From positions 1,241,327-1,305,326 of the forward strand of contig NZ_KI911318.1 in the NCBI RefSeq assembly GCF_000513855.1: a DNA stretch of 64,000 nt, given 5' to 3'. Source of the DNA: Desulfurococcus amylolyticus Z-533. GTDB taxonomy: Archaea > Thermoproteota > Thermoprotei_A > Sulfolobales > Desulfurococcaceae. The notes below the pieces were generated by a model. The model searched no databases. It worked only from the letters and a program-made list of their open reading frames with translations, and was not told the DNA's origin. Shown here in pieces: positions 1 to 64,000 of the stretch (position 1 is the first letter of the stretch; each line of letters begins with the position of its first letter). The position numbers and the translations under genes are program-made.

Positions 1-66
1 CTCAATCACCTGGCCATATATATCATAAACCTTTCTAACAATGAGATCCATGGAATCGGCTACCAT
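1..66 (-). CDS. 5' end of an unidentified protein gene running off the window
   Basis: An ATG at 64-66 opens a frame that stays open to the window edge and would encode 22 residues beginning MVADSMDLIVRK. A second in-frame ATG lies at 49-51. It follows uL2 in the same direction after about 95 bp. uS19 usually follows uL2 in archaeal ribosomal operons; the few residues visible do not let me identify this gene as uS19 or anything else. The function is unknown. Confidence 0.4.
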   Translation of the reverse strand, partial: MVADSMDLIVRKVYDIYGQVIE

Positions 67-160
67 GATTACAACCCATTCAATAATGTGGAAGCGTTAA
101 ACATTATCCAATTACAAGGAAGTAGTTAAAGGGATTTATTAAATAATGTCTACGAAAAGA

Positions 161-880
161 CTAGCCCTTTCTCCTACCCGTCCTCCTAGCAGCTATGTGC
201 CCTACCTTTCTACCTGGTGGAGTATTACGTGCCACTGTGCTCGGCCTACCCACATGCTGGTGGCTACCACCACCATGGGGATGGAACGCTGCATTCATTG
301 CTACGCCTCTAACCTTAGGCCACACGCGACTTTTAGCGCTCCACTTATAATATGCTGCACCAGCTTTCAATAAGGGCTTCTCTAATCTACCGCCCCCAGC
401 TATCACGCCGATCATGGCTCTGGACTCGTTGGGGACCTCGATTACTCTACCACTCGGTAGTTGAACCTGTGTTTTACCGCCAGCTCTGCCAACAATAACG
501 GCGTATGTACCACTTGCTCGGACAAATTTACCTCCATCACCAGGCCTCTTCTCTATATTTGCAACCTGCATTCCCTCGGGGATCGTGCCTACCGGGAGTA
601 TATTGCCGTTGACGGGCTTGGCTCCAGGACCTATCTCTATTATTTGACCAGCATACATTCCCTCTACAGCGGGAACGTAGAATACTAGCCCCGTCTCCAG
701 TTTAACCTGGGCCAGAGGCACCCATCTACCGGGGTCATGGACTAAGTCCTCTACTACAGCTTTATAGGTTTTAGAGGGGTCTAGCAACGGGTATCTGGCT
801 GGTGCTACATGTATGTGATCAGGTGTCTTGAATACCGGGGAAGCCTTACCCCTTCTCTGAGGTATAATCCTCTTACCCAT
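161..880 (-). CDS. rpl2: Large-subunit ribosomal protein uL2
   Basis: This is uL2, 239 residues, the usual archaeal length. It binds 23S rRNA near the peptidyl transferase centre and helps subunits associate. The N-terminus MGKRIIPQRRGK and the C-terminal glycine/histidine-rich stretch with NAAFHPHGGGSHQHVG (about residues 195-210) are family hallmarks; the conserved histidine lies there. It is the last ribosomal gene visible in the uL3-uL4-uL23-uL2 operon and starts 11 bp after the uL23 stop. Confidence 0.97.
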   Translation of the reverse strand: MGKRIIPQRRGKASPVFKTPDHIHVAPARYPLLDPSKTYKAVVEDLVHDPGRWVPLAQVKLETGLVFYVPAVEGMYAGQIIEIGPGAKPVNGNILPVGTIPEGMQVANIEKRPGDGGKFVRASGTYAVIVGRAGGKTQVQLPSGRVIEVPNESRAMIGVIAGGGRLEKPLLKAGAAYYKWSAKSRVWPKVRGVAMNAAFHPHGGGSHQHVGRPSTVARNTPPGRKVGHIAARRTGRRKG

Positions 881-891
881 ATATCACCACC

Positions 892-1161
892 CTAGATTAA
901 TCCCAGCTGTGAAGCAACCTCACTAGCCTTATACTCTGGGGCTAGTTTAACATATGCCTTCTTCTCCCCTCTCGGGGTAATGAGCGTCCTGACATCCTCG
1001 ACCTTGACGTTAAATAATTCCTCGACAGCCCTCTTAATCTCGGTCTTGCTTGCATCTATATCTACAATGAATGTCAAAGTGTTCTGTTTATCGATGAGCG
1101 TTAAAGCTTTCTCGCTTTGGAGAGGCCTAATAATGACCTTGTATAGTCTATCCATACTCAT
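892..1161 (-). CDS. rpl23: Large-subunit ribosomal protein uL23
   Basis: This 89-residue protein is uL23, which sits at the polypeptide exit tunnel and docks SRP and other nascent-chain factors. The sequence has the single-domain archaeal form: an RPLQSEKAL segment near residue 12, then the [24 protein letters not shown] pattern, then GxKKAYVKL. Its start overlaps the end of uL4 by four bases, consistent with translational coupling in the operon. Confidence 0.96.
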
Positions 1162-1985
1162 AGCGGTCTCACCCTATATTTTGAAGCAAGCTCGTTAAGA
1201 GCCTTCATAGATATAACCGTTAACCTACCCGGCACACCACCTGGGGCCAGATGCAGGATGCTTAGATTCCCAGGTGTCGCTATATCTACCCCAGGAAGGT
1301 TCCTTACAGCTTTCGCAAGTGGTATACTGTAGCTTGACACAATAAATAATATACTGCGTGGCTCCACGTAGGTCCTCCCCCTCATCTTACCTCTACCAGC
1401 CCTTATACCCATGCCATCCAAGCTTCTCTCTACATCACTCCACAATCCTATCTTCTCCAGGTATTCCCTAACCTGTGTAGTTTTAGAAATACTTGACTCG
1501 GCTTCATCCACTATGATCACAGGAAGCCTGCCAGGTGTAAATACATGTCCCCTCTCCCTTACTAGCTCGGGTCTCGAGGTGGCCGCAAGCGCTGAGATTA
1601 TAGCCATAACTCTTTCCTTCTTATTCACCTCTTCATGTATCCTCTCATCGGGTCTCGGCGGAAACGCTGCATGTCCTTTTCTAGTGCTTACAACAAACCT
1701 TGCTGTACCATTGGGTAGCCTTGGCACCCTGGCTAAACCATATCCAACACCCCAGTATTTAGCCGTGGTTCTTTTACCAGCTAAGGGATCCCTTCCCTTC
1801 GGCTGCAGCATCGCAGTAAACGCTGATAGAAAGGCTCTTCTAATGAGGTCTCTACGTATTGGTACATTAAATAACTCCGGTAGCTCAATCTCGCCGACCA
1901 CGTTGCCGTTGACACCGTATACGTTGACCTTTATTTTCTCCTTAAAGGCTAATGGAGTAATTGTCTCGAGAGTCATAACCACCAC
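1158..1985 (-). CDS. rpl4: Large-subunit ribosomal protein uL4
   Basis: This 275-residue protein is uL4 (archaeal/eukaryotic L4/L1e type), an early assembly protein whose extended loop lines the exit tunnel. Visible features include [18 protein letters not shown] near residues 65-82 and the basic segment [12 protein letters not shown] near residue 200. It begins directly after uL3 and overlaps uL23 by four bases. The start may be the GTG at 1985 or the ATG four codons downstream (MTLETITP). Confidence 0.96.
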
Positions 1986-3176
1986 CTAAATGCCCTGCTT
2001 GCTCTCAAGGCTTAAATAAGCTATCTTAGGGCCTGAGAGAGGTAGCCATCTTAAGTTAGGTCTAATCGGGTGGCGCAGTATAAGCATTCTCTTTGCAGGC
2101 CCGAATACTGTGCCCTTAAGCATTATATATGGGCCGTAAACAAGCCCGTAGTGTAGGAAGCCCCCTTCAATAGTTATCTCCAGCCCATTCAACCCCATCT
2201 TAAGTATTCTCTTGTTATACTCGGTCCTCCTATGGAAACCCGTTTGACCGGCCTGTGGTGGCTCACTCATAGTACCGAAGCCCGGGCTCCTGGCACCAAT
2301 TTTCCTACTACCCTTCCTGTGCTTATGCCATCTGGGTAGCTCCTTGACACCAAACCTCTTTACAACTCCCTGGAAACCCTTACCCTTTGTTACACCGATG
2401 ACATCCACGAACTGTCCCTCCATGAAGACATCCGATGCTCTAACGTAGCCGCCTAGAATGCCTTCGGCATACTTCAATCTCTCATCTATACTGCCTCCAC
2501 CGATCTTCAACTCGATTATTTCAGGCTTCTTCTTACCTATACCAGATAACACCGGTATCGTTGAAGCTATTACCCTCACATCGGCTATCTCACCGCTAAG
2601 AGCATCCCTTAACTCGCTTTCACTACTCTCGGCAACAAACTTGAAGCCATATTCACTTGATGGCTCAGGCCTAACTAGTCCATGATTCACCTTTCTTAAT
2701 CCATGTAGATATTTCCTCACAACATCTTTTACACTAATTCCTATCAATGGGATACCAGCATAGAGCTCCTCGAAAGCTTTTGCAATAGCGTCGTAGGGGC
2801 TCCTCCAAGCCTCACCCTTGGTCTTCAAGTATCCCTCCTCATCAATAATGTAGGTTCTCACACCGAGCACCACTATCGGTGGAGCATCAAGTATAGTTAC
2901 AGGCGTAAATACCTCCTTACCTGTCACCGGAGTGTTGGGTCTATCCTCAACTATTATAGCATGAGTCATCCCGGCCTTGTATACTGGGAACCCCAGGAGC
3001 ACTGGTCTAGCTACTACACCCTGTGATGCAGCCTCGTTTCCAAGCCTCTCAACTAGTATATCAAACCATGATTTCTCAGGCCATCTCTTAACTCTGGGAG
3101 TCAGCTCTTCAGCCCTCTTCCTTGGCCTTACACCTAGACTGCCATGTCTTGGCGCATGCAGCTTCCTATGACCCAT
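1986..3176 (-). CDS. rpl3: Large-subunit ribosomal protein uL3
   Basis: This 396-residue protein is uL3, an early 23S rRNA binder whose central extension reaches the peptidyl transferase centre. The N-terminus is [20 protein letters not shown]. The signature region [18 protein letters not shown] (about residues 256-273) and [18 protein letters not shown] following it are typical of the archaeal/eukaryotic branch. It is about 40-60 residues longer than most archaeal uL3 proteins, in the middle part. It heads the ribosomal genes of this operon, about 80 bp after the methyltransferase-like gene. Confidence 0.96.
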
Positions 3177-3256
3177 CCCTAAACACCTTCAAGGCTTCTA
3201 TAGGTAAACAGGTTTTAAAAGCATAGTGTTAGATAATGTATGAGCACTTATATACG

Positions 3257-4087
3257 CTACTCTTTTTTCAACCAGTAATTTAGGAGTCCAAGGGTTATTA
3301 TAACTGCCTCCTCGGTTCTAACGGATACAACATGCTGACCCGGTACAGTATTCCACACTGCGTCAACATACTCTAATAGGTTGAATCCTTCACCCTGTGA
3401 TATCTCGAATAAATCGCGCTCAGGACTCCCGAATAACAGCATCAACTCCGTCCTCCCCTTGAGAGAGGCAAGGTTACTCAACGAGGGTGCCTCCCCAGTC
3501 TTATCTGTTGCAATTATGAATACTTTCTCACCAGCCTCATCCAGGGCCTCTCTAAGTGAGTTCCTGAATACTAGTGATGGACCAATATAGTACTCTGTAT
3601 CAATACACTCAGCAAGCTTCCTCCTGGAATCGACAACTTTGACCCTTGAAAACCCCTGTTTACAGTCACCTGGATTCACTAAGCTATATTTCTCAACGTT
3701 ATCCAAGTATGCGGTAAGCTTGCCCTCCTCAAGAGTAATAAACCCTATTCTCTCCTCCCCATCAACCGGTTTACCTGATACATTGAACTCTGAGAGCCTT
3801 ATAGGGGGCAGAGCCCCCACGTAGCGGAGTAAGGGATTGCGTGGAACAAGCCTTCTCCTCAAGTATGGGGGTGTGAAGAAGTATCTCCAGTGAATACTTA
3901 TGATCTCTCTATGCTCACGGAACTCGTCTCGAGATGTCTCATATTCACGGTAAAACACCACTCTGTTAACACCGAATATAGAGGACCAACGAGCAACCTG
4001 GTGTATCCTGAGGGACTTTAAAAACAGGGTGGGCTCCACCGAGAGGATGCTTGTAGGTAGAACGATGCTTAAACCTATCCTGGCCAC
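3257..4087 (-). CDS. Putative SPOUT-class RNA methyltransferase (DUF171-like)
   Basis: The 276-residue protein resembles the archaeal DUF171/SPOUT RNA methyltransferase family, often encoded next to rpl3. Supporting features are the N-terminal SIVLPTSILS strand, HQVARWSSIFGVNRVVFYRE, a central beta domain (GFITLEEGKLTAYLDN), and the C-terminal SAM-binding knot candidates LLFGSPERDLFEI and WNTVPGQHVVSVRTEEAVIITLGLLNYW. The family is thought to modify rRNA. The GTG start at 4085-4087 follows the small upstream ORF's stop by six bases. The exact target cannot be read from sequence. Confidence 0.75.
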   Translation of the reverse strand: MARIGLSIVLPTSILSVEPTLFLKSLRIHQVARWSSIFGVNRVVFYREYETSRDEFREHREIISIHWRYFFTPPYLRRRLVPRNPLLRYVGALPPIRLSEFNVSGKPVDGEERIGFITLEEGKLTAYLDNVEKYSLVNPGDCKQGFSRVKVVDSRRKLAECIDTEYYIGPSLVFRNSLREALDEAGEKVFIIATDKTGEAPSLSNLASLKGRTELMLLFGSPERDLFEISQGEGFNLLEYVDAVWNTVPGQHVVSVRTEEAVIITLGLLNYWLKKE

Positions 4088-4093
4088 TTAACC

Positions 4094-4174
4094 CTACCCT
4101 TTCTTCTGACTACTCTGGGACTCCCTCCTCCTTTCCTTAATCATGAAAATAGTTGTTTTCTGCCGTCCACCCAT
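4094..4174 (-). CDS. Possible 26-residue basic microprotein at the head of the ribosomal operon
   Basis: An ATG at 4172-4174 is preceded by a strong GAGGGTGAT ribosome binding site and, further upstream, an A/T-rich TTATTATAAA promoter-like box. The frame encodes MGGRQKTTIFMIKERRRES followed by a short basic tail and a TAG at 4094-4096, six bases before the methyltransferase start. The tight spacing and good ribosome binding site support a translated peptide, perhaps a leader or tiny RNA-binding protein. I do not recognise a family; it may simply be an untranslated leader. Confidence 0.4.
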   Translation of the reverse strand: MGGRQKTTIFMIKERRRESQSSQKKG

Positions 4175-4239
4175 CTAAATCACCCTCTACAGTTTAAGCA
4201 TTACCGAGGTTTATAATAATGCTTCACAACTATACGTTC

Positions 4240-6189
4240 TCAGCCATAGTGTTCACTAGTGATTATCCTTCTACGAGTCTTACGCTTGAACGCCTTAGGG
4301 GTTCCAAGTATGAGTGGTACCAGTGTCTTCTCCACTAGTTGATCGCTTATAGGGCATGCCTCCAGGTAGAACCTCCTGGTTTTATCATCCAGGTTCTTTA
4401 AAGGTATTGGCCCATTTTGTGTAAGCATGGCATTGCCTGGTGGTATCCAGAGTATGCAACTCCCACATTTAACGCATCCATATGCCCTATAAATTACCTT
4501 GAGGAGGTCTACAAGATCCTCTGTGTTCTCACTACTCATGGACGGTTTTACATGAATGCTTCTCCCCGAGACCGTTATAACCGTGTTCACTGATGAAACC
4601 CTGAACACGTCTCCCTGCTCCTCCACACTGTATCCCAGCCTACCCATATTCACCTTAACAACCTCCCTTATGCTTGGTGCCAGAACCTCCCTGTTAAACA
4701 ATATCTTTAACTCATTATTCGACTCCACTATTTCAAGAGGCACTAGATTTATACTGCTCCCCAGTAATCTATTAGTATACTCCCTCCTCCAGTCCATACT
4801 ATAGTTTTCAATATGTCTAGCAATCCTCCTCTTAGCCGATGCCGGTGTAAGCCATCTCCACAATCCCAGCTTCACCCATTCAGCTGGTTGACTCAGCTTA
4901 ACACGCCACTCCTCCAGGATCATTCCCCATTTACCCCAGAGCTCTGGATATTCCTTCTCGACATCCTTGAACTCGGCTAGAGCGCTTGAAGGGCATAGGA
5001 AGCATCCCAGCCTATCGAATCCACGCTCGTAGAGTTTATTGTATGGTAGCCTATGCTTGAATATGTAGAGCCAGCATTCCAGCTGGCTCCACTCCTGTAT
5101 AGGCGACGTTGATACTAAGTGGGGTATCCACTTATTCCTCCACACCCTCGGGCTCTTTGCCCTGTCAAGCGACTCGAAAGCCCTCTGCCCCACTATGTTT
5201 AAAGCCCCGTTAGGCCATAGAGTCCTCGTTAACCTGGCTATTGGAACCAGCTTAGCGACCTTACAGCACCAGCGATAGTCTTTACCGGGGGGACCGAAGA
5301 CTGCTACAGCTCTCCAAAATATATCTCCGGCTGATGCAATATGCAGTCTCACACCATATTTCTCCGAGACTTCATACACATTCTTTATTGTCTCAGGTAG
5401 TTCAAGCCCTGTATCGTTGAAAACCATTTCAAGCTCTCCGAAAGCCTTGTATGCTAGGTCAAGCGCGACAAGGCTGTCCTTACCGCCGGAGTATGAGACT
5501 GAGACTGGGAGTCTATACTTTCCTCTAAGCCTCTTCAGGTATGAAATAGATTTCCCAGCTAAAGCCTCCAAGCCCTCTTCATTATGCTTTAACACGTCTT
5601 CGAGAGAGGCTGATTTACCACTGGTCTCCACGGGCATTGTTGTATCATGGAACGTCTTAACAACTATTAAACTATCCCCGTATACCTCCCCAAGACCCCT
5701 TATATTCCCCTTCTTGTCTGCGATGATCAATTGTCTCATACTAGTACTCGGAGCTGGCTTAACCTCCCTACCAGTGTAGATCGGCCCCTCCAGCACAGCT
5801 TTATCGACTAATCCCTCCTCGTTAGCAATGTATGCTCCGGAGTATGTCAGCCTAAATCTCCATTTCTCTCTGAATGGATCATAATATAATTGGCCGAGAA
5901 CGTTTCCCGATGACACTATCTCATACATTAGGTCCCAGTGCGGGACCTTATTAAATAGCATAAAGCCGGTGTTGAAGAACCTCGTATATACTTTATCGCT
6001 CCCATACTCGTATAGTATGGCATCCCTGAGCTTCTCCAGGTCACCGGGGAAGACAGGCCTGGCGTCACCGGGCTCGCTGAGCCTTACCGCATAGTATAAA
6101 TCCAACTCTTCCTGCCTAGGCCTGACAACAGGTATGTTTCTCCATGGATCCCAGTATATCTTCGCTGTTTTAGGCCAGATCCTCACCAT
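4240..6189 (-). CDS. PAPS reductase-family PP-loop protein with Cys-rich C-terminus
   Basis: A 649-residue protein of the archaeal phosphoadenosine-phosphosulfate-reductase-like family. A PP-loop, SYSGGKDSLVALDLA, lies near residues 232-246 and would bind ATP or an adenylylated substrate. Cysteines in WCCK (about 308-309) and CFLCP (about 396-399) could hold an Fe-S cluster, and CVKCGSC near residue 590 suggests a second metal or cluster site. The first 200 residues form a separate N-terminal domain. It may be a sulfur-transfer or RNA-thiolation enzyme rather than a true PAPS reductase. It is monocistronic, between the ribosomal operon and the helicase. Confidence 0.75.
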   Translation of the reverse strand: MVRIWPKTAKIYWDPWRNIPVVRPRQEELDLYYAVRLSEPGDARPVFPGDLEKLRDAILYEYGSDKVYTRFFNTGFMLFNKVPHWDLMYEIVSSGNVLGQLYYDPFREKWRFRLTYSGAYIANEEGLVDKAVLEGPIYTGREVKPAPSTSMRQLIIADKKGNIRGLGEVYGDSLIVVKTFHDTTMPVETSGKSASLEDVLKHNEEGLEALAGKSISYLKRLRGKYRLPVSVSYSGGKDSLVALDLAYKAFGELEMVFNDTGLELPETIKNVYEVSEKYGVRLHIASAGDIFWRAVAVFGPPGKDYRWCCKVAKLVPIARLTRTLWPNGALNIVGQRAFESLDRAKSPRVWRNKWIPHLVSTSPIQEWSQLECWLYIFKHRLPYNKLYERGFDRLGCFLCPSSALAEFKDVEKEYPELWGKWGMILEEWRVKLSQPAEWVKLGLWRWLTPASAKRRIARHIENYSMDWRREYTNRLLGSSINLVPLEIVESNNELKILFNREVLAPSIREVVKVNMGRLGYSVEEQGDVFRVSSVNTVITVSGRSIHVKPSMSSENTEDLVDLLKVIYRAYGCVKCGSCILWIPPGNAMLTQNGPIPLKNLDDKTRRFYLEACPISDQLVEKTLVPLILGTPKAFKRKTRRRIITSEHYG

Positions 6190-6271
6190 ACAGCATCACT
6201 AGACTTACCTAGATTATCATCTATCCAATCAACCTAATTTAGGTTGAGTTGAACCAGGTTGATGCATGGGG

Positions 6272-9070
6272 CTACTCATCATCCTTGCTGTCAATATATT
6301 TCTTAACCCGTAGGAATGTCTTCTCCCTCTCATATATCTCTCTAACTAAATCCGAGCCCCTCGAGGCATTGTTAAGTATTCTTACGGCCTCACTGGTTCC
6401 CACTCCTCTTCCAGCGAAAACCAGGAGGGCTTGCTTACCGAATTTATAAAGTATAACCGCTCTCTTGGCGAGGTCGTCTAAGAGGCGGCGTTCGCCGCCC
6501 TTTAATTCCATCCCTCTCCTCAGCTTTTCAACGATGCCTTTCTCCTCCTCTACATCTCCTTTAATAATAGTTAACGTGGCAAGGCCGCATCTGGGACATG
6601 AGTATTTACCTAACTCGAGTAACTCCCTCACCTTGCCTTGCTTGATGTACCCGCATTTAATGCATAGTAGTGTTAGCTCTCTCTCAAGGAGTCTCTCTAA
6701 GTACTGGGATATATCTATGTTTACAACATCCTTCCTAATAGGTAGCTCAATATACCCAAGTATCTCCAAGTGGTGCCTAGCTAGGTCATCGTAGACCCTG
6801 GTTTCAACACTTATACCTCCCCCGGTAATTAATGAAGCTATGCTCCGAGCCGACTCTAAGTCATAATCCTTTATAAGGACTTCCTTAAATGCCTCCTCAC
6901 CTATAATGGTGTCAGCCAATGCATTAAGCATGGATTTCGTCACCCTGGTCTCCCCAGGCGTTATAGCTCCAAATCTCTGGGCAACCTGGTATATCCTCCA
7001 GTATAATGCCTGGCTATCCTTCACAACACTCCTTAGAAACGCGTTATTGTCAATGTATTTCCCCAGGTTTATGATTATCGTTTTAACAGCATTGATCAAT
7101 TCAGCCGGGTATATATAGCCCTTCACCCTCACCAAGACAGCATAGGGGGAGGAGTACGATGTGAAGTCCATGATGGGGAATCTCTGTCTAAGCAGGTACG
7201 TGATGACGTCACGTATTAAACTATTCACCTTGCTTCCAGCATTAATATTTATGATGAGGAGATTCATTTTCTCCACGTAGTCGACATATATCCTGCTATA
7301 CCCGCTCAATTCCTCGGCGAGGCCCCAAGATATCTCCACATTAGTCTCCAACAGCTTCTTAAGCTCTTCTGGGAGGCTCTTATTCTTCTTTACATAATCT
7401 ATTACTTCACCGATTCTCAACGCTACACGCGTGTCAACCGGTATATTCTCGCCTTCCCAGTGTGGTATGAGCGACTCAGCGTAGTCGCCCTTTGTTTTCT
7501 CAACATAGAGATGCCCTTTTTCATCATCGAATCCTATTACCCTCCATGCCTCCCCTGCTAGAATGATCACGTCATCCGGCCTAAGCCTCAGTATAACGTA
7601 TTCCTCGTTTAGGGAGCCTATGGTCTTACCTGTTGAAACCTCTACAACATGGATGTCCCTTGTAGAAGGGATCATCGATGTCCTATAGACATAAAGCCTG
7701 GTCTTTCTAGTGGGCTTAAGTAATCCTCCATCATCCCTTAAGACGTGCGCGTAGACCATGTACTCGATTAGCCCATTGTATTCCTCGGGGGATAGATCAC
7801 GGTATAGAGCATGTCTCACCAATCTATCATATAGTTCATCCCTGTTGACGCCACTAGGATTCAAGAGGACTAGTAGTGCTATGGCGTATGCTAGGACATC
7901 AAGCGGTTTAAATATCACCTCTTCCCTCTCCACTTTACTTCTCAAAGCCTCGTCAACGAGGATCAGGGATTCCAATAGGTGTAGTAGATTGCTCGTGCTC
8001 AACACTACACCACGACTAATGCCTTTAAGCCTGTGCCCGCTTCTCCCAATCCTTTGAATAAGCCTCGAGGACTGTCTAGGTGATAAATACTGGATAACGA
8101 AGTCGATGTGCCCGATATCTATACCGAGCTCCATGCTCGATGTAGCAACCAATATATTCAATTCTCCTTGTTTAAATCCAGCCTCAACCTCCTCCCTGTG
8201 ACTACGGGATAAGCTACCATGATGCACGCCCACCTTTAGGTCTAAACCATGCTTCCCGATGAGTTTCCTCAGTAGGGAACCAAGCATTTCCGCAAGCGAG
8301 CGCGTGTTCGTGAAAACCAGTACCCCATTATACCTTCTCCCAGCATCCAGTATATAGGATAACCTAGGGTCAACGGAGTCGTCACCCAGTAGACTCAGCG
8401 AGCTGGGTTTACCGGGTATTACAACCTTTACATCCATCTTCTTAACGTATTCATCCCCGATGACCTCTACATCTTCACCCGTAGGGGTCAACAGTTTAAG
8501 GTACTCACTAGGGTTGGAGAGGGTTGCAGATAGCGCTATCCTTAATGGTTTAAAACCATGGTACTCCCAGAGTAGGTATAGCATCGTCAGGAATAATAGT
8601 CCACGCTTACTCCTCACCATTTCATGGAATTCATCGATTATCAAGTACCTTGTGTTAGCGATGTAATGACGGAGCTTCTCGTTGACAATTATGTACGCGA
8701 ACGACTCGGGCGTGGTGATTAATACATGGGGCGGGTTATCAGCTAGCTCCCTGCGCGCTCTCTCAGGCGTATCGCCATGCCTTACTGCGACGCTAAGCCC
8801 GAAGCAGGATGCAATCTTCTTGATTCTCCTCTCAATATCCCTGTTTAAAGCCCTTAGGGGGGTAATGTAGATTGCCGCGATGGGTTTCAATCTTTCAATT
8901 CTAACCCTGTAGAAAACCGGTATCACAGCAGCCTCTGTTTTACCACTACCGGTTGGAGCCAGTATTAACACTGACCTGCCTTCTCCAGCCACCTTGTCAA
9001 AAGCTTTTTTCTGAAGCTCTGTGAAACTCTTGTATCCCAGCTTCCTGATGCATTCTACAATACCGCTCAT
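6272..9070 (-). CDS. lhr: Lhr-type superfamily 2 DNA/RNA helicase
   Basis: This 932-residue protein is a Lhr-like DEAD/DEAH-box helicase, an ATP-dependent 3'-5' translocase implicated in archaeal genome maintenance. Motif I APTGSGKTEAA is near residues 38-48, motif II IIDEFHEM near 145, motif III ALSATLSNP near 180, and motif VI QRIGRSGHR near 345. The C-terminal half contains the Lhr-type domain and a late zinc-binding pair, CIKCGY and CPRCG, near residues 820-845. The ORF starts at an ATG after an A/T-rich region shared with the divergent Rpo13-like gene. Confidence 0.9.
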   Translation of the reverse strand: MSGIVECIRKLGYKSFTELQKKAFDKVAGEGRSVLILAPTGSGKTEAAVIPVFYRVRIERLKPIAAIYITPLRALNRDIERRIKKIASCFGLSVAVRHGDTPERARRELADNPPHVLITTPESFAYIIVNEKLRHYIANTRYLIIDEFHEMVRSKRGLLFLTMLYLLWEYHGFKPLRIALSATLSNPSEYLKLLTPTGEDVEVIGDEYVKKMDVKVVIPGKPSSLSLLGDDSVDPRLSYILDAGRRYNGVLVFTNTRSLAEMLGSLLRKLIGKHGLDLKVGVHHGSLSRSHREEVEAGFKQGELNILVATSSMELGIDIGHIDFVIQYLSPRQSSRLIQRIGRSGHRLKGISRGVVLSTSNLLHLLESLILVDEALRSKVEREEVIFKPLDVLAYAIALLVLLNPSGVNRDELYDRLVRHALYRDLSPEEYNGLIEYMVYAHVLRDDGGLLKPTRKTRLYVYRTSMIPSTRDIHVVEVSTGKTIGSLNEEYVILRLRPDDVIILAGEAWRVIGFDDEKGHLYVEKTKGDYAESLIPHWEGENIPVDTRVALRIGEVIDYVKKNKSLPEELKKLLETNVEISWGLAEELSGYSRIYVDYVEKMNLLIININAGSKVNSLIRDVITYLLRQRFPIMDFTSYSSPYAVLVRVKGYIYPAELINAVKTIIINLGKYIDNNAFLRSVVKDSQALYWRIYQVAQRFGAITPGETRVTKSMLNALADTIIGEEAFKEVLIKDYDLESARSIASLITGGGISVETRVYDDLARHHLEILGYIELPIRKDVVNIDISQYLERLLERELTLLCIKCGYIKQGKVRELLELGKYSCPRCGLATLTIIKGDVEEEKGIVEKLRRGMELKGGERRLLDDLAKRAVILYKFGKQALLVFAGRGVGTSEAVRILNNASRGSDLVREIYEREKTFLRVKKYIDSKDDE

Positions 9071-9232
9071 GGCTACTCAGCTACCCGTTTTAATCTAAGA
9101 GCTTTAAATCAGTTTAAACGCTCAGGAAACATCATATCGAGGTTTAGGGCTCCCAGTTGCAATTATATTATCAATAATCTTAATTTAAAATCTAGATAAA
9201 AACATTTTCTAAACAAGAGAGGGGTGTAAGTC

Positions 9233-9577
9233 ATGCTTTTATTTAATGAAAACGAGACGGAATACGAGGAAGACGTTGCCCTAGAAGAAGAGATGATTGA
9301 GGAAGAATACGAGGAAGAAGAAAAGGAGGTACAAATAGAGCAGTTGAAGCTATTACTAGATGTCACGAAAACATGGCGTAGGATACTGAAGGGGGAGGCG
9401 AGCATAGAGGAGCTGGCCAAAATAATCCCGACTCAATCATCCCATGGTAAACATGAGAACATCCCTAAGACCTCAAAGGAGACTACTGGGAAGAAGGCTA
9501 AGAAGAAGGGTGGCGGGAAGAAGAGAAAGACAAGTAAAAGCAAGAGGAAGAAAAGCAGGAAGGAGAGGAAAAAGTAA
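9233..9577 (+). CDS. rpo13: Rpo13-like RNA polymerase subunit
   Basis: This 114-residue protein has three parts: a strongly acidic N-terminus (about residues 5-33), a central segment QIEQLKLLLDVTKTWRRI plus LKGEASIEELAKII (about 35-67), and a lysine/arginine-rich tail (about 85-114). That layout and the central pattern closely resemble Rpo13 of Sulfolobus, where a helix-turn-helix between an acidic and a basic tail docks on RNA polymerase near downstream DNA (established for Sulfolobales). It is preceded by a TTTAAAAT box and a GAGGGGTG ribosome binding site. The assignment rests on remembered similarity, not a search. Confidence 0.7.
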   Translation: MLLFNENETEYEEDVALEEEMIEEEYEEEEKEVQIEQLKLLLDVTKTWRRILKGEASIEELAKIIPTQSSHGKHENIPKTSKETTGKKAKKKGGGKKRKTSKSKRKKSRKERKK

Positions 9578-9612
9578 CTTACAACTGAAAGCCCCGCTCT
9601 TTAGGGTTGAGA
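9578..9612 (+). mobile_element. Probable TnpB-element right-end scar (solo hairpin)
   Basis: Just after the Rpo13-like stop codon lies TTACAACTGAAAGCCCCGC followed by TCTTTAGGGTTGAGAG. The AACTGAAAGCCCCGC start followed by a short hairpin and purine-rich tail resembles right ends of IS200/IS605-type elements, where the hairpin belongs to the omega RNA. Similar pieces occur at 37621 and near 57.2-57.6 kb. No tnpB is adjacent, so it would be a remnant or a terminator of similar shape. Confidence 0.4.
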
Positions 9613-9617
9613 GAAGA

Positions 9618-10004
9618 TTAGATCCTCTGCTCCTCAATGACAACCTCGGTAAAGCCCATCTTTTTAAGTATGAAGACGAGTTCATCGATATTAATTCTTC
9701 TATCGAAAACTATCTCAACCATCTCCCTAGCACCATCCATAAACAACCTGATCCTATGCACTACGACCCGGCCCCTCAGTGCATCCCCCGGATCCTTTGG
9801 TACATTAATGTATTCCTCGAACTTCCTCCTAGAGTAACCCAGGTACTCAGTGAAATTTCTCACTATCCTAATCGCCTCCTCTAGATCCCTCGACTTCTTT
9901 AAGACTGCATACTCCGTGAGCAACCGTAGAGCCTCTTCCTTATCCAGCACTATCCGAGGGCTTTTAGCTAGGTCGATTAAAATCTTCAACACAGTTGAAA
10001 CCAC
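9618..10004 (-). CDS. Conserved-looking hypothetical protein
   Basis: The 128-residue ORF encodes an alpha-helical first half (an ARM-like amphipathic stretch with ALRLLTEYAVLKK) and a C-terminal beta-alpha-beta-like end (VVVHRIRLFMDGAREMVEI and DELVFILKKMGF). No catalytic or metal-binding motif is visible. Codon use matches its neighbours, and it lies convergent to the Rpo13-like gene. I do not recognise the family. Confidence 0.6.
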   Translation of the reverse strand: MVSTVLKILIDLAKSPRIVLDKEEALRLLTEYAVLKKSRDLEEAIRIVRNFTEYLGYSRRKFEEYINVPKDPGDALRGRVVVHRIRLFMDGAREMVEIVFDRRINIDELVFILKKMGFTEVVIEEQRI

Positions 10005-10076
10005 CTTAAACCAGCTAGAATAACGTATTTTACGTCATCATTATAATATTTTCATAAGCTATTATTAAACTCAGGG

Positions 10077-10349
10077 GTGCCAGCATTGACGATATATTGG
10101 GAGAGATGTGATGTATGCGGCTACTACAGACCTGTTAAACAATGCACTCTATTCCAGAACCTACTAGTTGATGCCATGTGCTGTATATCATGCCCGAAGA
10201 GGAGCGAGTGCCCTAGACCGGTTTGGCGTGTTGAAGCCGTTCTAGAGAAGCCTGCTCAACCAAGACTTGCCAGCCCCGAGGAGCGTAGGAGGCTGTTAAT
10301 GGAGCTACTTGGTAAATTAAGCAGTGAGAGCAGGACGCCCTCAGCCTAG
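10077..10349 (+). CDS. Small Cys-rich putative zinc-binding protein
   Basis: This 90-residue protein starts at GTG 10077 and contains CDVCGYY (about residues 11-17), a further cysteine in KQCTLF, then MCCISCPKRSECP (about 34-46). The spacing suggests one or two zinc or Fe-S sites in the first half; the second half is a short helical tail. It is convergent with PCNA, about 17 bp apart. I cannot assign a function; crenarchaeal genomes carry many such small zinc proteins. Confidence 0.55.
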   Translation: MPALTIYWERCDVCGYYRPVKQCTLFQNLLVDAMCCISCPKRSECPRPVWRVEAVLEKPAQPRLASPEERRRLLMELLGKLSSESRTPSA

Positions 10350-10366
10350 ATAACCCCTCTAACCAG

Positions 10367-11131
10367 CTAGCCTACTCTTGGGACAACCCAGTATATTAGT
10401 TGGCCTCCCCCAGCTAGCTCATACTCTACTTTCACTGGTTTATCCGTGTCAAAGGATATAGTCACCTGCTTAGATGCCGAAGCCGGTTTGACTGTTACAG
10501 CTAGCAGGTCAATACTGTAGACCGCCCTTGCTTTCTCAACCGATGAATACACGTATAGGAGTGGCGATCCCTCTGTGAATACGCCTACATACTCCTTCTG
10601 TTGCTCCGAGGAGGATATCTTTAGCTTGTTTTCCTCATAAGCGAATATTGCTTCCTCACCGATGGTTTTCAAGTCCCCGATTATATTCATATAGTCTTCA
10701 GCCATCATTTTAACGACTACCCCCAGCTCAATGTTTAATTCTGGAACCGGCTCCGGTGTTCTCGGCAGTAGCTCTAGCTGGAAAACCCTTTCAAGCCCTG
10801 TTTTCCTATCCCTAAACACCATATTCAACACATTGCCAGCCCTGTCAAGCTCCATAACTAATACATCGTTTCTTGTCCCACGCCTCATTATCTTGTTTAA
10901 ATCCGTTGATGCGACAATAAAGGACTCCTCCCCTTCAACACTATATTCCTCGAAGCTCATGGCAGGTATTCTAACTATGCTAAGCATCGATTTATCAGGA
11001 CTTAATACCCTGACCTCTAATCCTTCCTGTGTCACGTAGATTGGTGCCTCATCAGTGATTTTCGCGATAGCCTGTGTGATATATTTCATCTTTGATGCGT
11101 TAGGGTAGACGGCTTTAAACAATTGACCCAC
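10367..11131 (-). CDS. pcn: DNA polymerase sliding clamp (PCNA)
   Basis: This 254-residue protein is a PCNA-family clamp that encircles DNA and tethers polymerases, ligase, Fen1 and other factors. The N-terminus (FKAVYPNASKMKYITQAIAK) and the two-fold repeated clamp fold, with DKSMLSIVRIPAMSFEEY near residues 47-64 and the terminal LIYWVVPRVG, are characteristic. Crenarchaea often have several PCNA genes forming a heterotrimer; only one is seen here. It is divergent from the oxidoreductase operon. Confidence 0.95.
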   Translation of the reverse strand: MGQLFKAVYPNASKMKYITQAIAKITDEAPIYVTQEGLEVRVLSPDKSMLSIVRIPAMSFEEYSVEGEESFIVASTDLNKIMRRGTRNDVLVMELDRAGNVLNMVFRDRKTGLERVFQLELLPRTPEPVPELNIELGVVVKMMAEDYMNIIGDLKTIGEEAIFAYEENKLKISSSEQQKEYVGVFTEGSPLLYVYSSVEKARAVYSIDLLAVTVKPASASKQVTISFDTDKPVKVEYELAGGGQLIYWVVPRVG

Positions 11132-11263
11132 CCCTGATAACTAATTTTATACGTGGATTAAAATATATTCATCCATAAGGGATCAATATAGATAGGTAGT
11201 CATAACCGTTGAATTTATTAGCCCAAAATATGTATTGTATCGATCGGTATATAGGTGTATAGA

Positions 11264-11845
11264 ATGCTATATGAGATATTATTCTATGGGAGAGGAGGGC
11301 AAGGAGCTGTAACAGCAGCCAATATACTAGTAGAGGCAGCAATGTTCGAGGGTAAACACGGCCAGGGATTCCCATTCTTCGGCGCTGAGAGAAGAGGCGC
11401 CCCTGTAACAGCGTTCGCCAGGTTAAGCGATAAGCCGATACTTAGACACGGAATGTTTAATGAGGCCGACGTGATCATCGTGCTGGATCCTGGGCTACTG
11501 GATCTAGGTGTCGTTAAGAGGAGTTTACTAAGAGAGAACGGTATAGTTGTAGTGAACACTGAGAAGGATAAGGTGCTGCCGGAAAGCATTAACCACCGTG
11601 GCAGGGCAAGAATATACAGGGTTGATGCCACGAAGATAGCTAGAGACCTAGGGCTAGTTATCGCTGGATGGCCTGTAGTCAACACGAGCATGCTGGGCGC
11701 CTTCGTGAAAGCTACAGGGCTGCTCACAATTGAAAGCGTTAAGAAAGCGATTATGAATTATTTTGAAGGTGGCAAGGCTGGCGAGCTCAACATGAGAGCC
11801 GCCGAGCGTGCTTACCATGAGACCAAACTAATTCTCGAGGTGTAG
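11264..11845 (+). CDS. porG: 2-oxoacid:ferredoxin oxidoreductase, gamma subunit
   Basis: The gamma subunit of a four-subunit pyruvate/2-ketoisovalerate:ferredoxin oxidoreductase, which oxidatively decarboxylates 2-oxoacids to acyl-CoA with ferredoxin reduction. GRGGQGAVTAANIL near the N-terminus and GKHGQGFPFFGAERRGAPV (about residues 31-49) are family signatures. I favour ATG 11264 over GTG 11255, because GGTG lies six bases upstream of the ATG. The gene order gamma-delta-alpha-beta continues immediately downstream, with a four-base gap to porD. Confidence 0.93.
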   Translation: MLYEILFYGRGGQGAVTAANILVEAAMFEGKHGQGFPFFGAERRGAPVTAFARLSDKPILRHGMFNEADVIIVLDPGLLDLGVVKRSLLRENGIVVVNTEKDKVLPESINHRGRARIYRVDATKIARDLGLVIAGWPVVNTSMLGAFVKATGLLTIESVKKAIMNYFEGGKAGELNMRAAERAYHETKLILEV

Positions 11846-11848
11846 GCT

Positions 11849-12130
11849 ATGAGTATACGTGTAACACCACCTAAAACCGGGCAACCACCTCTAACAAGGC
11901 CTGACATAGGAGTCGCTGGTAAAACAGGGTTCTGGAGGACATCCAAGCCTATAGTAGACCAATCCAAGTGCACCCGATGCTATCAGTGTGAGATATTCTG
12001 CCCAGTGAACGTTATAAGGGTTGAACCCGAAACCGGTGTAAAAATAGACTATGACTACTGCAAGGGATGTGGGGTATGCGCCGACGTATGCCCCGTTAAC
12101 GCGATAAGCATGGTTGAGGAGGTGAAGTAG
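11849..12130 (+). CDS. porD: 2-oxoacid:ferredoxin oxidoreductase, delta (ferredoxin) subunit
   Basis: A 93-residue two-cluster ferredoxin subunit. Two CxxCxxCxxxCP motifs are visible: CTRCYQCEIFCP (about residues 40-51) and CKGCGVCADVCP (about 71-82), which ligate two [4Fe-4S] clusters carrying electrons from the catalytic TPP site to free ferredoxin. The gene overlaps the translation initiation region of porA: GGAGGTGA within its last codons serves as the porA ribosome binding site. Confidence 0.95.
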   Translation: MSIRVTPPKTGQPPLTRPDIGVAGKTGFWRTSKPIVDQSKCTRCYQCEIFCPVNVIRVEPETGVKIDYDYCKGCGVCADVCPVNAISMVEEVK

Positions 12131-12131
12131 T

Positions 12132-13313
12132 GTGGGCATGAAGAAGGCTTTAACAGGTAACTACGCCGTATCATACGCGGTGAAACTGGCAAGACCGGAC
12201 GTAATAGCTGCCTATCCGATAACACCTCAGACAAGCATAGTTGAGAAACTCTCGGAAATGATAGAGAACGGTGAATTGGATTCAGTGATGATCAGGGTTG
12301 AATCAGAGCATTCAGCACTAGCTGCATGCTTCGGTGCAGCCGTAGCCGGCGCCAGAGTATTCACCGCAACAAGCAGCCAGGGGCTCCTCTACATGCATGA
12401 GGTAGTACACTGGGCCTCCAGGGCCAGGATACCTATGGTTATGGCTATAGTATCCAGGACAATTAATGCCCCATGGAATATATGGCCCGACCACAGCGAC
12501 TTCATGGATCAACGCGACGCAGGCTGGGTAATGAGTTACGCTATGGATAACCAGGAGGCATTAGACCTAGTGCTACAGGCCTTCAAGATCAGTGAGGACC
12601 CCTCGGTATACCTCCCAGTCATGGTTGGGCTTGAAGGCTTCATACTAGGACACACTACAATGCCTGTCGACATACCTGATGAATCAATGGTTAGAGAGTG
12701 GCTTGGTCCCCGTAGACAGGGGTACATTATCGATGGAAGTACCCCACTTGCAGTAGGCGGGCTGACAATGCCTGAGGACACGGAGAATATTTTCTATGGA
12801 ATACAGGAGGCAATGAATGAGGCGAAGAAAGTGATCAAGGAGGTTACTAATGAGTACAATAAGCTATTTGGAAGAAAATATAGTGGACTTATAGAATGTT
12901 TCCACTGCAGTGATGCAAAATACATTACTATATCAATAGGTGCCTGGAGTGGTGATCTCATGGAGGCAGTGGAAAAGCTACGTAGTGAAGGATACCCCAT
13001 CGGATCAATACGTATAAGATACTACCGTCCATTCCCAATGGAAGACATATGGGAGGTAATTAGAAGCAGTAAAGGAGTGCTTGTATACGATAGATCAATA
13101 AGCTTCGGCTCATATGGCCCAATATTCACGGATCTAGCAGGTGGATTACTAACCTACACAAGGAATCCCCCCTATGTATCCAACATCGTGGCAGGAATCG
13201 CCGGCGTCAATGTTACAGCCGAGGACTTCTACAAGCTTACAAAGGAGTTCATAGACGAGGTTGAAAAGAATGGCCAACCACCCGGCTTTAAATGGGTGAT
13301 GATCAGGAGGTGA
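12132..13313 (+). CDS. porA: 2-oxoacid:ferredoxin oxidoreductase, alpha subunit
   Basis: The 393-residue alpha subunit carries the pyrimidine-binding transketolase-like domain and domain II. AAYPITPQTSIVEKL near residue 25 and VESEHSALAACFGAAVAGARVFTATSSQG (about 57-85, quoted in part) are hallmarks, the glutamate in ESEH being the expected TPP-activating residue. GTG 12132 lies six bases from the upstream GGTGA; ATG 12138 is an alternative. Substrate choice (pyruvate against branched-chain 2-oxoacids) cannot be decided from sequence alone. Confidence 0.93.
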   Translation: MGMKKALTGNYAVSYAVKLARPDVIAAYPITPQTSIVEKLSEMIENGELDSVMIRVESEHSALAACFGAAVAGARVFTATSSQGLLYMHEVVHWASRARIPMVMAIVSRTINAPWNIWPDHSDFMDQRDAGWVMSYAMDNQEALDLVLQAFKISEDPSVYLPVMVGLEGFILGHTTMPVDIPDESMVREWLGPRRQGYIIDGSTPLAVGGLTMPEDTENIFYGIQEAMNEAKKVIKEVTNEYNKLFGRKYSGLIECFHCSDAKYITISIGAWSGDLMEAVEKLRSEGYPIGSIRIRYYRPFPMEDIWEVIRSSKGVLVYDRSISFGSYGPIFTDLAGGLLTYTRNPPYVSNIVAGIAGVNVTAEDFYKLTKEFIDEVEKNGQPPGFKWVMIRR

Positions 13314-13318
13314 TATAT

Positions 13319-14224
13319 GTGTCTACAGGTAGACCCAAGCCCCCTATACCATATAATATGAGGGACGTGGTATTACCGGGAGACGCCGCCTGCCCTGGAT
13401 GCCCTATACCGATGGCATGGAAGGTTCTCTCAGCTGTCTTTGGAGAAAAAATGATACTAGTTATACCGGCCTGCTGCTCCTCAGTAGTCGTGGGAACATA
13501 CCCGTTTCACTCGTTGAAGACAAGTATAATACATGTCCCATTCGCCTCGGCAGCGGCTGTAGCATCCGGGACAGCTGAGGCCCTCGAGAGAAGGGGTATC
13601 CTGGATGTCCAGGTGGTGGCATGGGCAGGGGATGGTGGTACAGCTGACATAGGCATGGCTAGTTTAAGCGGTGCAGCCGAGAGGAATAACAATATATTGT
13701 ACATAATGTATGATAACGAGGCTTATATGAACACTGGTATACAGAGAAGCTCGTCAACGCCGCTCGGTGCATGGACTACTACGACACCTATCAAGGGTAA
13801 AATAGAGCCCAAGAAAGACGTGGCAAAGATAATGATAGCCCATGGCGTATCATACGTTGCAACAGCAAGTATAGGGTATCCCCACGACTTCTACAATAAG
13901 TTACAGAAAGCAAAAGGGATCAGGGGATTCAAGTTCATACATCTCCATGCACCATGCCCAATAGGCTGGAGATTCGATCCAAGATATACAGTAAGAATTG
14001 CCAAGCTAGCTGTTGAAACAGGATTATGGATACTCTACGAGTATCATGATGGAAAACTCACGATATCCAGCCCGAGTAGGGCCTACATGGATCCAAGTAA
14101 GAGAAAACCTATCGAGGAATATATTAAGCTACAAGGTAGGTTCAGGAATATAACGGAAGAACTGCTAAGCGAGATAAAGAGGCAGATGGATGCAAACTGG
14201 GAGTGGATCAAGAAACATATGTAG
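13319..14224 (+). CDS. porB: 2-oxoacid:ferredoxin oxidoreductase, beta subunit
   Basis: The beta subunit binds TPP pyrophosphate. WAGDGGTADIGMASLSGA followed about 18 residues later by DNEAYMNTG is the GDG...N TPP/Mg motif, and the CPGCPIP motif plus the CC pair in IPACCSS supply cysteines for a proximal Fe-S cluster. A longer frame opens at 13292 inside porA, but AGGAGGTGA at 13305-13313 is placed to serve the GTG at 13319, so I chose that start (about 301 residues). It ends the operon. Confidence 0.93.
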   Translation: MSTGRPKPPIPYNMRDVVLPGDAACPGCPIPMAWKVLSAVFGEKMILVIPACCSSVVVGTYPFHSLKTSIIHVPFASAAAVASGTAEALERRGILDVQVVAWAGDGGTADIGMASLSGAAERNNNILYIMYDNEAYMNTGIQRSSSTPLGAWTTTTPIKGKIEPKKDVAKIMIAHGVSYVATASIGYPHDFYNKLQKAKGIRGFKFIHLHAPCPIGWRFDPRYTVRIAKLAVETGLWILYEYHDGKLTISSPSRAYMDPSKRKPIEEYIKLQGRFRNITEELLSEIKRQMDANWEWIKKHM

Positions 14225-14392
14225 ACGTTTAGGGTTTTGTATTACTTCAATTCTGATTACTTTTAATCGCTTTCCTCTATGACTATTTACCTTGCCCTTC
14301 TTTCCGTGTAGTTTTGATAGTTTTTCCTGGTATTCTTTTGATGGATATATGATGTGCTTGCCAGTTGCCCCAACGACTTCCCCATCGAACAC
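14165..14392 (-). CDS. Small hypothetical protein overlapping the porB 3' end
   Basis: A 75-residue frame starts at GTG 14390-14392. The segment FDGEVVGATGKHIIYP and then SKEYQEKLSKLHGKKGKV looks protein-like (alternating beta strand and helix), and the open frame extends upstream of the GTG into the Sec61-beta stop region without a better start. The last 20 residues lie antisense to porB, so the true C-terminus may be shorter or the gene may have lost its native end. No family recognised. Confidence 0.4.
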   Translation of the reverse strand: MFDGEVVGATGKHIIYPSKEYQEKLSKLHGKKGKVNSHRGKRLKVIRIEVIQNPKRLHMFLDPLPVCIHLPLYLA

Positions 14393-14421
14393 GTATATAG
14401 AGACAACAATACACCCTATAT

Positions 14422-14601
14422 CTAAGTCAAGGGGGCAAGCTTCGATAAAACTATTACCGTAACCGTGAATGCCACCATAATAGCGATTAATATATGGGGT
14501 TTTAGTTTTAAGCCTACATCGCTCTCCTCATAATATCTAACCAGTCCAGCTGCCGAAAACATGCCCGGGACATCCCTTCTACGCCTACCCTTCTTACTCA
14601 T
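14422..14601 (-). CDS. secG: Protein translocase subunit Sec61-beta
   Basis: Starting at ATG 14601 gives 59 residues: MSKKGRRRRDVPGMFSAAGL, then LVRYYEESDVGLKLKP, then one membrane helix (about residues 37-57). This is the archaeal Sec61-beta (SecG-equivalent) pattern: a basic cytosolic N-terminus, a conserved GLxRYxEE motif, and a single C-terminal anchor in the SecYE channel. A longer frame from 14634 adds 11 residues lacking conservation, so I rejected that start. Confidence 0.93.
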   Translation of the reverse strand: MSKKGRRRRDVPGMFSAAGLVRYYEESDVGLKLKPHILIAIMVAFTVTVIVLSKLAPLT

Positions 14602-14674
14602 GGACACCGCCTCCGAGAAATAATTAATCCCCATTGAGGGTTTTATATATTGTCAAGGGGCATGGTGTGGCTGA

Positions 14675-14932
14675 ATGGATATAAAGAGTGCACAGGATTA
14701 CATTAGGAGACAATACTATGAAAGAGACAACGCGAGAGGCGTATTCGCTACCTTTACATGGTTCACGGAGGAGGTAGGCGAGTTAGCTGAGGCACTACTA
14801 CACATGGATAAATCTATGCTTGAGGAAGAACTAGCCGACGTATTTGCATGGCTTCTCAGCATAGCTAACCTGGTAAATATAGATCTAGAGGAGGCATTTA
14901 GAAAGAAGTATCTCAGCCCCGGTACTTCTTGA
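14675..14932 (+). CDS. MazG-like nucleotide pyrophosphohydrolase
   Basis: An 85-residue all-helical protein with the MazG-type metal site: EEVGELAEAL (about residues 32-41) and EEELADVFAWLL (about 51-62), giving the EExxE...ExxD ligand set for Mg2+. Such enzymes hydrolyse (d)NTPs to monophosphates and may clean damaged nucleotides. It follows a GGCATGGTGTGG leader and its 3' end overlaps the convergent GGGP synthase by about 20 bp. Confidence 0.85.
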   Translation: MDIKSAQDYIRRQYYERDNARGVFATFTWFTEEVGELAEALLHMDKSMLEEELADVFAWLLSIANLVNIDLEEAFRKKYLSPGTS

Positions 14933-15683
14933 TCGTTTTTATAATATTTACCCCTCTCTCAGGATCCTTCTCCATTATAGTACCGGTAACTATGATGTCG
15001 GCCCCGGCTCTAATCAACTCTAGTGCTGCATCAGGGGATCTAATGCCCCCGCCGACCATAGTGATCAACTCGGTGTGCTTCTTAACGATCCCTGGGAAGG
15101 CTGGTGGTATGTGGCTTTGGGCACCACTGCCAGCCTCTAGGTAGAGTAGTTTAAACCCCATCATTTCAGCTGCCAACGCATATGCTAGAACAAGCTCGGG
15201 CTTCGAGTATGGTATTGAATACACTCTGCCAATATGCCCTACAGCCGTATCAGTGTTGAAGACTATGTAGCCTGTTGGAATGGTTTCAAGACTATATTTA
15301 CGTATTAAAGGGGCGGCTAGGACCTGCACCTGCATTAAGTAGTATGGCTCCATGGTATTCATTAGGACCATGAATAATACTGCATCAGCTTTAGGCGTTA
15401 AACAATTTAAATTACCTGGGAAAACCACCACGGGGAGACCGCTCTTCTTGAGTACTTCAGCTGTAGCCCCAGCCTCCTCCGGGGTTACACTAGTGCTCCC
15501 ACCTATTAGAAAGGCATCGGTACCGGCACTACTGGCTATATCCATTAACTTCTCTAATTCATCGAGCCTACTTACCTTATCAGGGTCTATTAGGGTAAAG
15601 TGTAGTTTCTCTCCTCCCGCTATTTTTCCAACTATGTAATTAAACACCTTATTCTTCATCCCGCTCTTCACCGATTTCTTCAC
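14913..15683 (-). CDS. Geranylgeranylglyceryl phosphate synthase
   Basis: A 256-residue TIM-barrel prenyltransferase that joins geranylgeranyl diphosphate to sn-glycerol-1-phosphate, the first committed step of archaeal ether-lipid synthesis. HFTLIDPDKV (about residues 29-38), FLIGGSTSV, VVFPGNLN, YLEAGSGAQS and the phosphate-binding VGGGIRSPD with ADIIVTGTIME are family signatures. It overlaps the end of the Elf1 gene upstream by about 35 bp, suggesting co-transcription. Confidence 0.95.
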   Translation of the reverse strand: MKKSVKSGMKNKVFNYIVGKIAGGEKLHFTLIDPDKVSRLDELEKLMDIASSAGTDAFLIGGSTSVTPEEAGATAEVLKKSGLPVVVFPGNLNCLTPKADAVLFMVLMNTMEPYYLMQVQVLAAPLIRKYSLETIPTGYIVFNTDTAVGHIGRVYSIPYSKPELVLAYALAAEMMGFKLLYLEAGSGAQSHIPPAFPGIVKKHTELITMVGGGIRSPDAALELIRAGADIIVTGTIMEKDPERGVNIIKTIKKYRG

Positions 15684-16008
15684 TGAGTTCCTCCAGCTCC
15701 TCTACTATCTCCTCTCCTCCTATTTCCCCCTCAGCCCCTGTCACCGGCTTAAACTCAACGCTTATCTTACCCTCCTCGAATAAATCAATGAACTTGTTGT
15801 ATACATCGACGCTTTGGTATATCGAGGGCACATTATTATACTCATAGTAGAGCCCACACCTACTGCACGAGATTATGGCTTTCCTGCTGGAATCCTCCCT
15901 CCTGAATGTCACTGATAACGTGGGAGACCCGCAGTTAGGGCACTGGAAGAGCACGGGGATTCTTACCGCCTTCTTGATAATCTTTCTCTTCTTCCTTCTT
16001 CTACCCAT
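15649..16008 (-). CDS. Transcription elongation factor Elf1 homologue
   Basis: A basic N-terminus (MGRRRKKRKIIKKAVRIPV) is followed by a zinc ribbon, CPNC near residue 27 and CSRCGLYYEY near 50, then an acidic tail rich in glutamate. This is the archaeal Elf1 pattern; Elf1 binds RNA polymerase during elongation. GGTGAGTGAT lies directly before ATG 16008, so I prefer it to the ORF start at 16017. The acidic tail is longer than in many homologues. It probably shares a transcript with the SWIM gene and GGGP synthase. Confidence 0.88.
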   Translation of the reverse strand: MGRRRKKRKIIKKAVRIPVLFQCPNCGSPTLSVTFRREDSSRKAIISCSRCGLYYEYNNVPSIYQSVDVYNKFIDLFEEGKISVEFKPVTGAEGEIGGEEIVEELEELSEEIGEERDEE

Positions 16009-16037
16009 ATCACTCACCGATTAATCTAACCATTAGC

Positions 16038-16439
16038 TCAGTATTTATATAGTATTCTATGCAGAGTCCTCGAGAATCCCTTGGCAAACACCTCCCTGAC
16101 AACCTTGATTACGTCCTGCACCTCCATCTCTATCTCCCTATACTTACCTAGTCTACGTGCTACCTCAAGCCCCAGTAAGTGTTTACAGTATGGCGTCTCC
16201 CCACGGGAGACAACTCTGATAGTGAAATCCATACAACTACAGAAAGATCCAGGTATGATCACGTAGTCTCTCTCAGGGCCGCCATAGATCCATACTTCCC
16301 TACCTCCACCCTTCACCTTTATCTTAGTGAATCTATAGGAGTAAATAAGGGATAGTATATCCTTCCTCAGACCGGGTTTATCCAGTGTGGAGTCTGCAGA
16401 GAGCCTGGATCTAGTCTCATGTAGATCCATGATCCCCAC
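16038..16439 (-). CDS. SWIM zinc-finger protein
   Basis: A 133-residue protein with a SWIM-type metal motif, CSCMDFTIR followed by YCKHLLGLE (about residues 74-100), giving CxCx(n)CxH. SWIM domains bind DNA or protein and occur in archaeal homologues linked to recombination, but this short protein has only the finger and flanking helices. It lies upstream of elf1 with about 30 bp spacing in the same direction. Confidence 0.75.
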   Translation of the reverse strand: MGIMDLHETRSRLSADSTLDKPGLRKDILSLIYSYRFTKIKVKGGGREVWIYGGPERDYVIIPGSFCSCMDFTIRVVSRGETPYCKHLLGLEVARRLGKYREIEMEVQDVIKVVREVFAKGFSRTLHRILYKY

Positions 16440-16568
16440 GACTTGTTACTAGGTATATAATATTTCCCAATCACTCCAGTCCTAGATACCTGGATATCGC
16501 CATAAAAAATTGTTAATACATCCTTAAGGAATATATAGTTATGGAGTATATTAGATGTTTGTGGGAGC

Positions 16569-18056
16569 ATGAGCCTAGATGTTTCAATAGGTTTCCTAGC
16601 CACGATATTTACAATGCTACTCCTACTTTCATCCATCGTTACAATGGTTGGTGAAACTGTGTACGATATAGCAGATACACTATGGATACAGTATTCTAAT
16701 TCCTCTCCAACGAGTTATGCTACAAGCACCTGCGTCAGCGGGAATTACCTCTACGTTATAGGGTATCCAGCAGTAATCGAGAAGAGGAGCGTATATAATG
16801 GTTCACTAATTAGCTCCTGGAATGGCAGTAGCTACAGCAAACCCTTACTCCTAAGTGATTGCACGGTAGCCGGGGATAAACTAATTGTTGTAGGGGTGGA
16901 AGGATCCAACTGGTATGCTGGAAGATGGATTATTCTAGGCTTCGACCTAGACTTAAACCTCATGGAAAGCTACCTCGGTAATTATAAACCACCCTCAGGG
17001 GCATTGAGTGTGACGTATGATGGACGCTACGTCTATGTATCTGGGTTCGGGAGCGATCCCGGGGGAGAGGAGTGGGTGGTTGAGAAACGAGATCCCAGTG
17101 CTCTAGGAGTAGTCTTAGCTACGTACAACGCGAATCCTAGTATCAATGGTGTAATGAGTGATTTGCCGAGAGCTATAGGGGTGAATCCTGTGACCAGGGA
17201 CATATGGGTAGTTGGCTCGATGGGGTTTAATAATTCAGGTGATATGTTATTGATCGAAATCCTAAGCGCTAACCTTACGAGAATAAGCAGTATTAGCTCG
17301 ACAAGTTATTACGGTGCAACCGGGATAGTATTCGATGAAGACGGGTACGCGTATATCACGCTAGGGTATAGCGGGGCCGTGTTGAAAATCGACATGTATG
17401 GAGATGTCGTTGGTAGCTTGAAACTCGATTTCTCCCCAGCGATTAAAATAGCGTATGCCAGGGAATTAATCTATGTCTTCGGAACAAATGAATTATACGG
17501 GGAAAGAAAACAATACCTCCAGGTATTGGATAAAAACCTTAACACGGTGGCTTTCAAAAGCCTGATGCAGGGTGGCTTCCTATTTATTGGTAAAGCATCC
17601 AGTGACTCCGATAGAGTGTATATCGCGGGATACGTTATAGAGCCTGAGGTAAACTCGTACTCCTGGATAATATACTCCTTTAGCACAGGGGGTAGGGCAT
17701 ACTATACTGTGACAGCCACGACCACGAAAACCACGACAACCACTGTGACAATCCCATCACCGACAACAGTGACAACGACTAAGACGGAATCTTATACATA
17801 TACGGTCACCACCACATTAACTGAGAGGAGAACTATCTACTACCCCTTCTCCGTTCCATATGTGATAACATCAACTACAAGCATTATAGTGACAACAACT
17901 GAAACCATCACAATAAAGGGTGTTAACAACACCAGGACATACATATTACAAGAACCCATAGTTGACGTGCCGTTGGCTATATTACTGCTAGTATTAGGCT
18001 TGGCGATAGGATTCCTAACAAGGTATATAAAACCAGGGGGTTCAGGTCCCATGTAG
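16569..18056 (+). CDS. Cell-surface beta-propeller-like protein with Thr-rich stalk and C-terminal anchor
   Basis: The 495-residue protein begins with a hydrophobic signal sequence (about residues 8-28). Residues 40-375 hold repeated units of the type VGxxxxxxGxxxLIEI and FDEDGYAYITLGYSGAVLKID, typical of a secreted beta-propeller. Residues 378-445 form a threonine-rich, probably glycosylated, stalk, and about 468-488 are a membrane helix with a basic end (RYIKPGG). It is probably displayed outside the membrane through the S-layer. Its ligand is unknown. Monocistronic. Confidence 0.75.
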   Translation: MSLDVSIGFLATIFTMLLLLSSIVTMVGETVYDIADTLWIQYSNSSPTSYATSTCVSGNYLYVIGYPAVIEKRSVYNGSLISSWNGSSYSKPLLLSDCTVAGDKLIVVGVEGSNWYAGRWIILGFDLDLNLMESYLGNYKPPSGALSVTYDGRYVYVSGFGSDPGGEEWVVEKRDPSALGVVLATYNANPSINGVMSDLPRAIGVNPVTRDIWVVGSMGFNNSGDMLLIEILSANLTRISSISSTSYYGATGIVFDEDGYAYITLGYSGAVLKIDMYGDVVGSLKLDFSPAIKIAYARELIYVFGTNELYGERKQYLQVLDKNLNTVAFKSLMQGGFLFIGKASSDSDRVYIAGYVIEPEVNSYSWIIYSFSTGGRAYYTVTATTTKTTTTTVTIPSPTTVTTTKTESYTYTVTTTLTERRTIYYPFSVPYVITSTTSIIVTTTETITIKGVNNTRTYILQEPIVDVPLAILLLVLGLAIGFLTRYIKPGGSGPM

Positions 18057-18270
18057 GTTTATTTAAATTGGTTTCATCTCTTCATCCTTGTTCCCCCTGT
18101 ATCCTGCTTGGGACTGCATATGGCTTAGGGGTGTTCACTGGCACACCGGAGCCCCGTACATCTTGAATTAAGGGATTCAAGGAAGAGATTCATGCATGCG
18201 ATTACATTCTTCAATAAAAGAATTCAATAGCAAACCTATATGAAAGCAGAAACAGCATACCGAGGCGCAG

Positions 18271-18372
18271 TGGGCCCGCGGGGATTTGAACCCCGGGTCA
18301 CGGGGAGTTCCGCCTCTTCAGCGGCTCGAGGTCCCGAACCCCGCATCCTAGTCCAGGCTAGACGACGGGCCC
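18271..18372 (-). tRNA. tRNA-Pro (anticodon CGG) with intron
   Basis: The 5' acceptor GGGCCCG (complement of 18366-18372) pairs with CGGGCCC (complement of 18272-18278), with A73 at 18271. The T arm reads GGGTTCAAATCCC. The anticodon stem CGGGG/CCCCG encloses TTCGGG plus about 26 extra bases before the closing T, so I place an intron at the canonical 37/38 position and read CGG at 34-36. G37 and A73 fit proline. The island of unusual genes begins about 50 bp from its 5' end. Confidence 0.85.
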
Positions 18373-18489
18373 CTGGATAAAAATTACTTTATGGAAGGGT
18401 ATTTAATACTATGCCACTCAACCGTTCCTTACCTTCTGGACGACTGGGCTCGTAGGCGGGGAGGTGAAGCTCGTGTTCTACAAGCCGTG

Positions 18490-18759
18490 TCACACCGTCT
18501 CCCTTCTCGCGATCAAGGTAGAGGTATACGAGGCCGGTGACTGGGGTGCTCTGTACAACGACTCCACGTCCGTGAACCTCTCAACGAGGGCTTGGAAGAC
18601 CCTGGACACTGCTGCTCGAGTGGTCCTCCTGAGCAGGAACTCGGCGAGTAAAACCCTGTAGGGCGTCATTTCCACCCTCTAAGGGTAGTTGAACCTGTGC
18701 TCTAAACTCCATCTAACGACTCTATCCTTGACTGCCCTCAGGAGCTCTCTCGTGTCGAC
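18490..18759 (-). pseudogene. Broken Mig/MutY-like DNA glycosylase (N-terminal part)
   Basis: The minus strand encodes DTRELLRAVKDRVV, then RFNYP, a TAG stop at 18679-18681, then RVEMTPYRVLLAEFLLRRTT, AAVSRVFQALVERF and TDVESLYRA before the frame degenerates. It matches the start of HhH glycosylases such as Mig (PWR, then DPYxxLxxExLLRRT). The stop falls exactly where the conserved Trp of the PWR motif is expected (TGG to TAG). The helix-hairpin-helix, catalytic Asp and Fe-S cysteines are absent. An intact relative lies at 27050-27766. Confidence 0.7.
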
Positions 18760-19006
18760 CTGACCACGAGCCGTCCTAGCACACCCTGCTGGTCTTCCAA
18801 CACCTAAATATGCCCCGGGCGCCGTTAAGCTAACAAGGTTCCCGTGGTCTTGTGAACAGCCCCTGATCGAGTACTAAGGGCAGTAAGCATAGGCGTACGA
18901 CCGGACAGGTAAATGCGACACTGGGCAGCGGCGCCACAAACAACGCTTCTGTGCCTAGGAGTCTACGAGGAGTATCCCGGTCTTAAAAACAGTATGTGAG
19001 GAGAGC
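18760..19006. other. Intergenic stretch with no recognised gene
   Basis: No convincing coding frame or structured RNA was found between the broken glycosylase and the NlpC/P60-like gene. The minus strand carries a TTTTTAAGAC promoter-like box near 18975. The frame of the broken glycosylase continues upstream for a few codons (ARTARGQV) without an evident start. Confidence 0.4.
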
Positions 19007-19600
19007 CTAAGCTGTCCAAACGGCTACCGGGTAGACGTCGTTGTCCATAGCTATCTCGTCCGGTGCTACGTTGAAGCCGTACCTGAGTGTGAAGCCGGGG
19101 TTCGCGTCTATGTCGGGGCCTCCTGCGGCCAGGTAGGAGGCCCAGGCGAGCTCGCTGCAGTAGTAGCTGGCCCCGTATACCTGCTTACCGCCCGGGTACA
19201 GCAACCAGCCATAGTCGTAGGGCTTACCGAGCTGGGCCAGCACGAACTGGACTGCTCTCTCCCTCACCAAGTCGGTGGTCTTGACTCTGAACAGGCCTAC
19301 TGCGAGCCTGTTGGACACGACGGTGGAGACATGGCTTATCTTGACCCCGTAGTCCGGGGTCGCCTCTACCACATACCCGTTGCCGATGTAGATCGCGACG
19401 TGGTGCCAGTAGCCCGCTATCTTCATGTACCAGGTGTCCCCCCTCACGATGATCAGGTCTCCGGGCCTCGCGATAGCTAGGAACGTGTCTAGCGGGACGG
19501 TCACGTAGCCTCCGCCGGTGGAGAGCGCCTCAACCCTAACCGGTAACAGTAGTAGCGACACAGCGAGCAAAGCTAGTACAGGGACGCTAATACGTCTCAT
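19007..19600 (-). CDS. Secreted NlpC/P60-superfamily (YiiX-like) hydrolase
   Basis: Starting at ATG 19600 gives 197 residues with a clean signal peptide (MRRISVPVLALLAVSLLLL). The mature part has RPGDLIIVRGD, HHVAIYIGNGYVVEA (about residues 70-84), and SYYCSELAWASYLAAG near 150. The order His before Cys fits the circularly permuted papain-like YiiX/DUF830 branch: Cys in YYCSELAW as nucleophile, His in HHVAIY. Substrates may be amide or thioester bonds in surface material. A TATTTATACTTATATA promoter-like region lies just upstream. It is in the island and has no functional partner nearby. Confidence 0.75.
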   Translation of the reverse strand: MRRISVPVLALLAVSLLLLPVRVEALSTGGGYVTVPLDTFLAIARPGDLIIVRGDTWYMKIAGYWHHVAIYIGNGYVVEATPDYGVKISHVSTVVSNRLAVGLFRVKTTDLVRERAVQFVLAQLGKPYDYGWLLYPGGKQVYGASYYCSELAWASYLAAGGPDIDANPGFTLRYGFNVAPDEIAMDNDVYPVAVWTA

Positions 19601-19631
19601 GTCAACCCCTACATATTTATACTTATATAGT

Positions 19632-19802
19632 TCACATGTATAAAAACTTATACAAACCACGACAAAGAGGGCGTAGGCTAGCCCAGCGGCACTCGCCTGG
19701 TCCCACCCTCGTCCTGGTCAACTCTCGCTTATCCCAGTCCACCTCCACGTAATGGGTCCGAAGAAGATTATGGCCTGTCTCCCTCCTTATCCTGGACGAC
19801 AA
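19632..19802 (-). CDS. Doubtful 56-residue ORF upstream of the NlpC/P60-like gene
   Basis: A TTG at 19800-19802 opens a frame reading MSSRIRRETGHNLLRTHY, then VEVDWDKRELTRTRVGPG, ending at 19632. The middle looks protein-like, but the end runs through the promoter region of the hydrolase, and no ribosome binding site stands out. It may be a fragment of a decayed gene. No family recognised. Confidence 0.2.
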   Translation of the reverse strand: MSSRIRRETGHNLLRTHYVEVDWDKRELTRTRVGPGECRWASLRPLCRGLYKFLYM

Positions 19803-20046
19803 GCCTCTTAGGTGAGATGATTCACCTCCCGTATATAACGAGAGATAGGCTAGATAGGGGCGGTCTCGGGTCTAGAGCGGTAGAAGATGACGTAAGCTAC
19901 TTCCTCCTAGGGATGGGCTGTGTGGTGAGCAGGTTTAGAGGGCGGCAGAAGGGGTGCCGGACGACCCAACCACGCTTACCTTGTCTACGGGACGTTGTGG
20001 TTTAATTCACGTGTACCCCATGGAGGTGGGGGGCTCTAGCCCCAGG
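19803..20046. other. Intergenic stretch, no gene recognised
   Basis: A plus-strand frame from 19817 to 20005 (MIHLPYITRDRLDRGG at its start) is open, but it has a biased, low-complexity arginine content and no ribosome binding site, and I do not consider it a gene. No tRNA-like or box C/D pattern was seen. Confidence 0.35.
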
Positions 20047-20790
20047 CTAGCTGACGTACTCGTATATCCTGTCTACTAGCTCCTGCACCTCGGGCATCTT
20101 TCTGCTCCTAGGCCTCTTGATGTCCACCCTAACGTCTCTTACTATTTTCGCGGGCCTCGGCGACAAGACTATGATCCTGTCCGCCATTAAAACGGCCTCC
20201 TCAACGTTATGGGTGACCATTATGATCGCCTTCAAAGACAGGACGCTGGACAGCCATAGGTCGAGCACCTCGCTTCTCAGAGTCTCAGCTGTGAGAGGGT
20301 CGAGCTGGGAGAAGGGCTCGTCGAGTAAAAGGAGGTCGGGCTCGATAGCGATTGCCCGTGCTATGTTTACTCTCTGCTTCATTCCCCCGCTTAGTTCGTT
20401 GGGGTAGAAGTCCTCGAACTCGCCTAGCCCTACGAGGGTCAGGGCTCTCCTGGCCTTCTCCCTAGCCTCATTCTCCCTGGTTCCTCTGGCGAGGAGCGGT
20501 AGCGCTACGTTGGCTAGAATCGTCATCCATGGTAGGAGTGTGGGGAACTGGAAAACAAAGCCTACTCTGGGCTCGCGGCCGAGGTGGAACTCCACGGTAC
20601 CGGAGTCCGGCTTCTCAACACCGGCTATGATCCTCAGGAGGGTCGACTTCCCGCAACCGCTGGGTCCTAGTATAGCAATAAACTCCTCACCGACATCGAA
20701 GCTTATGTTGTCCAGTACCAGGACCTCCCTGCCGGGCGCCTTGTACTTCTTCGTAAGCCCCCTTATACTAAGTGTGAGCTCAGTCGACAA
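20047..20790 (-). CDS. ABC transporter ATP-binding protein (nitrate/sulfonate/taurine type)
   Basis: A 247-residue ABC ATPase. Walker A GPSGCGKSTLL is near residues 38-48, the Q-loop in GFVFQFPTLLPWM near 78, the signature LSGGMKQRVNIARA near 133, Walker B LLLLDEPFSQLDP near 153, and the H-loop in IIMVTHNVEEAV near 190. It is closest to SsuB/TauB/NrtD-type importers. Homologous archaeal ATPases often carry a C-terminal AAA-associated domain; here the protein ends right after the ATPase core, and a matching domain is encoded separately at 22402. It overlaps the permease gene by 11 bp. Confidence 0.9.
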   Translation of the reverse strand: MSTELTLSIRGLTKKYKAPGREVLVLDNISFDVGEEFIAILGPSGCGKSTLLRIIAGVEKPDSGTVEFHLGREPRVGFVFQFPTLLPWMTILANVALPLLARGTRENEAREKARRALTLVGLGEFEDFYPNELSGGMKQRVNIARAIAIEPDLLLLDEPFSQLDPLTAETLRSEVLDLWLSSVLSLKAIIMVTHNVEEAVLMADRIIVLSPRPAKIVRDVRVDIKRPRSRKMPEVQELVDRIYEYVS

Positions 20791-22282
20791 CGAACCTCGC
20801 CCCCAGCCTCGCGAATAGCCTACCCCAGATGAGCTTGTTTAGCAAGACTATCACGAGACTCATGTATAAAGCTACGAACAACACCCCGAGCGAGTTGCCT
20901 TGTGCAGCCAGCTTGTCTATGAGGCTCCCCACTCCACCGGTGTCCACCTCGAAGTCTCCGAACGCGATGTACTCTGCAGCTATAGAAGCGTTCCAAGCAC
21001 CTCCCGAGGCAGAGAGTAGGCCTGTTAGTATAGAGGGGAGCATGGCTGGTATGAACACAGACTTGAAGTAGAGGAACCCTCTTATCTTGTACACGTCCGT
21101 TAGCTCGATGATGTCCCTCTTCACGTACTGGAGCCCGAAGATCATCACGTTGAAGTACACGTACCACAGGGCACCCTGGAGGTAGACGAAGAACATGACG
21201 AACCACGGGGCGACGTGCGCGACCGGCAGTAGTAGAGGCCACCAGATCATGGCTGGGATCGATGATAGAAGCTCCCCAGCCGTACACGCGGCAAGCCCCA
21301 CGGCCCTTCTCCTGTGGGATAGGTATGCTAACGGGAGCGAGATCAGTAGGGAGACGAGCAGTACGACGTAGACTCTTAGCAGCGTCGGCCAGACGTTGGT
21401 CAGGAACATGTTCAAGTACTTGACCAGGCTCCCGTAGAGGAGGCCTGTGGAGAACCCTGTGGGCCTTATCTGGGGACCCAAGAGTGCTACCAAGACTAAG
21501 GCCGTGGAAGAAGGTAGCACGAGCCTCCTGGAGTATAACCAGGCTCTCAGGATAGCCTCCACGACAAGCCTCCAGAATAGTCTCGTAAGCCTCTCGAGAG
21601 CGTTGAAGACCGCCATTACACCAGGCAGTATGGTGAGCCCTGTGTACTTCACCACGGCTGGGTTCCAGAGAATTATGTAGGTCGCGAGGATAACAGTGAA
21701 TAAGACGCCCATCCCAGCCGCAAAAGCCTGGGCGTCCCCCCTGTTCGATGCGTCGAATATGAAGCTCCCCAGCCCGACCAACTTGAGGGTTTGAGTGCCC
21801 ATCGAGATCACCTCCGCGCTTGTGAGGAAGAACCAGCCGCCGGCCCAGGATATTAGGCTATTGGAGAGGAGAGATGTACGGGAGGCGGGGACGTACACCA
21901 AGGCTAGCTTGAGGGGGAGGGGTATCCTGTATACGCTGGCCATCAAGTCGAAGCTCGGGTCAAGGGACTTAATGGACGCGTAGACGCCAAAGATCATGTT
22001 CCAAACCAGGCTCGTCGATATCAGGACTATAGCGCTCAGCTCGCCTCCTAACCCTGGGCCCAGCCCGTAAACAAACGCGGATAATACGACGGGGAAGAAG
22101 CCCAGTATGGGTATGGACTGGAGGACGTCTAGTATGGGTAGAAGAACGGCCTCGACGACCCTGTTCCTGGCCATCGCGATGCCTGTGAACAGGGCAATCA
22201 AGAGCGATAAAAGGTAGGCCGCGAACATCCTGTAGAGGCTCAAGAGCGTGGCCACTACGAGTTCCGGGACCAAAGACGACAC
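20780..22282 (-). CDS. Duplicated two-domain ABC permease (anion type)
   Basis: A 500-residue membrane protein with two fused binding-protein-dependent-transport domains. Each half has about six hydrophobic helices; the coupling regions are DVLQSIPILGFFPVVLSAFV in the first half (about residues 52-71) and GELLSSIPAMIWWPLLLPV in the second (near 345). This matches the duplicated permease component known from archaeal nitrate/sulfonate-type importers. It starts with GTG at 22282. No substrate-binding protein is encoded nearby, so the substrate remains open. Confidence 0.88.
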   Translation of the reverse strand: MSSLVPELVVATLLSLYRMFAAYLLSLLIALFTGIAMARNRVVEAVLLPILDVLQSIPILGFFPVVLSAFVYGLGPGLGGELSAIVLISTSLVWNMIFGVYASIKSLDPSFDLMASVYRIPLPLKLALVYVPASRTSLLSNSLISWAGGWFFLTSAEVISMGTQTLKLVGLGSFIFDASNRGDAQAFAAGMGVLFTVILATYIILWNPAVVKYTGLTILPGVMAVFNALERLTRLFWRLVVEAILRAWLYSRRLVLPSSTALVLVALLGPQIRPTGFSTGLLYGSLVKYLNMFLTNVWPTLLRVYVVLLVSLLISLPLAYLSHRRRAVGLAACTAGELLSSIPAMIWWPLLLPVAHVAPWFVMFFVYLQGALWYVYFNVMIFGLQYVKRDIIELTDVYKIRGFLYFKSVFIPAMLPSILTGLLSASGGAWNASIAAEYIAFGDFEVDTGGVGSLIDKLAAQGNSLGVLFVALYMSLVIVLLNKLIWGRLFARLGARFVVD

Positions 22283-22303
22283 CCTTCCAAGTTGTCAAGT
22301 TTA

Positions 22304-22371
22304 TTAGGATCTCGAGCGTTATATATATTAAATGCTTGGGATCCTATAGTATATTTAGGATCCCGAGCGTT
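22304..22371. promoter_or_regulatory. Triple operator between divergent ABC permease and regulator-like gene
   Basis: TTAGGATCTCGAGCGTT (22304-22320) and TTAGGATCCCGAGCGTT (22355-22371) are direct copies differing at one base. Between them, AATGCTTGGGATCCTAT (22331-22347) is an inverted copy matching at about 13 of 17 positions. Centres are spaced 24-27 bp. The sites flank TATA-like ATATATATTAAA and TTTAATATAT boxes, so one regulator could control both divergent transcripts. Confidence 0.7.
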
Positions 22372-22401
22372 TAATATATCCACCGAGGTGCCTAGAGGGG
22401 G

Positions 22402-22887
22402 TTGTCACAAGATACAAAGAAAATCGTGCTACCGTACAACTTGACACCAGACCACCTACTCGGCCTTGTCGAGGTCCTACATAGCCTGGGCGGGAGAGCG
22501 GACCCAATGAACCTAGGAGACTTGCTGGGCGAGAACATAGACATACTCCCCCACGTAATCGATGTTGCGGAGATCCTGGGTCTCGTCTCGATTGCCCCAA
22601 ACGGTGACGTGGTTCTTACAGAACTTGGCGAGAAGATAGTGACAGGTAACATAAAGAACGTTAAGAAGTTGTTGGGGGAGAACGTTAAGAGAGTAGAGCC
22701 GCTTAGCACCCTACTCGACGTGCTCTCCAGGAGGAGGGTCATAACCTCCGACGAGTACGAGAGCGTTCTCTCACAGTACTACAATCTCCACTTGAACGAC
22801 GCTAAGCGGAACATACTCCAGTGGGGCGCATTCCTCGGCCTTTTCAAGATGGATGCGAACGACGAGTACGTGTACTTGCTCCACTAG
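22402..22887 (+). CDS. Free-standing AAA-associated C-terminal-type domain protein
   Basis: The 161-residue protein (TTG start, GAGGTG upstream) resembles the AAA-associated C-terminal domain normally fused to archaeal nitrate/sulfonate-type ABC ATPases. Recognisable parts are VLHSLGGRADPMNLGDLLG (about residues 28-46), DVAEILGLVSI (about 57-67), TELGEKIV, and a C-terminal winged-helix-like region ending LQWGAFLGLFKMD. Its position, divergent from an ATPase that lacks this domain, suggests it regulates the transporter as a separate subunit, as a transcription factor, or both. The family call is from memory of the pattern. Confidence 0.6.
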   Translation: MSQDTKKIVLPYNLTPDHLLGLVEVLHSLGGRADPMNLGDLLGENIDILPHVIDVAEILGLVSIAPNGDVVLTELGEKIVTGNIKNVKKLLGENVKRVEPLSTLLDVLSRRRVITSDEYESVLSQYYNLHLNDAKRNILQWGAFLGLFKMDANDEYVYLLH

Positions 22888-22957
22888 AAGTAAGGCTCTT
22901 AACCTCAACGTAACATCAACATACACTGTTGTAGATACGGAGTAAGGGTAGTTCTAC

Positions 22958-25291
22958 TTGAGTAGCCTACGCGGGCTTACAAAAGCAGATGTCGAGGAGA
23001 GGATTAGGAAGTACGGGCTCAACGTCGTACCGGAGAAGAAGGAGAGCCTCCTCAAGCTCTTCCTGAAGAAGTTCACGGGCCTAACCCCGTACACTATTGA
23101 GGCGGCCGCCGTTATATCGTTCGTGCTGGGGAGGTACGTCGACTTCGCTGTAATGGTTGCTCTGCTACTCGTGAACGCTGTTATAGGCATTATACACGAG
23201 CACAGGGCTGAGAAGGCGGTAGAGCTCCTCAAGTCCAAGCTAAGAGTCGTTGTGAGAGCCCTGAGAGACGGGGAGTGGACTGACGTCCCCGCAGAGTACA
23301 TAGTTCCAGACGACATCGTTAAGCTGAAGCTGGGAGACGTAGTCCCGGCTGACGGCGAGCTCGTCACAGGTCACCTGATCGTCGACGAGTCTGCTTTGAC
23401 AGGCGAGTCCTTTCCAGTGGACAAGAACCCAGGCGATAAGGTGTACGCGGGTAGCACAGTATTGAGGGGTGAGGGGGTTGTCAGGGTCTCAGCGACAGGA
23501 GCGTCGACGAGGTACGGGAAGACGGTCGAGCTAGTCCAGGTCAGCAAACCGAGGCTGATAATAGAGGAGATAACTGCGAGCATAACAAAGGGTCTCCTGG
23601 CCGCCGACATCTTCTTCATTCTCCTAGTAGCCGTAAAGCTCATAATGAGTAGGACAAGCTTCCTAGACCTCCTCCCCTTCACGCTAACCCTCTTGATAGC
23701 CTCTATACCGATAGCGCTTCCCGCGATGACCACTATAACACTCGCGCTGGGGAGTGTTGAGCTAGCGAAGGCGGGGGTCATTGTTAGGAGGCTGGAGGCG
23801 ATAGAGGCAGGCTCCATGATGGACGTGATATGCCTTGATAAAACGGGTACGATCACCGAGAACAGGATAACGGTGAGGGAGGTCGTACCCCTCTCCAGCG
23901 AGTACTCCGAGAGAGAAGTCCTACTTTACGCGTTGTTAGCGTCCGAGGAGGACAGTAAAGACCCGATCGACAGGGCCGTAATAGAGGCAGCCAAACAAAA
24001 AGGCGTCTCGAAACAAGGTGTCGAGGTGCTGGAGTTCAAGCCTTTCAGCCCGGAGACCAAGAGGACGGAGGCAATAGCGAGAGTCAACGGTGTAGAGGTG
24101 AGGGCCGTGAAGGGGGCTCCACAGGTACTCGCCGAGATGGACAAGGACCTAGACAAGTCGAGATACGAGGCGTTGATCAAGGAGATGAGCAGTAAAGGCG
24201 AGAGACCCCTGGCAGTAGGGGTCGAGAAGAGTGGCGTCTTCAAGGTCGTGGGTCTCATAGGCCTGTACGACAAGCCTAGAGACGACTCGCCGCTCTTCAT
24301 CAAGGAGATCAAGGAGATGGGCGTCAAGCCCATCATGATAACTGGTGACAACGTCTACGTGGCGAAGACGATCTCGGGTGTCGTCGGTATAGGTGGGAGG
24401 GTGGTCACGCTTAAGGGGGTACCCAGAGAGGAGATACCGAGCCTCGTGGAGGACATAGACGCCTTCGCAGAGGTGATACCCGAAGAGAAGCACGACATCG
24501 TGGTCGCCCTGCAGAAGAAGGAACATGTAGTAGGCATGACGGGCGACGGCGTCAACGACGCCCCCGCACTGAAGAGGGCCGACCTCGGCGTGGCCGTGAG
24601 CAACGCCACAGACATCGCGAAGTTATCGGCGTCAGTAGTCCTCACCAAGCCCGGACTCAGGAATATAGTTGACATAATCAAGCTCGGCAGAATGGTCTAC
24701 AGGAGGATCGTTGTATGGTCTCTGAACAAGGTCGTCAAGACGTTCCAGATTGTTTACTTCGTCGCGATATCCACGCTCTTCCTCGGCCTCCCCGTCCTCA
24801 CACCCACTCACATGATACTCATGTTGTTCCTCTACGACTTTGTAACCCTTTCGATCAGCACAGACAGGCTGAAGCCAAGCAGGAAGCCCGAGAGGTGGAA
24901 CATACGGAAGTTAGTGACCGTATCTGTGGTGCTGGGCTTCATTAAGATTCTTGAGCTGTTCCTAGCGCTCTATATCGCGCTCGACTACCTGGCCCTCCCG
25001 CTCGACCAGACCAGGACGTTCGTCTTCTACGTCCTGCTACTCTCCGGGCTCTTCAACATACTCAACTTCAGGGAGACCAACTGGTTCTGGAGTAGTAAGC
25101 CCAGCCTACCCGTGGCACTCTCGATAGTCGGGGACATAATCGTGGGGACTATACTAGTCTACCAGGGCAGGGTAATACCCGCGATACCACTACACGCTAT
25201 ATCGGTGGGCTTCTTGTACTCGGTTGCCGTAACGCTAATGCTGACGGACGCAGCTAAGATAATGGTGTTCAGGTTCTTCGGAGCCGTCTAG
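22958..25291 (+). CDS. P-type ATPase, proton-pump (P3A) type
   Basis: A 777-residue P-type ATPase resembling plasma-membrane H+-ATPases, which use ATP to export protons. An A-domain SALTGESFPVDKNPGD lies near residue 145, the phosphorylation motif CLDKTGTITENRITV near 292, KGAPQ near 375 in the N-domain, MITGDN near 448, and the hinge VGMTGDGVNDAPALKRADLG near 510. About ten membrane helices are visible. No CPC or other heavy-metal motif and no N-terminal metal-binding domain are present, which argues against a metal pump. TTG start. It lies in the island. Confidence 0.85.
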   Translation: MSSLRGLTKADVEERIRKYGLNVVPEKKESLLKLFLKKFTGLTPYTIEAAAVISFVLGRYVDFAVMVALLLVNAVIGIIHEHRAEKAVELLKSKLRVVVRALRDGEWTDVPAEYIVPDDIVKLKLGDVVPADGELVTGHLIVDESALTGESFPVDKNPGDKVYAGSTVLRGEGVVRVSATGASTRYGKTVELVQVSKPRLIIEEITASITKGLLAADIFFILLVAVKLIMSRTSFLDLLPFTLTLLIASIPIALPAMTTITLALGSVELAKAGVIVRRLEAIEAGSMMDVICLDKTGTITENRITVREVVPLSSEYSEREVLLYALLASEEDSKDPIDRAVIEAAKQKGVSKQGVEVLEFKPFSPETKRTEAIARVNGVEVRAVKGAPQVLAEMDKDLDKSRYEALIKEMSSKGERPLAVGVEKSGVFKVVGLIGLYDKPRDDSPLFIKEIKEMGVKPIMITGDNVYVAKTISGVVGIGGRVVTLKGVPREEIPSLVEDIDAFAEVIPEEKHDIVVALQKKEHVVGMTGDGVNDAPALKRADLGVAVSNATDIAKLSASVVLTKPGLRNIVDIIKLGRMVYRRIVVWSLNKVVKTFQIVYFVAISTLFLGLPVLTPTHMILMLFLYDFVTLSISTDRLKPSRKPERWNIRKLVTVSVVLGFIKILELFLALYIALDYLALPLDQTRTFVFYVLLLSGLFNILNFRETNWFWSSKPSLPVALSIVGDIIVGTILVYQGRVIPAIPLHAISVGFLYSVAVTLMLTDAAKIMVFRFFGAV

Positions 25292-25458
25292 GCGGTCTCC
25301 CGCTCCCGGAGGAAGAGCCTTTTCGGGTCTCCGAGCCTGTTGATCGCGGTCAACAATGCAGACACGACCCCTTCCAGGCTCAAGTCCCTAGCCCAAACCT
25401 CTACTTCGAGACCATACCACGTCGTCGCTGTATGGCCGCGCAAAGGGCGCAGGTGCAA
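25288..25458 (-). CDS. Possible 56-residue protein, convergent with the P-type ATPase
   Basis: The frame starting at TTG 25456-25458 encodes MHLRPLRGHTATTWYGLEVE, then VWARDLSLEGVVSALLTA and INRLGDPKRLFLRE, ending at a TAG (25288-25290) that overlaps the ATPase stop. The composition is protein-like (beta strands followed by an amphipathic helix, loosely like Pcc1-type domains). It could be an intact small protein or the remnant C-terminus of a larger gene interrupted by the tRNA-Arg region. No firm family. Confidence 0.35.
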   Translation of the reverse strand: MHLRPLRGHTATTWYGLEVEVWARDLSLEGVVSALLTAINRLGDPKRLFLRERETA

Positions 25459-25534
25459 CAGCGGGACGCGCGCCTGACCCGCGGAAACACGTGGTGTTCA
25501 GTAATAAAACCTCGACAGCCCAATACAATACACG

Positions 25535-25609
25535 GGGCCTGTCGCCTAGCCAGGATAGGGCGCCGGCCTGCGGAGCCGGAGGCCCCGGGTTCAAGTCCCG
25601 GCGGGTCCG
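25535..25609 (+). tRNA. tRNA-Arg (anticodon GCG)
   Basis: The acceptor GGGCCTG (25535-25541) pairs with CGGGTCC (25602-25608) using two G-U pairs, with G73 at 25609. The anticodon stem CCGGC/GCCGG encloses CTGCGGA, giving anticodon GCG, which reads CGC. The T arm is CCGGGTTCAAGTCCCGG. There is no intron. It lies between the P-type ATPase and a decayed stretch. Confidence 0.93.
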
Positions 25610-26187
25610 CTAAATCCTCCACTACCGTTGAACCTCATTCATAAACGACCAGATCCCGGGGTCCGATTCATACACTGAGAATGTATTGATCGCTGGGAAC
25701 TCCCCCCCACACACTGATAGGAGATAGCATCTGCGGCCTTCGACACTACCTCAGCAGCCGTTAAGGGGTTCCAAGCCCTCACAGCATCGAATTTCCCCCA
25801 GCACTCCCAGCGGTGGCTTTAGGAGGGTCGAAGGCGTTTCTCGTATTGCTCACATTAAATGGTTAAATGGAGGGCACGATGTTAGAGGTTGCCGCACTAT
25901 CCACGACCTAGCATTATTACGAGGTTGTAGTTTCTGTTTCTGGTTAAAACAGGGAGCTAAAGACAGCAATGAACCCGAGGAGCAGAGCTAACCTTAAGGG
26001 CTTTGGGTTAGCATTATTTTGGCCTGCGATCCGGCCTGGATCTAGTCTTAAGGTGTAGCTGGAAGTATTGATGCGATAGGAAGAAGTGTGGTGACTCCAA
26101 ATGTGTTCGTGCCTACTCGTCTTCTGGCAAGTATTAATATTTCAAGAGAAGTAACATGATATATAGATTGCCTACCACCACTACCAG
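25610..26187. other. Decayed or non-coding stretch after tRNA-Arg
   Basis: No intact gene was recognised in these 578 bp. The minus strand has an open frame without a good start at 25639-25818, containing WECWGKFDAVRAWNPLTAAE, which looks like a gene fragment. A perfect 7-bp hairpin, GCTAACC at 25987-25993 with GGTTAGC at 26006-26012, may be a terminator or part of an RNA. No repeat of the tRNA-Arg 3' half was seen. Confidence 0.4.
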
Positions 26188-26502
26188 ATGCCGGGATATA
26201 GGGACTTCGTTAAATACGTCGAGCTACCGCTGGTAAAGCCTAGATGCCGCGGCCTGGAGTCGGTAGTAATCGAATACGAGGGTAGGACACTACATTACCG
26301 CATAACTGTTAGTTCCGGCAGACTTTTCATTGAGTGGCCCAGCGTTCGAACCAGAATCAATGAAATATCGAAAGAGCCTCCACTCAACTACAGGGGTAGA
26401 AGGCCCTCACACAGACTACGCCCTAGGGACTGCGGCCTGTACGAGGTGTGGGCTCCCTGCGACGGCACTGCATCGGTGAGCCCACAGTACCCAACACCAT
26501 AG
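26188..26502 (+). CDS. Hypothetical protein in the island
   Basis: A 104-residue ORF starting with ATG and MPGYRDFVKYVELPLVKP. The first 60 residues read like a compact beta-rich protein (VVIEYEGRTLHYRITVSSG, FIEWPSV), while the last 30 are poor in hydrophobics and may be frame-shifted. A TATATAGATT box lies about 25 bp upstream. No family recognised; it may be a degraded gene. Confidence 0.35.
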   Translation: MPGYRDFVKYVELPLVKPRCRGLESVVIEYEGRTLHYRITVSSGRLFIEWPSVRTRINEISKEPPLNYRGRRPSHRLRPRDCGLYEVWAPCDGTASVSPQYPTP

Positions 26503-27049
26503 AACCTCAAACACGTCGAATAACTCTCCCGCAAAATGAAGCCCGGTCCGTGTGAGTAGCTGGATTTGACACCCAAGGAGTTTTAGACGATCCGCTTTTC
26601 CCATCGCCCTCCTAGGCTGGGTTGCCGTAGAGAAGTCCTACAGCATCGATAAGCCATGGTGTACTTGCGGCTCGATAAACCCGCTACAAATGTTTGCCAT
26701 GAAGTACGCGCCAGCAGGCTACGCGCTGAGGTTCGTGTGGGGGGCTGGCATTAGGGATCGTGGAGAGGTTTAAGCCGGGTTATGATAGATCGGGTGGGCC
26801 GGCCCCAGGGAGCCTCAAACGGTCGAAAGCAGGTTAGTATAACTGCCTGCTTCATTCAAGTCGATCAAGGGAATGTGGGTCTTGGTGGACGAGGAGTAGG
26901 CCTGCTCGGGTGGGCCCTGCGAGTATATTTGTGGGCGCGTGGCTGGTCCGCGGATTCGTGGGGGGCTGGAGGGCGGGCGACCACTAGCTATGCTCATGAG
27001 GTGGCTTCGTGAAGATCGGCGGGCCGACATTCTGGGGCTTCCCGGGGCC
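26503..27049. other. Decayed stretch with a plus-strand gene fragment
   Basis: From 26570 to 26773 the plus strand stays open and reads FPIALLGWVAVEKSYSIDKP, then WCTCGSINPLQMFAMKY, APAGYALRFVWGAGIRD, with no start codon before the hydrophobic segment. It looks like the remains of a membrane-associated or secreted protein gene. The rest is GC-rich with only low-quality open frames. I see no RNA gene. Confidence 0.4.
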
Positions 27050-27766
27050 CTACGGCCCATTGAGCCGCTGGGGTTGATGCGGCTTCCCGAGCCTCGAGTA
27101 GTAGTCGCATACGTGTGTTAGGGGGCACCCTGCGCACTTGGGGCTTCGGGCTCTGCAGTACTTTCTCGCTATGTCGAAAACCCCGTAGTTGAACTCCCTG
27201 GCCAGCTGTGGGTCGGAGGGCACTAGGGCTCTAGCGAAGTCCCAGAGCCGGAGGTCCCTGTGTGGCCTCCTCCTGGTCGACCTGACGCCGAACACCCTCT
27301 CGATAACCCTTATCATGTTCGTGTCCAAGAGGGGCTCCGGCCTGCCGCAGGCCGCTAGCAGGACCTCCGACGCGGCATAGTCCCCCACGCCCGGGAGCTC
27401 CTTGAGCTCTTCCCTGCTACAGGGGACCCTGCCCCCGAACCTCCTCTCGATTTGCTCGGCCAGCTCCTTGAGTTGCCTGGCCCTCACGTGCTCCAAGCCC
27501 AGGGGCCGTATGAGCTCCCTCACCTCGTCCTCGCCGGCGGACAAGAGGGCCCCCGGGCTGGGGTAGCGCTTCAGGAACTCCTCGTAGACCTTAACGACCT
27601 TGCTCTTGGACGTCCTCCTCAGGAGGAAGACCGCTACGAGCACGTGCCAGGGGTTCCTCGCGGTCCTCCAGGGGAGGCTCTTATCCCCGTGGCTCCTGTA
27701 CCACTCGACAACAGCCTCCCGGAACGCCCTAACCCTATCGTTGAACGCCGGGTCGAAGAACCACAC
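27050..27766 (-). CDS. Mig/MutY-type HhH-GPD DNA glycosylase with Fe-S cluster
   Basis: A base-excision DNA glycosylase of the Endo III superfamily. SLPWRTARNPWHVL is followed by VFLLRRTSKSKV; the helix-hairpin-helix is LKELPGVGDYAASEVLLA; catalytic Asp lies in LLDTNMIRVIERVFG; four cysteines follow the C-X6-C-X2-C-X5-C rule in CRARSPKCAGCPLTHVC. A Tyr follows the HhH (GDY), where Mig thymine-DNA glycosylase of Methanothermobacter has Tyr, Endo III has Lys and MutY usually Ser, so I favour T/G or U/G mismatch repair. I chose GTG 27766 (GGAGGG upstream); the frame extends to 27814. Confidence 0.8.
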   Translation of the reverse strand: MWFFDPAFNDRVRAFREAVVEWYRSHGDKSLPWRTARNPWHVLVAVFLLRRTSKSKVVKVYEEFLKRYPSPGALLSAGEDEVRELIRPLGLEHVRARQLKELAEQIERRFGGRVPCSREELKELPGVGDYAASEVLLAACGRPEPLLDTNMIRVIERVFGVRSTRRRPHRDLRLWDFARALVPSDPQLAREFNYGVFDIARKYCRARSPKCAGCPLTHVCDYYSRLGKPHQPQRLNGP

Positions 27767-27798
27767 CTTCCAAACCCTCCGAGCCCGCAAGCCATCTG

Positions 27799-28302
27799 TT
27801 AAACACGGAGGCACCAGGATAAATACCTAACCCCTGGCGGCGGGCCCGCACCTCCGCCTCCCGCCCCGGCCCGCTCCCTCAGCCTCTTCAAGTAATCCGC
27901 GAGGGCCTTCTCGAGGTAGTAGAGCCTGTGGAGCGCGAGCATAACCGCGTTGTAGTTTATGTCGACGTCGATCGAGTTCCTACCCAGGAGCTTTGCCTCT
28001 ACCAGCGTAGTCCCGCTACCCACCATGGGGTCTAGTACTACGTCACCGGGCCTCGTGTACATGGGTATGAGCGCCCTGGGGATCTGCGGCGCCCAGTTGC
28101 CCCTGTAGTCCCCCCTGTGGGTGGCCCAGCTCCCCCTGACCGGGAAGCTCCAGACCGTTGTCGACACGTCTGTGAGCTCCTCTGGGAGGGGCTCTAGCCG
28201 CTTGACTTCTATAGGGTCGAGCCTTATCACCTGGTCTTCGACAACGACCTCCCTGTTTCTAGAGACGAACTCGAGGTACTCGCTTAAAGGGACCTCTCGC
28301 AT
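27799..28302 (-). CDS. Truncated DNA N4/N6-amino methyltransferase-like protein
   Basis: From ATG 28302 the protein has 167 residues. It contains TTVWSFPVRGSWATHRGDYR, NWAPQIPRALIPMYT, the SAM-binding motif VVLDPMVGSGTTLVEAKLLG, and then NSIDVDINYNAV. These belong to an archaeal amino-methyltransferase family in which a [DNS]PP[YFW] catalytic motif should follow. Here the protein ends in a glycine/proline-rich tail (GAGGGGAGPPPG) without that motif, just before the glycosylase. It is probably a truncated, inactive remnant, or needs a partner. An upstream extension to 28461 looks non-native. Confidence 0.65.
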   Translation of the reverse strand: MREVPLSEYLEFVSRNREVVVEDQVIRLDPIEVKRLEPLPEELTDVSTTVWSFPVRGSWATHRGDYRGNWAPQIPRALIPMYTRPGDVVLDPMVGSGTTLVEAKLLGRNSIDVDINYNAVMLALHRLYYLEKALADYLKRLRERAGAGGGGAGPPPGVRYLSWCLRV

Positions 28303-28510
28303 CCCCACCACTCCTAGAGATGTGCCGGCGCGGCGATAAGCCCTACGCCAGCACTCTGCAACCAAGTAGTCTAGCAACCCGATAAAACCGGACTGCCCGG
28401 AGCAGGGTCGCCTGACCCGGCCAGATCCAGCAGACAGAAGGCGGGTCCTCAAGCGGCGCAAGCCTGAACAGCGTTCTCGGGTAGGAAGGGGGTGAGGGAA
28501 GGCCGCGCTG

Positions 28511-28777
28511 CTACTTCACGATAACGTAGACCCGGGTCCTCCTCGTGCGGGAGACCGGCTTCACGAGACCCTTCTCCTCGAGAAGCCTCAGGATCTTCTT
28601 GGCGGTGTTCACTTCGACCCCGTACTTCTGTGCTATAGTACTGGGGGTCACGTACGGGTCCTCGGCCCTCACGATCTCCTTCTCGACCTTGGCTAGCGAC
28701 TCCCCAGTCAAGTCCGGCGACGTTAAGGCGAGCTCGGGTGGCAGAGCCTTCTCGGCTTTCTCCCTCTTCTTCGACAT
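28511..28777 (-). CDS. rps25e: Small-subunit ribosomal protein eS25
   Basis: An 88-residue winged-helix protein. The basic N-terminus is followed by SLAKVEKEIVRAEDPYVTPS, IAQKYGVEVNTAKKILRLL, and EEKGLVKPVSRTRRTRVYV, the pattern of crenarchaeal eS25. The region is GC-rich like the glycosylase side of the island. It could alternatively be a free-standing winged-helix regulator, but the recognition-helix and SRTRR pattern favour eS25. Confidence 0.75.
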   Translation of the reverse strand: MSKKREKAEKALPPELALTSPDLTGESLAKVEKEIVRAEDPYVTPSTIAQKYGVEVNTAKKILRLLEEKGLVKPVSRTRRTRVYVIVK

Positions 28778-28907
28778 CGACCCACCCCTCAGGACATCTG
28801 GAGATCTATGCCTAGATATCTTATATTAATGAGTTAGTGTGGGGATCACCAAATTATCCATAGCGCTCTAAGGTCCAGGTATAGAAAAACATATGGATGG
28901 GTACTCG

Positions 28908-30356
28908 TTATCCTTTTACAACACCTATTGGACGCATCTTCACGATGGGCCTTGCAATCCCTACTTTTTGCGCTACTAATACAACCCTGTCAACATCCTT
29001 GTATGCCCCGGGGGCCTCCTCACTTATAACTCTCCTAGTAGCCGCCTTCAATACTACTCCCTTCCTGCTCAACTCATCCACTACTTTATCCGGGCTATAG
29101 GATCTGATGGCATCTCCACGGCTGAGCCATCTGCCCGCCCCATGTGGAGCACTATACCATGTCCTTGCCCCACTCTCCGTACCCAGGAGTATGTAGCTTG
29201 CAGTACCCATACTACCAGGTATCAACACAGGTTGACCTATAGACTTGTAATCGCCAGGTATATCGGGGTGACCGGGTGGAAACGCCCTTGTAGCTCCTTT
29301 CCTGTGTACTACTACCTTGTATCTCTCGCCATTTACAACATGTTCCTCGATCTTAGCAATATTATGTGCTACATCATATATTATTTCTATTCCAAGGGCC
29401 TCCGGATCCTTCTTGAACACTTGCTTAAAGCTCTCCCTTGTCCAATGCGTTATAATCTGCCTGTTAGCCCAGGCGAAGTTCGCTGCAGCCGACATGGCTT
29501 TAAAGTAGTCCTGTGCCTCATTGGATTGAAATGGTAGTGCTGCGAGCTCTCTATCAGGTACCTGTATACCATACTTCCTCATCGCCCTCTCCATTATCAT
29601 CAAGTAATCACTTGCCACCTGATGCCCGAGGCCCCTGCTACCAGTATGGATCATTAATGTGACCTGCCCTATTCTCGTTATACCCATCACCTTAGCGGCC
29701 TCGGGATCATATATCTCCTCAACCACCTGTATCTCGAGGAAGTGATTGCCCGCGCCAAGTGTGCCCAGTTGTTCATGACCTCTCTCCTTGGCTACCTTAC
29801 TCACCTTGCTGGCATCAGCACTCTTCATCCTACCGTTTTCCTCGATGTGTTCTAAATCCCTCTTCCACCCGAACCCGGCTTCTACAGCCCATTCAACACC
29901 CCTATTTAACACGTCGTCGAGCTCGTTAAAGCTCAGCCTTAAATGCCCCGTGGAGCCGACACCGCTTGGTACATTCCTAAATAACGCCTCAACGAGGTCT
30001 TTTAAGCGGGGTTTAACATCTTCTATATCCAACTCGGTCCTTAACACTCTTACTCCACAATTAATATCGTATCCGACTCCTCCAGGACTTATCACACCCT
30101 CCTCGATATCGAAGCCTGCTACCCCCCCTATTGGGAACCCGTAGCCCTGGTGTCCATCGGGCATCACATACGAGTATAGCCTTATACCTGGCAGGCATGC
30201 AACATTTGCCGCTTGCTCTAAAGTTAAATCGCTCTCCATTTTATCGAGCAGGTATTCATCCGCGAAGACCACAGCGTCAGTCTTCATACAGGGCTTATAC
30301 TTCCTAGGTATCTTCCACTCATACTCGCTTATTTTCTCAAGACTTATCCTGGTCAT
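28908..30356 (-). CDS. rtcB: RNA-splicing ligase RtcB
   Basis: A 482-residue 3'-phosphate/5'-OH RNA ligase that seals tRNA exons using GTP and Mn2+. VMPDGHQGYGFPIGGVAGFD, GGVGYDINCGVRVLRT (metal ligands Asp and Cys), GAGNHFLEIQ, MIHTGSRGLGHQ and the C-terminal SAPHGAGRWLSRGDA with its guanylylated His fit the family. No intein interrupts it. It is the distal gene of a cluster with hisS and the splicing-endonuclease subunit. RBS AGGTG precedes the ATG. Confidence 0.96.
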   Translation of the reverse strand: MTRISLEKISEYEWKIPRKYKPCMKTDAVVFADEYLLDKMESDLTLEQAANVACLPGIRLYSYVMPDGHQGYGFPIGGVAGFDIEEGVISPGGVGYDINCGVRVLRTELDIEDVKPRLKDLVEALFRNVPSGVGSTGHLRLSFNELDDVLNRGVEWAVEAGFGWKRDLEHIEENGRMKSADASKVSKVAKERGHEQLGTLGAGNHFLEIQVVEEIYDPEAAKVMGITRIGQVTLMIHTGSRGLGHQVASDYLMIMERAMRKYGIQVPDRELAALPFQSNEAQDYFKAMSAAANFAWANRQIITHWTRESFKQVFKKDPEALGIEIIYDVAHNIAKIEEHVVNGERYKVVVHRKGATRAFPPGHPDIPGDYKSIGQPVLIPGSMGTASYILLGTESGARTWYSAPHGAGRWLSRGDAIRSYSPDKVVDELSRKGVVLKAATRRVISEEAPGAYKDVDRVVLVAQKVGIARPIVKMRPIGVVKG

Positions 30357-30430
30357 AGAAATGCACCTTTTTCAACTCTATAATTATGGTTTATGTAAAT
30401 GGGTTTTAATAAACACGGGTAGAACATTGT

Positions 30431-31753
30431 CTAGCCCGCATCATCCTGGGGCTGCTGCGCCCCGGCGCCCTTTATGCAGTCCAAGAATGCATTGATGTCG
30501 TTTAACCCTATGTATTTCTGCTCACCCGTGATCATATTCTTTACTGTTATAGAGCCTGACTCATACTCTTTCCTACCAATTATCACTACTAATCCAGCGT
30601 TAATCTTGTTCGCCAGGCTCAGCGCCTTGGATAACGAGCGCGCCCTATACGGGATTACTTCAACCCCTTTAACCCTGATTCGCCTCACTAGTTCATACCC
30701 GGCTTTAAGTGGAACACCCTCTAGTATTGAGATTAGCACGGTGGTTTTACTGGGAAGTATCTTACCGGGGTCCAGTAGCAGCATAATTCTATCCAGTCCC
30801 AGTGCTAAACCGGTAGAATACTCGTATTCTCCCCCGTACACCCTTGTTAATCCATCGTATCTACCGCCCCCACCAATGCTCACACTTAATCCACCACTTG
30901 TCTTATACTCGAAGATCAACCCGGTGTAGTAGGCCAGCCCCCTAACCAATTTAGGCTCGTATGCAGCGTTAAATCCCACCTGATTCAACAACTCTATGAA
31001 CTCCCTTGTCTTAGCCAGCTCGGATTCTATGATAGAGTATCCCTCGCCCAGCCCCTTGAAGTCCATTATAACGCTTAATGCTTCATCTATCCCGCTATTC
31101 AGGAGCCTCCTGAATAATTCAACGACATCCTCCCTGCTAGTCTTATCCCTGAGCACCTGAAGGGCTTCGCCAACCCTGTCCTTATCGATTAAGTGTAGCA
31201 CCAGGTCCTGTGTTTCCTCCGGGATACCTATTCTATCCATGATGACCCTGTAGGTTGCGACATTACCTACTACATAGTAGTGTTTCACACCAAGCTCTTC
31301 AAGGAAGTTGCTAGCTGTGAAAGCAGCTGAGACATCAGCATTTATATCGGGGTCGCCTATGATCTCTAATCCCCCCTGCCAGAACTCCCTGTACCTCGCT
31401 TTCTGCGGCTCCTCGTATCTAAAGCACTGGGCTACATAGTATAGCCTAATGGGTTTAGGCTGAGACCTCATCTCCTTAAGATACGCTCTAACAACGCTTG
31501 CAGTGACCTCGGGTCTTAACGCGAGTGTTCTACCGGCTTTATCCTGGAAGACATACATAGACCTCTTTATCTCTTCGCCGCTCTTCTTCTCGAATAACCT
31601 AAAGTATTCTACTGTAGGCGTTATAATAGGCTTGAACCCGTTTCGCCTAGCCGTCTCCTTAAATAATTCAACCATGTACTCGTGTAACTCAGCATCGACA
31701 CCTGTTAGATCCCTCATCCCCCTCGGGGGGTTCAATACGTCTTCCTCACTCAC
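30431..31753 (-). CDS. hisS: Histidyl-tRNA synthetase
   Basis: A class II aminoacyl-tRNA synthetase of 440 residues. Motif 1 region PPRGMRDLTG, ALRPEVTASVVRAYL, motif 2 RLYYVAQCFRYEEPQKARYREFWQ (quoted in segments: FRYEEPQKARYREFWQ), the histidine-specific GLAYYTGLIFEYK and GGGGRYDGL, and motif 3 GLALGLDRIMLLLD are all present. The C-terminal 90 residues form the anticodon-binding domain. GTG start with GGAGGTGG upstream, three bases after the endonuclease gene. Confidence 0.95.
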   Translation of the reverse strand: MSEEDVLNPPRGMRDLTGVDAELHEYMVELFKETARRNGFKPIITPTVEYFRLFEKKSGEEIKRSMYVFQDKAGRTLALRPEVTASVVRAYLKEMRSQPKPIRLYYVAQCFRYEEPQKARYREFWQGGLEIIGDPDINADVSAAFTASNFLEELGVKHYYVVGNVATYRVIMDRIGIPEETQDLVLHLIDKDRVGEALQVLRDKTSREDVVELFRRLLNSGIDEALSVIMDFKGLGEGYSIIESELAKTREFIELLNQVGFNAAYEPKLVRGLAYYTGLIFEYKTSGGLSVSIGGGGRYDGLTRVYGGEYEYSTGLALGLDRIMLLLDPGKILPSKTTVLISILEGVPLKAGYELVRRIRVKGVEVIPYRARSLSKALSLANKINAGLVVIIGRKEYESGSITVKNMITGEQKYIGLNDINAFLDCIKGAGAQQPQDDAG

Positions 31754-31756
31754 TGT

Positions 31757-32284
31757 TTAAACCACCTCCAACGCTATCTTGTTTGCCTCATAGTATGTTA
31801 TATCCCCCTGGAGGCTAACTATTGCTAGAACTAGTTGAAGACTATTGCTTCTAGCGTTCTCCACCTCCCTCATTATATCCGTTATACCCCTCATCTTCTT
31901 CTCCTCGAGAACCAGTACCAGCCTTAAATCACCTGACTTATCTTTAATGAGGAACCTCTCCTGGTCTACTACCCTTACCCTCCTACCTCTATCCCTTAAA
32001 TCCTTGTAGACGAGTAACTGGGGCCAGAAGAAGTCCTTAAAGCACTTGTATTCATGTTGCATGAGCTCGTTAAGGCTTCGAATATACTTGCCATCCGTAG
32101 TCTTCACAGTGGCTCTTCCCTCTAGGATTAAGTAAGCGACCTCGACGAGCTCCAGGATGAGCTCCCTGCCCCGTTTCTTACCGATCCATCTCTCCTCAAG
32201 CATATTGACTACTCTTTGATCGCTCGTCGACGCCGTACACGCCTCATCATTAAAGACTACTTCGAAACCATCCACTTTACTCAA
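31757..32284 (-). CDS. endA: tRNA-splicing endonuclease, probable structural (non-catalytic) subunit
   Basis: The C-terminal half (YKCFKDFFWPQLLVYKDLRD, RGRRVRV, LAIVSLQGDITYYEANKI) matches archaeal EndA folds. The catalytic His expected after the FGxHFxVY region is missing: the segment reads ERFLIKDKSGDLRLVLV. Crenarchaea use a heterotetramer of catalytic and structural chains, so this is probably the structural one. The catalytic subunit is not in the window. I chose TTG 32284 because AAGGTG lies six bases upstream; GTG 32293 is the alternative. Confidence 0.75.
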   Translation of the reverse strand: MSKVDGFEVVFNDEACTASTSDQRVVNMLEERWIGKKRGRELILELVEVAYLILEGRATVKTTDGKYIRSLNELMQHEYKCFKDFFWPQLLVYKDLRDRGRRVRVVDQERFLIKDKSGDLRLVLVLEEKKMRGITDIMREVENARSNSLQLVLAIVSLQGDITYYEANKIALEVV

Positions 32285-32381
32285 CTTAAACACCTTGCTG
32301 TATCAAGCATTAGTATCGGGTTTCAAGGTTATAATTTAAGCTTAAGATTGTGTTATCTGAATCAGGTGATGTCGATTGACA

Positions 32382-33455
32382 ATGAGTACTCCCTACCCAC
32401 TTAAAATAAGGGCTGTATGGTACGATAAAGAATCCAACGCTGTATGCTGGGTGAACACCCTTAAACTCCCATTTAAAGAAGAGGTCTACTGCAGCAACAG
32501 CCCTGAGAGAGTTGCCAAGGCGATCATCGAGATGGAGATACGGGGGGCACCGGCAATAGGTGTCGCCGCTGCCCTAGCGGTTGGAAGCTATGCTGTTGGA
32601 GTAAGCAGTCTACCTCTAGGAGACTTCGCTATGAGTGTGGGGAAAGCCATTGATACATTGTGGAGAACCCGTCCAACAGCACATAATCTATTCTATGCAT
32701 TGAATAGGTTGAGGAAGATACTTGAAGAAAACGTTGAGAAGAATACTTCACCAAGCGAGATAGCCAAGAGGATCCTGGATGAAGCCCTTAAAGTAATGTG
32801 GGAGGATATAGAGTCTAATATAAGGATCGGCGAGTACGGCGCCGAGCTAATACCGGATGGTGCCACTATACTAACACACTGCAACGCAGGAGCACTAGCC
32901 ACATCGGCCTTCGGGACAGCTGAAGCAGTTATGAGGGTTGCATGGTATAAGGGCAAGAAGATAAAGGTTATAGCTACTGAAACCCGCCCCATGCTACAGG
33001 GAGCTAGGTTAACGGTGTGGGAGCTCTGGAAGGAGGGTATACCGGTTGCATTAATAACCGATAACATGGCTGGCTACGTCATCAGGAGGGGGCTAGTAGA
33101 CGCTGTAATAGTGGGGGCAGACAGAGTGACAAGGGAGGGGTATGTGGTTAATAAGATAGGCACGTATATGATAGCCCTAGCCGCGAAAAGGAACAATATA
33201 CCATTCTACGTTGCAGCGCCCACTAGTACAATAGACTTGTCGAGTAGCATTAACGATGTGGTGATAGAGGAGAGGAATCCAAGGGAGGTGAAATATGTAT
33301 TGGATAAGCTTATAACGGTTGAAGAAGTAAACGCGTTAAACTACGCGTTCGACATAACCGATCCAGACCTCGTGACAGCCATAATAACTGAGAAAGGAAT
33401 TGTATATCCCCCCTTCGAGGAGAACCTGGAGAAGATAATGAAGGATCGTGGCTGA
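32382..33455 (+). CDS. mtnA: Methylthioribose-1-phosphate isomerase-type aIF2B-family protein
   Basis: The eIF2B-alpha-fold isomerase. IEMEIRGAPAIGVAAALA, RPTAHNLFYALNRL, LTHCNAGALATSAFGTA (catalytic Cys), ATETRPMLQGARLT, VGADRVTREGYVVNKIGTY and APTSTIDL are the MtnA signatures; the conserved catalytic Asp lies in VGADRV. It should convert 5-methylthioribose-1-phosphate to the ribulose form in methionine salvage; archaeal relatives can also isomerise ribose-1,5-bisphosphate. ATG 32382 is preceded by AGGTGATG; TTG 32376 is an alternative start. Confidence 0.9.
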   Translation: MSTPYPLKIRAVWYDKESNAVCWVNTLKLPFKEEVYCSNSPERVAKAIIEMEIRGAPAIGVAAALAVGSYAVGVSSLPLGDFAMSVGKAIDTLWRTRPTAHNLFYALNRLRKILEENVEKNTSPSEIAKRILDEALKVMWEDIESNIRIGEYGAELIPDGATILTHCNAGALATSAFGTAEAVMRVAWYKGKKIKVIATETRPMLQGARLTVWELWKEGIPVALITDNMAGYVIRRGLVDAVIVGADRVTREGYVVNKIGTYMIALAAKRNNIPFYVAAPTSTIDLSSSINDVVIEERNPREVKYVLDKLITVEEVNALNYAFDITDPDLVTAIITEKGIVYPPFEENLEKIMKDRG

Positions 33456-33507
33456 AAGACGCATGCTTAAGGTGGGAGAGGAAGTCAGAGAATACTAGTG
33501 ATTGACT

Positions 33508-34287
33508 ATGCAGTACGAGTTATCCAACTTAGTAGAGGCTATTAAAATAATCTATTTCCTCGGCTTTTTACTCGTGTTCTCCATACAAGATTACAAGAGA
33601 CGCGAGATAAGTGATAACCTAGTCTACGTATTCACCGGTGGCTCCATAGTGTTCTGCTCTCTGACCATCTATATGTATAAACCCCCTCCACTATACCTCG
33701 CATTCTCATTCATGGTTCCAGCTTTATTCATAGCAATGTATCTAGCCGGATTAATGGGTGAGGGAGATGTCTACGTTATATTCTCACTAACCCTATTATA
33801 CCCTGTACCGCCTCATTCAAGCCTTCTACCAAGGTCACTACTACCTCCACCGCTCTCGATCACGGTATACTCTACTTTATCCATAGTGCTGGTCTCACTA
33901 TTATACGGGGCCTACATCTTAATCAGGTATAGGGGCTTGTTAAAGGAGGTGCCTTTGAAATACAGGTTTATCTACCCATTTATAGCTAAACCAATGAGGC
34001 TGAATGAATACTTGGGGACAGAGTTCTACTATCCATTAACACTCATAGAGTTGAAGGATAACAGTGTGAAAACCACTTATAGACTACATTATGATGTCGA
34101 AGAAGAAGATCCCGGGGCATATAGGGAGATGTTTAAAAGGCTTATCGAAAGTGGCGTGGTTCCTGATACGATATATATATGGGTCTCATACGGGATACCC
34201 TACATAATCCCATTGTTCCTTGGAACCATAATATTCCTTCTCGTCGGGGATACCCCTATCCTTAGATTACTCGAGCTGATCCTGTAG
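33508..34287 (+). CDS. Type IV prepilin/archaellin peptidase (PibD/FlaK-like)
   Basis: A roughly 259-residue polytopic membrane protease of the A24 family that trims class III signal peptides of archaeal pilins and archaellins. The two catalytic aspartates are in SIQDYKRREISD (about residue 27) and the GxGD-type motif GLMGEGDVYVIF (about residue 88). About six membrane helices are visible, with a large soluble loop near residues 150-230. No pilin gene is adjacent. ATG 33508 is used; a TTG lies two codons upstream. Confidence 0.85.
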   Translation: MQYELSNLVEAIKIIYFLGFLLVFSIQDYKRREISDNLVYVFTGGSIVFCSLTIYMYKPPPLYLAFSFMVPALFIAMYLAGLMGEGDVYVIFSLTLLYPVPPHSSLLPRSLLPPPLSITVYSTLSIVLVSLLYGAYILIRYRGLLKEVPLKYRFIYPFIAKPMRLNEYLGTEFYYPLTLIELKDNSVKTTYRLHYDVEEEDPGAYREMFKRLIESGVVPDTIYIWVSYGIPYIIPLFLGTIIFLLVGDTPILRLLELIL

Positions 34288-34366
34288 CATAGTCAACCAA
34301 GGTATGATTCATCCAGCAATGATTGTTAAAAGACAGTATGTGTTAGATTACAGATCGCACCTACTC

Positions 34367-35353
34367 TTACTCTTCCTCGGAGTCCCTGATACCCTCCTCA
34401 GTTATCACGAATACTACTTCTCCCTCAGGTAAGTGAGGAGCATCAACTACTCTTGCAATTCTCTTATTGCCCTTAGACTTCCTTAGCTGAATCCTCACCC
34501 CCGGTGTATGCGCCAATACATGTCCTCCTACAGCCGTTGTCGGGTCACCGTAGAATACATCTGGCCTAGCCATTACCTGGTTTGTTACAACTACAGCAAC
34601 ATTGTATGCTTCAGCCAGCCTCATTAACTGGTGTAGATGGGAGTTTAACTTCTGCTGGCGTTCGGCCAAATGTTCTCTACCAGGGTACTCAGCCCTGAAG
34701 TGGCTTGTGACACTGTCAAGGATTACTAGCCTGACGTCATTCTTCGGTACGAACGTAAATAATTCGTCCACTATAGCTATCTGGTGATCGCTGTTGTATG
34801 CTCTCATATAATATATATTATCCATGACTTTATCAGGGTCTAAGCCGAGGGCCCTTGCCATCGCCTCTATCCTCTCCCAGCGGAATGTGCCCTCTGTATC
34901 AATGTAGACAGCCCTACCATTGAGGCCGCCTTTCTCAGGGGTTAATTGGACATTTACACTCAATTGGTGGCAAATCTGTGTCTTCCCGGATCCATATTCA
35001 CCAAAGAACTCCGTGATGGTTTTCGTCTCGACTCCCCCACCAAGTAGTTCATCAAGGCTCTTGCTCCCCGTCGTGATCTTCCCGATATTCGATCTCTCTT
35101 GTTTAACCTCCCTAGCGGTCTTAAACGTTATACCCAACATCTTCCGTGCATTCTCAATGATCTTCTGAACAGTGAGAACTGGGAGCCCGGTTCTCTCAGC
35201 CAACTCCTCTGCGCGTGCAACAACAATGCTCCAGGCCGATAAGTATCCAGCTGCCTCTAGTTTATCAGCTATACTGGATCCTACGCCAGGTATATCCCTC
35301 ACAGAGATGAAGCCCGAGGAACGCTCCTTTATGGTTTCCTTCTCCTCACTCAT
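34367..35353 (-). CDS. radA: RadA recombinase
   Basis: The 328-residue archaeal RecA/Rad51 homologue that forms filaments on ssDNA for strand exchange. The N-terminal HhH domain ([19 protein letters not shown]) is followed by Walker [17 protein letters not shown] near residue 110, Walker [20 protein letters not shown], and the C-terminal ATP-cap segment [20 protein letters not shown]. No intein. Divergent from thrS. Confidence 0.97.
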
Positions 35354-35496
35354 GAATCCAGCACCTTTTCTAAATTATTGTTTTCTAGCCTAATATAGGA
35401 TAACGTGGTCACGTAACCTTTAGTATATGGTAAATCAATATATCAATACATATTTTAATATCCCCCTAGATAACACTTAGATAAAAGGTGTCCACA

Positions 35497-37332
35497 TTGA
35501 GGATACTACTTATTCATGCACGCAGATTTAGCTATAGTGTTGTTAAGCCAGCTGTAGAGGAACCGGAGCCCTTGGAAGAAGGCGGAAAGACCCTCATGCT
35601 TGAAAACGTGTTGGTGGTCTTCACCAGTATTGAGAGAGGTGATGATGAATCCATAATATCCAGTGCCGTCAACGAGGTGATCAACGTATTCAACCAGGTT
35701 AAGGCATCCTCAATACTACTATACCCCTACGCACATCTCTCACCGGATCTCGCCCCACCATTCGAGGCTGTAAAAATACTCAACGCCTTCTACACCGCGT
35801 TGAAGAACACCGGTTTACAAGTATATAAGGCTCCGTTTGGATGGTATAAGTCTTTTACTCTTGAATGCTATGGACACCCGTTAAGCGAACTCTCAAAGAC
35901 CATTAAGAAGTCCGAGACCGTTGCAAAGAGGATTATCGAGAAGAAGTTCTACATTATGACTCCTGATGGCAGCTTACATGATCCAACAAGCTTCGACTAC
36001 ACCAACTACCCGGAGTTAAAGATCCTCGTAGATAAGGAGGTATTCGGCAAAGAGCTCACCGGTGGCGAGAATAGGGTAAACGAGTACTGTAGGAAGTTCG
36101 GGTTCGAATGGGAGCCAATGAGTGACCATGGACACATGAGGTATGGACCCCATGCAACTGCAATAATGGAGGCTGTAATGAGGTACTCATGGATGGTTGC
36201 CCAGAGCCTAGGTATACCGGTCTTCAAAGTCATGGGTAGCAATATGTTTAACCTTAAGGAGAAACCCGTATATGAGCACGCTGTCCTATTCGGTGATAGA
36301 TTATATGAGGTCCAGTTGGATGAAGACCGCTTTATTCTCAGGTATGCTGCATGCCATCAACAGTTCGCGATGCTCAGGGACTGGGTTATAAGCTATAAGG
36401 ACCTCCCCTTCGGCGTGTTCGAGGTAGCCGATAGTTACAGGCTTGAGCAACGCGGTGAACTAGCCCTATGTTTCAGGCTGAGAAAGTTCTACATGCCAGA
36501 CCTCCATATCTTAACCAGGAACATAGGTGAAGCGATCGACGTATCTATGAGGGTTCAAGCCAAGATACATGAGGAGGCTGGGAAGGCTGGGAGAAGCTAT
36601 GTGGCACTATACAATATAACCGATGAATTCCTGGAGAAGTACAGAGATAAACTAGTGGAGTTCGTTAAGAGGGAGAAATATCCCGTCCTCCTCGCGGTGA
36701 TACCATCAGGGATATATTACTGGGTACTCAACGTTGAATACCATATAATAGACAACCTGAAGAGACCGAGGGAGATAGCAACCTTCCAGATAGATGTAGG
36801 GAACGGTAGGAGGTTTAATATAGCCTACGTAGATGAGAAGGGAGAGAAACACCATCCAGTCATAATACATACCGCATTGCTGGGCGGTGTTGAGAGATAT
36901 ATCTACATGGTATTGGATACCGGGGCATTAATAGAGGCAAGTGGTCAAACCCCGTACATACCAACCTGGATGAGTCCGGTCCAAGTAAGAATAGTACCTG
37001 TTTCAAAAGAATATAATGAACACGCCTTCAAAATAGCCGGCGAGATACTCTCACATGGGTTCAGGGTAGATGTCGACGACAGGGATGAAACCCTTGGGAA
37101 AAAGATACGGGATGCCGGGAAAGAATGGATACCATACATAATAGTGGTAGGCGAGAGAGAAGTTAATACTGGAACCATCAACATCAGGGTAAGGAGAAGC
37201 AATGATCAACGGGTCATGAAGTTGGAGGAATTCATAAAGTTACTCGAGGAAGAAGTCAAGGAGTATCCCAGGGTAGAAATGACTCTCCCAGTTAGCGTTG
37301 CATCCAGACCCCTATTCTCGTATAAACAATAG
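35497..37332 (+). CDS. thrS: Threonyl-tRNA synthetase, full-length archaeal form
   Basis: It has the archaeal N-terminal editing domain (MRILLIHARRFSYSV at the start; LLYPYAHLSPDLAPP and KAPFGWYKSFTLECYGHP near residues 75-130), which hydrolyses Ser-tRNA-Thr, then a class II catalytic core (FEVADSYRLEQRGELALCFR; MPDLHILTRN; ALLGGVERYIYMVLD) and a C-terminal anticodon domain. Some crenarchaea split editing and catalysis into two proteins; here both are fused. TTG 35497 is preferred because AGGTG ends six bases upstream; a GTG at 35488 is in frame. Confidence 0.93.
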   Translation: MRILLIHARRFSYSVVKPAVEEPEPLEEGGKTLMLENVLVVFTSIERGDDESIISSAVNEVINVFNQVKASSILLYPYAHLSPDLAPPFEAVKILNAFYTALKNTGLQVYKAPFGWYKSFTLECYGHPLSELSKTIKKSETVAKRIIEKKFYIMTPDGSLHDPTSFDYTNYPELKILVDKEVFGKELTGGENRVNEYCRKFGFEWEPMSDHGHMRYGPHATAIMEAVMRYSWMVAQSLGIPVFKVMGSNMFNLKEKPVYEHAVLFGDRLYEVQLDEDRFILRYAACHQQFAMLRDWVISYKDLPFGVFEVADSYRLEQRGELALCFRLRKFYMPDLHILTRNIGEAIDVSMRVQAKIHEEAGKAGRSYVALYNITDEFLEKYRDKLVEFVKREKYPVLLAVIPSGIYYWVLNVEYHIIDNLKRPREIATFQIDVGNGRRFNIAYVDEKGEKHHPVIIHTALLGGVERYIYMVLDTGALIEASGQTPYIPTWMSPVQVRIVPVSKEYNEHAFKIAGEILSHGFRVDVDDRDETLGKKIRDAGKEWIPYIIVVGEREVNTGTINIRVRRSNDQRVMKLEEFIKLLEEEVKEYPRVEMTLPVSVASRPLFSYKQ

Positions 37333-37344
37333 TTTTTCCGCATT

Positions 37345-37500
37345 CTATTCCTCAACGTAAACAAGTATCTCGTGGAAAGTATTCCTCCCACAGTTAGGGC
37401 AGTAGTGGTATAACTGCTTAAACTCCTTCTTCAATGGAAAACTAACATGCAGCTTCCACTCGATACCGCACTCCCTACACTTTAAAACCCAGTAACCCAT
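37345..37500 (-). CDS. Small zinc-ribbon protein
   Basis: A 51-residue ORF starts at ATG 37498-37500 and ends at TAG 37345-37347. It reads MGYWVLKCRECGIEWKLHV, SFPLKKEFKQLYHYCPNCG, RNTFHEILVYVEE. Two CxxC knuckles (CREC at residues 8-11 and CPNC at 34-37) form a classic zinc ribbon spanning nearly the whole protein. It is convergent with thrS. Such archaeal ribbons often bind RNA or protein, but no specific role can be assigned. Confidence 0.75.
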   Translation of the reverse strand: MGYWVLKCRECGIEWKLHVSFPLKKEFKQLYHYCPNCGRNTFHEILVYVEE

Positions 37501-37620
37501 GGAAACCACCGTCAAGCCATTAAAATCTATTAATAGGTCTATGAAGATTAAAAATCAACAGTGATGAAACCACGGGATTGACTAAAAGGATGATAAAACC
37601 TGTCTCAACTGAATGCAATT

Positions 37621-37660
37621 ACAACTGAAAATCCTGCTCTCTAGAGCGGGGAGGAGGTCA
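37621..37660 (+). mobile_element. Solo TnpB-element right-end-like hairpin
   Basis: ACAACTGAAAATCCTGCTCT is followed by CTAGAGCGGGGAGGAGGTCA. The CCTGCTCT/AGAGCGGG stem plus GAGGAGGTCA is the arrangement seen at right ends of archaeal IS200/IS605-type elements, where it forms the 3' part of the omega RNA. No transposase gene accompanies it, so it is a solo end or scar. It lies about 170 bp before the repeat element at 37795. Confidence 0.55.
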
Positions 37661-37794
37661 ATAGTTCAAGCAAATAGCCCAGAGAACAATGCCTCTTGAC
37701 GCTGTTTCGTTTTATGTAGATTTATAGTTGTTGATATTGGGGTACGCTGGTGTTATATGTATGCAATAACTTATAGTTTTTCAGCCATTACCTA

Positions 37795-37966
37795 TATTGA
37801 GAGCAGCGCCATGAACTCAACAAGCAGTTGTAAGAGGAGAGAAAACCGCTTAATGAAACAACCTATTCGCCCGAGGAGAGGCATGCCCTCGTAGGCGGCG
37901 TAGAGAGAAGACGGGGGACATGATGTCAAGCGGCGAAATCAATCACCATAAACCGCTATGAAAACC
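37795..37966. repeat. Two-copy dispersed element, copy 1
   Basis: This stretch shares a nearly identical core with 55596-55764: CCCTCGTAGGCGGCGTAGAG, AGAAGACGGGGG, ATGATGTCAAGCGGC, then AAATCA, CACCATAAACCGCTATGAAA. A weaker match extends about 90 bp upstream (TATTGAG, ATGAACTC, GAGG, GAGGCA). AGCGG and CCGCT within the core can form a stem. It ends just after the topoisomerase VI A stop. It could be a non-autonomous mobile element or an RNA gene. The rest of 37501-37971 holds no recognised gene. Confidence 0.7.
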
Positions 37967-37971
37967 CATCC

Positions 37972-39273
37972 CTAATCTATCCAGTCCCCGCCGGATATTT
38001 TCTCTGGAATATAATGGTCAGCTAGGAATTTCAATCCCTTGCTCGCCATCGCCTCTATTTCAAGCTTGCTCAGTGTTTTGAAGAATATGCAGAGCTCCCT
38101 GATCCATTCCGGTGTCTGGAACCATGGGTAGCCTGTTAATCCTTCTTTCTTCTTCAGCTTGCTCTTCAACTCTGTGTTGTCGAGGCATACATCCGCTATA
38201 TCGTAGCCCACTAGCTCTACTGCTCTCTCTAGATCTCGCTGTTTAGCCTTGATTATATAGTTTCTTCTCTCCGCCTCCGAGAGGTAGGGCTTCTTCTTAG
38301 CCAGCTTATCTAGTCCCTTAACAATGGAGTTTAACCTGCTCCTGGAATCCTTTTCCCTGAGCATCTCCCTGAAGATGTCGTCCCCGAAGACATCGGTCAT
38401 CATGACCCCTATGAATTTAGCCCTAGGTGTTGCAAGCCTCTCGCTTTCATATGACAGTGTTATACTACCTATCTTGAAGACGCTATATATGTAAAACCCA
38501 TAGGGGTCGCTGTCGGCTAGGATATACACTGGTAGATTATACTCATCGCTGAGCCTTCTCAGGAAACGTCTTGTAGCCCTGTCAGGCTGGCCCGCACTAG
38601 TGATCAATATAGCCTTATGCTTCTTCCAGAAGCCATACCTATGTAACTGCTGGAAAACCGCATCCTTCTCAACTACTAGGATATATTCTGCATCAACATC
38701 CTTGAACTCTATTAGGTCAGGGGTAGGTTCAATTGAGTATGCACCATGCCCCATACGGCTTAAATCTATCACGTCATCACCGCTCCTTATAACGAGGTTT
38801 CCTACGACCTTACCCTTCTCCTTGCTGAGTATGAGGAGCTCCTCCCTTAAGATGTTGAGATATACTTCTAGATCCCTTATCACCCCATCAGACTCCTTCT
38901 GCTCGTCCCACGTGTTTTCATGGACCTCCTTCCCTCCGCTCCTATAGCTTATACTATGCTTCCCCCTGTAGTAGAGGTCACGGATAGTGGGATACTCGTT
39001 GTTAACTAGTGAATCATAAATTATCGAGGCCACGAGAACCGTTTGCATGAACTTCCTTGCTTCATTGACATCCATGAAGCTTCTCTTCGATGTCTCAGGA
39101 CCAAGCAAGAGAAGCTTATTTTTATAATCGTATATGGTGTTGGAGAGGGTTCTCTTAGGTAACACGAGTACTGGACGCCCTTCCCTTTCTATCTCACTTA
39201 CTATATTCATAAATATTTTCCTCATTAACTCAGCCGCCTTCTTCCTCGCCTCAAGATCGATTGCGGACACCAT
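37972..39273 (-). CDS. top6A: DNA topoisomerase VI subunit A
   Basis: A 433-residue Spo11/Top6A protein that makes the transient double-strand break. The catalytic Tyr is in TIRDLYYRGKHSISY (about residue 103), and the Toprim metal site appears as VVEKDAVFQQL (Glu) and ILADSDPYGFYIYSVF (DxD). It acts with subunit B, encoded immediately upstream with an 11-bp gap, to relax positive and negative supercoils and decatenate chromosomes. Confidence 0.95.
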   Translation of the reverse strand: MVSAIDLEARKKAAELMRKIFMNIVSEIEREGRPVLVLPKRTLSNTIYDYKNKLLLLGPETSKRSFMDVNEARKFMQTVLVASIIYDSLVNNEYPTIRDLYYRGKHSISYRSGGKEVHENTWDEQKESDGVIRDLEVYLNILREELLILSKEKGKVVGNLVIRSGDDVIDLSRMGHGAYSIEPTPDLIEFKDVDAEYILVVEKDAVFQQLHRYGFWKKHKAILITSAGQPDRATRRFLRRLSDEYNLPVYILADSDPYGFYIYSVFKIGSITLSYESERLATPRAKFIGVMMTDVFGDDIFREMLREKDSRSRLNSIVKGLDKLAKKKPYLSEAERRNYIIKAKQRDLERAVELVGYDIADVCLDNTELKSKLKKKEGLTGYPWFQTPEWIRELCIFFKTLSKLEIEAMASKGLKFLADHYIPEKISGGDWID

Positions 39274-39284
39274 TATACAATCAC

Positions 39285-40877
39285 CTAAGCCCCTATTCTA
39301 ATTGATTCAAGTACCTGCTGTATCTCGGATACAGGCATACCTGTACGCCTAGATATTATTGAGACCAGCTTTTGAACCAGCTTCACCTCGAAGTCCTTAC
39401 TACCATTCGCCACTATCACCGAGAGCCCTCTAGCCACCTCCGGGATATACTTTGTCAGATGCTCGGCCCTCCTCTTCAACTCCTCTTCTTTAGCCTTCTT
39501 TGAAAGATACTTCTTAAGCTCTCTGAGCACGTCCATGAGTACTAGCTTTATCTCCTTCCTAACCTCGGGGATATCTGCTATGCTCTCCTTCCCAACACCC
39601 TTGAAGGGTATTTTTGTACTGCACACATGTACAAGTATTGCTATGGGGGCTGGGAAGCTGACCATGTAGTGGTCCCAACTTATATCCTCCTTGACAACCA
39701 TCGTTGTGACATCGCTTCCCTCATCATAGAGCAATGGAATCTTATTCGCGTATCTAAGTATTATTGGCTTATCATCATCGCTCATCGGCGTCTTACCGCC
39801 ATAGGCTATACCGGCCTCGACAATGAAGGGGTGTCCCTGATATGCCTGTGGACGTCTTGAGACAGCATAGACGAACTCGGGTTGGAATACGCGTTTCAAG
39901 CCAGCTATAATTACATCGCTTCCAAGAGGTGAAATAGCCTTTATCGAGGGAGCCCTGATATCCTTCATGGACTTAAGCGTGTTAACCAGCGATAGCAACT
40001 CGTTATCCGAGAGCTCTGAGACGGGTTTACCAGGGTCTATCCCGGCCTGCTGCAGGATGCTTTTAGCTGTTGCCTCCCCAATGCTCTGGAATCCCTTGAT
40101 GAGTAGTTCCTCAACACTAGTGTAGTTATGGCTCGAAATAATCTGCTTCAAGAGCTCGAGGTCTACGCCGTGGGGATGCGGCTTGACCTCGAGAGGTGGC
40201 CTGGGTATTTTATCTATTATCCTCGGATAGTATATTATCTCATCATCAGGGGTCAACGCCACTATGTTGGCATAGGGAGTCACTATAGCCGTCTTAAACA
40301 AGTATTCCTTAATCTTTGGCTTCGCTCTACCCCAATCCCCCTCTATGGTTATAGATACTATGGTTCCATGCCACTCCCTGTTCTTCCTCCAGGAGCCCCT
40401 TTCAATTATCACTGGCTCATTCCTATTAACATCTATCCTGAGCTTGAAGTAGTATATCCTCTTAAAACCCGGTTTACTGGTGATCACCTCTACAGGTCTC
40501 CCAGTGGTCATCTGCCCATAGAGGACAGCCATCTTCACTCCAAGACCATACATTCCACGTGTCTGCCTTAACACATATTTACTACTGAATAACACCCTGC
40601 CGAAGGCATCTGGAACTACGTCTGGAGGTATTCCTATACCGTTGTCTTCAACAGTGATCCTATAGAATTCTTGTATCTCATCCACCTTCCTAATAGAGAT
40701 TTTTATATCAGGCATTATACCGTGCGCATCCGTGGCGTCGAGGGCGTTCTCAACTAGCTCTCTGACAGTCTGATAAATAGCTCTAGCTGGATTGGAGAAT
40801 CCAGCTATCTCACGGTACTTGTAGAAGAACTCGGCCGGACTAATAGCCCTGTATTTCTCTACCGGGGTCTCACCCAT
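39285..40877 (-). CDS. top6B: DNA topoisomerase VI subunit B
   Basis: The ATPase subunit of topoisomerase VI. GHKL motifs are clear: LVENALDATDAHG (Asn and Asp ligands), VEDNGIGIPPD, and the glycine-rich lid TRGMYGLGVKMAVLYG with SKYVLRQ before it. An H2TH region (ELLIKGFQSIGEATAKSIL) and a transducer domain follow. CCAGGTG eight bases upstream favours the ATG at 40877 (MGETPVEKY); the frame extends to 40910. Confidence 0.95.
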   Translation of the reverse strand: MGETPVEKYRAISPAEFFYKYREIAGFSNPARAIYQTVRELVENALDATDAHGIMPDIKISIRKVDEIQEFYRITVEDNGIGIPPDVVPDAFGRVLFSSKYVLRQTRGMYGLGVKMAVLYGQMTTGRPVEVITSKPGFKRIYYFKLRIDVNRNEPVIIERGSWRKNREWHGTIVSITIEGDWGRAKPKIKEYLFKTAIVTPYANIVALTPDDEIIYYPRIIDKIPRPPLEVKPHPHGVDLELLKQIISSHNYTSVEELLIKGFQSIGEATAKSILQQAGIDPGKPVSELSDNELLSLVNTLKSMKDIRAPSIKAISPLGSDVIIAGLKRVFQPEFVYAVSRRPQAYQGHPFIVEAGIAYGGKTPMSDDDKPIILRYANKIPLLYDEGSDVTTMVVKEDISWDHYMVSFPAPIAILVHVCSTKIPFKGVGKESIADIPEVRKEIKLVLMDVLRELKKYLSKKAKEEELKRRAEHLTKYIPEVARGLSVIVANGSKDFEVKLVQKLVSIISRRTGMPVSEIQQVLESIRIGA

Positions 40878-41065
40878 AGTGAAACACCTGGAAAACGTTT
40901 CCGAAACCACTAGTTTTATGATTCAATAAATTACTTAAAAACAAGTGGTTTAGGACTCTATGCTCCCTGTTGCCGGGATGTTCCTAACCCAGCGGATAAG
41001 GATACATATGTTTTTAAAGTGGGTGTCTATAAGGGATAATGAAGCACCTTGAAGGGTTCTGCTAG

Positions 41066-41569
41066 ATGAGGATCCTCTGGAATCCATGGAGGTACGAGTA
41101 TATTAAACGGTTCAACAGTGGGGAGAAGGAGATTGGCGAATGCCTTTTCTGCCGGTTGAAGTCCATGAACGATAACGAAGCACTCATAATCTATAGAGGC
41201 GTATACTCATTCATAGTATTGAATGCGTACCCCTATAACTCCGGCCATGTCATGATCGCCCCATATGACCACATAGGAAGCCTCGAAGATCTCCAAGATG
41301 AAGCCTTACTAGAGATGGTTAAACTAGTTAAGCTATCAATGAAGATTATCAGGAAGGCATTCAACCCGGATGGCTTCAATATTGGAGTCAATATCGGCAG
41401 GGTTGCCGGGGCCGGGGTGCCTGGACACGTACACATACACGTAGTACCCCGCTGGGTCGGTGATACAAATTTCATGGGTGTAATAGCCGGGGTCAAGACC
41501 CTTCCCATAAGTCTCCAAGAAACATACTCTATACTCAGGAAAACCCTTAATGAGATCCAGGGGGCTTGA
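41066..41569 (+). CDS. HIT-family nucleotide hydrolase/transferase
   Basis: A 167-residue histidine-triad protein, typically a nucleoside-monophosphate hydrolase or Ap4A phosphorylase-like enzyme. The HIT motif HVHIHVVPRW near residue 117 carries the catalytic His, with GHVMIAPYDHIGSLEDL near 53-69. CLFCRLK near residue 27 adds a CxxC that may bind zinc with later ligands. The next small ORF begins one base after its stop. Confidence 0.9.
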   Translation: MRILWNPWRYEYIKRFNSGEKEIGECLFCRLKSMNDNEALIIYRGVYSFIVLNAYPYNSGHVMIAPYDHIGSLEDLQDEALLEMVKLVKLSMKIIRKAFNPDGFNIGVNIGRVAGAGVPGHVHIHVVPRWVGDTNFMGVIAGVKTLPISLQETYSILRKTLNEIQGA

Positions 41570-41570
41570 G

Positions 41571-41792
41571 ATGGTTTCATCCAGGGACCTGATCATACTA
41601 GAGAAATACAGCTTACTAAACGAGCAACGCTATAGATTATGTGTCAAAGGCACGAATATAGTAGTCAACGTTGAAGCATCAAATGATGACGAGGCATTTA
41701 GGAAGGCACTGGAGGTACTGGACAATATCGGGCTAAGCGATGAAGCATTGGAGAGGATCAGGGAGAAGGTTGGCACACATGCGAAATGCTAA
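41571..41792 (+). CDS. Small hypothetical protein downstream of the HIT gene
   Basis: Starting at ATG 41571 (MVSSRDLIILEKYSLL) gives 73 residues. The sequence suggests three beta strands and two helices (RYRLCVKGTNIVVNVEA; DDEAFRKALEVLDNIGLSD), compatible with a small ferredoxin-like fold. It is translationally close to the HIT gene and probably co-transcribed. No family recognised. Confidence 0.55.
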   Translation: MVSSRDLIILEKYSLLNEQRYRLCVKGTNIVVNVEASNDDEAFRKALEVLDNIGLSDEALERIREKVGTHAKC

Positions 41793-41929
41793 AACCTCGG
41801 CTAAACCCTGCCCTCATCACATGGCTCATCAGTGATCGAGGGCTACCTCACCTAGTTTAAGTATTTATTATTACACCCATATAAAGCATGGAGTCTCCGG
41901 TAGCACTATTACGGGCTCGATCAGGACTG

Positions 41930-41989
41930 TCAGTCCGCGGTAATTTCTTCATCCCTATCCAAGGTCGCTTGGGGGCAAGTGATCCTCAT
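41930..41989 (-). ncRNA. Probable box C/D sRNA aimed at the 16S rRNA 530 loop
   Basis: On the minus strand, ATGAAGA (C'-like), the 12-nt guide AATTACCGCGGA and D box CTGA occur in the same spacing as in the two clear sRNAs at 43 kb. Ten guide bases are perfectly complementary to the near-universal 16S sequence CCGCGGUAAU (E. coli 525-534); the N+5 rule predicts methylation at C528. A weaker C box (ATGAGGA, 41983-41989) and a TATATATA promoter about 25 bp upstream support transcription. The D' box is not obvious. Confidence 0.5.
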
Positions 41990-42035
41990 CCAATTATCTT
42001 CACTATATATATGGAGAATATAATAGTTTTCAAAA

Positions 42036-42281
42036 CTATATCTTCTTAGCCCTGGCCCTTGCCTTCTGTTCGTTTAACTCATTGAATTCATTAATGAGTT
42101 TCCTAATATATGGCGATACTTCTTCGAACGGTATTCTCTCCAGTAGCATACTGAAGAACTTGGATGCACACTTGGAACTATGGAATTCCAGGACAACACC
42201 CTCCTTATTGATTACTATGCCCTGTCCCCTCGGGAATATTCTTCCACAGACCACGCATCTATGCCTATTGTTTACACTCAT
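42036..42281 (-). CDS. TRASH/eL24-like zinc protein
   Basis: An 81-residue protein with a treble-clef TRASH pattern: HRCVVCGRIFPRGQGIVI near the N-terminus and FHSSKCASKFF near residue 35, giving CxxC...HxxxC-type ligands as in eL24. The C-terminal half is a helical charged tail (NELNEQKARARAKK). It could be an eL24 paralogue or a metal-sensing TRASH protein. AGGTG precedes the ATG; its start overlaps the end of the membrane-protein gene by 17 bp. Confidence 0.65.
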   Translation of the reverse strand: MSVNNRHRCVVCGRIFPRGQGIVINKEGVVLEFHSSKCASKFFSMLLERIPFEEVSPYIRKLINEFNELNEQKARARAKKI

Positions 42282-42978
42282 TTACACCTGCCTCCCTTAG
42301 TTTCTCGGTGAGCTTTCCAACCTCAAGAGTGTATAGCCTGGTTAAAACAGTGTTACCCCTAGTGTTCACGAGTTCTACGAATTTCCTATCGTGGTCGACT
42401 CTGAAGCATATATCCTCCGTGAACTTTACAAATTGTCTTTCATCCAATACAACGCCTTTCTTATACACTGCGAACACCCTAGCAGGGATAACCGGCGGCG
42501 TTGAAGACTGCCCACGTATAAGCATGTATCTCATGCCCTGCATAACACCCAGGAAGAATAGGTATAGCCCTAGAAACCGTATGAAGTTTACTAGGACAGA
42601 CTCGCCGGTCAACCCTAAGACCCCGCTAATGAAGGGCCATATGTAGTTGTTATATACCGGGAGCAGGATGAATAAGAGGAACACTAGCCCAAGGTTTATA
42701 AACATAGGCTTCATCTGCCTACTCATCTCAGCCTGAAATATTTTATCGGATAACATTACTTGGAGAGCATTGAGCTCCTTGAATAATGGCGAACCTAATT
42801 CATTTCTTGGAGGGATCTTCATGGTTCTCTTAGTAGCCCTAATAGCGAGAAACATGAACACTAAGAAGTATAATAGGAATATTATGAAAGCATACTTCGG
42901 AATAGCGGCTGAGACTAGTGCAAACAATAATATGGAGACCGCCTGCATCACTATCATTGTCTTCCTTGAAAACGGCAT
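42265..42978 (-). CDS. Integral membrane protein (DUF2208-like)
   Basis: A roughly 237-residue protein with two N-terminal helices (about residues 8-45), a soluble linker, two or three central helices (about 95-160), and a C-terminal soluble domain (VYKKGVVLDERQFVKFTED). The layout resembles the crenarchaeal DUF2208 membrane family, of unknown function. AGGGTGAT ten bases upstream supports ATG 42978; the open frame reaches 42993. Confidence 0.55.
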   Translation of the reverse strand: MPFSRKTMIVMQAVSILLFALVSAAIPKYAFIIFLLYFLVFMFLAIRATKRTMKIPPRNELGSPLFKELNALQVMLSDKIFQAEMSRQMKPMFINLGLVFLLFILLPVYNNYIWPFISGVLGLTGESVLVNFIRFLGLYLFFLGVMQGMRYMLIRGQSSTPPVIPARVFAVYKKGVVLDERQFVKFTEDICFRVDHDRKFVELVNTRGNTVLTRLYTLEVGKLTEKLREAGVNECKQ

Positions 42979-43047
42979 AGACACTACTATCACCCTAAGC
43001 CGTGTTACTAAAGCATATTAATCCTTAATAACCTTACGTTATTAAAG

Positions 43048-43096
43048 ATGATGAATCGCCACTTCACGGATTAGTGAAGAAGGTCCGTGTTTCTGA
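43048..43096 (+). ncRNA. Box C/D sRNA guiding LSU rRNA methylation
   Basis: A 49-nt unit has C box ATGATGA (43048-43054), D'-like CGGA, C' GTGAAGA and D box CTGA (43093-43096). The 12-nt guide before D, AGGTCCGTGTTT, is complementary over 11 bases to AAACACGGACC, a highly conserved large-subunit rRNA stretch. The N+5 rule points to the fifth base, the A of AAACA. The first guide (before CGGA) has no target I recognise. Length and box spacing are classic for archaeal sRNAs. Confidence 0.85.
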
Positions 43097-43155
43097 CTCA
43101 ACCAATGTCTCCAGGTATACAGGATTTAAGCCCGTGTTGAATCTATACTATAATA

Positions 43156-43204
43156 GTGATGAGTAATCCAGCCCTGAAGCAGTGAAGAAGTTGTCCCCGG
43201 CTGA
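43156..43204 (+). ncRNA. Box C/D sRNA with a guide matching the peptidyl-transferase region
   Basis: All four boxes are clear in 49 nt: C GTGATGA (43156-43162), D' CTGA, C' GTGAAGA, D CTGA (43201-43204). The D guide AGTTGTCCCCGG pairs with CCGGGGAUAAC of 23S rRNA over 11 bases with one G-U pair, predicting methylation within GGGG just before the catalytic AUAAC. The D' guide GTAATCCAGCC may pair with the 16S 3' end GGCUGGAU over eight bases. It lies 60 bp after the first sRNA in the same direction. Confidence 0.88.
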
Positions 43205-43230
43205 TCCCTAACTTTGAGAAAGGTGGTCTA

Positions 43231-43731
43231 ATGAACACTGTAGCCACGGTACTAGTAGATGTTACCTGTGAAATCGGAAGGGTTACAAAGCTGGAGAAGC
43301 ACTTTAGAAGTAGGGGGTTTGTAACAACTATTCTAACCCCGGACTCAGTGAGGGCTGTTTACAGGTTTAAACTAGAGGAAGCTGATGATTCAGTGAAGAA
43401 TATTATATCAGCCTTAAACGAGGCTACCCCATTATTTAAAACAATATGTGTAGAAGTATGGGCTATCCTACCAGTGCAGAATATGGTGGCTAGACCCCCG
43501 GTTATAGAGGTTGGCGACGGGCTTATATACGTGATGAGGAGGGGGAACAGGGTGCTCGCCAAAGTGGTATGGGGCAGGATAAGCCCTGCGACATGGATGC
43601 TACCTGGTAGTGCTTTAAGGAATTGTCTACCAGGCACAGAGGTTTATAGGCTGGAGACCGAGTTAAGTAGGAAAATATCCCTGCTCAAATACGTTTCAGC
43701 TAATGTGAAAACGAGCCCCGGTAATGGTTAA
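43231..43731 (+). CDS. Hypothetical protein
   Basis: A 166-residue soluble protein with AGGTGG before its ATG. The first 75 residues suggest a ferredoxin-like fold (ATVLVDVTCEIGRVTKLEKH, FVTTILTPDSV, AVYRFKLEEADDSVKN), and the rest is beta-rich (VIEVGDGLIYVMRRGNRVLA). There is no catalytic motif I recognise. It follows the tandem sRNAs by 26 bp, so they might share a transcript. Confidence 0.5.
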   Translation: MNTVATVLVDVTCEIGRVTKLEKHFRSRGFVTTILTPDSVRAVYRFKLEEADDSVKNIISALNEATPLFKTICVEVWAILPVQNMVARPPVIEVGDGLIYVMRRGNRVLAKVVWGRISPATWMLPGSALRNCLPGTEVYRLETELSRKISLLKYVSANVKTSPGNG

Positions 43732-43760
43732 GGATGGTTAACAATTAGCTGTACACTGGA

Positions 43761-43822
43761 TCAGACAGGGTTCGTTAATGCTCATCCCGTTTAAACGGTC
43801 GCCCGGATAGGGCGTTCATCAC
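43761..43822 (-). ncRNA. Candidate box C/D sRNA overlapping the 3' end of the DUF72 gene
   Basis: The minus strand has GTGATGA at 43816-43822 (it contains the DUF72 stop codon), a C'-like GATGAGC, and CTGA at 43761-43764, 62 nt in all. Its size resembles the 41.9 kb candidate. I could not match the guide AACGAACCCTGT to a known rRNA segment, and the D' box is not evident, so this may be chance. Confidence 0.3.
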
Positions 43823-44580
43823 GTTTTCATTGATTCAACGAGTTTCTTGAACCTTAAAGCATCCTCGAACATGTATATATTGTTGAACATAACATATGCT
43901 ACGCGTGGATTCAGCTTAGTAATCAACTTATAGAGCCCCATGAGGTCTCCATCACTATACCTATACCTGTAGTTAACTTCTCCCCCGATCCCGTGGAGCC
44001 TGAAATATGCTACTCCACCAGGCAGGCTTACCGGCATTGCTTTGAACGGGTCTACAACGTGTATTAACCCATTCTCCTTGATCAACTCTAAAACCTCTCT
44101 TCGCCTACTGCATTCTCCCCTGGGTTCCCATCCAAGCTTCACATCCTCGCCGGCAATATTAATAGCCTCTTTAAAGAAGCGACCAACGTTTTCAAGGCTC
44201 TCCTTGTCGCAAGGCATGCTCGAGGGTGTCTGAAAAACTATTATTCCAGCTCCAAGTATTCTAGCCCTTTCAACGATCTCTGTTAGGGCATCAATATTCT
44301 CCCTGGTATATTTCAGGTACCCGTAGTTCAAGAGCTCTCCTCTAGGCTTACTCCTCATTCTCCTCCATGTCGGCGAGGTCGATGGGTGTGTTACAGCCTG
44401 CCACGCCTTAATAGTTATCTCGAAGCCCTGTGGAAGGGATTCATGGAGCATTCTACACCATTCCCTAGATGGAAGGTTATAAAAAGTATTCTGGAGTTCA
44501 ACCACGTTGAATTCCTTAACGTATCTTTTTCTTGACACCGGGAATCCACAACATCCTATCCTGATTACGTTGGGAACCAT
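43819..44580 (-). CDS. DUF72 (YecE-like) family protein
   Basis: A 253-residue TIM-barrel protein. The starting RIGCCGFPVSRKRY, VVELQNTFYNLPSREW, FEITIKAWQAVTHP, IIVFQTPSSMPCD, KLGWEPRGEC and the late YVMFNNIYMFEDAL are hallmarks of the DUF72/YecE family, whose biochemical activity is unestablished. It is the first of three adjacent minus-strand genes (with the AbrB-ACT and HTH-PRTase proteins). Confidence 0.9.
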   Translation of the reverse strand: MVPNVIRIGCCGFPVSRKRYVKEFNVVELQNTFYNLPSREWCRMLHESLPQGFEITIKAWQAVTHPSTSPTWRRMRSKPRGELLNYGYLKYTRENIDALTEIVERARILGAGIIVFQTPSSMPCDKESLENVGRFFKEAINIAGEDVKLGWEPRGECSRRREVLELIKENGLIHVVDPFKAMPVSLPGGVAYFRLHGIGGEVNYRYRYSDGDLMGLYKLITKLNPRVAYVMFNNIYMFEDALRFKKLVESMKT

Positions 44581-44596
44581 TAGGGCAGGCCCAGGT

Positions 44597-45013
44597 TTAA
44601 ATGTTTAGCTGTGCTAACTCAACGTTTTTAACCGGCTCTAGCTTCTTAAGGTTCTCTATTATTATAGATGGATCGCTCCAACCAGTTTTACTTATATCAA
44701 TAATCATCTCGCATTCCCCAAGCTCCTCGCGCTTCAACACGACACACTTAGTTGACACTATGTCAACGTTATGGCTTGCAATAAACCTGGTTAACTCAGC
44801 AAGGACGCCCGTCCTATCCTCGACGAGTAGTTTTAGCTTAGCTAGCCTGGCTGCCACAGGCAGTGGAACCAGTTTTATCTCCCTTGATTCCTTATCAGCT
44901 ATGATCAACATGTACATTCCCTCCCTTATATCAAAGAGCTCTCTCACAGCTATTGGTATGGTTATCCTGCCCTTTGAGTCTACTTTAACTGTCTCCTCTA
45001 TCATGGCCGGCAT
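44597..45013 (-). CDS. AbrB-type DNA-binding domain fused to an ACT domain
   Basis: The 138-residue protein starts with a swapped-hairpin AbrB/SpoVT domain (ETVKVDSKGRITIPIAVREL, about residues 6-25) and continues with an ACT-like ligand domain (KLKLLVEDRTGVLAELTRFI and SHNVDIVSTKCVVL, about 63-100). AbrB domains bind DNA as dimers and ACT domains bind amino acids or nucleotides, so this is probably a small-molecule-responsive regulator. It is next to a PRTase-type regulator. AGGTGATT precedes the ATG. Confidence 0.8.
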   Translation of the reverse strand: MPAMIEETVKVDSKGRITIPIAVRELFDIREGMYMLIIADKESREIKLVPLPVAARLAKLKLLVEDRTGVLAELTRFIASHNVDIVSTKCVVLKREELGECEMIIDISKTGWSDPSIIIENLKKLEPVKNVELAQLNI

Positions 45014-45140
45014 TCCAAATCACCTAGTTCCTAGATATTCTTGATCTAATACATGCTTATAACTATGTCTTTCCCTCTTTAAGTCCTAGATACGGAATGA
45101 TGCTTAAGATACATACCCTATTTAAATCTCCATATCATGG

Positions 45141-45950
45141 TTACATGGTAAACGGGATCACCGTAAGTACCTTTATATTATACTCCTCTAGGCGTTCCCT
45201 CCAAATCTCGCCTAAGCCAAGTACTACTATTACATCAGTGATCTCAGCCCTCGACTTGGAGACCAGCTCCAATACCGCCTCCAATGTTCTACCAGAGTAC
45301 ACTACGTCGGATAATATCAATAGCTTATCCTTTCTACTCAGTAAATCCCTGTCAAGATAGAGGGTCTCTATATCTTTCGGGCTCTTCATAAATGAAGTAC
45401 TATAGTATTGAACACCCGGATAACTCTTCCTCTTGACTAGAACTATTGGTGCATTGAACTCTAGTGAAAGCATTGTGGCTAGTGGGAGCACTGCTTCGGC
45501 TGTAGCTATGATCTTTGTGACTTCTTTACCTGTTAACTCCAGGATCAATATTATGGAAAGCAATCTAGCCACATAGGGGTCTTTAAGGACTCTTAGCAAG
45601 TCTATTATAGGGCTCTTCTCTTTCTCCACTAGGTCTCTGAGCAGGTAGCTTAAGTCTATTGAGAGAGATATCTTTGAGAGTATGAAGGCTGCCTGCTCGA
45701 AGCCAGGGATTATAGAGCCCCTCACATACCTGCAGAGCACGGACTCAGGGATACCGGTTATCTCGTATAGATCCTTGTAAGATAAATTAGGCTTGAGCAA
45801 TCTAAGTACTTCACTAGCCATAAGCCTCATCTTGGTTCTATCGGCCTTACTCTTCGAGTGAGCTGCCATCAGCTTTTCAGCGAAAGCCCTCACTTCGGAT
45901 TCGCTGGGGCGCTTTACAACTAGCACCCTGCTACCTTTAATCCTAATCAT
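45141..45950 (-). CDS. HTH-phosphoribosyltransferase regulator (GfcR/PurR-like)
   Basis: A 269-residue protein. Residues 30-85 form a helix-turn-helix region (SYKDLYEITGIPESVLCRYV), and residues 130-269 a type I phosphoribosyltransferase fold with TAEAVLPLATMLSLEF, the long loop VKRKSYPGVQYYSTSFM, and a PRPP-binding-type DVVYSGRTLEAVLELV. In archaea this architecture is used by transcription regulators such as GfcR rather than only for nucleotide salvage. It may respond to PRPP or a nucleotide. Confidence 0.75.
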   Translation of the reverse strand: MIRIKGSRVLVVKRPSESEVRAFAEKLMAAHSKSKADRTKMRLMASEVLRLLKPNLSYKDLYEITGIPESVLCRYVRGSIIPGFEQAAFILSKISLSIDLSYLLRDLVEKEKSPIIDLLRVLKDPYVARLLSIILILELTGKEVTKIIATAEAVLPLATMLSLEFNAPIVLVKRKSYPGVQYYSTSFMKSPKDIETLYLDRDLLSRKDKLLILSDVVYSGRTLEAVLELVSKSRAEITDVIVVLGLGEIWRERLEEYNIKVLTVIPFTM

Positions 45951-46036
45951 ACCTGCCCTCTCCTGATTAAATAAGCCTTAGTTATTTATCTTTAAATAAG
46001 GAATATAAAAATAATAATGACTCAATGGGATGAAGA

Positions 46037-46071
46037 GGGTTTTAAGAGCTGATTAAAGTGATGTAAAACCC
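46037..46071. promoter_or_regulatory. Inverted repeat in the leader of the 46.1 kb operon
   Basis: GGGTTTTA (46037-46044) and TAAAACCC (46064-46071) are perfect inverted repeats with a 19-nt spacer, about 35-70 bp before the GTG of the next gene. The spacer holds CTGA and GTGATG. It could be an operator or an mRNA hairpin. Confidence 0.4.
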
Positions 46072-46106
46072 ACGCGACGACCATTCATAGAGGTGGTTAA
46101 CAACCC

Positions 46107-46511
46107 GTGTTCAAACTAGATGAAAAACTAGCATTGATCACCAGCCTAGAACACCTCTCGAAGATACTAGACGATGCCGTGGCAATGGGCTACGAGTACA
46201 TTAGAACGTGTGGACCATGTGGTGAGAGAAGAATATGTATATACCTACACCTTGAAAATACGGGTGAAGAAGTAGTGGTCAGGCTTCTCGGGGTCTCAGT
46301 GAAACTCGGCTTAGACACAGTTGTAGACGAGTATGTCACCCGTTTATTAAACTACTCTAAGGTGGTTAGGAGTCTTGGAGGTGCCGCTGAGTTCTATACT
46401 GATAAGACATACGCCCTCGGGGTATTCTATATGACATGCATGGATAAGCCAGTGTTAACGGATTACGAGCCGGTAGAATACGAGGATATACTAGTGCTTA
46501 CAGGTGAGTGA
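46107..46511 (+). CDS. Hypothetical protein translationally coupled to the XPB helicase
   Basis: A 134-residue protein with GTG start and GAGGTGG upstream. It contains RTCGPCGERRICIYLHLEN near residues 31-49 (two or three cysteines) and VVVRLLGVSVKLGLDTVVDE. Its last codons contain the ribosome binding site (AGGTGAG) of the XPB-type helicase. It is not the Bax1 nuclease that partners XPB in many archaea, being far too short and lacking its motifs. The function is unknown, perhaps a helicase accessory. Confidence 0.55.
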   Translation: MFKLDEKLALITSLEHLSKILDDAVAMGYEYIRTCGPCGERRICIYLHLENTGEEVVVRLLGVSVKLGLDTVVDEYVTRLLNYSKVVRSLGGAAEFYTDKTYALGVFYMTCMDKPVLTDYEPVEYEDILVLTGE

Positions 46512-46512
46512 A

Positions 46513-48165
46513 TTGGTTTACTTTAAGGTAAAGAGGTGGCTTGAAGAAGACGAGTTTAGAGAGCTACTCAAGATCTCCGATTACATCGGGTATAGGGATG
46601 GATACCGCTTGTTCTCACTGAACCCCGAGAAGGCGTTAAGGAATAACTATGGCGTTGAAGACGTGTTAAACCTCCTCAGGGATTTCAACGCCGAACTCGA
46701 AGGCCCACTAGAGGATCTAAAGAAGGCTTTCGACGAGTACTCGCCCCTAATCGAGTGGGATAATGTCAGGGGATATGTAATTCTACATGTACCTAAGACC
46801 ATATACCCTAGGTTAAAACACATCCTCTCCCTAGTAGAGGCTAAACGGAGCTCTGAAACTCCGTCAACCCTGGTCTTCAAGATACTCCCGTTGAACTCTG
46901 ATTTACTAGGGAAGAGCCTTAGGAGGCTTGGCATCCCCGTTAAAGACCCCTTAGGGATACTTGCATCTAAAAGTCTCCAAGTCAAGCCAGAACTGAGGAA
47001 TATAGCCTTGAGGGATTACCAGAGGGAGGCTCTGAGTAAATGGATTGAGAACAATTACCGCGGGATCATCGCCCTGCCCACGGGCTCGGGTAAAACATTA
47101 ATCGGTGTTGCCGCAATAATTGAAAAGGCTGTCCGTAGTCTTATAATAGTATACACTAAGGAGCAGATGGTGCAGTGGAGGAAAGCTATACTAGAGTACA
47201 CTAGTATACCACAGTCAATGATAGGCTTGATCTATAGCGAGGAAAAGAAGATCGCGCCGATAACCATAACAACTTATCAAAGCGGCTTTCGCCAGATAAA
47301 CGAGATCTCGCCATTCTTCGATTTATTAATAGTCGATGAAGTACACCACCTCCCAGCAGACAAGTTCAAGCATATAGCCGTGCATAGTATAGCTGGGTAC
47401 CGTATGGGGTTATCGGCAACACCGTTTAGGGAGGATGGGAGACACGAAGAGTTGTTCCCATTACTCGGGGGTGTTATATACTATAAGACACCCCAGGACC
47501 TAGTGGCAATGGGTTACCTCGCACGCTACAGAGTGGAGACTATTAAGGTTAAGCTGAGTAGTGAAGAACGAAAACTATATGATGAACTAAGGAGGAAGTA
47601 CTATAGTCTCGTGAATGGAAAGGAGTTTAAACAGGTCCTAGAGGAGGCGCGAACCAATGAAAAAGCCAGGGAAGCCCTCAGGGTACATAGCCAGATGAGG
47701 AGTATACTTGCAAGGGCTAGGGCTAAGATAGAGAAAGCTGTGGAGATAGCTAGAAGGGAGCTGGAGAACGGGAGCAAGGTCATAATTTTCACTCAGTATG
47801 TGGATCAAGCCAGGGAAATAAGCGAGAGGCTTAACGCATACTTATTAACTGGTGAGGTACCCACCAGCGAGAGGAAGCACATACTAGAGGAGTTCAAGGG
47901 ATCTGAGAAGGGTATACTAGTAGTTACAACCGTAGGTGATGAAGGACTAGATATACCTGATGCCAACGTAGGTATAATAGTCTCCGGCACCGGTTCGAGA
48001 CGCCAGTTTATACAGAGGCTTGGGAGGCTGCTAAGGCCTAAGCCGGGTGGGAAGGAGGCCATCCTGTACGAGATAGTACTTGAGAAGACCAGTGAGGAGT
48101 TCCAGGCTAGAAGAAGGAAGACCACGGGTCTCGACGAGTTATTCGACGCCAAGGACTATGAGTGA
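46513..48165 (+). CDS. xpb: XPB/Rad25-type superfamily 2 DNA helicase
   Basis: A roughly 550-residue archaeal XPB helicase. After a damage-recognition-like N-terminal region, RDYQREALSKWIENNYRGII precedes Walker A LPTGSGKTLIG (near residue 195). Motif II is VDEVHHLP, motif III LSATPFREDGRHEE with the XPB-specific RED motif, and motifs V-VI are TTVGDEGLDIP and QFIQRLGRLLRP. I place the start at TTG 46513 with AGGTGAG six bases upstream; GTG 46504 is an alternative. No bax1 gene follows. Confidence 0.9.
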   Translation: MVYFKVKRWLEEDEFRELLKISDYIGYRDGYRLFSLNPEKALRNNYGVEDVLNLLRDFNAELEGPLEDLKKAFDEYSPLIEWDNVRGYVILHVPKTIYPRLKHILSLVEAKRSSETPSTLVFKILPLNSDLLGKSLRRLGIPVKDPLGILASKSLQVKPELRNIALRDYQREALSKWIENNYRGIIALPTGSGKTLIGVAAIIEKAVRSLIIVYTKEQMVQWRKAILEYTSIPQSMIGLIYSEEKKIAPITITTYQSGFRQINEISPFFDLLIVDEVHHLPADKFKHIAVHSIAGYRMGLSATPFREDGRHEELFPLLGGVIYYKTPQDLVAMGYLARYRVETIKVKLSSEERKLYDELRRKYYSLVNGKEFKQVLEEARTNEKAREALRVHSQMRSILARARAKIEKAVEIARRELENGSKVIIFTQYVDQAREISERLNAYLLTGEVPTSERKHILEEFKGSEKGILVVTTVGDEGLDIPDANVGIIVSGTGSRRQFIQRLGRLLRPKPGGKEAILYEIVLEKTSEEFQARRRKTTGLDELFDAKDYE

Positions 48166-48223
48166 ATCCTTACCATACTTAGTTAGCGAGCTCATTTAAT
48201 CCCTGGTTAATGCTAGACATCTA

Positions 48224-48877
48224 TTACTGGAGGTAGACCAGCCCCAGTAATGCCCATTGGATAAGGTCGTCTAGACCCGGGGGCACTTTAACGCTAAGGG
48301 ATACAACCCCCGCATCCCTGGTTCCCGATATGAGTGAGTGGTGTCCACTGTCTGTCTCACAATACATATAGTTGAATATGCTACTACCTGGGGGCTCGAC
48401 CTTGAAGTCTGTGAAGATGTGGCCATGTAATCCAGCTAAGTAGACTAGTCTTTCATCAACTATGATGATCCTCCTACATTCCACGCTTGCGTCATCGATA
48501 ACATAACATGTAGAACCGATGCATCCACTACCCCTGTTCTTAACCGTGTTTAACAAGTCCAGGAGGTCGTCGACCGGTATACTGGTGAAGTCGAGCCAGG
48601 TATCTCTTTCAGCTATATATACTCTGCCTATTTCTCTCCTAACGTATTCCAGTAATCCCTCGAGTTCTTCAATGTTTCTGGAATCAACAATCTCTGTGTA
48701 GGGGGATAGTGCTATGGTAAGCATGTTCCCGGATACACGGGTGTCAATTGCTCCAGGCCTGTGGAGTACTCCTATCTCGTTAATGAAACCTCTTAGAAAC
48801 TTTAGGAGATCTATGTGTTTAGATAGTGATAGAGCTGTTGGCTCTATTAGTATTGAACCCGAGAATATCCTAGGCAT
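48224..48877 (-). CDS. Hypothetical protein with a Cys/His-containing C-terminal half
   Basis: A 217-residue protein that I do not recognise. The first half is mixed alpha/beta (LLKFLRGFINEIGVLH, TIALSPYTEIVDSRN). The second half has CIGSTCYVIDDASVECRR, AGLHGHIFTDFKVEPPG and MYCETDSGHHSLISG, several Cys and His that might bind metal. It is convergent with the XPB gene, about 60 bp away. Confidence 0.5.
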   Translation of the reverse strand: MPRIFSGSILIEPTALSLSKHIDLLKFLRGFINEIGVLHRPGAIDTRVSGNMLTIALSPYTEIVDSRNIEELEGLLEYVRREIGRVYIAERDTWLDFTSIPVDDLLDLLNTVKNRGSGCIGSTCYVIDDASVECRRIIIVDERLVYLAGLHGHIFTDFKVEPPGSSIFNYMYCETDSGHHSLISGTRDAGVVSLSVKVPPGLDDLIQWALLGLVYLQ

Positions 48878-48939
48878 CTCCTACAGCCGGCTTCTGGTGA
48901 ATGGTTAATGAGTTGGGAAAAACTGTAAAAATACAGTGT

Positions 48940-49230
48940 TTACTCCTTTACCTTTATCTTTATCTCAATGATACTGACCCTGGATTCTCTTCCCTGCGGG
49001 TTGGTCACTGTCTGGCTGCCAATCTTTATCTCTTCTACATCGACCTTGCCTGGTAGGAACCTGTTCTTCACTATCTCTACGGTGTCAACCGCCTTGCTGA
49101 TGGCTCTTCCACGAGCCTTGATATATATCTCTCTTACACCCTGGTGCACCAGAGTTAATACTGCAATAACATAGTTCATTACAGGCTTCTTACCTACTAG
49201 CACGGTGTTTGCACTTTGTGGTTGTGCCAT
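48940..49230 (-). CDS. alba: Alba chromatin protein (Alba1 type)
   Basis: Starting at ATG 49230 ([27 protein letters not shown] five bases upstream) gives 96 residues. The Alba fold is evident: [10 protein letters not shown] with the conserved Lys pair region, [20 protein letters not shown], and [20 protein letters not shown] at the beta-hairpin tip. Alba dimers coat DNA and RNA, and the lysine near residue 14 is the known acetylation site region in Sulfolobus. Confidence 0.95.
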
Positions 49231-49334
49231 ATATTCCACCTCTTCCTTAGATTATATACTGGGATTTTTGAAATAAAGGGGGTTCTATAAAAACTTTTCG
49301 CTTTATGTAATGCTAAGAATTACTACTCATCTAA

Positions 49335-49490
49335 TTATTCCTCATCTTCGTCATATTCATCATTATTTGAAACTTTAAAAACAAATCCTGCTAATACCTC
49401 GTATTTCAATAGGGATAGGCCCATTACAAACGTGTTATCGATTCTATATGTTTTTAATTTTATTATTTTCACGATGACTATATAGGTCAC
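49335..49490 (-). CDS. Possible 51-residue protein upstream of alba
   Basis: A GTG at 49488-49490 opens a frame reading MTYIVIVKIIKLKTYRIDN, TFVMGLSLLKYEVLAGFVF, KVSNNDEYDEDEE, ending in TAA at 49335. It has alternating beta-like segments and a sharply acidic tail. A TAA lies two codons before the GTG and no strong ribosome binding site is seen. Further bases to 49674 hold only A/T-rich DNA and promoters for reverse gyrase. No family recognised. Confidence 0.35.
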   Translation of the reverse strand: MTYIVIVKIIKLKTYRIDNTFVMGLSLLKYEVLAGFVFKVSNNDEYDEDEE

Positions 49491-49674
49491 TTCTTACAAG
49501 TATGGGTACTATGATTTTATAGACGCCGTAATGGTAGTGTGACCATTTAGTCAAATTATAAACATGCTACTGAATACGTACCCTATTTTCACAAATACGA
49601 ATAAATATCGTAGTACCGGTTCCCCTGTTTTTAAATCCATCATGTTGAAGCCATTGATCTAGTGAGGGATTGAT

Positions 49675-52600
49675 TTGCCTGGTGCCTTTAACCCTTTATA
49701 TAAGGGTTTCTGCCCAGTATGTGGCGGAGATATCTTGTCAAGCGAAGTAGAGTTACGTGGTTTCTGTAGCAGGTGTGCTAATAGTGGTTTAACGAGTATA
49801 CTCAGGGATATTACATCAAGTGGACTGGGCGATTTCGAGGAGTTCTTCAGGAGGGCTAGTAACGGGCTTAGTGTATGGGGGGCTCAGAAGATCTGGGCTA
49901 AGAGGCTTGTCTCCGGGGAGAACACTGTGTTGATCGCGCCAACTGGTATGGGTAAGACAACACTACTGATCATTTACTCGCTTTACGCGGCTAGGAGAGG
50001 TAAGAGAGTTGTCTATATAACACCAACGAGAACCCTCTTAACCCAGATCCATCGTAGACTAGTGGAGGCAGCTGAAAGGACCGGGATTAATGGGGTCAAC
50101 TTGATCGCTTATGATTCATCCATGAGTAAGAAGAAAAGGGAGGAGGTATTATCTAGGATTGAAAAAGGAGAGTATAGCATACTCGTCGCAACAAACGGCT
50201 TCCTATCGAGGAAGTCCGAGCTGCTTTCAAGGAGTAGACCAGATATAGTGATAGCTGACGATGTTGACAGCGTAGTGAGGAGTGAGAAGAATGTACTGAG
50301 GCTACTGAGGATACTGGGCTATAGTGATGAAGTCATCGAGCTGGCTAAGAAGAGGATTAGCCTTCTCTGGAGGCTAATGGTTAACAAGGCCTTCAACAAC
50401 AACGATAAGTACGCTGAATTAGTAAAGGAGTACATAGAGGTGGACTCGCTCATCGAGAAAACACTCTCTAGTACACGCCACGCGCAATTCATCGTTGCAT
50501 CAGCCACCGGCCGTATGAAAGGCTTAATGGGCAGGATCCTTAAGGAGCTACTCCATGTTGATATATCAGGCGTGACCATCTACGGGAGAGACGTCACCGA
50601 TGCATACATGCTGATTAAACCAGGCGAGCTACATGGGGAGCTGGCCAGGATCATTGAGAAACTGGGTCCAGGAGGAATAATATATATAGCGCCACACCAC
50701 CCGTTTAAGAACATGCTCAAGGAGGAATTAGATAAGGCTGTGAACATTCTAGCAGATAAAGGATTCAGAATAGGGGATGCAACACCGGGTAATGTAGCAA
50801 GGCTGATCAAGGGGGAGCTCGACATACTAACCGGTTCGGCAAGCTATTATGGGTCAAGCGTTAGAGGCATCGATGCCCCGGAGGCTATAAGGTATGTTGT
50901 ATTCATCGGATCCCCGGTTTTCGCCACCAGCCTAGAGTCACTCCTAGCCAACCCAGGCATGATGATCCGTGTACTCCTTGAACTGGTTGACAGCAACGAT
51001 GCCCGAAACAGAGTGTTAGAGTTAAGGAGGCTCCTCTACACGTTGACCCCTGGCGAGGTGAGACTTGTTAAGCTGGCCTTAACTGGTAAAATACTCGAGG
51101 AGGCCCTGCAGGCCAGTGAGAAGCTTTATTCAAAGTACCAGGTGATAAAGCAGTATTACAGGGAAACACTGGAGAGAACCAGGTCTATCCTGGATGAGAA
51201 GGGGATCATGGATATTGGTACCTTAACACTGGTGAGAGCTGGCGGCGACTACTACGCCTTAATACCAGATGTAATGACATATATACAGGCTAGCGGTAGA
51301 ACAAGTAGGTTATATGGCTCCAGGATGACCCATGGGCTCTCAATAGTATTTGAGTACAGGGCCCTCTACAACACTGTAAAAGGCCTTGAAGCCAGGCTGA
51401 AGGGCTTGAACAAGGAGCTGGTGTTCATAGACCTAGCCAGTGTCGACCTAGACTCTGAGATCAAGGCGATCGAATCGAGCAGGAGGAATAATGATTCCTC
51501 CCCTGGGATGAGTTACAGGTCTATCCTAGTGGTAGTAGAGTCACCAACCAAGGCTAAGACGATAGCTAGATTCTTCGGCAAACCGGTTGCCAGGAAGCTC
51601 GGCGATGTAACCGTCTACGAGATCCCTGTTAAAATAGGCGGGGAAATAATTCACTTAAACATAGTACCAACCCGTGGACACATCTTCGATCTAACAACTG
51701 GCGAGGAGGGATACTATGGCGTTGTCATCGCTGATAACAGGGTTACACCGGTATACGAGTACATAAAGAAGTGTAGGTTATGCGGGACACAGTTCACTAC
51801 AGGCGATCACTGTCCAAGATGCGGTAGCAGGTTATTCAGTGATTCAAGGACAATTGTAGCCGCTTTGAGAAAGATAGCCGGCGAGGTCGATGAGGTATAT
51901 ATAGCGACCGATCCCGATATTGAAGGTGAAAAGATAGCTTACGACGTCTACTTAGCCGTAAAGTATTATAATGAGAAAGTATGGAGGATAGAGCTACATG
52001 AGATAACACTACAGGAGTTCCTTAAAGCCATTAACAACAAGAGGGGTATTAATCAACGACTAGTCGAGGGCGAGATATACAGGAGAGTACTCGATAGGCT
52101 GGTTGGATTCAAGCTGAGCCAGGAGTTACAGGGTATATATGGATTAAGGTTCCTTGGTGCAGGCAGGGTTCAAACACCGACACTGGGGCTCGTGATAGAT
52201 AGGTACGAGGAGTACATGAGAAACAAGTGTAAGAAGATACGGTTTAAGCTTGGCTCACCATTGAACATCATCTACAGTGTTTTCATGGGGAAGAATTCAG
52301 AGGTAATCAGGGAGTTGAAGACGGCCAAGATGCTTAAACTGGTTAGGGTAGGTAGGGAGATAGTTACTATAACGCCTAAACCACCGTATACAACAGACGA
52401 GCTCCTAAGCGACGCCGCCAAACTGAATCTACATACTGGTATAGTGATGAGTATCGCTCAGCAATTATTTGAAGCTGGACTAATAACCTACCACAGGACT
52501 GATAGTCACTATGTAAGTAATACAGGCATAGGCATCGCGATGAAGTATATCGAGGGGAAGAAGCTGGAGGACTACGCACGGCCAAGCCACTGGGGCTCGC

Positions 52601-53313
52601 CGGGCACGCATGAAGCAATAAGGCCTGTCTACCCCTACGATCTCGACGACTTGTTGAAGGCTGTATCTGAGGGAGTGATTAACACCGTGATACCTTTAAC
52701 AGGGATGCACTTAAAGCTCTACGACCTAATATTCAAGCGGTTCATCTCAAGCCAGCTGAAGCCGTTTAAAGCCGTTAAATCTATTTACGCAGTATACTTC
52801 GACGAGTTTAAACTCGGCGAGATAGAGTTGCTAACCAACATAGTTGAGGAGGGCTTCAACGTCTTCGAGAAAACCAGAGTTTACAAGGAGCTGGATGCCG
52901 TGGAATCCATTGAAGTCCCCGTGGAAGAGATATCCGTGGTGGATTCAAGTAAATCGCCGCTCTTCACTGAGGGTGAATTAGTTTCATTGATGAAGAAACT
53001 AGGCCTTGGAAGGCCAAGCACCTACTCGAAGATAATTGAGAGCATTAAAAGGCATGGCTATGTATTCGTCTCGAAGAAGAGACTAAAGCTTATTCCATCT
53101 AAGAGAGGAATAGAGGTCTATGGGTATCTCAGGGATAGATACCCCGAACTAGTATCTATTGAGGCCACGCGAAGGCTCGAGGAATCAATAGATAAGATAA
53201 TCAATGGTGAAGTAGATGCATTGGTTTACCTTACTGACATAGGGTCCAAGCTAAACATGTTTCATTCAATCAACATGGTTAATAGAGGCGACTTCGCTAG
53301 TACTTCCTCCTGA
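49675..53313 (+). CDS. rgy: Reverse gyrase
   Basis: A 1212-residue fusion of a helicase-like and a type IA topoisomerase module that introduces positive supercoils, a hallmark of hyperthermophiles. An N-terminal zinc finger (CPVCGG and CSRCA, residues 14-34), Walker A APTGMGKTTLL near 88, and motif II ADDVDS form the first half. TOPRIM starts at VVVESPTKAKTIARFFGK near 616, a second zinc finger CRLCG/CPRCG is near 703-720, TDPDIEGEKIA follows, and the catalytic Tyr is in LITYHRTDSHYVS near 940. TTG start. Its 3' end overlaps the convergent Alba2 gene by 17 bp. Confidence 0.96.
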   Translation: MPGAFNPLYKGFCPVCGGDILSSEVELRGFCSRCANSGLTSILRDITSSGLGDFEEFFRRASNGLSVWGAQKIWAKRLVSGENTVLIAPTGMGKTTLLIIYSLYAARRGKRVVYITPTRTLLTQIHRRLVEAAERTGINGVNLIAYDSSMSKKKREEVLSRIEKGEYSILVATNGFLSRKSELLSRSRPDIVIADDVDSVVRSEKNVLRLLRILGYSDEVIELAKKRISLLWRLMVNKAFNNNDKYAELVKEYIEVDSLIEKTLSSTRHAQFIVASATGRMKGLMGRILKELLHVDISGVTIYGRDVTDAYMLIKPGELHGELARIIEKLGPGGIIYIAPHHPFKNMLKEELDKAVNILADKGFRIGDATPGNVARLIKGELDILTGSASYYGSSVRGIDAPEAIRYVVFIGSPVFATSLESLLANPGMMIRVLLELVDSNDARNRVLELRRLLYTLTPGEVRLVKLALTGKILEEALQASEKLYSKYQVIKQYYRETLERTRSILDEKGIMDIGTLTLVRAGGDYYALIPDVMTYIQASGRTSRLYGSRMTHGLSIVFEYRALYNTVKGLEARLKGLNKELVFIDLASVDLDSEIKAIESSRRNNDSSPGMSYRSILVVVESPTKAKTIARFFGKPVARKLGDVTVYEIPVKIGGEIIHLNIVPTRGHIFDLTTGEEGYYGVVIADNRVTPVYEYIKKCRLCGTQFTTGDHCPRCGSRLFSDSRTIVAALRKIAGEVDEVYIATDPDIEGEKIAYDVYLAVKYYNEKVWRIELHEITLQEFLKAINNKRGINQRLVEGEIYRRVLDRLVGFKLSQELQGIYGLRFLGAGRVQTPTLGLVIDRYEEYMRNKCKKIRFKLGSPLNIIYSVFMGKNSEVIRELKTAKMLKLVRVGREIVTITPKPPYTTDELLSDAAKLNLHTGIVMSIAQQLFEAGLITYHRTDSHYVSNTGIGIAMKYIEGKKLEDYARPSHWGSPGTHEAIRPVYPYDLDDLLKAVSEGVINTVIPLTGMHLKLYDLIFKRFISSQLKPFKAVKSIYAVYFDEFKLGEIELLTNIVEEGFNVFEKTRVYKELDAVESIEVPVEEISVVDSSKSPLFTEGELVSLMKKLGLGRPSTYSKIIESIKRHGYVFVSKKRLKLIPSKRGIEVYGYLRDRYPELVSIEATRRLEESIDKIINGEVDALVYLTDIGSKLNMFHSINMVNRGDFASTSS

Positions 53314-53572
53314 TCTCGATAACTATATAGGGTTTAATCCTACCGCGAACCTTCTCACTCCCGATCCCTATGTTGACGAGCTCGATACTGCTCCCCATCC
53401 TGGAGACAAGCATGTTGTATAGGTCAACAGCCCTACTTATATTGGGGCCGACGCCCTTTAAAACGAGCTTGTCGCTACCCTCCTGGAACATTAATATTAC
53501 CTCTACAATGTAATCCTCAAGTGGTTTTTTGCCAATATTCAGGATTCTCACCGAATCCACATGTTTCACCAT
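53297..53572 (-). CDS. Second Alba paralogue (Alba2 type)
   Basis: From ATG 53572 (MVKHVDSVRILNIGKKPLED) the protein has 91 residues. NIGKKPLEDYIVEVILMFQ, LKGVGPNISRAVDLYNML and the hairpin region IGIGSEKVRGRIKPYIVIEI give the Alba fold with the divergent features of Alba2, which dimerises with Alba1 and condenses DNA. The frame extends to 53683, but that part overlaps repeat DNA and lacks similarity. It is convergent with reverse gyrase. Confidence 0.88.
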   Translation of the reverse strand: MVKHVDSVRILNIGKKPLEDYIVEVILMFQEGSDKLVLKGVGPNISRAVDLYNMLVSRMGSSIELVNIGIGSEKVRGRIKPYIVIEIRRKY

Positions 53573-53614
53573 ATTTAGGAAACAAGGGGTTAAGATATAT
53601 AAGCTTTCCCACAT

Positions 53615-54090
53615 TGAAGCCTCCAGTGGAAACAAGGGGGTAGAACCGAAACTTCTGGTGTATGATTGCGACTGGAAAACCATAGGTGATCAATCATAAA
53701 CCTCTGGTTCCAGGGTTGGAATGCGACTGGAGTGGGGCGGATCTTCAATAGACTTCACTTTTTTCCCACTCGAAGAACTTTTGGTTCCAGGGGTAGGATG
53801 CCGGTGGAACAGGAGGTCCAAGACCCCCACCCCTTCACTTCCACTGCAAATCAATATCGAAGAAACTCCATTAATCAATTATATTGAAGAGATCGCAGTC
53901 TTTAGTTTGTATAATGATATATTTGTATAATGATTGATCAACTAATGAGATCACTTAATTAGTCATTTTAATAAATCATAAGGTTATAGTCTCCAGTGGA
54001 AGTGAAGGGGTGGGGGTTTCCATTGGGGTTTATAAACTGATCTTAATTGAAACCTAAGGTTCTACCCCTAGGTTGCCGGTGGAAAAGACT
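53615..54090. repeat. Cluster of related 25-30 bp motifs in both orientations
   Basis: Plus-strand units start GGTTCCAGGGTTGGAATGCG (near 53706), GGTTCCAGGGGTAGGATGCC (near 53783) and GGTTCTACCCCTAGGTTGCC (near 54058), each followed by ACTGGA or GGTGGAA. A further GATTGCGACTGGAAAACC is near 53666. On the minus strand, GGTTCTACCCCCTTGTTTCC then ACTGGAGG lies near 53620-53650. Spacing is irregular (about 45-270 bp). The stretch is non-coding and directly precedes RNase P RNA. It could be mobile-element debris or a degenerate repeat array. Confidence 0.6.
53823..54017. repeat. Perfect 24-bp inverted repeat with AT-rich interior
   Basis: The bases at 53823-53846 (ACCCCCACCCCTTCACTT followed by CCACTG) are the exact reverse complement of 53994-54017. 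The 147-bp interior is very A/T-rich and has no coding frame. Perfect conservation of long arms in otherwise non-coding DNA suggests recent mobility, like the ends of a miniature transposable element, or a strong hairpin. Confidence 0.75.
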
Positions 54091-54182
54091 CTATGGAAAA
54101 ATTCCCTTAGAGATATCCCCATTCTTTTCGTGAGAGCGTTTTTCAGCTAGTTTAATTAGGGCGTAAACGAATAGATTAAAAT

Positions 54183-54502
54183 GCGGCCGGGTGCCCCACC
54201 AACGCTCCGGATATGTGATGGAGTGAGGAAACTCCGCACTCCCCGTGGCAGTATGGCCCCGAAAGGGGCACGGGTAGTCCCCGTGGCTCCGGCACAGAAA
54301 CGACACGGCCACCACCATGTGGCGATGAAATGAGTGGCCTCTGGCAACAGGGGTCTTAAGTCATGGAGGACGGTGGTGGAGGCGTTGAAACGGCCGTCCC
54401 GTACGGAGCAAGGCCCGGTCCCGGGGTGAGGGCCACGCGACCGGTGTGGGCCGCATAGACGAATGTGGGGTTGAAACAGAATGCGGGTTACTACCCGGCC
54501 GC
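54183..54502 (+). ncRNA. rnpB: RNase P RNA
   Basis: This 320-nt RNA is closed by GCGGCCGGG (54183-54191) pairing with CCCGGCCGC (54494-54502), the P1 helix. GAGTGAGGAAACTCCGCACT near 54221 corresponds to the conserved GAGGAAAGUCC region, ACAGAAACGACAC lies near 54293, and GAAACAGAATGCGGGTTACT near 54475 corresponds to the conserved ACAGAA...GGCUUAC segment that completes the P4 core. It is the catalytic RNA that matures tRNA 5' ends. A TTTAATT/ATTAAAA A/T-rich promoter region precedes it. Confidence 0.88.
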
Positions 54503-54524
54503 GCCCCAGCTTGATTTGCTTGAT

Positions 54525-55049
54525 TTAGCAGGGCTTATTACTGCCCCAGTACTCGATTATTGTTAACTCTAATTCACTAAGGGATTTAATTGATGCATAA
54601 GCCTTTAGTAGTTCCTTGTTGAGCTCGTGGAATGTCTCCATCCATTTGTATGTATTTAATAGTTCGCTATAGTCCTCGGTGAACCCAGTTATATATAGTG
54701 ATGCTGCAACAGCCTCCACACTTGAGAGCATGCATGGCTTACCATAGTTGACTGGGTTGCCCGGTAGCAATGGCGGCAGTCTTACATGAATGCCTTTCAA
54801 CCCATGGAATTTAGAATAGGTGAGTTTTCTCCAGCTAGCATCTACCACCAGTACTCCACGGGCCTCCACTTCTCCACGAAGCCACGGGCCTAGGTAGTCG
54901 TTTGAAAACGGGTTTAATATGACTGGCCTCTTATACTTCAACTCTCTTGGACTAATTACTCTGGCTATGTTCATCCTCACCATTTTAACCGCGGTATTCT
55001 TTGAGGGATCATCCTCGTGGTATAGTAGGACATATATCCTTGTATTCAA
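54525..55049 (-). CDS. tsr3: Tsr3-like 16S rRNA aminocarboxypropyltransferase (DUF367)
   Basis: A 174-residue SPOUT-like enzyme that, in yeast and archaea, adds the 3-amino-3-carboxypropyl group of SAM to a modified uridine/pseudouridine of small-subunit rRNA. GVLVVDASWRKL, RLPPLLPGNPVNYGKPCM and LSSVEAVAASLYITGF are the family signatures. It is convergent with the RNase P RNA gene, with a gap of about 20 bp. Confidence 0.88.
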   Translation of the reverse strand: MNTRIYVLLYHEDDPSKNTAVKMVRMNIARVISPRELKYKRPVILNPFSNDYLGPWLRGEVEARGVLVVDASWRKLTYSKFHGLKGIHVRLPPLLPGNPVNYGKPCMLSSVEAVAASLYITGFTEDYSELLNTYKWMETFHELNKELLKAYASIKSLSELELTIIEYWGSNKPC

Positions 55050-55208
55050 ACGGTATTACACCATGGAGTGGGCTGATTTCACCATGGATTCAGATATCTT
55101 CAAGCTCTTTTATATGGGTACCGTGAACCGGTATTTACTAGAATATTCTATAATAAATGGTAACACCTTGTAAAGAAATCTTTATTATTCCTCTTCATAT
55201 ATATTATA

Positions 55209-55472
55209 ATGGGGAGTGAGATGGCGAAATCATCTGCAATAATCCTTCTTCAAACCGAGATTGGTACAGAGGCCAAGGTCCTCGATGAATTATTCAAGAT
55301 ACCCGAGGTAAAGGAGGCATATGTAGTTTACGGGACATATGATATAGTATTAAAAATTGAGACAGATGCCCTTGAAAAGATAAGGGAGATAGTTACGAAT
55401 AAGATAAGGAGATACCCCGATATAAGAACGACTGTTACAATGATCGTTGTCGAGGAGAGGATTAGACAATAA
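55209..55472 (+). CDS. Stand-alone Lrp/AsnC-type ligand-binding (RAM) domain protein
   Basis: The 87-residue protein has AIILLQTEIGTEAKVLDELF, VKEAYVVYGTYDIVLKIET and TTVTMIVVEERI, the alpha/beta sandwich of Lrp/AsnC effector domains, but no helix-turn-helix. In archaea such small proteins form ring oligomers that bind amino acids and modulate partner regulators. ATG 55209 would be nearly leaderless after a TATATTATA box; ATG 55221 is an alternative start. Confidence 0.85.
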   Translation: MGSEMAKSSAIILLQTEIGTEAKVLDELFKIPEVKEAYVVYGTYDIVLKIETDALEKIREIVTNKIRRYPDIRTTVTMIVVEERIRQ

Positions 55473-55595
55473 AACTTGTGCTTATCCCATCTTTTTTATC
55501 CTTGTTTAAGTCAACGAGTTCATGACGTTTTTCTCGCCTTTTTACCTAGTCCTTATTTCTCAAAAAGCTGTAAGGTATTTATTATTGTAAGCAGG

Positions 55596-55764
55596 TATTG
55601 AGGACGCTGTGATGAACTCGATGAGTGATGCGAGGAGGCCGCCTGAGGGAGTTCTCCACCTCCTTAGGGGAGGCAGACCCTCGTAGGCGGCGTAGAGAGA
55701 AGACGGGGGGGGGGGGCATGATGTCAAGCGGCAAAATCAACCACCATAAACCGCTATGAAAACC
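55596..55764. repeat. Two-copy dispersed element, copy 2
   Basis: This matches 37795-37966: TATTGAGG and GATGAACTCGATGAG at the start, then CCCTCGTAGGCGGCGTAGAG, a tract of 12 G (5 in copy 1), CATGATGTCAAGCGGC and CACCATAAACCGCTATGAAA. The upstream half also has GTGATGA at 55610, CTGA near 55643 and a strong CCTCCTTAGGGGAGG hairpin. It ends about 35 bp before the tRNA-Ala 3' end. The rest of 55473-55798 has no recognised gene. Confidence 0.7.
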
Positions 55765-55798
55765 AACTCCTAGAATCCTTTAAGAGTGATGTGTAAAG

Positions 55799-55902
55799 TG
55801 GACCGGCCGGGACTTGAACCCGGGACCTCCGCCTTTCCTCGACCTCGGTGCAGCCTGGAAGCCATGCAAGGGCGGCGCTCTTCCAGGCTGAGCTACCGGC
55901 CC
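55799..55902 (-). tRNA. tRNA-Ala (anticodon TGC) with intron
   Basis: The acceptor GGGCCGG (complement of 55896-55902) pairs with CCGGTCC, with A73 at 55799. The T arm is CCCGGGTTCAAGTCCCGG. The anticodon stem CCGCC/GGCGG encloses CTTGCA plus about 30 extra bases, so an intron follows position 37; the anticodon reads TGC. The intron contains TTCCAGGCTG, the exact reverse complement of CAGCCTGGAA in the D arm. Confidence 0.88.
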
Positions 55903-55995
55903 ACCCATTATCTACTGTGATTAATTAGCCGGGTTTTAAAGATTCACAAGCTAGAAGCTTATGATATTAATTTCCCTAGTAACTAATCCATGATT

Positions 55996-57081
55996 CTACC
56001 TTGTAACCTTTGCCTTTAGCAATTCTTCCAAGATTTCCTTTGCCATGGGATCACTTTCTATTCGTCTCCTTATAGGGTCTAGGAGCTTATTCAATGCATT
56101 TGCTGTTGCCTTCTTCAAGTCTAATGGGTGTATCTCGCCTTTCACATACATTCTTTCCAGGTCATTATAACTCTCGATCACTATGGTTCCCCCGTATTTC
56201 TCGGGTCTTTCAACCACTAGCTTGAAGCCTTCTTGCTGGAATAACAGGTATTTATTTAACTCTATCACAGGGTTCAACTCTGTGATTCGCTGTGGACAGT
56301 ATGCTTTAAGTATTTTCTCCTCGACGACTTCTGGTGGATCATGGACAAAGATTGCTGTCTCAGGCTTACTCTTACTCATCTTAACGTCTGAGGCTATTTC
56401 ATCGTACTCCCTGCCCTCCATTCTCCCACCGGGGCCCTGGAGCCCCGTGATTATCGGGGTATGGAGTGCAACTGGTTTTCTGCGTCCTAGTTTCTCAGCT
56501 ATATCTCTAGTCAGCATATGGGCTTTTCTCTGATCCATTCCACCAAGGGCTATGTCAAGATCTAGGTAGAATATATCTGTCACCTGCATCAATGGATATA
56601 TCAGCTTCGAGAAATCTGTCTCTCCCTCATCCATCTTACGACCCATTATAGTAAGCGCCCTCTTAACCCTCGCTAGACTACTATGTTTCGCCGCCTTCAA
56701 TAATAATCCCCAGTACTCCTTATCACTTGCCAGCTCTTCGGCATCAACATACTTAATCCTTGTCTCAGGTACACCTATCGCGTCTAGTATTATCCTCGTG
56801 TATCTAGCAGCCTTACGGATCATCTCTATGTCCCCACCTAGCTTATCATTGATGTAGGCGTGCCACGTTGCCTCCAGGATGTAGAAGTCGACCCCGGCGT
56901 TCACGAGATCCCTGACCTTAAACATCCAGACAAGCCATCCAACATGGACTAATCCACTGGGCTCGAAGCCGAGGTATCCTTTTGGACGCTCTTTATCCTC
57001 GAAGATCTTCCTGAGCTCCTCGATTGTTATTACCTCGAGGACATTGCGTGTAGCCAATTTCACCTTTTCATCCGTATCCAT
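55996..57081 (-). CDS. tyrS: Tyrosyl-tRNA synthetase
   Basis: A 361-residue class I aminoacyl-tRNA synthetase. GFEPSGLVHVGWLVWMFK holds the HIGH-like motif, EATWHAYINDKLGG and YPLMQVTDIFYLDLDIALGG with DQRKAHMLTRD bind tyrosine and tRNA, and the KMSKSKPE sequence is the KMSKS loop. The crenarchaeal form has a longer C-terminus ending HPLDLKKATANALNKLLD. TrpRS is a less likely reading. GGTGATCCC precedes the ATG. Confidence 0.88.
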   Translation of the reverse strand: MDTDEKVKLATRNVLEVITIEELRKIFEDKERPKGYLGFEPSGLVHVGWLVWMFKVRDLVNAGVDFYILEATWHAYINDKLGGDIEMIRKAARYTRIILDAIGVPETRIKYVDAEELASDKEYWGLLLKAAKHSSLARVKRALTIMGRKMDEGETDFSKLIYPLMQVTDIFYLDLDIALGGMDQRKAHMLTRDIAEKLGRRKPVALHTPIITGLQGPGGRMEGREYDEIASDVKMSKSKPETAIFVHDPPEVVEEKILKAYCPQRITELNPVIELNKYLLFQQEGFKLVVERPEKYGGTIVIESYNDLERMYVKGEIHPLDLKKATANALNKLLDPIRRRIESDPMAKEILEELLKAKVTR

Positions 57082-57625
57082 GGGATCACCGGTTCTAAAT
57101 TAATCTTAAGTTATTACTTTATATTGTGGATCACCGGTCTAATAAATTAATCAACCTCTTCCAGCCCTAATGGGTGAGGCCTTTGGTTGTAATACAGGTT
57201 TATACCCCTTTGACAACATAGTTGGAAACGACAGCCCCGCTCCCACCTAGAGGAGCTTGTGGGAGGAGAGCCGCACGGCCTCGATGACCACAAGTGTTAG
57301 GGGTGGGGGACACCACTCGGTTTTAAAGTCATCTTAGCCAAGATTAAATTCTGACCTCCTCTCCGCCCTGAGAGGGTGGCTTACTGTTCCCTGCATCTAT
57401 TCAGGGTTTAAGTCATCTGGGGGGGGTAGTCGGGGTGAACAGAGCCCGCCTATCTGAGGGCTTGATTGTAACACTCCACCATCCAGCTATAGTGCAAGCA
57501 CTAAAACCTAATAAACACTCCATTCCCGCCATAAAGGACGAGGACGAGGCTTTCAGTTGTAAAAACATGTGGTTTTAAACATGTTATTAATCAGAGGATG
57601 GATTGTGCCTTTGCTGTGATTGTTT
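57082..57625. other. Non-coding stretch with several TnpB right-end-like hairpins
   Basis: No coding gene was found in these 544 bp. Three pieces resemble IS200/IS605-type ends. One is AGCCCCGCTCCCAC with a GTGGGAGGAG partner (57232-57270, plus). Another is CCACCCTCTCAGGGCGGAGA followed by GGAGGTCAGA (complement of 57351-57380). The third is ACAACTGAAAGCC (complement of 57548-57560). The stretch may be nested scars of lost elements. A G8 tract lies near 57420. Confidence 0.45.
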
Positions 57626-58312
57626 TCACGGATATGCCAGCGTCTCTCCCGGCTTTAACACCACTACCCTTGTGCTTGTTCTGGATTCAACCATGTTCTT
57701 GAATTCGATTGGGTTGGCTTGTATTAGTGGGAACGTATTGTAGTGCATTGGTATAGCTATCCTTGGCTTTATTAGTTCAACAGCTTTGACTGCTTCACGA
57801 ACACCCATTGTAAAATGTCCTCCTATTGGTAGCATGGCTACATCGGGTTTATACAGCTCTCCTATAAGGGTCATTTCACTGAATAACCCGGTATCCCCTG
57901 CATGGTATAATGTTATATCCTTTCCTCGTATAACAACCCCTACCGGTGCCCCCTTGTTACTACTGTGTGTAGCCGGTGTTAGAATTACCTCGAGATCCGG
58001 GATCCTCAATGAACCACCGATATTTCCCCCTATGGACTTTACTCCTTTCTCCTCGCTGTACAATGCTATCTCATATATGCCAATTATGGTTGCACTGGTT
58101 TCCCTGGCTAACTCTATGGCGTTCCCGAGGTGGTCCTCATGATCATGTGTGATTATAATGTAATCGAGCCTTCTACCCTTGTAGTCGGCTAGTTTAACCG
58201 GACTTAACGGGTTTTCGACCCATGGATCTATGACTATGTTTTTCACAGCTCCATCAAGGCCTGTAAGAGCTATCTCGAAGAAGCTGTGTCCAAGATACTT
58301 GATTACAGCCAT
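57626..58312 (-). CDS. Metallo-beta-lactamase-fold hydrolase, UPF0173 type
   Basis: A roughly 228-residue metal-dependent hydrolase. IKYLGHSFFEI at the start, the metal motif IITHDHEDHLGNAIELA near residue 55, YHAGDTGLFSEM, MLPIGGHFTMG and IPMHYNTFPLI are UPF0173 signatures; the physiological substrate is unknown. GGTGAATCC directly before ATG 58312 favours this start over 58321. Divergent from map. Confidence 0.88.
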   Translation of the reverse strand: MAVIKYLGHSFFEIALTGLDGAVKNIVIDPWVENPLSPVKLADYKGRRLDYIIITHDHEDHLGNAIELARETSATIIGIYEIALYSEEKGVKSIGGNIGGSLRIPDLEVILTPATHSSNKGAPVGVVIRGKDITLYHAGDTGLFSEMTLIGELYKPDVAMLPIGGHFTMGVREAVKAVELIKPRIAIPMHYNTFPLIQANPIEFKNMVESRTSTRVVVLKPGETLAYP

Positions 58313-58397
58313 TGGATTCACCCAGTGTTCATAATATAATTAAGTAAAACTATATATCTCTTGATCAAGATAGCTCCATACATCCATGGTGAGTGGT

Positions 58398-59288
58398 ATG
58401 CTTACTGATGAAGCAGTGGAAATGCTGAGAAGGGCGGGCTGGATAGCCAGGACTGTGAGGGAGGAAGCTGTTAAACTAGTTAAACCCGGTATGAGTTTCC
58501 TAGAAATAGCTGAACATGTTGAGAACAGGATAAGGGAGCTCGGTGGAGAGCCAGCATTTCCCGTGAACATCGGTGTGAACCAGGTTGCAGCACACTATAC
58601 CCCTGTACCTGGTGACACCGGTAGAATACCGGACGGCTCAGTTGTGAAGATAGATATAGGGGTTCATGTGAAGGGATATATAGCTGACACAGCTGCCACG
58701 GTCTCATTCAACCCTGCTTACGAGGGCCTCGTAGAGGCTTCACGGCTTGCATTGGAGAGGGTTGTTGAAGCTGTAAGACCAGGGATCAAGGCTAATGAGA
58801 TAGGGAGGATAATCATGGAGACTATTAAATCGATGGGTTTCAACCCTGTGAGAAACCTCAGTGGTCACAGTATAGATCAGTATATGATTCATTCCGGGCT
58901 CAGCATACCCAACTACGATGACTTCTTCTCGGGATGGAGGCTTGGACCCGGGGTCTATGCTGTGGAGCCATTTGCCTCTACGGGAGTCGGCCTCGTGGAA
59001 GAGGGGAAGCAGGTTACAATATATTCTCTTAAGAAGAGGAAGAGTAGACTACCTCAAAGCGTTATGGAGGTTTATGAGAAGATAATGGATGAGAGGAAGA
59101 CCCTTCCATTCGCTGAGAGATGGTTACTCAAATATAGCGGGAATACTGGGTCAATAATATACTATATGAGTAAAGCCGGGTTGCTGCATGAATACCCTGT
59201 TCTACTCGAGAAATCCAATGGCATTGTTTCACAGTTCGAGCACACATTTATAATACTTCATAGGGAAGTTATTGTTACGACTATTTAA
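58398..59288 (+). CDS. map: Methionine aminopeptidase (type II)
   Basis: It removes initiator methionine from nascent proteins. The pita-bread fold metal ligands are visible: GSVVKIDIGVHVKGYIADTA (two Asp), GHSIDQYMIHSG (His), EPFASTGVG (Glu) and the final QFEHTFIILHREV (Glu). An insertion between the last ligands marks type II. GGTGAG four bases upstream favours ATG 58398 (MLTDEAVEML); ATG 58386 is an in-frame alternative. Confidence 0.95.
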   Translation: MLTDEAVEMLRRAGWIARTVREEAVKLVKPGMSFLEIAEHVENRIRELGGEPAFPVNIGVNQVAAHYTPVPGDTGRIPDGSVVKIDIGVHVKGYIADTAATVSFNPAYEGLVEASRLALERVVEAVRPGIKANEIGRIIMETIKSMGFNPVRNLSGHSIDQYMIHSGLSIPNYDDFFSGWRLGPGVYAVEPFASTGVGLVEEGKQVTIYSLKKRKSRLPQSVMEVYEKIMDERKTLPFAERWLLKYSGNTGSIIYYMSKAGLLHEYPVLLEKSNGIVSQFEHTFIILHREVIVTTI

Positions 59289-59345
59289 ATCTCTCTTCTA
59301 ATAAATATCATGGCTAATGAGAAGAATATAGTAGCGGTGAATTAG

Positions 59346-60440
59346 ATGGATGGCGATACTGCTTCACTAATAATACAGGTTATCTGGCTTATAATGTTCT
59401 TTCTAATTATAACCGGGTTGAACCAGAAGATACAGATGAAGATTTGGGTCACAGATATAAGAATGAAGCTGGATTTGATCAAGGGCATACTGGAGGAGGA
59501 TAAGCAGAAGACTAAAGTTATGCTTAGAAACCTCGGTATTCAATCACCGGAGCCGCTTATCGATAGGGTCATCGAGTTCTTCACTATAGAACCCGTCGGG
59601 ATAGAGCCTGTTGACATTATAAAGAGGATGGATCACCTGATTCGTATAACAGATACAACTGTGAGAAGGTTAATTGAGGCTGAAATACCCCATGCGGGTA
59701 AGTATGAGAGAAGCCTTGTAGAGACAACTCTCTCAATCGTGGGGGCGCTACACGTAATATATAAGGTGGTTAGACACTACCTGCTAACCGGTGAGAAGGA
59801 GAATAATTGGATACTGATAATGCAGCTACAGCTCCAGATGCCGCAGATACTGAAATACGTGAACACGTATCATGAAGCGTTCGACGCCTTTGCAACGGGT
59901 AAGCCTATAGGCGATGGAATCGGCCCCCTGGTAGCTTATAGGCTGATAGAATCCGGGAGGAAGATATCATCAAGGATTCTAGATGATACCTCGATAACCG
60001 AGGTCTGGTATAAAGATAGAAGGATCTATGTTGTGAAAGCTGAGGGGCCTGGAAGCAATGTGGGTCACCCGGGCGCGGTGATAAATAGATTAGTAGACGA
60101 GCTCAAGGGCAGTGTTGACTTAATGATCACGGTGGATGCTGCATTAAAGCTCGAGGGCGAGAAATCAGGCTCGATAGCTGAGGGAGTTGGGGCAGCAATA
60201 GGCGATCCCGGTCCTGAGAAAATAGCTATTGAGAGGGCGGCATCTAAATATGGAATTCCATTAAGGGCGCTTGTCATCAAGATGGATCTTCGCGAGGCGA
60301 TAACGGTTATGCGTAAGGAGATATTTGAAGCAGCTGACTCAACCCTAAAGTACCTTGAAAGAATTATAGAGGAACATACAAAACCGAATTCAACGATAAT
60401 AGTTGCCGGGATAGGGAATACCATGGGGATACCCGGGTGA
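59346..60440 (+). CDS. DUF1512-like membrane-anchored protein
   Basis: A 364-residue protein with one N-terminal membrane helix (about residues 8-24, QVIWLIMFFLIITGLNQK) and a large cytosolic part. The C-terminal GPGSNVGHPGAVINRLVDEL, SIAEGVGAAIGDPGPEKIAI and VAGIGNTMGIPG suggest a nucleotide- or ligand-binding fold. I recall this pattern as the archaeal DUF1512 family of unknown function. Its stop region supplies the GGGTGA site of the next gene. Confidence 0.75.
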   Translation: MDGDTASLIIQVIWLIMFFLIITGLNQKIQMKIWVTDIRMKLDLIKGILEEDKQKTKVMLRNLGIQSPEPLIDRVIEFFTIEPVGIEPVDIIKRMDHLIRITDTTVRRLIEAEIPHAGKYERSLVETTLSIVGALHVIYKVVRHYLLTGEKENNWILIMQLQLQMPQILKYVNTYHEAFDAFATGKPIGDGIGPLVAYRLIESGRKISSRILDDTSITEVWYKDRRIYVVKAEGPGSNVGHPGAVINRLVDELKGSVDLMITVDAALKLEGEKSGSIAEGVGAAIGDPGPEKIAIERAASKYGIPLRALVIKMDLREAITVMRKEIFEAADSTLKYLERIIEEHTKPNSTIIVAGIGNTMGIPG

Positions 60441-60445
60441 ATGGT

Positions 60446-60730
60446 ATGAGTATAGACCTGAACACCTTATCTAATATAATACTGGTAATACTGATGGTGA
60501 TACTTATAGTCTACCTCTACTTGGAGTCTCGCCCGAAGAAATCCCCGAGGGAAGAATATGTTACAAGGGTACTTATACAATGTAGTAGCTGTGGATACAG
60601 GCTTGAGAAAGACTTTGAGGCGGGGGATTTCATAGGGCTTGATAAAGGGAAGTGCCCGAAATGCGGGGGCGTAGTTAAAATAAGGGGTATCTACGCTGTT
60701 GAAAAAAGTAAGATTTTAAAACCCCAGTAA
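60446..60730 (+). CDS. Small membrane-anchored zinc-ribbon protein
   Basis: A roughly 94-residue protein: one N-terminal membrane helix (LSNIILVILMVILIVYLYLE) followed by a zinc ribbon with CSSCGYRLEKDFEAGDF and KCPKCGGVVKIRG. It is coupled to the DUF1512 gene (GGGTGA precedes ATG 60446), so the two may work together at the membrane. 5S rRNA begins 18 bp downstream. Confidence 0.7.
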   Translation: MSIDLNTLSNIILVILMVILIVYLYLESRPKKSPREEYVTRVLIQCSSCGYRLEKDFEAGDFIGLDKGKCPKCGGVVKIRGIYAVEKSKILKPQ

Positions 60731-60747
60731 TGAATATAATGGAACTA

Positions 60748-60880
60748 CGGTGCCCGACCCGGCCATAGTGGCCGGGCAACACCCGGTCTCATATCGAACC
60801 CGGAAGTTAAGCCGGCCACGTCAGAGCGGCAGTGAGGTCCGAGAGGCCTCGCAGCCGCTCTGAGCTGGGATCGGGCACCG
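60748..60880 (+). rRNA. rrf: 5S ribosomal RNA
   Basis: The terminal helix is CGGTGCCCG (60748-60756) with CGGGCACCG (60872-60880). The conserved loop CGAACCCGGAAGTTAAGCC lies near 60796-60814, and the 3' half forms GCCGCTCTGAGCTGGGATCG. The length of about 133 nt suits a crenarchaeal 5S rRNA. No 16S or 23S gene is nearby, as is usual when crenarchaeal 5S is unlinked. Confidence 0.95.
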
Positions 60881-60966
60881 CTTCCTATATTCATATATCC
60901 TTAACGAGCCAGCATATTTAAGAAACCCCAGTATATAAAGAGTCTCATGGCATGCTGGGGGTTATG

Positions 60967-61272
60967 ATGAGTGTTTCAGATTTTATACGTATAAGAGAGG
61001 TTAATGTGGAGGGTAAGAAGTTAATCGGGATCGAGATCTCGCTTCCAAATAGTCCACCTGCAGTTATTCTAATAGGTGAAAAAGGCTTTGCCATGTGTGG
61101 GCTTCTCGATGTACAGGCAGCTGAGAGACTCGGCGTGGTTGCTGTGAAAGTCCAGGGTGTTAGAACAGTCGAGGACATGCTGGCTAAAGAAATAAGCGAT
61201 TCAACAAGTAAGGCCAGAGAACACGGGCTTGTTAAGGGGGTTAAACTAATAGATGTAATTAACAAGCTGTAG
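60967..61272 (+). CDS. DUF1805-like protein
   Basis: A roughly 101-residue protein beginning MSVSDFIRIREVNVEGKKL. IEISLPNSPPAVILIGEKGF, AMCGLLDVQAAERLGVVAV and RTVEDMLAKEI match the DUF1805 (YunC-like) family of unknown function, a small alpha/beta fold with a conserved Cys. The frame opens at 60952; GGGGGT just upstream of the ATG pair at 60964/60967 decides the start. It precedes pyruvate kinase by about 7 bp. Confidence 0.75.
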   Translation: MSVSDFIRIREVNVEGKKLIGIEISLPNSPPAVILIGEKGFAMCGLLDVQAAERLGVVAVKVQGVRTVEDMLAKEISDSTSKAREHGLVKGVKLIDVINKL

Positions 61273-61279
61273 GTGCCTC

Positions 61280-62704
61280 GTGTTGGGTAGGGTGAAAATA
61301 ATAGCGACCCTTGGACCCAGCATTCGTGATTACAATGTAATTAAGAAAATGATCAAGGAGGGTGTAGCCGGGTTTAGGATCAACTGTGCTCATGGTGATG
61401 AGAATACTTGGATAGAATATGTTAAACTAGTTAGAGACGCGTCCAGTGATCTCGGCAAAGCTATTCCACTAATACTGGATACACCGGGTCCCCAGGTTAG
61501 AAGCGGTGATTTCCAGGAGTTCACTGTAAAGCAAGGCGATAACGTTGTAATTTCATCGAACCCGGGTAATGGTGGTGGAGAGAAAAAGATAATTATTGTT
61601 CCAGCCAAGGAGTTTTACACAGCCGCTTCAACCGGGGACATTATACTCTATGGGGACGGCGAGATATCATTCAGAGTAATTAACACAGGTGAGGACTTCG
61701 TAGAGGTGGTAGTGTTAAACGATGGGGTTGTGAAACCCAGGAAGAAGGTTGTTATAGAGGGGAAGGAGTACCCGGTGGCGTTTCCCAGTGAGGTGGATAG
61801 AAGAGTATTTAAGTTCGCTAGCGATGTAAAAGCGACCTTCGTCGCTCTAAGCTATGTTAGGAGCCTGAAGGATGTGGAATTGGCGAAGGATGTATTATCC
61901 AGGCATGGATGGATGCCCGGCTTCATAGCAAAGATAGAGACGAGGAGCGGATTCATAAATATGGGTGAGATAATCGAGGTGGTTGATGGAGTGATAGTTG
62001 CAAGAGGAGATCTAGGGCTTCACTTCCCTCTCGAGAAACTACCATTGATACAGAAGGAGATAGTAAGGGAGGCAATTAAACATGGTAAGACCGTGATTAT
62101 TGCAACAGAGATATTGGAGTCCATGGTGAATAATCCAAGGCCTAGTAGGAGTGATGTAGTAGACCTATATAATTCCGTGGAAGATCTCGTCGACGCAGTG
62201 TTATTCACTAATGAGACAGCTATTGGGAAATACCCTGTTGAAGTAGTTAGATGGACTAGGAGAATTATTGAGGCAGCCGAGTCCGAGCTTTCCAGGGCAC
62301 TAATATCCGAGTATAGAGGCGCAATCAAAGCTATGAATCTCCTGGATAAATACGTGCAGGGACTCGTACTACTAGCTGAGAGCCTCGGAGGCACTATAGT
62401 AGGTTATAGTAAGACTGGTAGAATGCCTACACTAGTCTCAAAATATAGGCCGCAGATCAAAGTCTATATAGGCGTAAGTAACCGGTTCCTGGCTGAAAAG
62501 CTATCGATAAAGTATGGATTGGAAATCACTGATATGTCCCAGGTCATCCAGGATAACCTTGAAAAGGAGTATGAGGTGGGCGTTGAAAAACTGGTTGAGA
62601 CACTAGTTAAACAGAATTATCTGAGACCTGGCGATATAGTTGTTGAGACATATGCAAAGCCTCAGACAAGTATACATGAAATAAGGATTAGACAAATAAT
62701 TTAG
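61280..62704 (+). CDS. pyk: Pyruvate kinase
   Basis: A 474-residue glycolytic enzyme converting phosphoenolpyruvate and ADP to pyruvate and ATP. KIIATLGPSIRDYNVIKKMI, GFRINCAHGDENTW, ILDTPGPQVRSGDF, IAKIETRSGFINMGEII (catalytic Lys region), VDGVIVARGDLGLHFPLEK and TEILESMVNNPRPSRSDVVD with NETAIGKYPVE are signatures. The C-terminal domain follows. GTG start with AGGTG four bases upstream; co-directional with the DUF1805 gene. Confidence 0.95.
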   Translation: MLGRVKIIATLGPSIRDYNVIKKMIKEGVAGFRINCAHGDENTWIEYVKLVRDASSDLGKAIPLILDTPGPQVRSGDFQEFTVKQGDNVVISSNPGNGGGEKKIIIVPAKEFYTAASTGDIILYGDGEISFRVINTGEDFVEVVVLNDGVVKPRKKVVIEGKEYPVAFPSEVDRRVFKFASDVKATFVALSYVRSLKDVELAKDVLSRHGWMPGFIAKIETRSGFINMGEIIEVVDGVIVARGDLGLHFPLEKLPLIQKEIVREAIKHGKTVIIATEILESMVNNPRPSRSDVVDLYNSVEDLVDAVLFTNETAIGKYPVEVVRWTRRIIEAAESELSRALISEYRGAIKAMNLLDKYVQGLVLLAESLGGTIVGYSKTGRMPTLVSKYRPQIKVYIGVSNRFLAEKLSIKYGLEITDMSQVIQDNLEKEYEVGVEKLVETLVKQNYLRPGDIVVETYAKPQTSIHEIRIRQII

Positions 62705-62717
62705 AACTTTATGAAGA

Positions 62718-62819
62718 AGCCGCCGGCGGGATTTGAACCCGCGTCCACCGGCTTTCCAGCGACTCCGGTTAAATAAGCCGATACGAGGCCGGCGCTCCAC
62801 CGGGCTGAGCTACGGCGGC
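62718..62819 (-). tRNA. tRNA-Thr (anticodon CGT) with intron
   Basis: The acceptor GCCGCCG (complement of 62813-62819) pairs with CGGCGGC, and the discriminator is U73, usual for archaeal threonine tRNAs. The T arm is GCGGGTTCAAATCCCGC. The anticodon stem CCGGC/GCCGG encloses CTCGTA plus about 27 extra bases, giving anticodon CGT and an intron at 37/38. Its 5' end lies 57 bp from the tnpB stop. Confidence 0.88.
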
Positions 62820-62874
62820 ATACCTGGTTATAAAAGATTCAACAAGGAGCGTTATAAAGTTAAGCGCCGTTTGT

Positions 62875-62926
62875 CCCTAGAGGGCTGTTCTGTGCTTTTT
62901 AGGGTCATTTAGGGTCGCCTCTAGGG
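62875..62926 (-). repeat. Inverted repeat spanning the tnpB stop codon
   Basis: CCCTAGAGG (62875-62883) is the exact reverse complement of CCTCTAGGG (62918-62926); the tnpB TAG lies inside the first arm. The loop has two TTTAGGGTC direct repeats. Omega RNAs of TnpB elements commonly overlap the tnpB 3' end, so this may be its terminal hairpin. Confidence 0.5.
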
Positions 62927-64000
62927 ACTTCCGCCTCGCCCACAGGTCACGTGCTATCACCGTGGGTTCATGGGCGGCTGTCGAGCCCAACGGCACGGGG
63001 CTCCCATCTAGGTTGAGGCCCGCGGGGCTTGGAGCACCGCTCCCATCGCCCCGCAGGGCTTTGAGGAGCAAGTTCCACACAGCTGCCGCGTCTCTGTGCC
63101 AAATCTCACCGCCCTTGGTGCACCTCCCAACCCTAGACCCGTCCTCGTAGGCGATCTCCGAGCCGTGGACCGGGCAGAGCCTAGACGTGTTCTTGGGATC
63201 TACATAGATTACTGGTACGCCGTACTCCCTCGCCTTCTCCTCAATTGCCCTCTGTACGCCCTTAAACGATGCCTGAAACACCCTGTGTCTCAGCTGTTCA
63301 TCACTTATTCTAGCAATCATATGTTCAGCCGGTCTCCTCCCAAGCCTCTCCATGACTACGGCATAGCCTCTTCTAGAAGCCTCCCTCACAATTATGTTCG
63401 CGATCTTCCACCTAGCATCCAGCTTCTTCCTCCTTTCATTAAGCTTCTTCAGGATCTTCCTCTTAATTCTGGACTTCACACCGTAGAGCTTATCGTACTT
63501 CTCCTGAATCCTCTTCCTACGGTAGTAGTAGCCGAGAACTATCCTCCCAGTATTTGTCTCGAAGAGATATACAGAGCCGTCGATCAGTGCGGTGACATTG
63601 TTCTCGTTAACATCAACAGGCACAAAGCCGCGTGACCTATGCTCCTCAACATCCTTCACAAAGGTTAGGTAGATTACTAGTCTTCTACCCCTCTTGTCCA
63701 GCTTTATCTTTGCCTCAGAAGCAAGCTTCCAGCCCTTATTCACGTACTTCCAGTACTGCTTGTGCGGTATAACTTCGAGGAGTACCCAGCCCCTATGGGT
63801 AGCTACTTCGATAGATGTCAAACTGTTTGCTCTCCACAGGTGGTCGTCCAGCCAAATAGAGACGCTGTTGACTTCTGGGTGCTCTCTTTCAACCAGCCCT
63901 TTCTTCTTCAGCCTGAGGAAGCTCTTGGCTCTAGCAGAGGCGTCCTGGCATGCTGTGTAAGCGTAGTGGGAGGGGAGATGGGGGTAGAGACTCCTTAGCT
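62877..64000 (-). CDS. tnpB: TnpB-family RNA-guided nuclease (OrfB), 5' end outside the window
   Basis: The reading frame continues past the apparent start at 63821 to the window edge (LYPHLPSHYAYTACQDASAR is still TnpB-like), so this is a partial gene. RuvC residues are Asp in RGFVPVDVNENNVTALI, Glu in GYAVVMERLGR and Asp in WHRDAAAVWNLLL. The zinc finger is of the degenerate CPVHG...CTKGG kind known in some archaeal TnpB proteins. The C-terminal tail (GSGAPSPAGLNLDGSP onward) is long and basic. No tnpA is visible. Confidence 0.88.
   Translation of the reverse strand, partial: LRSLYPHLPSHYAYTACQDASARAKSFLRLKKKGLVEREHPEVNSVSIWLDDHLWRANSLTSIEVATHRGWVLLEVIPHKQYWKYVNKGWKLASEAKIKLDKRGRRLVIYLTFVKDVEEHRSRGFVPVDVNENNVTALIDGSVYLFETNTGRIVLGYYYRRKRIQEKYDKLYGVKSRIKRKILKKLNERRKKLDARWKIANIIVREASRRGYAVVMERLGRRPAEHMIARISDEQLRHRVFQASFKGVQRAIEEKAREYGVPVIYVDPKNTSRLCPVHGSEIAYEDGSRVGRCTKGGEIWHRDAAAVWNLLLKALRGDGSGAPSPAGLNLDGSPVPLGSTAAHEPTVIARDLWARRKSLEATLNDPKKHRTAL

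Follow-up and report, generated by a model that had tools for sequence, protein, structure and literature searches.

A probable oriC1-type replication origin beside the RNase P RNA gene of Desulfurococcus, apparently separated from its initiator gene

The oriC1 of archaea is usually found next to an initiator gene and at an extreme of nucleotide skew, neither feature being a defining one. In Sulfolobus oriC1, Orc1-1 bound with a defined polarity to outward-facing origin recognition boxes (ORBs) recruits MCM to an AT-rich stretch, a ucm-binding protein sits between the hexamers, and the ucm motif itself was experimentally demonstrated to be essential (PMC12141716). An archaeal ORB consensus, TCCA[CG]T[TG]GAAA[TC][GA]AAGGGGT, was provided with Ori-Finder 2 (PMC4164010), independently of the genome analysed here.

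The analysed window, a 64,000-nucleotide stretch of Desulfurococcus amylolyticus Z-533 DNA, comprised bases 1,241,327–1,305,326 of a single 1,307,099-bp contig. The locus under study, a cluster of repeats considered here as a candidate origin, was located near 1,295 kb of this 1,307-kb contig. Its left neighbour was an Alba-family gene (53297–53572, minus strand), assigned on the basis of the Pfam Alba match and conserved synteny, and its right neighbour was rnpB encoding the RNase P RNA (54183–54502, plus strand; Rfam RF00373, 184 bits). The most likely start of alba, chosen from homologues, was 53572, which leaves the repeats outside the gene. At their 3' ends, alba and the convergent reverse gyrase gene overlapped by 17 bp (53297–53313). 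The region carrying the repeats contained only short, mutually overlapping ORFs, in agreement with the preliminary description of it as noncoding. Scans for bacterial-type promoters and terminators gave results at the chance level only. Elsewhere in the window, adjacent frames with similarity to a DNA glycosylase of the endonuclease III/MutY type and to a DNA methyltransferase were noticed by eye in a segment of raised GC (27050–28461) and are possibly an acquired modification and mismatch-repair pair. Two tRNA matches of 102–104 nt (55799–55902 and 62718–62819), detected by Rfam and not by ARAGORN, are probably intron-containing tRNA genes.

The preliminary description reported GGTTC[CT]A...TGGA motifs in both orientations and with irregular spacing, together with a perfect 24-bp inverted repeat, and all these features were found in the sequence. 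The motifs were identified at 53706–53731, 53783–53808 and 54058–54083 with a related inverted copy at 53622–53647, and the arms of the inverted repeat (53823–53846 and 53994–54017) were 100% complementary and 147 bp apart. The clustering exceeded chance, with four motifs in the window against 0.15 expected. Two further members of the family, outside the original grouping, were the element at 53651–53676 and the 24-bp arms themselves. Realignment of the region spanning 53622–54083 resulted in seven related 26-bp elements (E1–E7) of one motif family. In leave-one-out scoring, all seven outscored every other position of the window on both strands.

Four elements fitted the published ORB consensus with one to four mismatches. 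E1 (53622–53647, plus strand; TCCAGTGGAAACAAGGGGGTAGAACC) and E6 (53992–54017, plus strand) had one mismatch each, E5 (53823–53848, minus strand) had two and E7 (54058–54083, minus strand; TCCACCGGCAACCTAGGGGTAGAACC) had four. The next matches in the window were isolated and had at least four mismatches. The remaining ORB-like elements, all on the minus strand, were the degenerate E2 (53651–53676; TCCAGTCGCAATCATACACCAGAAGT), the leave-one-out score of which (14.6) was unmatched elsewhere in the window, E3 (53706–53731; TCCAGTCGCATTCCAACCCTGGAACC) and E4 (53783–53808; TCCACCGGCATCCTACCCCTGGAACC). The assignment of E3, E4 and E7 relied also on the motif counts in the window and the genome. Judged by their sequence, the seven motifs are one family, recognized here as ORBs. 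The perfect 24-bp inverted repeat consists of two of them, E5 containing the left arm and E6 the right one, which face outward around 143 bp with 24% GC.

The ORB cluster was confined to one place in the 1.307-Mb genome. With at most one mismatch allowed, the consensus was matched three times genome-wide, always in this cluster; a relaxed pattern with up to three mismatches gave three matches here and four scattered singles, a number of singles equal to that in the reversed control. Over 61 genomes, 41 ORB matches were obtained versus none for the reversed control. A stricter form of the GGTTC[CT]A...TGGA pattern likewise occurred only here (three matches versus none for the reversed control) and no second copy of the 24-bp arm was detected in the genome. 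Miniature transposable elements or a degraded CRISPR-like array, to which a perfect inverted repeat and the occurrence of repeats in either orientation might point, had been among the candidates proposed earlier. Neither arm nor motif has a second genomic copy, which excludes a mobile element; moreover, the same position and layout were found in diverged relatives, where the site of a presumed miniature inverted-repeat transposable element was already occupied, and the motif is the known ORB. Regular direct repeats with unique spacers, typical of a CRISPR array, were not observed, and a degraded array is contradicted by both orientations, the irregular spacing and the fit of four elements to the ORB consensus. 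The mobile or CRISPR-like explanation is therefore given a negligible probability and, from the list of candidates, only the replication-related structure was retained.

The stretch between E5 and E6 (53849–53991) is presumed to be the duplex-unwinding element, as an AT-rich segment occupied the same position between outward ORBs in relatives. It contained two copies of the ucm motif, both on the plus strand. Copy 1 (GTTTGTATAAT, 53905–53915) matched the Sulfolobus oriC1 ucm at 11/11 positions and copy 2 (ATTTGTATAAT, 53921–53931) at 10/11, the Sulfolobus sequence being derived from the wild-type and mutant oligonucleotides used in PMC12141716. Both copies were kept in two congeneric genomes. 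The conservation of this recently characterised motif extends well outside Sulfolobus, and Desulfurococcus carries it twice. The exact 13-base form, GTTTGTATAATGA, occurred once in this genome, at the origin candidate. In two related genomes, G015 and G023, which are probably Staphylothermus (G015 probably Staphylothermus hellenicus), 6 and 11 exact copies were counted, with 0–1 in the reversed control. The copies inspected there away from rnpB (L081, L082, L096–L099, near position 1501) were inside a dispersed repeat with TTCGAC...CTATAG blocks.

We consider the 53622–54083 region to be the oriC1-type chromosomal replication origin of a Desulfurococcus species with a probability of about 0.95. 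The observations on which this reading is based comprise the identity of the ORBs, their layout, the identity of the ucm motif, the uniqueness of the cluster in the genome, its conservation and an Orc1-1 orthologue encoded in the genome. From the work on Sulfolobus and Aeropyrum, binding, loading of MCM and firing would be expected. By analogy, Orc1-1, encoded about 125 kb away, would bind the ORB elements, and the E5/E6 pair, directed outward around the AT-rich stretch, would direct the loading of the MCM helicase there. As in Sulfolobus, a UBP-like protein would bind the two central ucm copies, and replication would then proceed in both directions.

The relatives used for comparison included Desulfurococcus mucosus (1,314,639 bp), Thermosphaera aggregans (1,316,595 bp), Ignisphaera aggregans (1,875,953 bp) and Pyrolobus fumarii (1,843,267 bp). 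In two congeneric genomes the region between alba and rnpB could be aligned, and each of its elements and the two ucm copies were present there; because these genomes shared the layout while the sequence had diverged, an assembly artefact was excluded. The order reverse gyrase–alba–[origin]–rnpB–tsr3–lrp–tRNA synthetase was kept, with minor differences in orientation, in 11 genomes including this one. Contig searches with reverse gyrase alone found no genome, and those with a reverse gyrase alignment found mostly distant genomes, none of which reached the applied threshold for the ORB–ucm–ORB composite. GGAACC/GGTTCC was enriched near the origin, and this enrichment was not general outside the genus.

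The composite was scored as the number of mismatches in ucm and in the nearest outward ORB on each side, lower values being better. The score was 1 in the window and 1–11 in 18 of 20 rnpB regions of relatives, and in 400 order-1 shuffles of the same loci it never fell below 14. The two exceptions were L059 (genome G016), with ORBs present and a more degenerate ucm, and L062 (G042), without an ORB cluster at rnpB. The exact ucm 13-mer was present, and rnpB detected, in 22 genomes; in 19 of these, a copy of the 13-mer was located within 3 kb of rnpB. Overall, the composite adjoined or was near rnpB in nearly all relatives examined.

The genes on either side of the repeats are transcribed divergently and their order is conserved; the repeats could accordingly be transcription-factor sites for the alba and rnpB promoters and not an origin. 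In several relatives, however, the composite was found across tsr3/lrp, 2–8 kb from rnpB (L045, L049, L166, L168–L172), and in G046, a genome from another family of the order, it was upstream of orc1-1. Such mobility, combined with retention of the origin-specific ucm, would not be expected of a local rnpB regulator. A regulatory role is very unlikely, given that the composite has no fixed position with respect to rnpB and contains this motif.

The genome contained two orc1/cdc6 genes, at 114 and 158 kb. The product of one was identified as the Orc1-1 orthologue, its best PDB match being A. pernix ORC1 (2v1u, E = 1e-122) with Cdc6-1 (2qby_A) also close, and for the second protein the closest chains were 1fnn (Cdc6) and 1w5s (ORC2). 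Assuming a circular contig, the genes are about 125 kb (Orc1-1) and 169 kb from the repeats. No orc1/cdc6 gene adjoined the repeats, which was counted against the origin reading, and neither ORB nor ucm was found beside either orc1/cdc6 gene of this genome. The records of the complete relatives D. mucosus, T. aggregans, I. aggregans and G015 were numbered from orc1-1, and no ORB pair or ucm was detected on either side of this gene in any of the four.

In G046, the ORB–ucm–ORB composite was placed directly upstream of the orc1-1 orthologue, 8 kb from rnpB–tsr3–lrp. A composite in this position is the arrangement known for the oriC1 of Sulfolobales. In several other genomes it was 2–5 kb away from rnpB, on the side of lrp. 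Since the G046 composite adjoins orc1-1 and is also only 8 kb from rnpB, the initiator gene and the origin appear to have been separated in Desulfurococcus. Most simply, the ancestral origin would have been located between rnpB–tsr3–lrp and orc1-1; the latter gene would have been relocated in Desulfurococcaceae, in most of which the origin would also have undergone a local shift across the small gene block. The shared rnpB–tsr3–lrp neighbourhood ties the Desulfurococcus origin to the orc1-1-linked origin of a more distant relative and suggests that it was the initiator gene, not the origin, that left the ancestral place.

The GC, AT, purine and keto skews, calculated from samples covering 34% of the genome, revealed no clean two-arm origin/terminus pattern. 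The cumulative GC curve from these samples turned near 1.28–1.29 Mb and the turn faded after removal of the overall trend. The lack of a clean pattern might be compatible with a dormant or relic origin, retaining the anatomy while initiation takes place elsewhere or replication is mostly origin-free. Precedents are available: dispensability of the origins is reported for Thermococcus kodakarensis (PMC5663688), and a dormant origin for Haloferax mediterranei (PMC4595724). The family-wide constraint on the sequence of ORB and ucm and on the layout speaks against dormancy, as does the fact that neither ORBs nor ucm formed a cluster anywhere else in the genome, and a dormant or relic origin is extremely improbable.

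Elements E2–E4 and E7 departed from the canonical ORB and are possibly weaker sites or sites for another ligand. In E4, the reverse complement ACCCCT, with a GGAACC tail behind it, stood in place of the AGGGGT G-tract of a normal ORB; the E4 counterpart in a congener (G002, L044, alignment A1) had AGGGGT in the normal orientation. It is conceivable, if rather unlikely, that the distal elements E2–E4 represent another class of sites with a function of their own. They could bind Orc1-1 in another mode or a second protein and, if so, would constitute a built-in control array for an origin with an unlinked initiator gene.

The proposed origin is a known kind of structure and an unlinked origin is already known from Aeropyrum; the present analysis would extend the separation of initiator and origin to another family. 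For Desulfurococcus, Thermosphaera, Ignisphaera and relatives, it also specifies precisely an origin position that can be tested; the predicted origin is near 1,178.3 kb in the D. mucosus record and near 1,147.7 kb in that of T. aggregans. No description of a family-wide unlinked initiator and rnpB neighbourhood was found in the literature searched, a search that did not cover the 2007 paper on the A. pernix origins. As this key paper was outside the search, part of the finding may have been published already.

The Desulfurococcus locus resembles Sulfolobus oriC1, with its ORB3–DUE–ORB2 arrangement and ucm (PMC12141716), in the inverted ORBs around an AT-rich region and in the central ucm matching at all 11 positions. 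The rnpB–tsr3–lrp neighbourhood is shared with the syntenic origin upstream of orc1-1 in G046. In contrast to Sulfolobus, orc1-1 is not adjacent to the origin here, seven ORB-like elements are present instead of three, and ucm occurs in two copies, one being described for Sulfolobus. Aeropyrum pernix oriC1 belongs to the same order, Desulfurococcales, has ORBs of the type bound by Orc1-1/Cdc6-1 and also contains ucm (PMC12141716), and neither cdc6 gene of A. pernix adjoins its origins (PMC5333045). A. pernix has, however, a second, WhiP-dependent origin (PMC10769869), whereas no second ORB/ucm cluster was seen in this genome. The oriC1 of Pyrococcus and haloarchaea differs from the Desulfurococcus locus in adjoining the initiator gene (PMC4010727) and resembles it in the ORB elements placed around an AT-rich region and in the G-rich end of the ORB.
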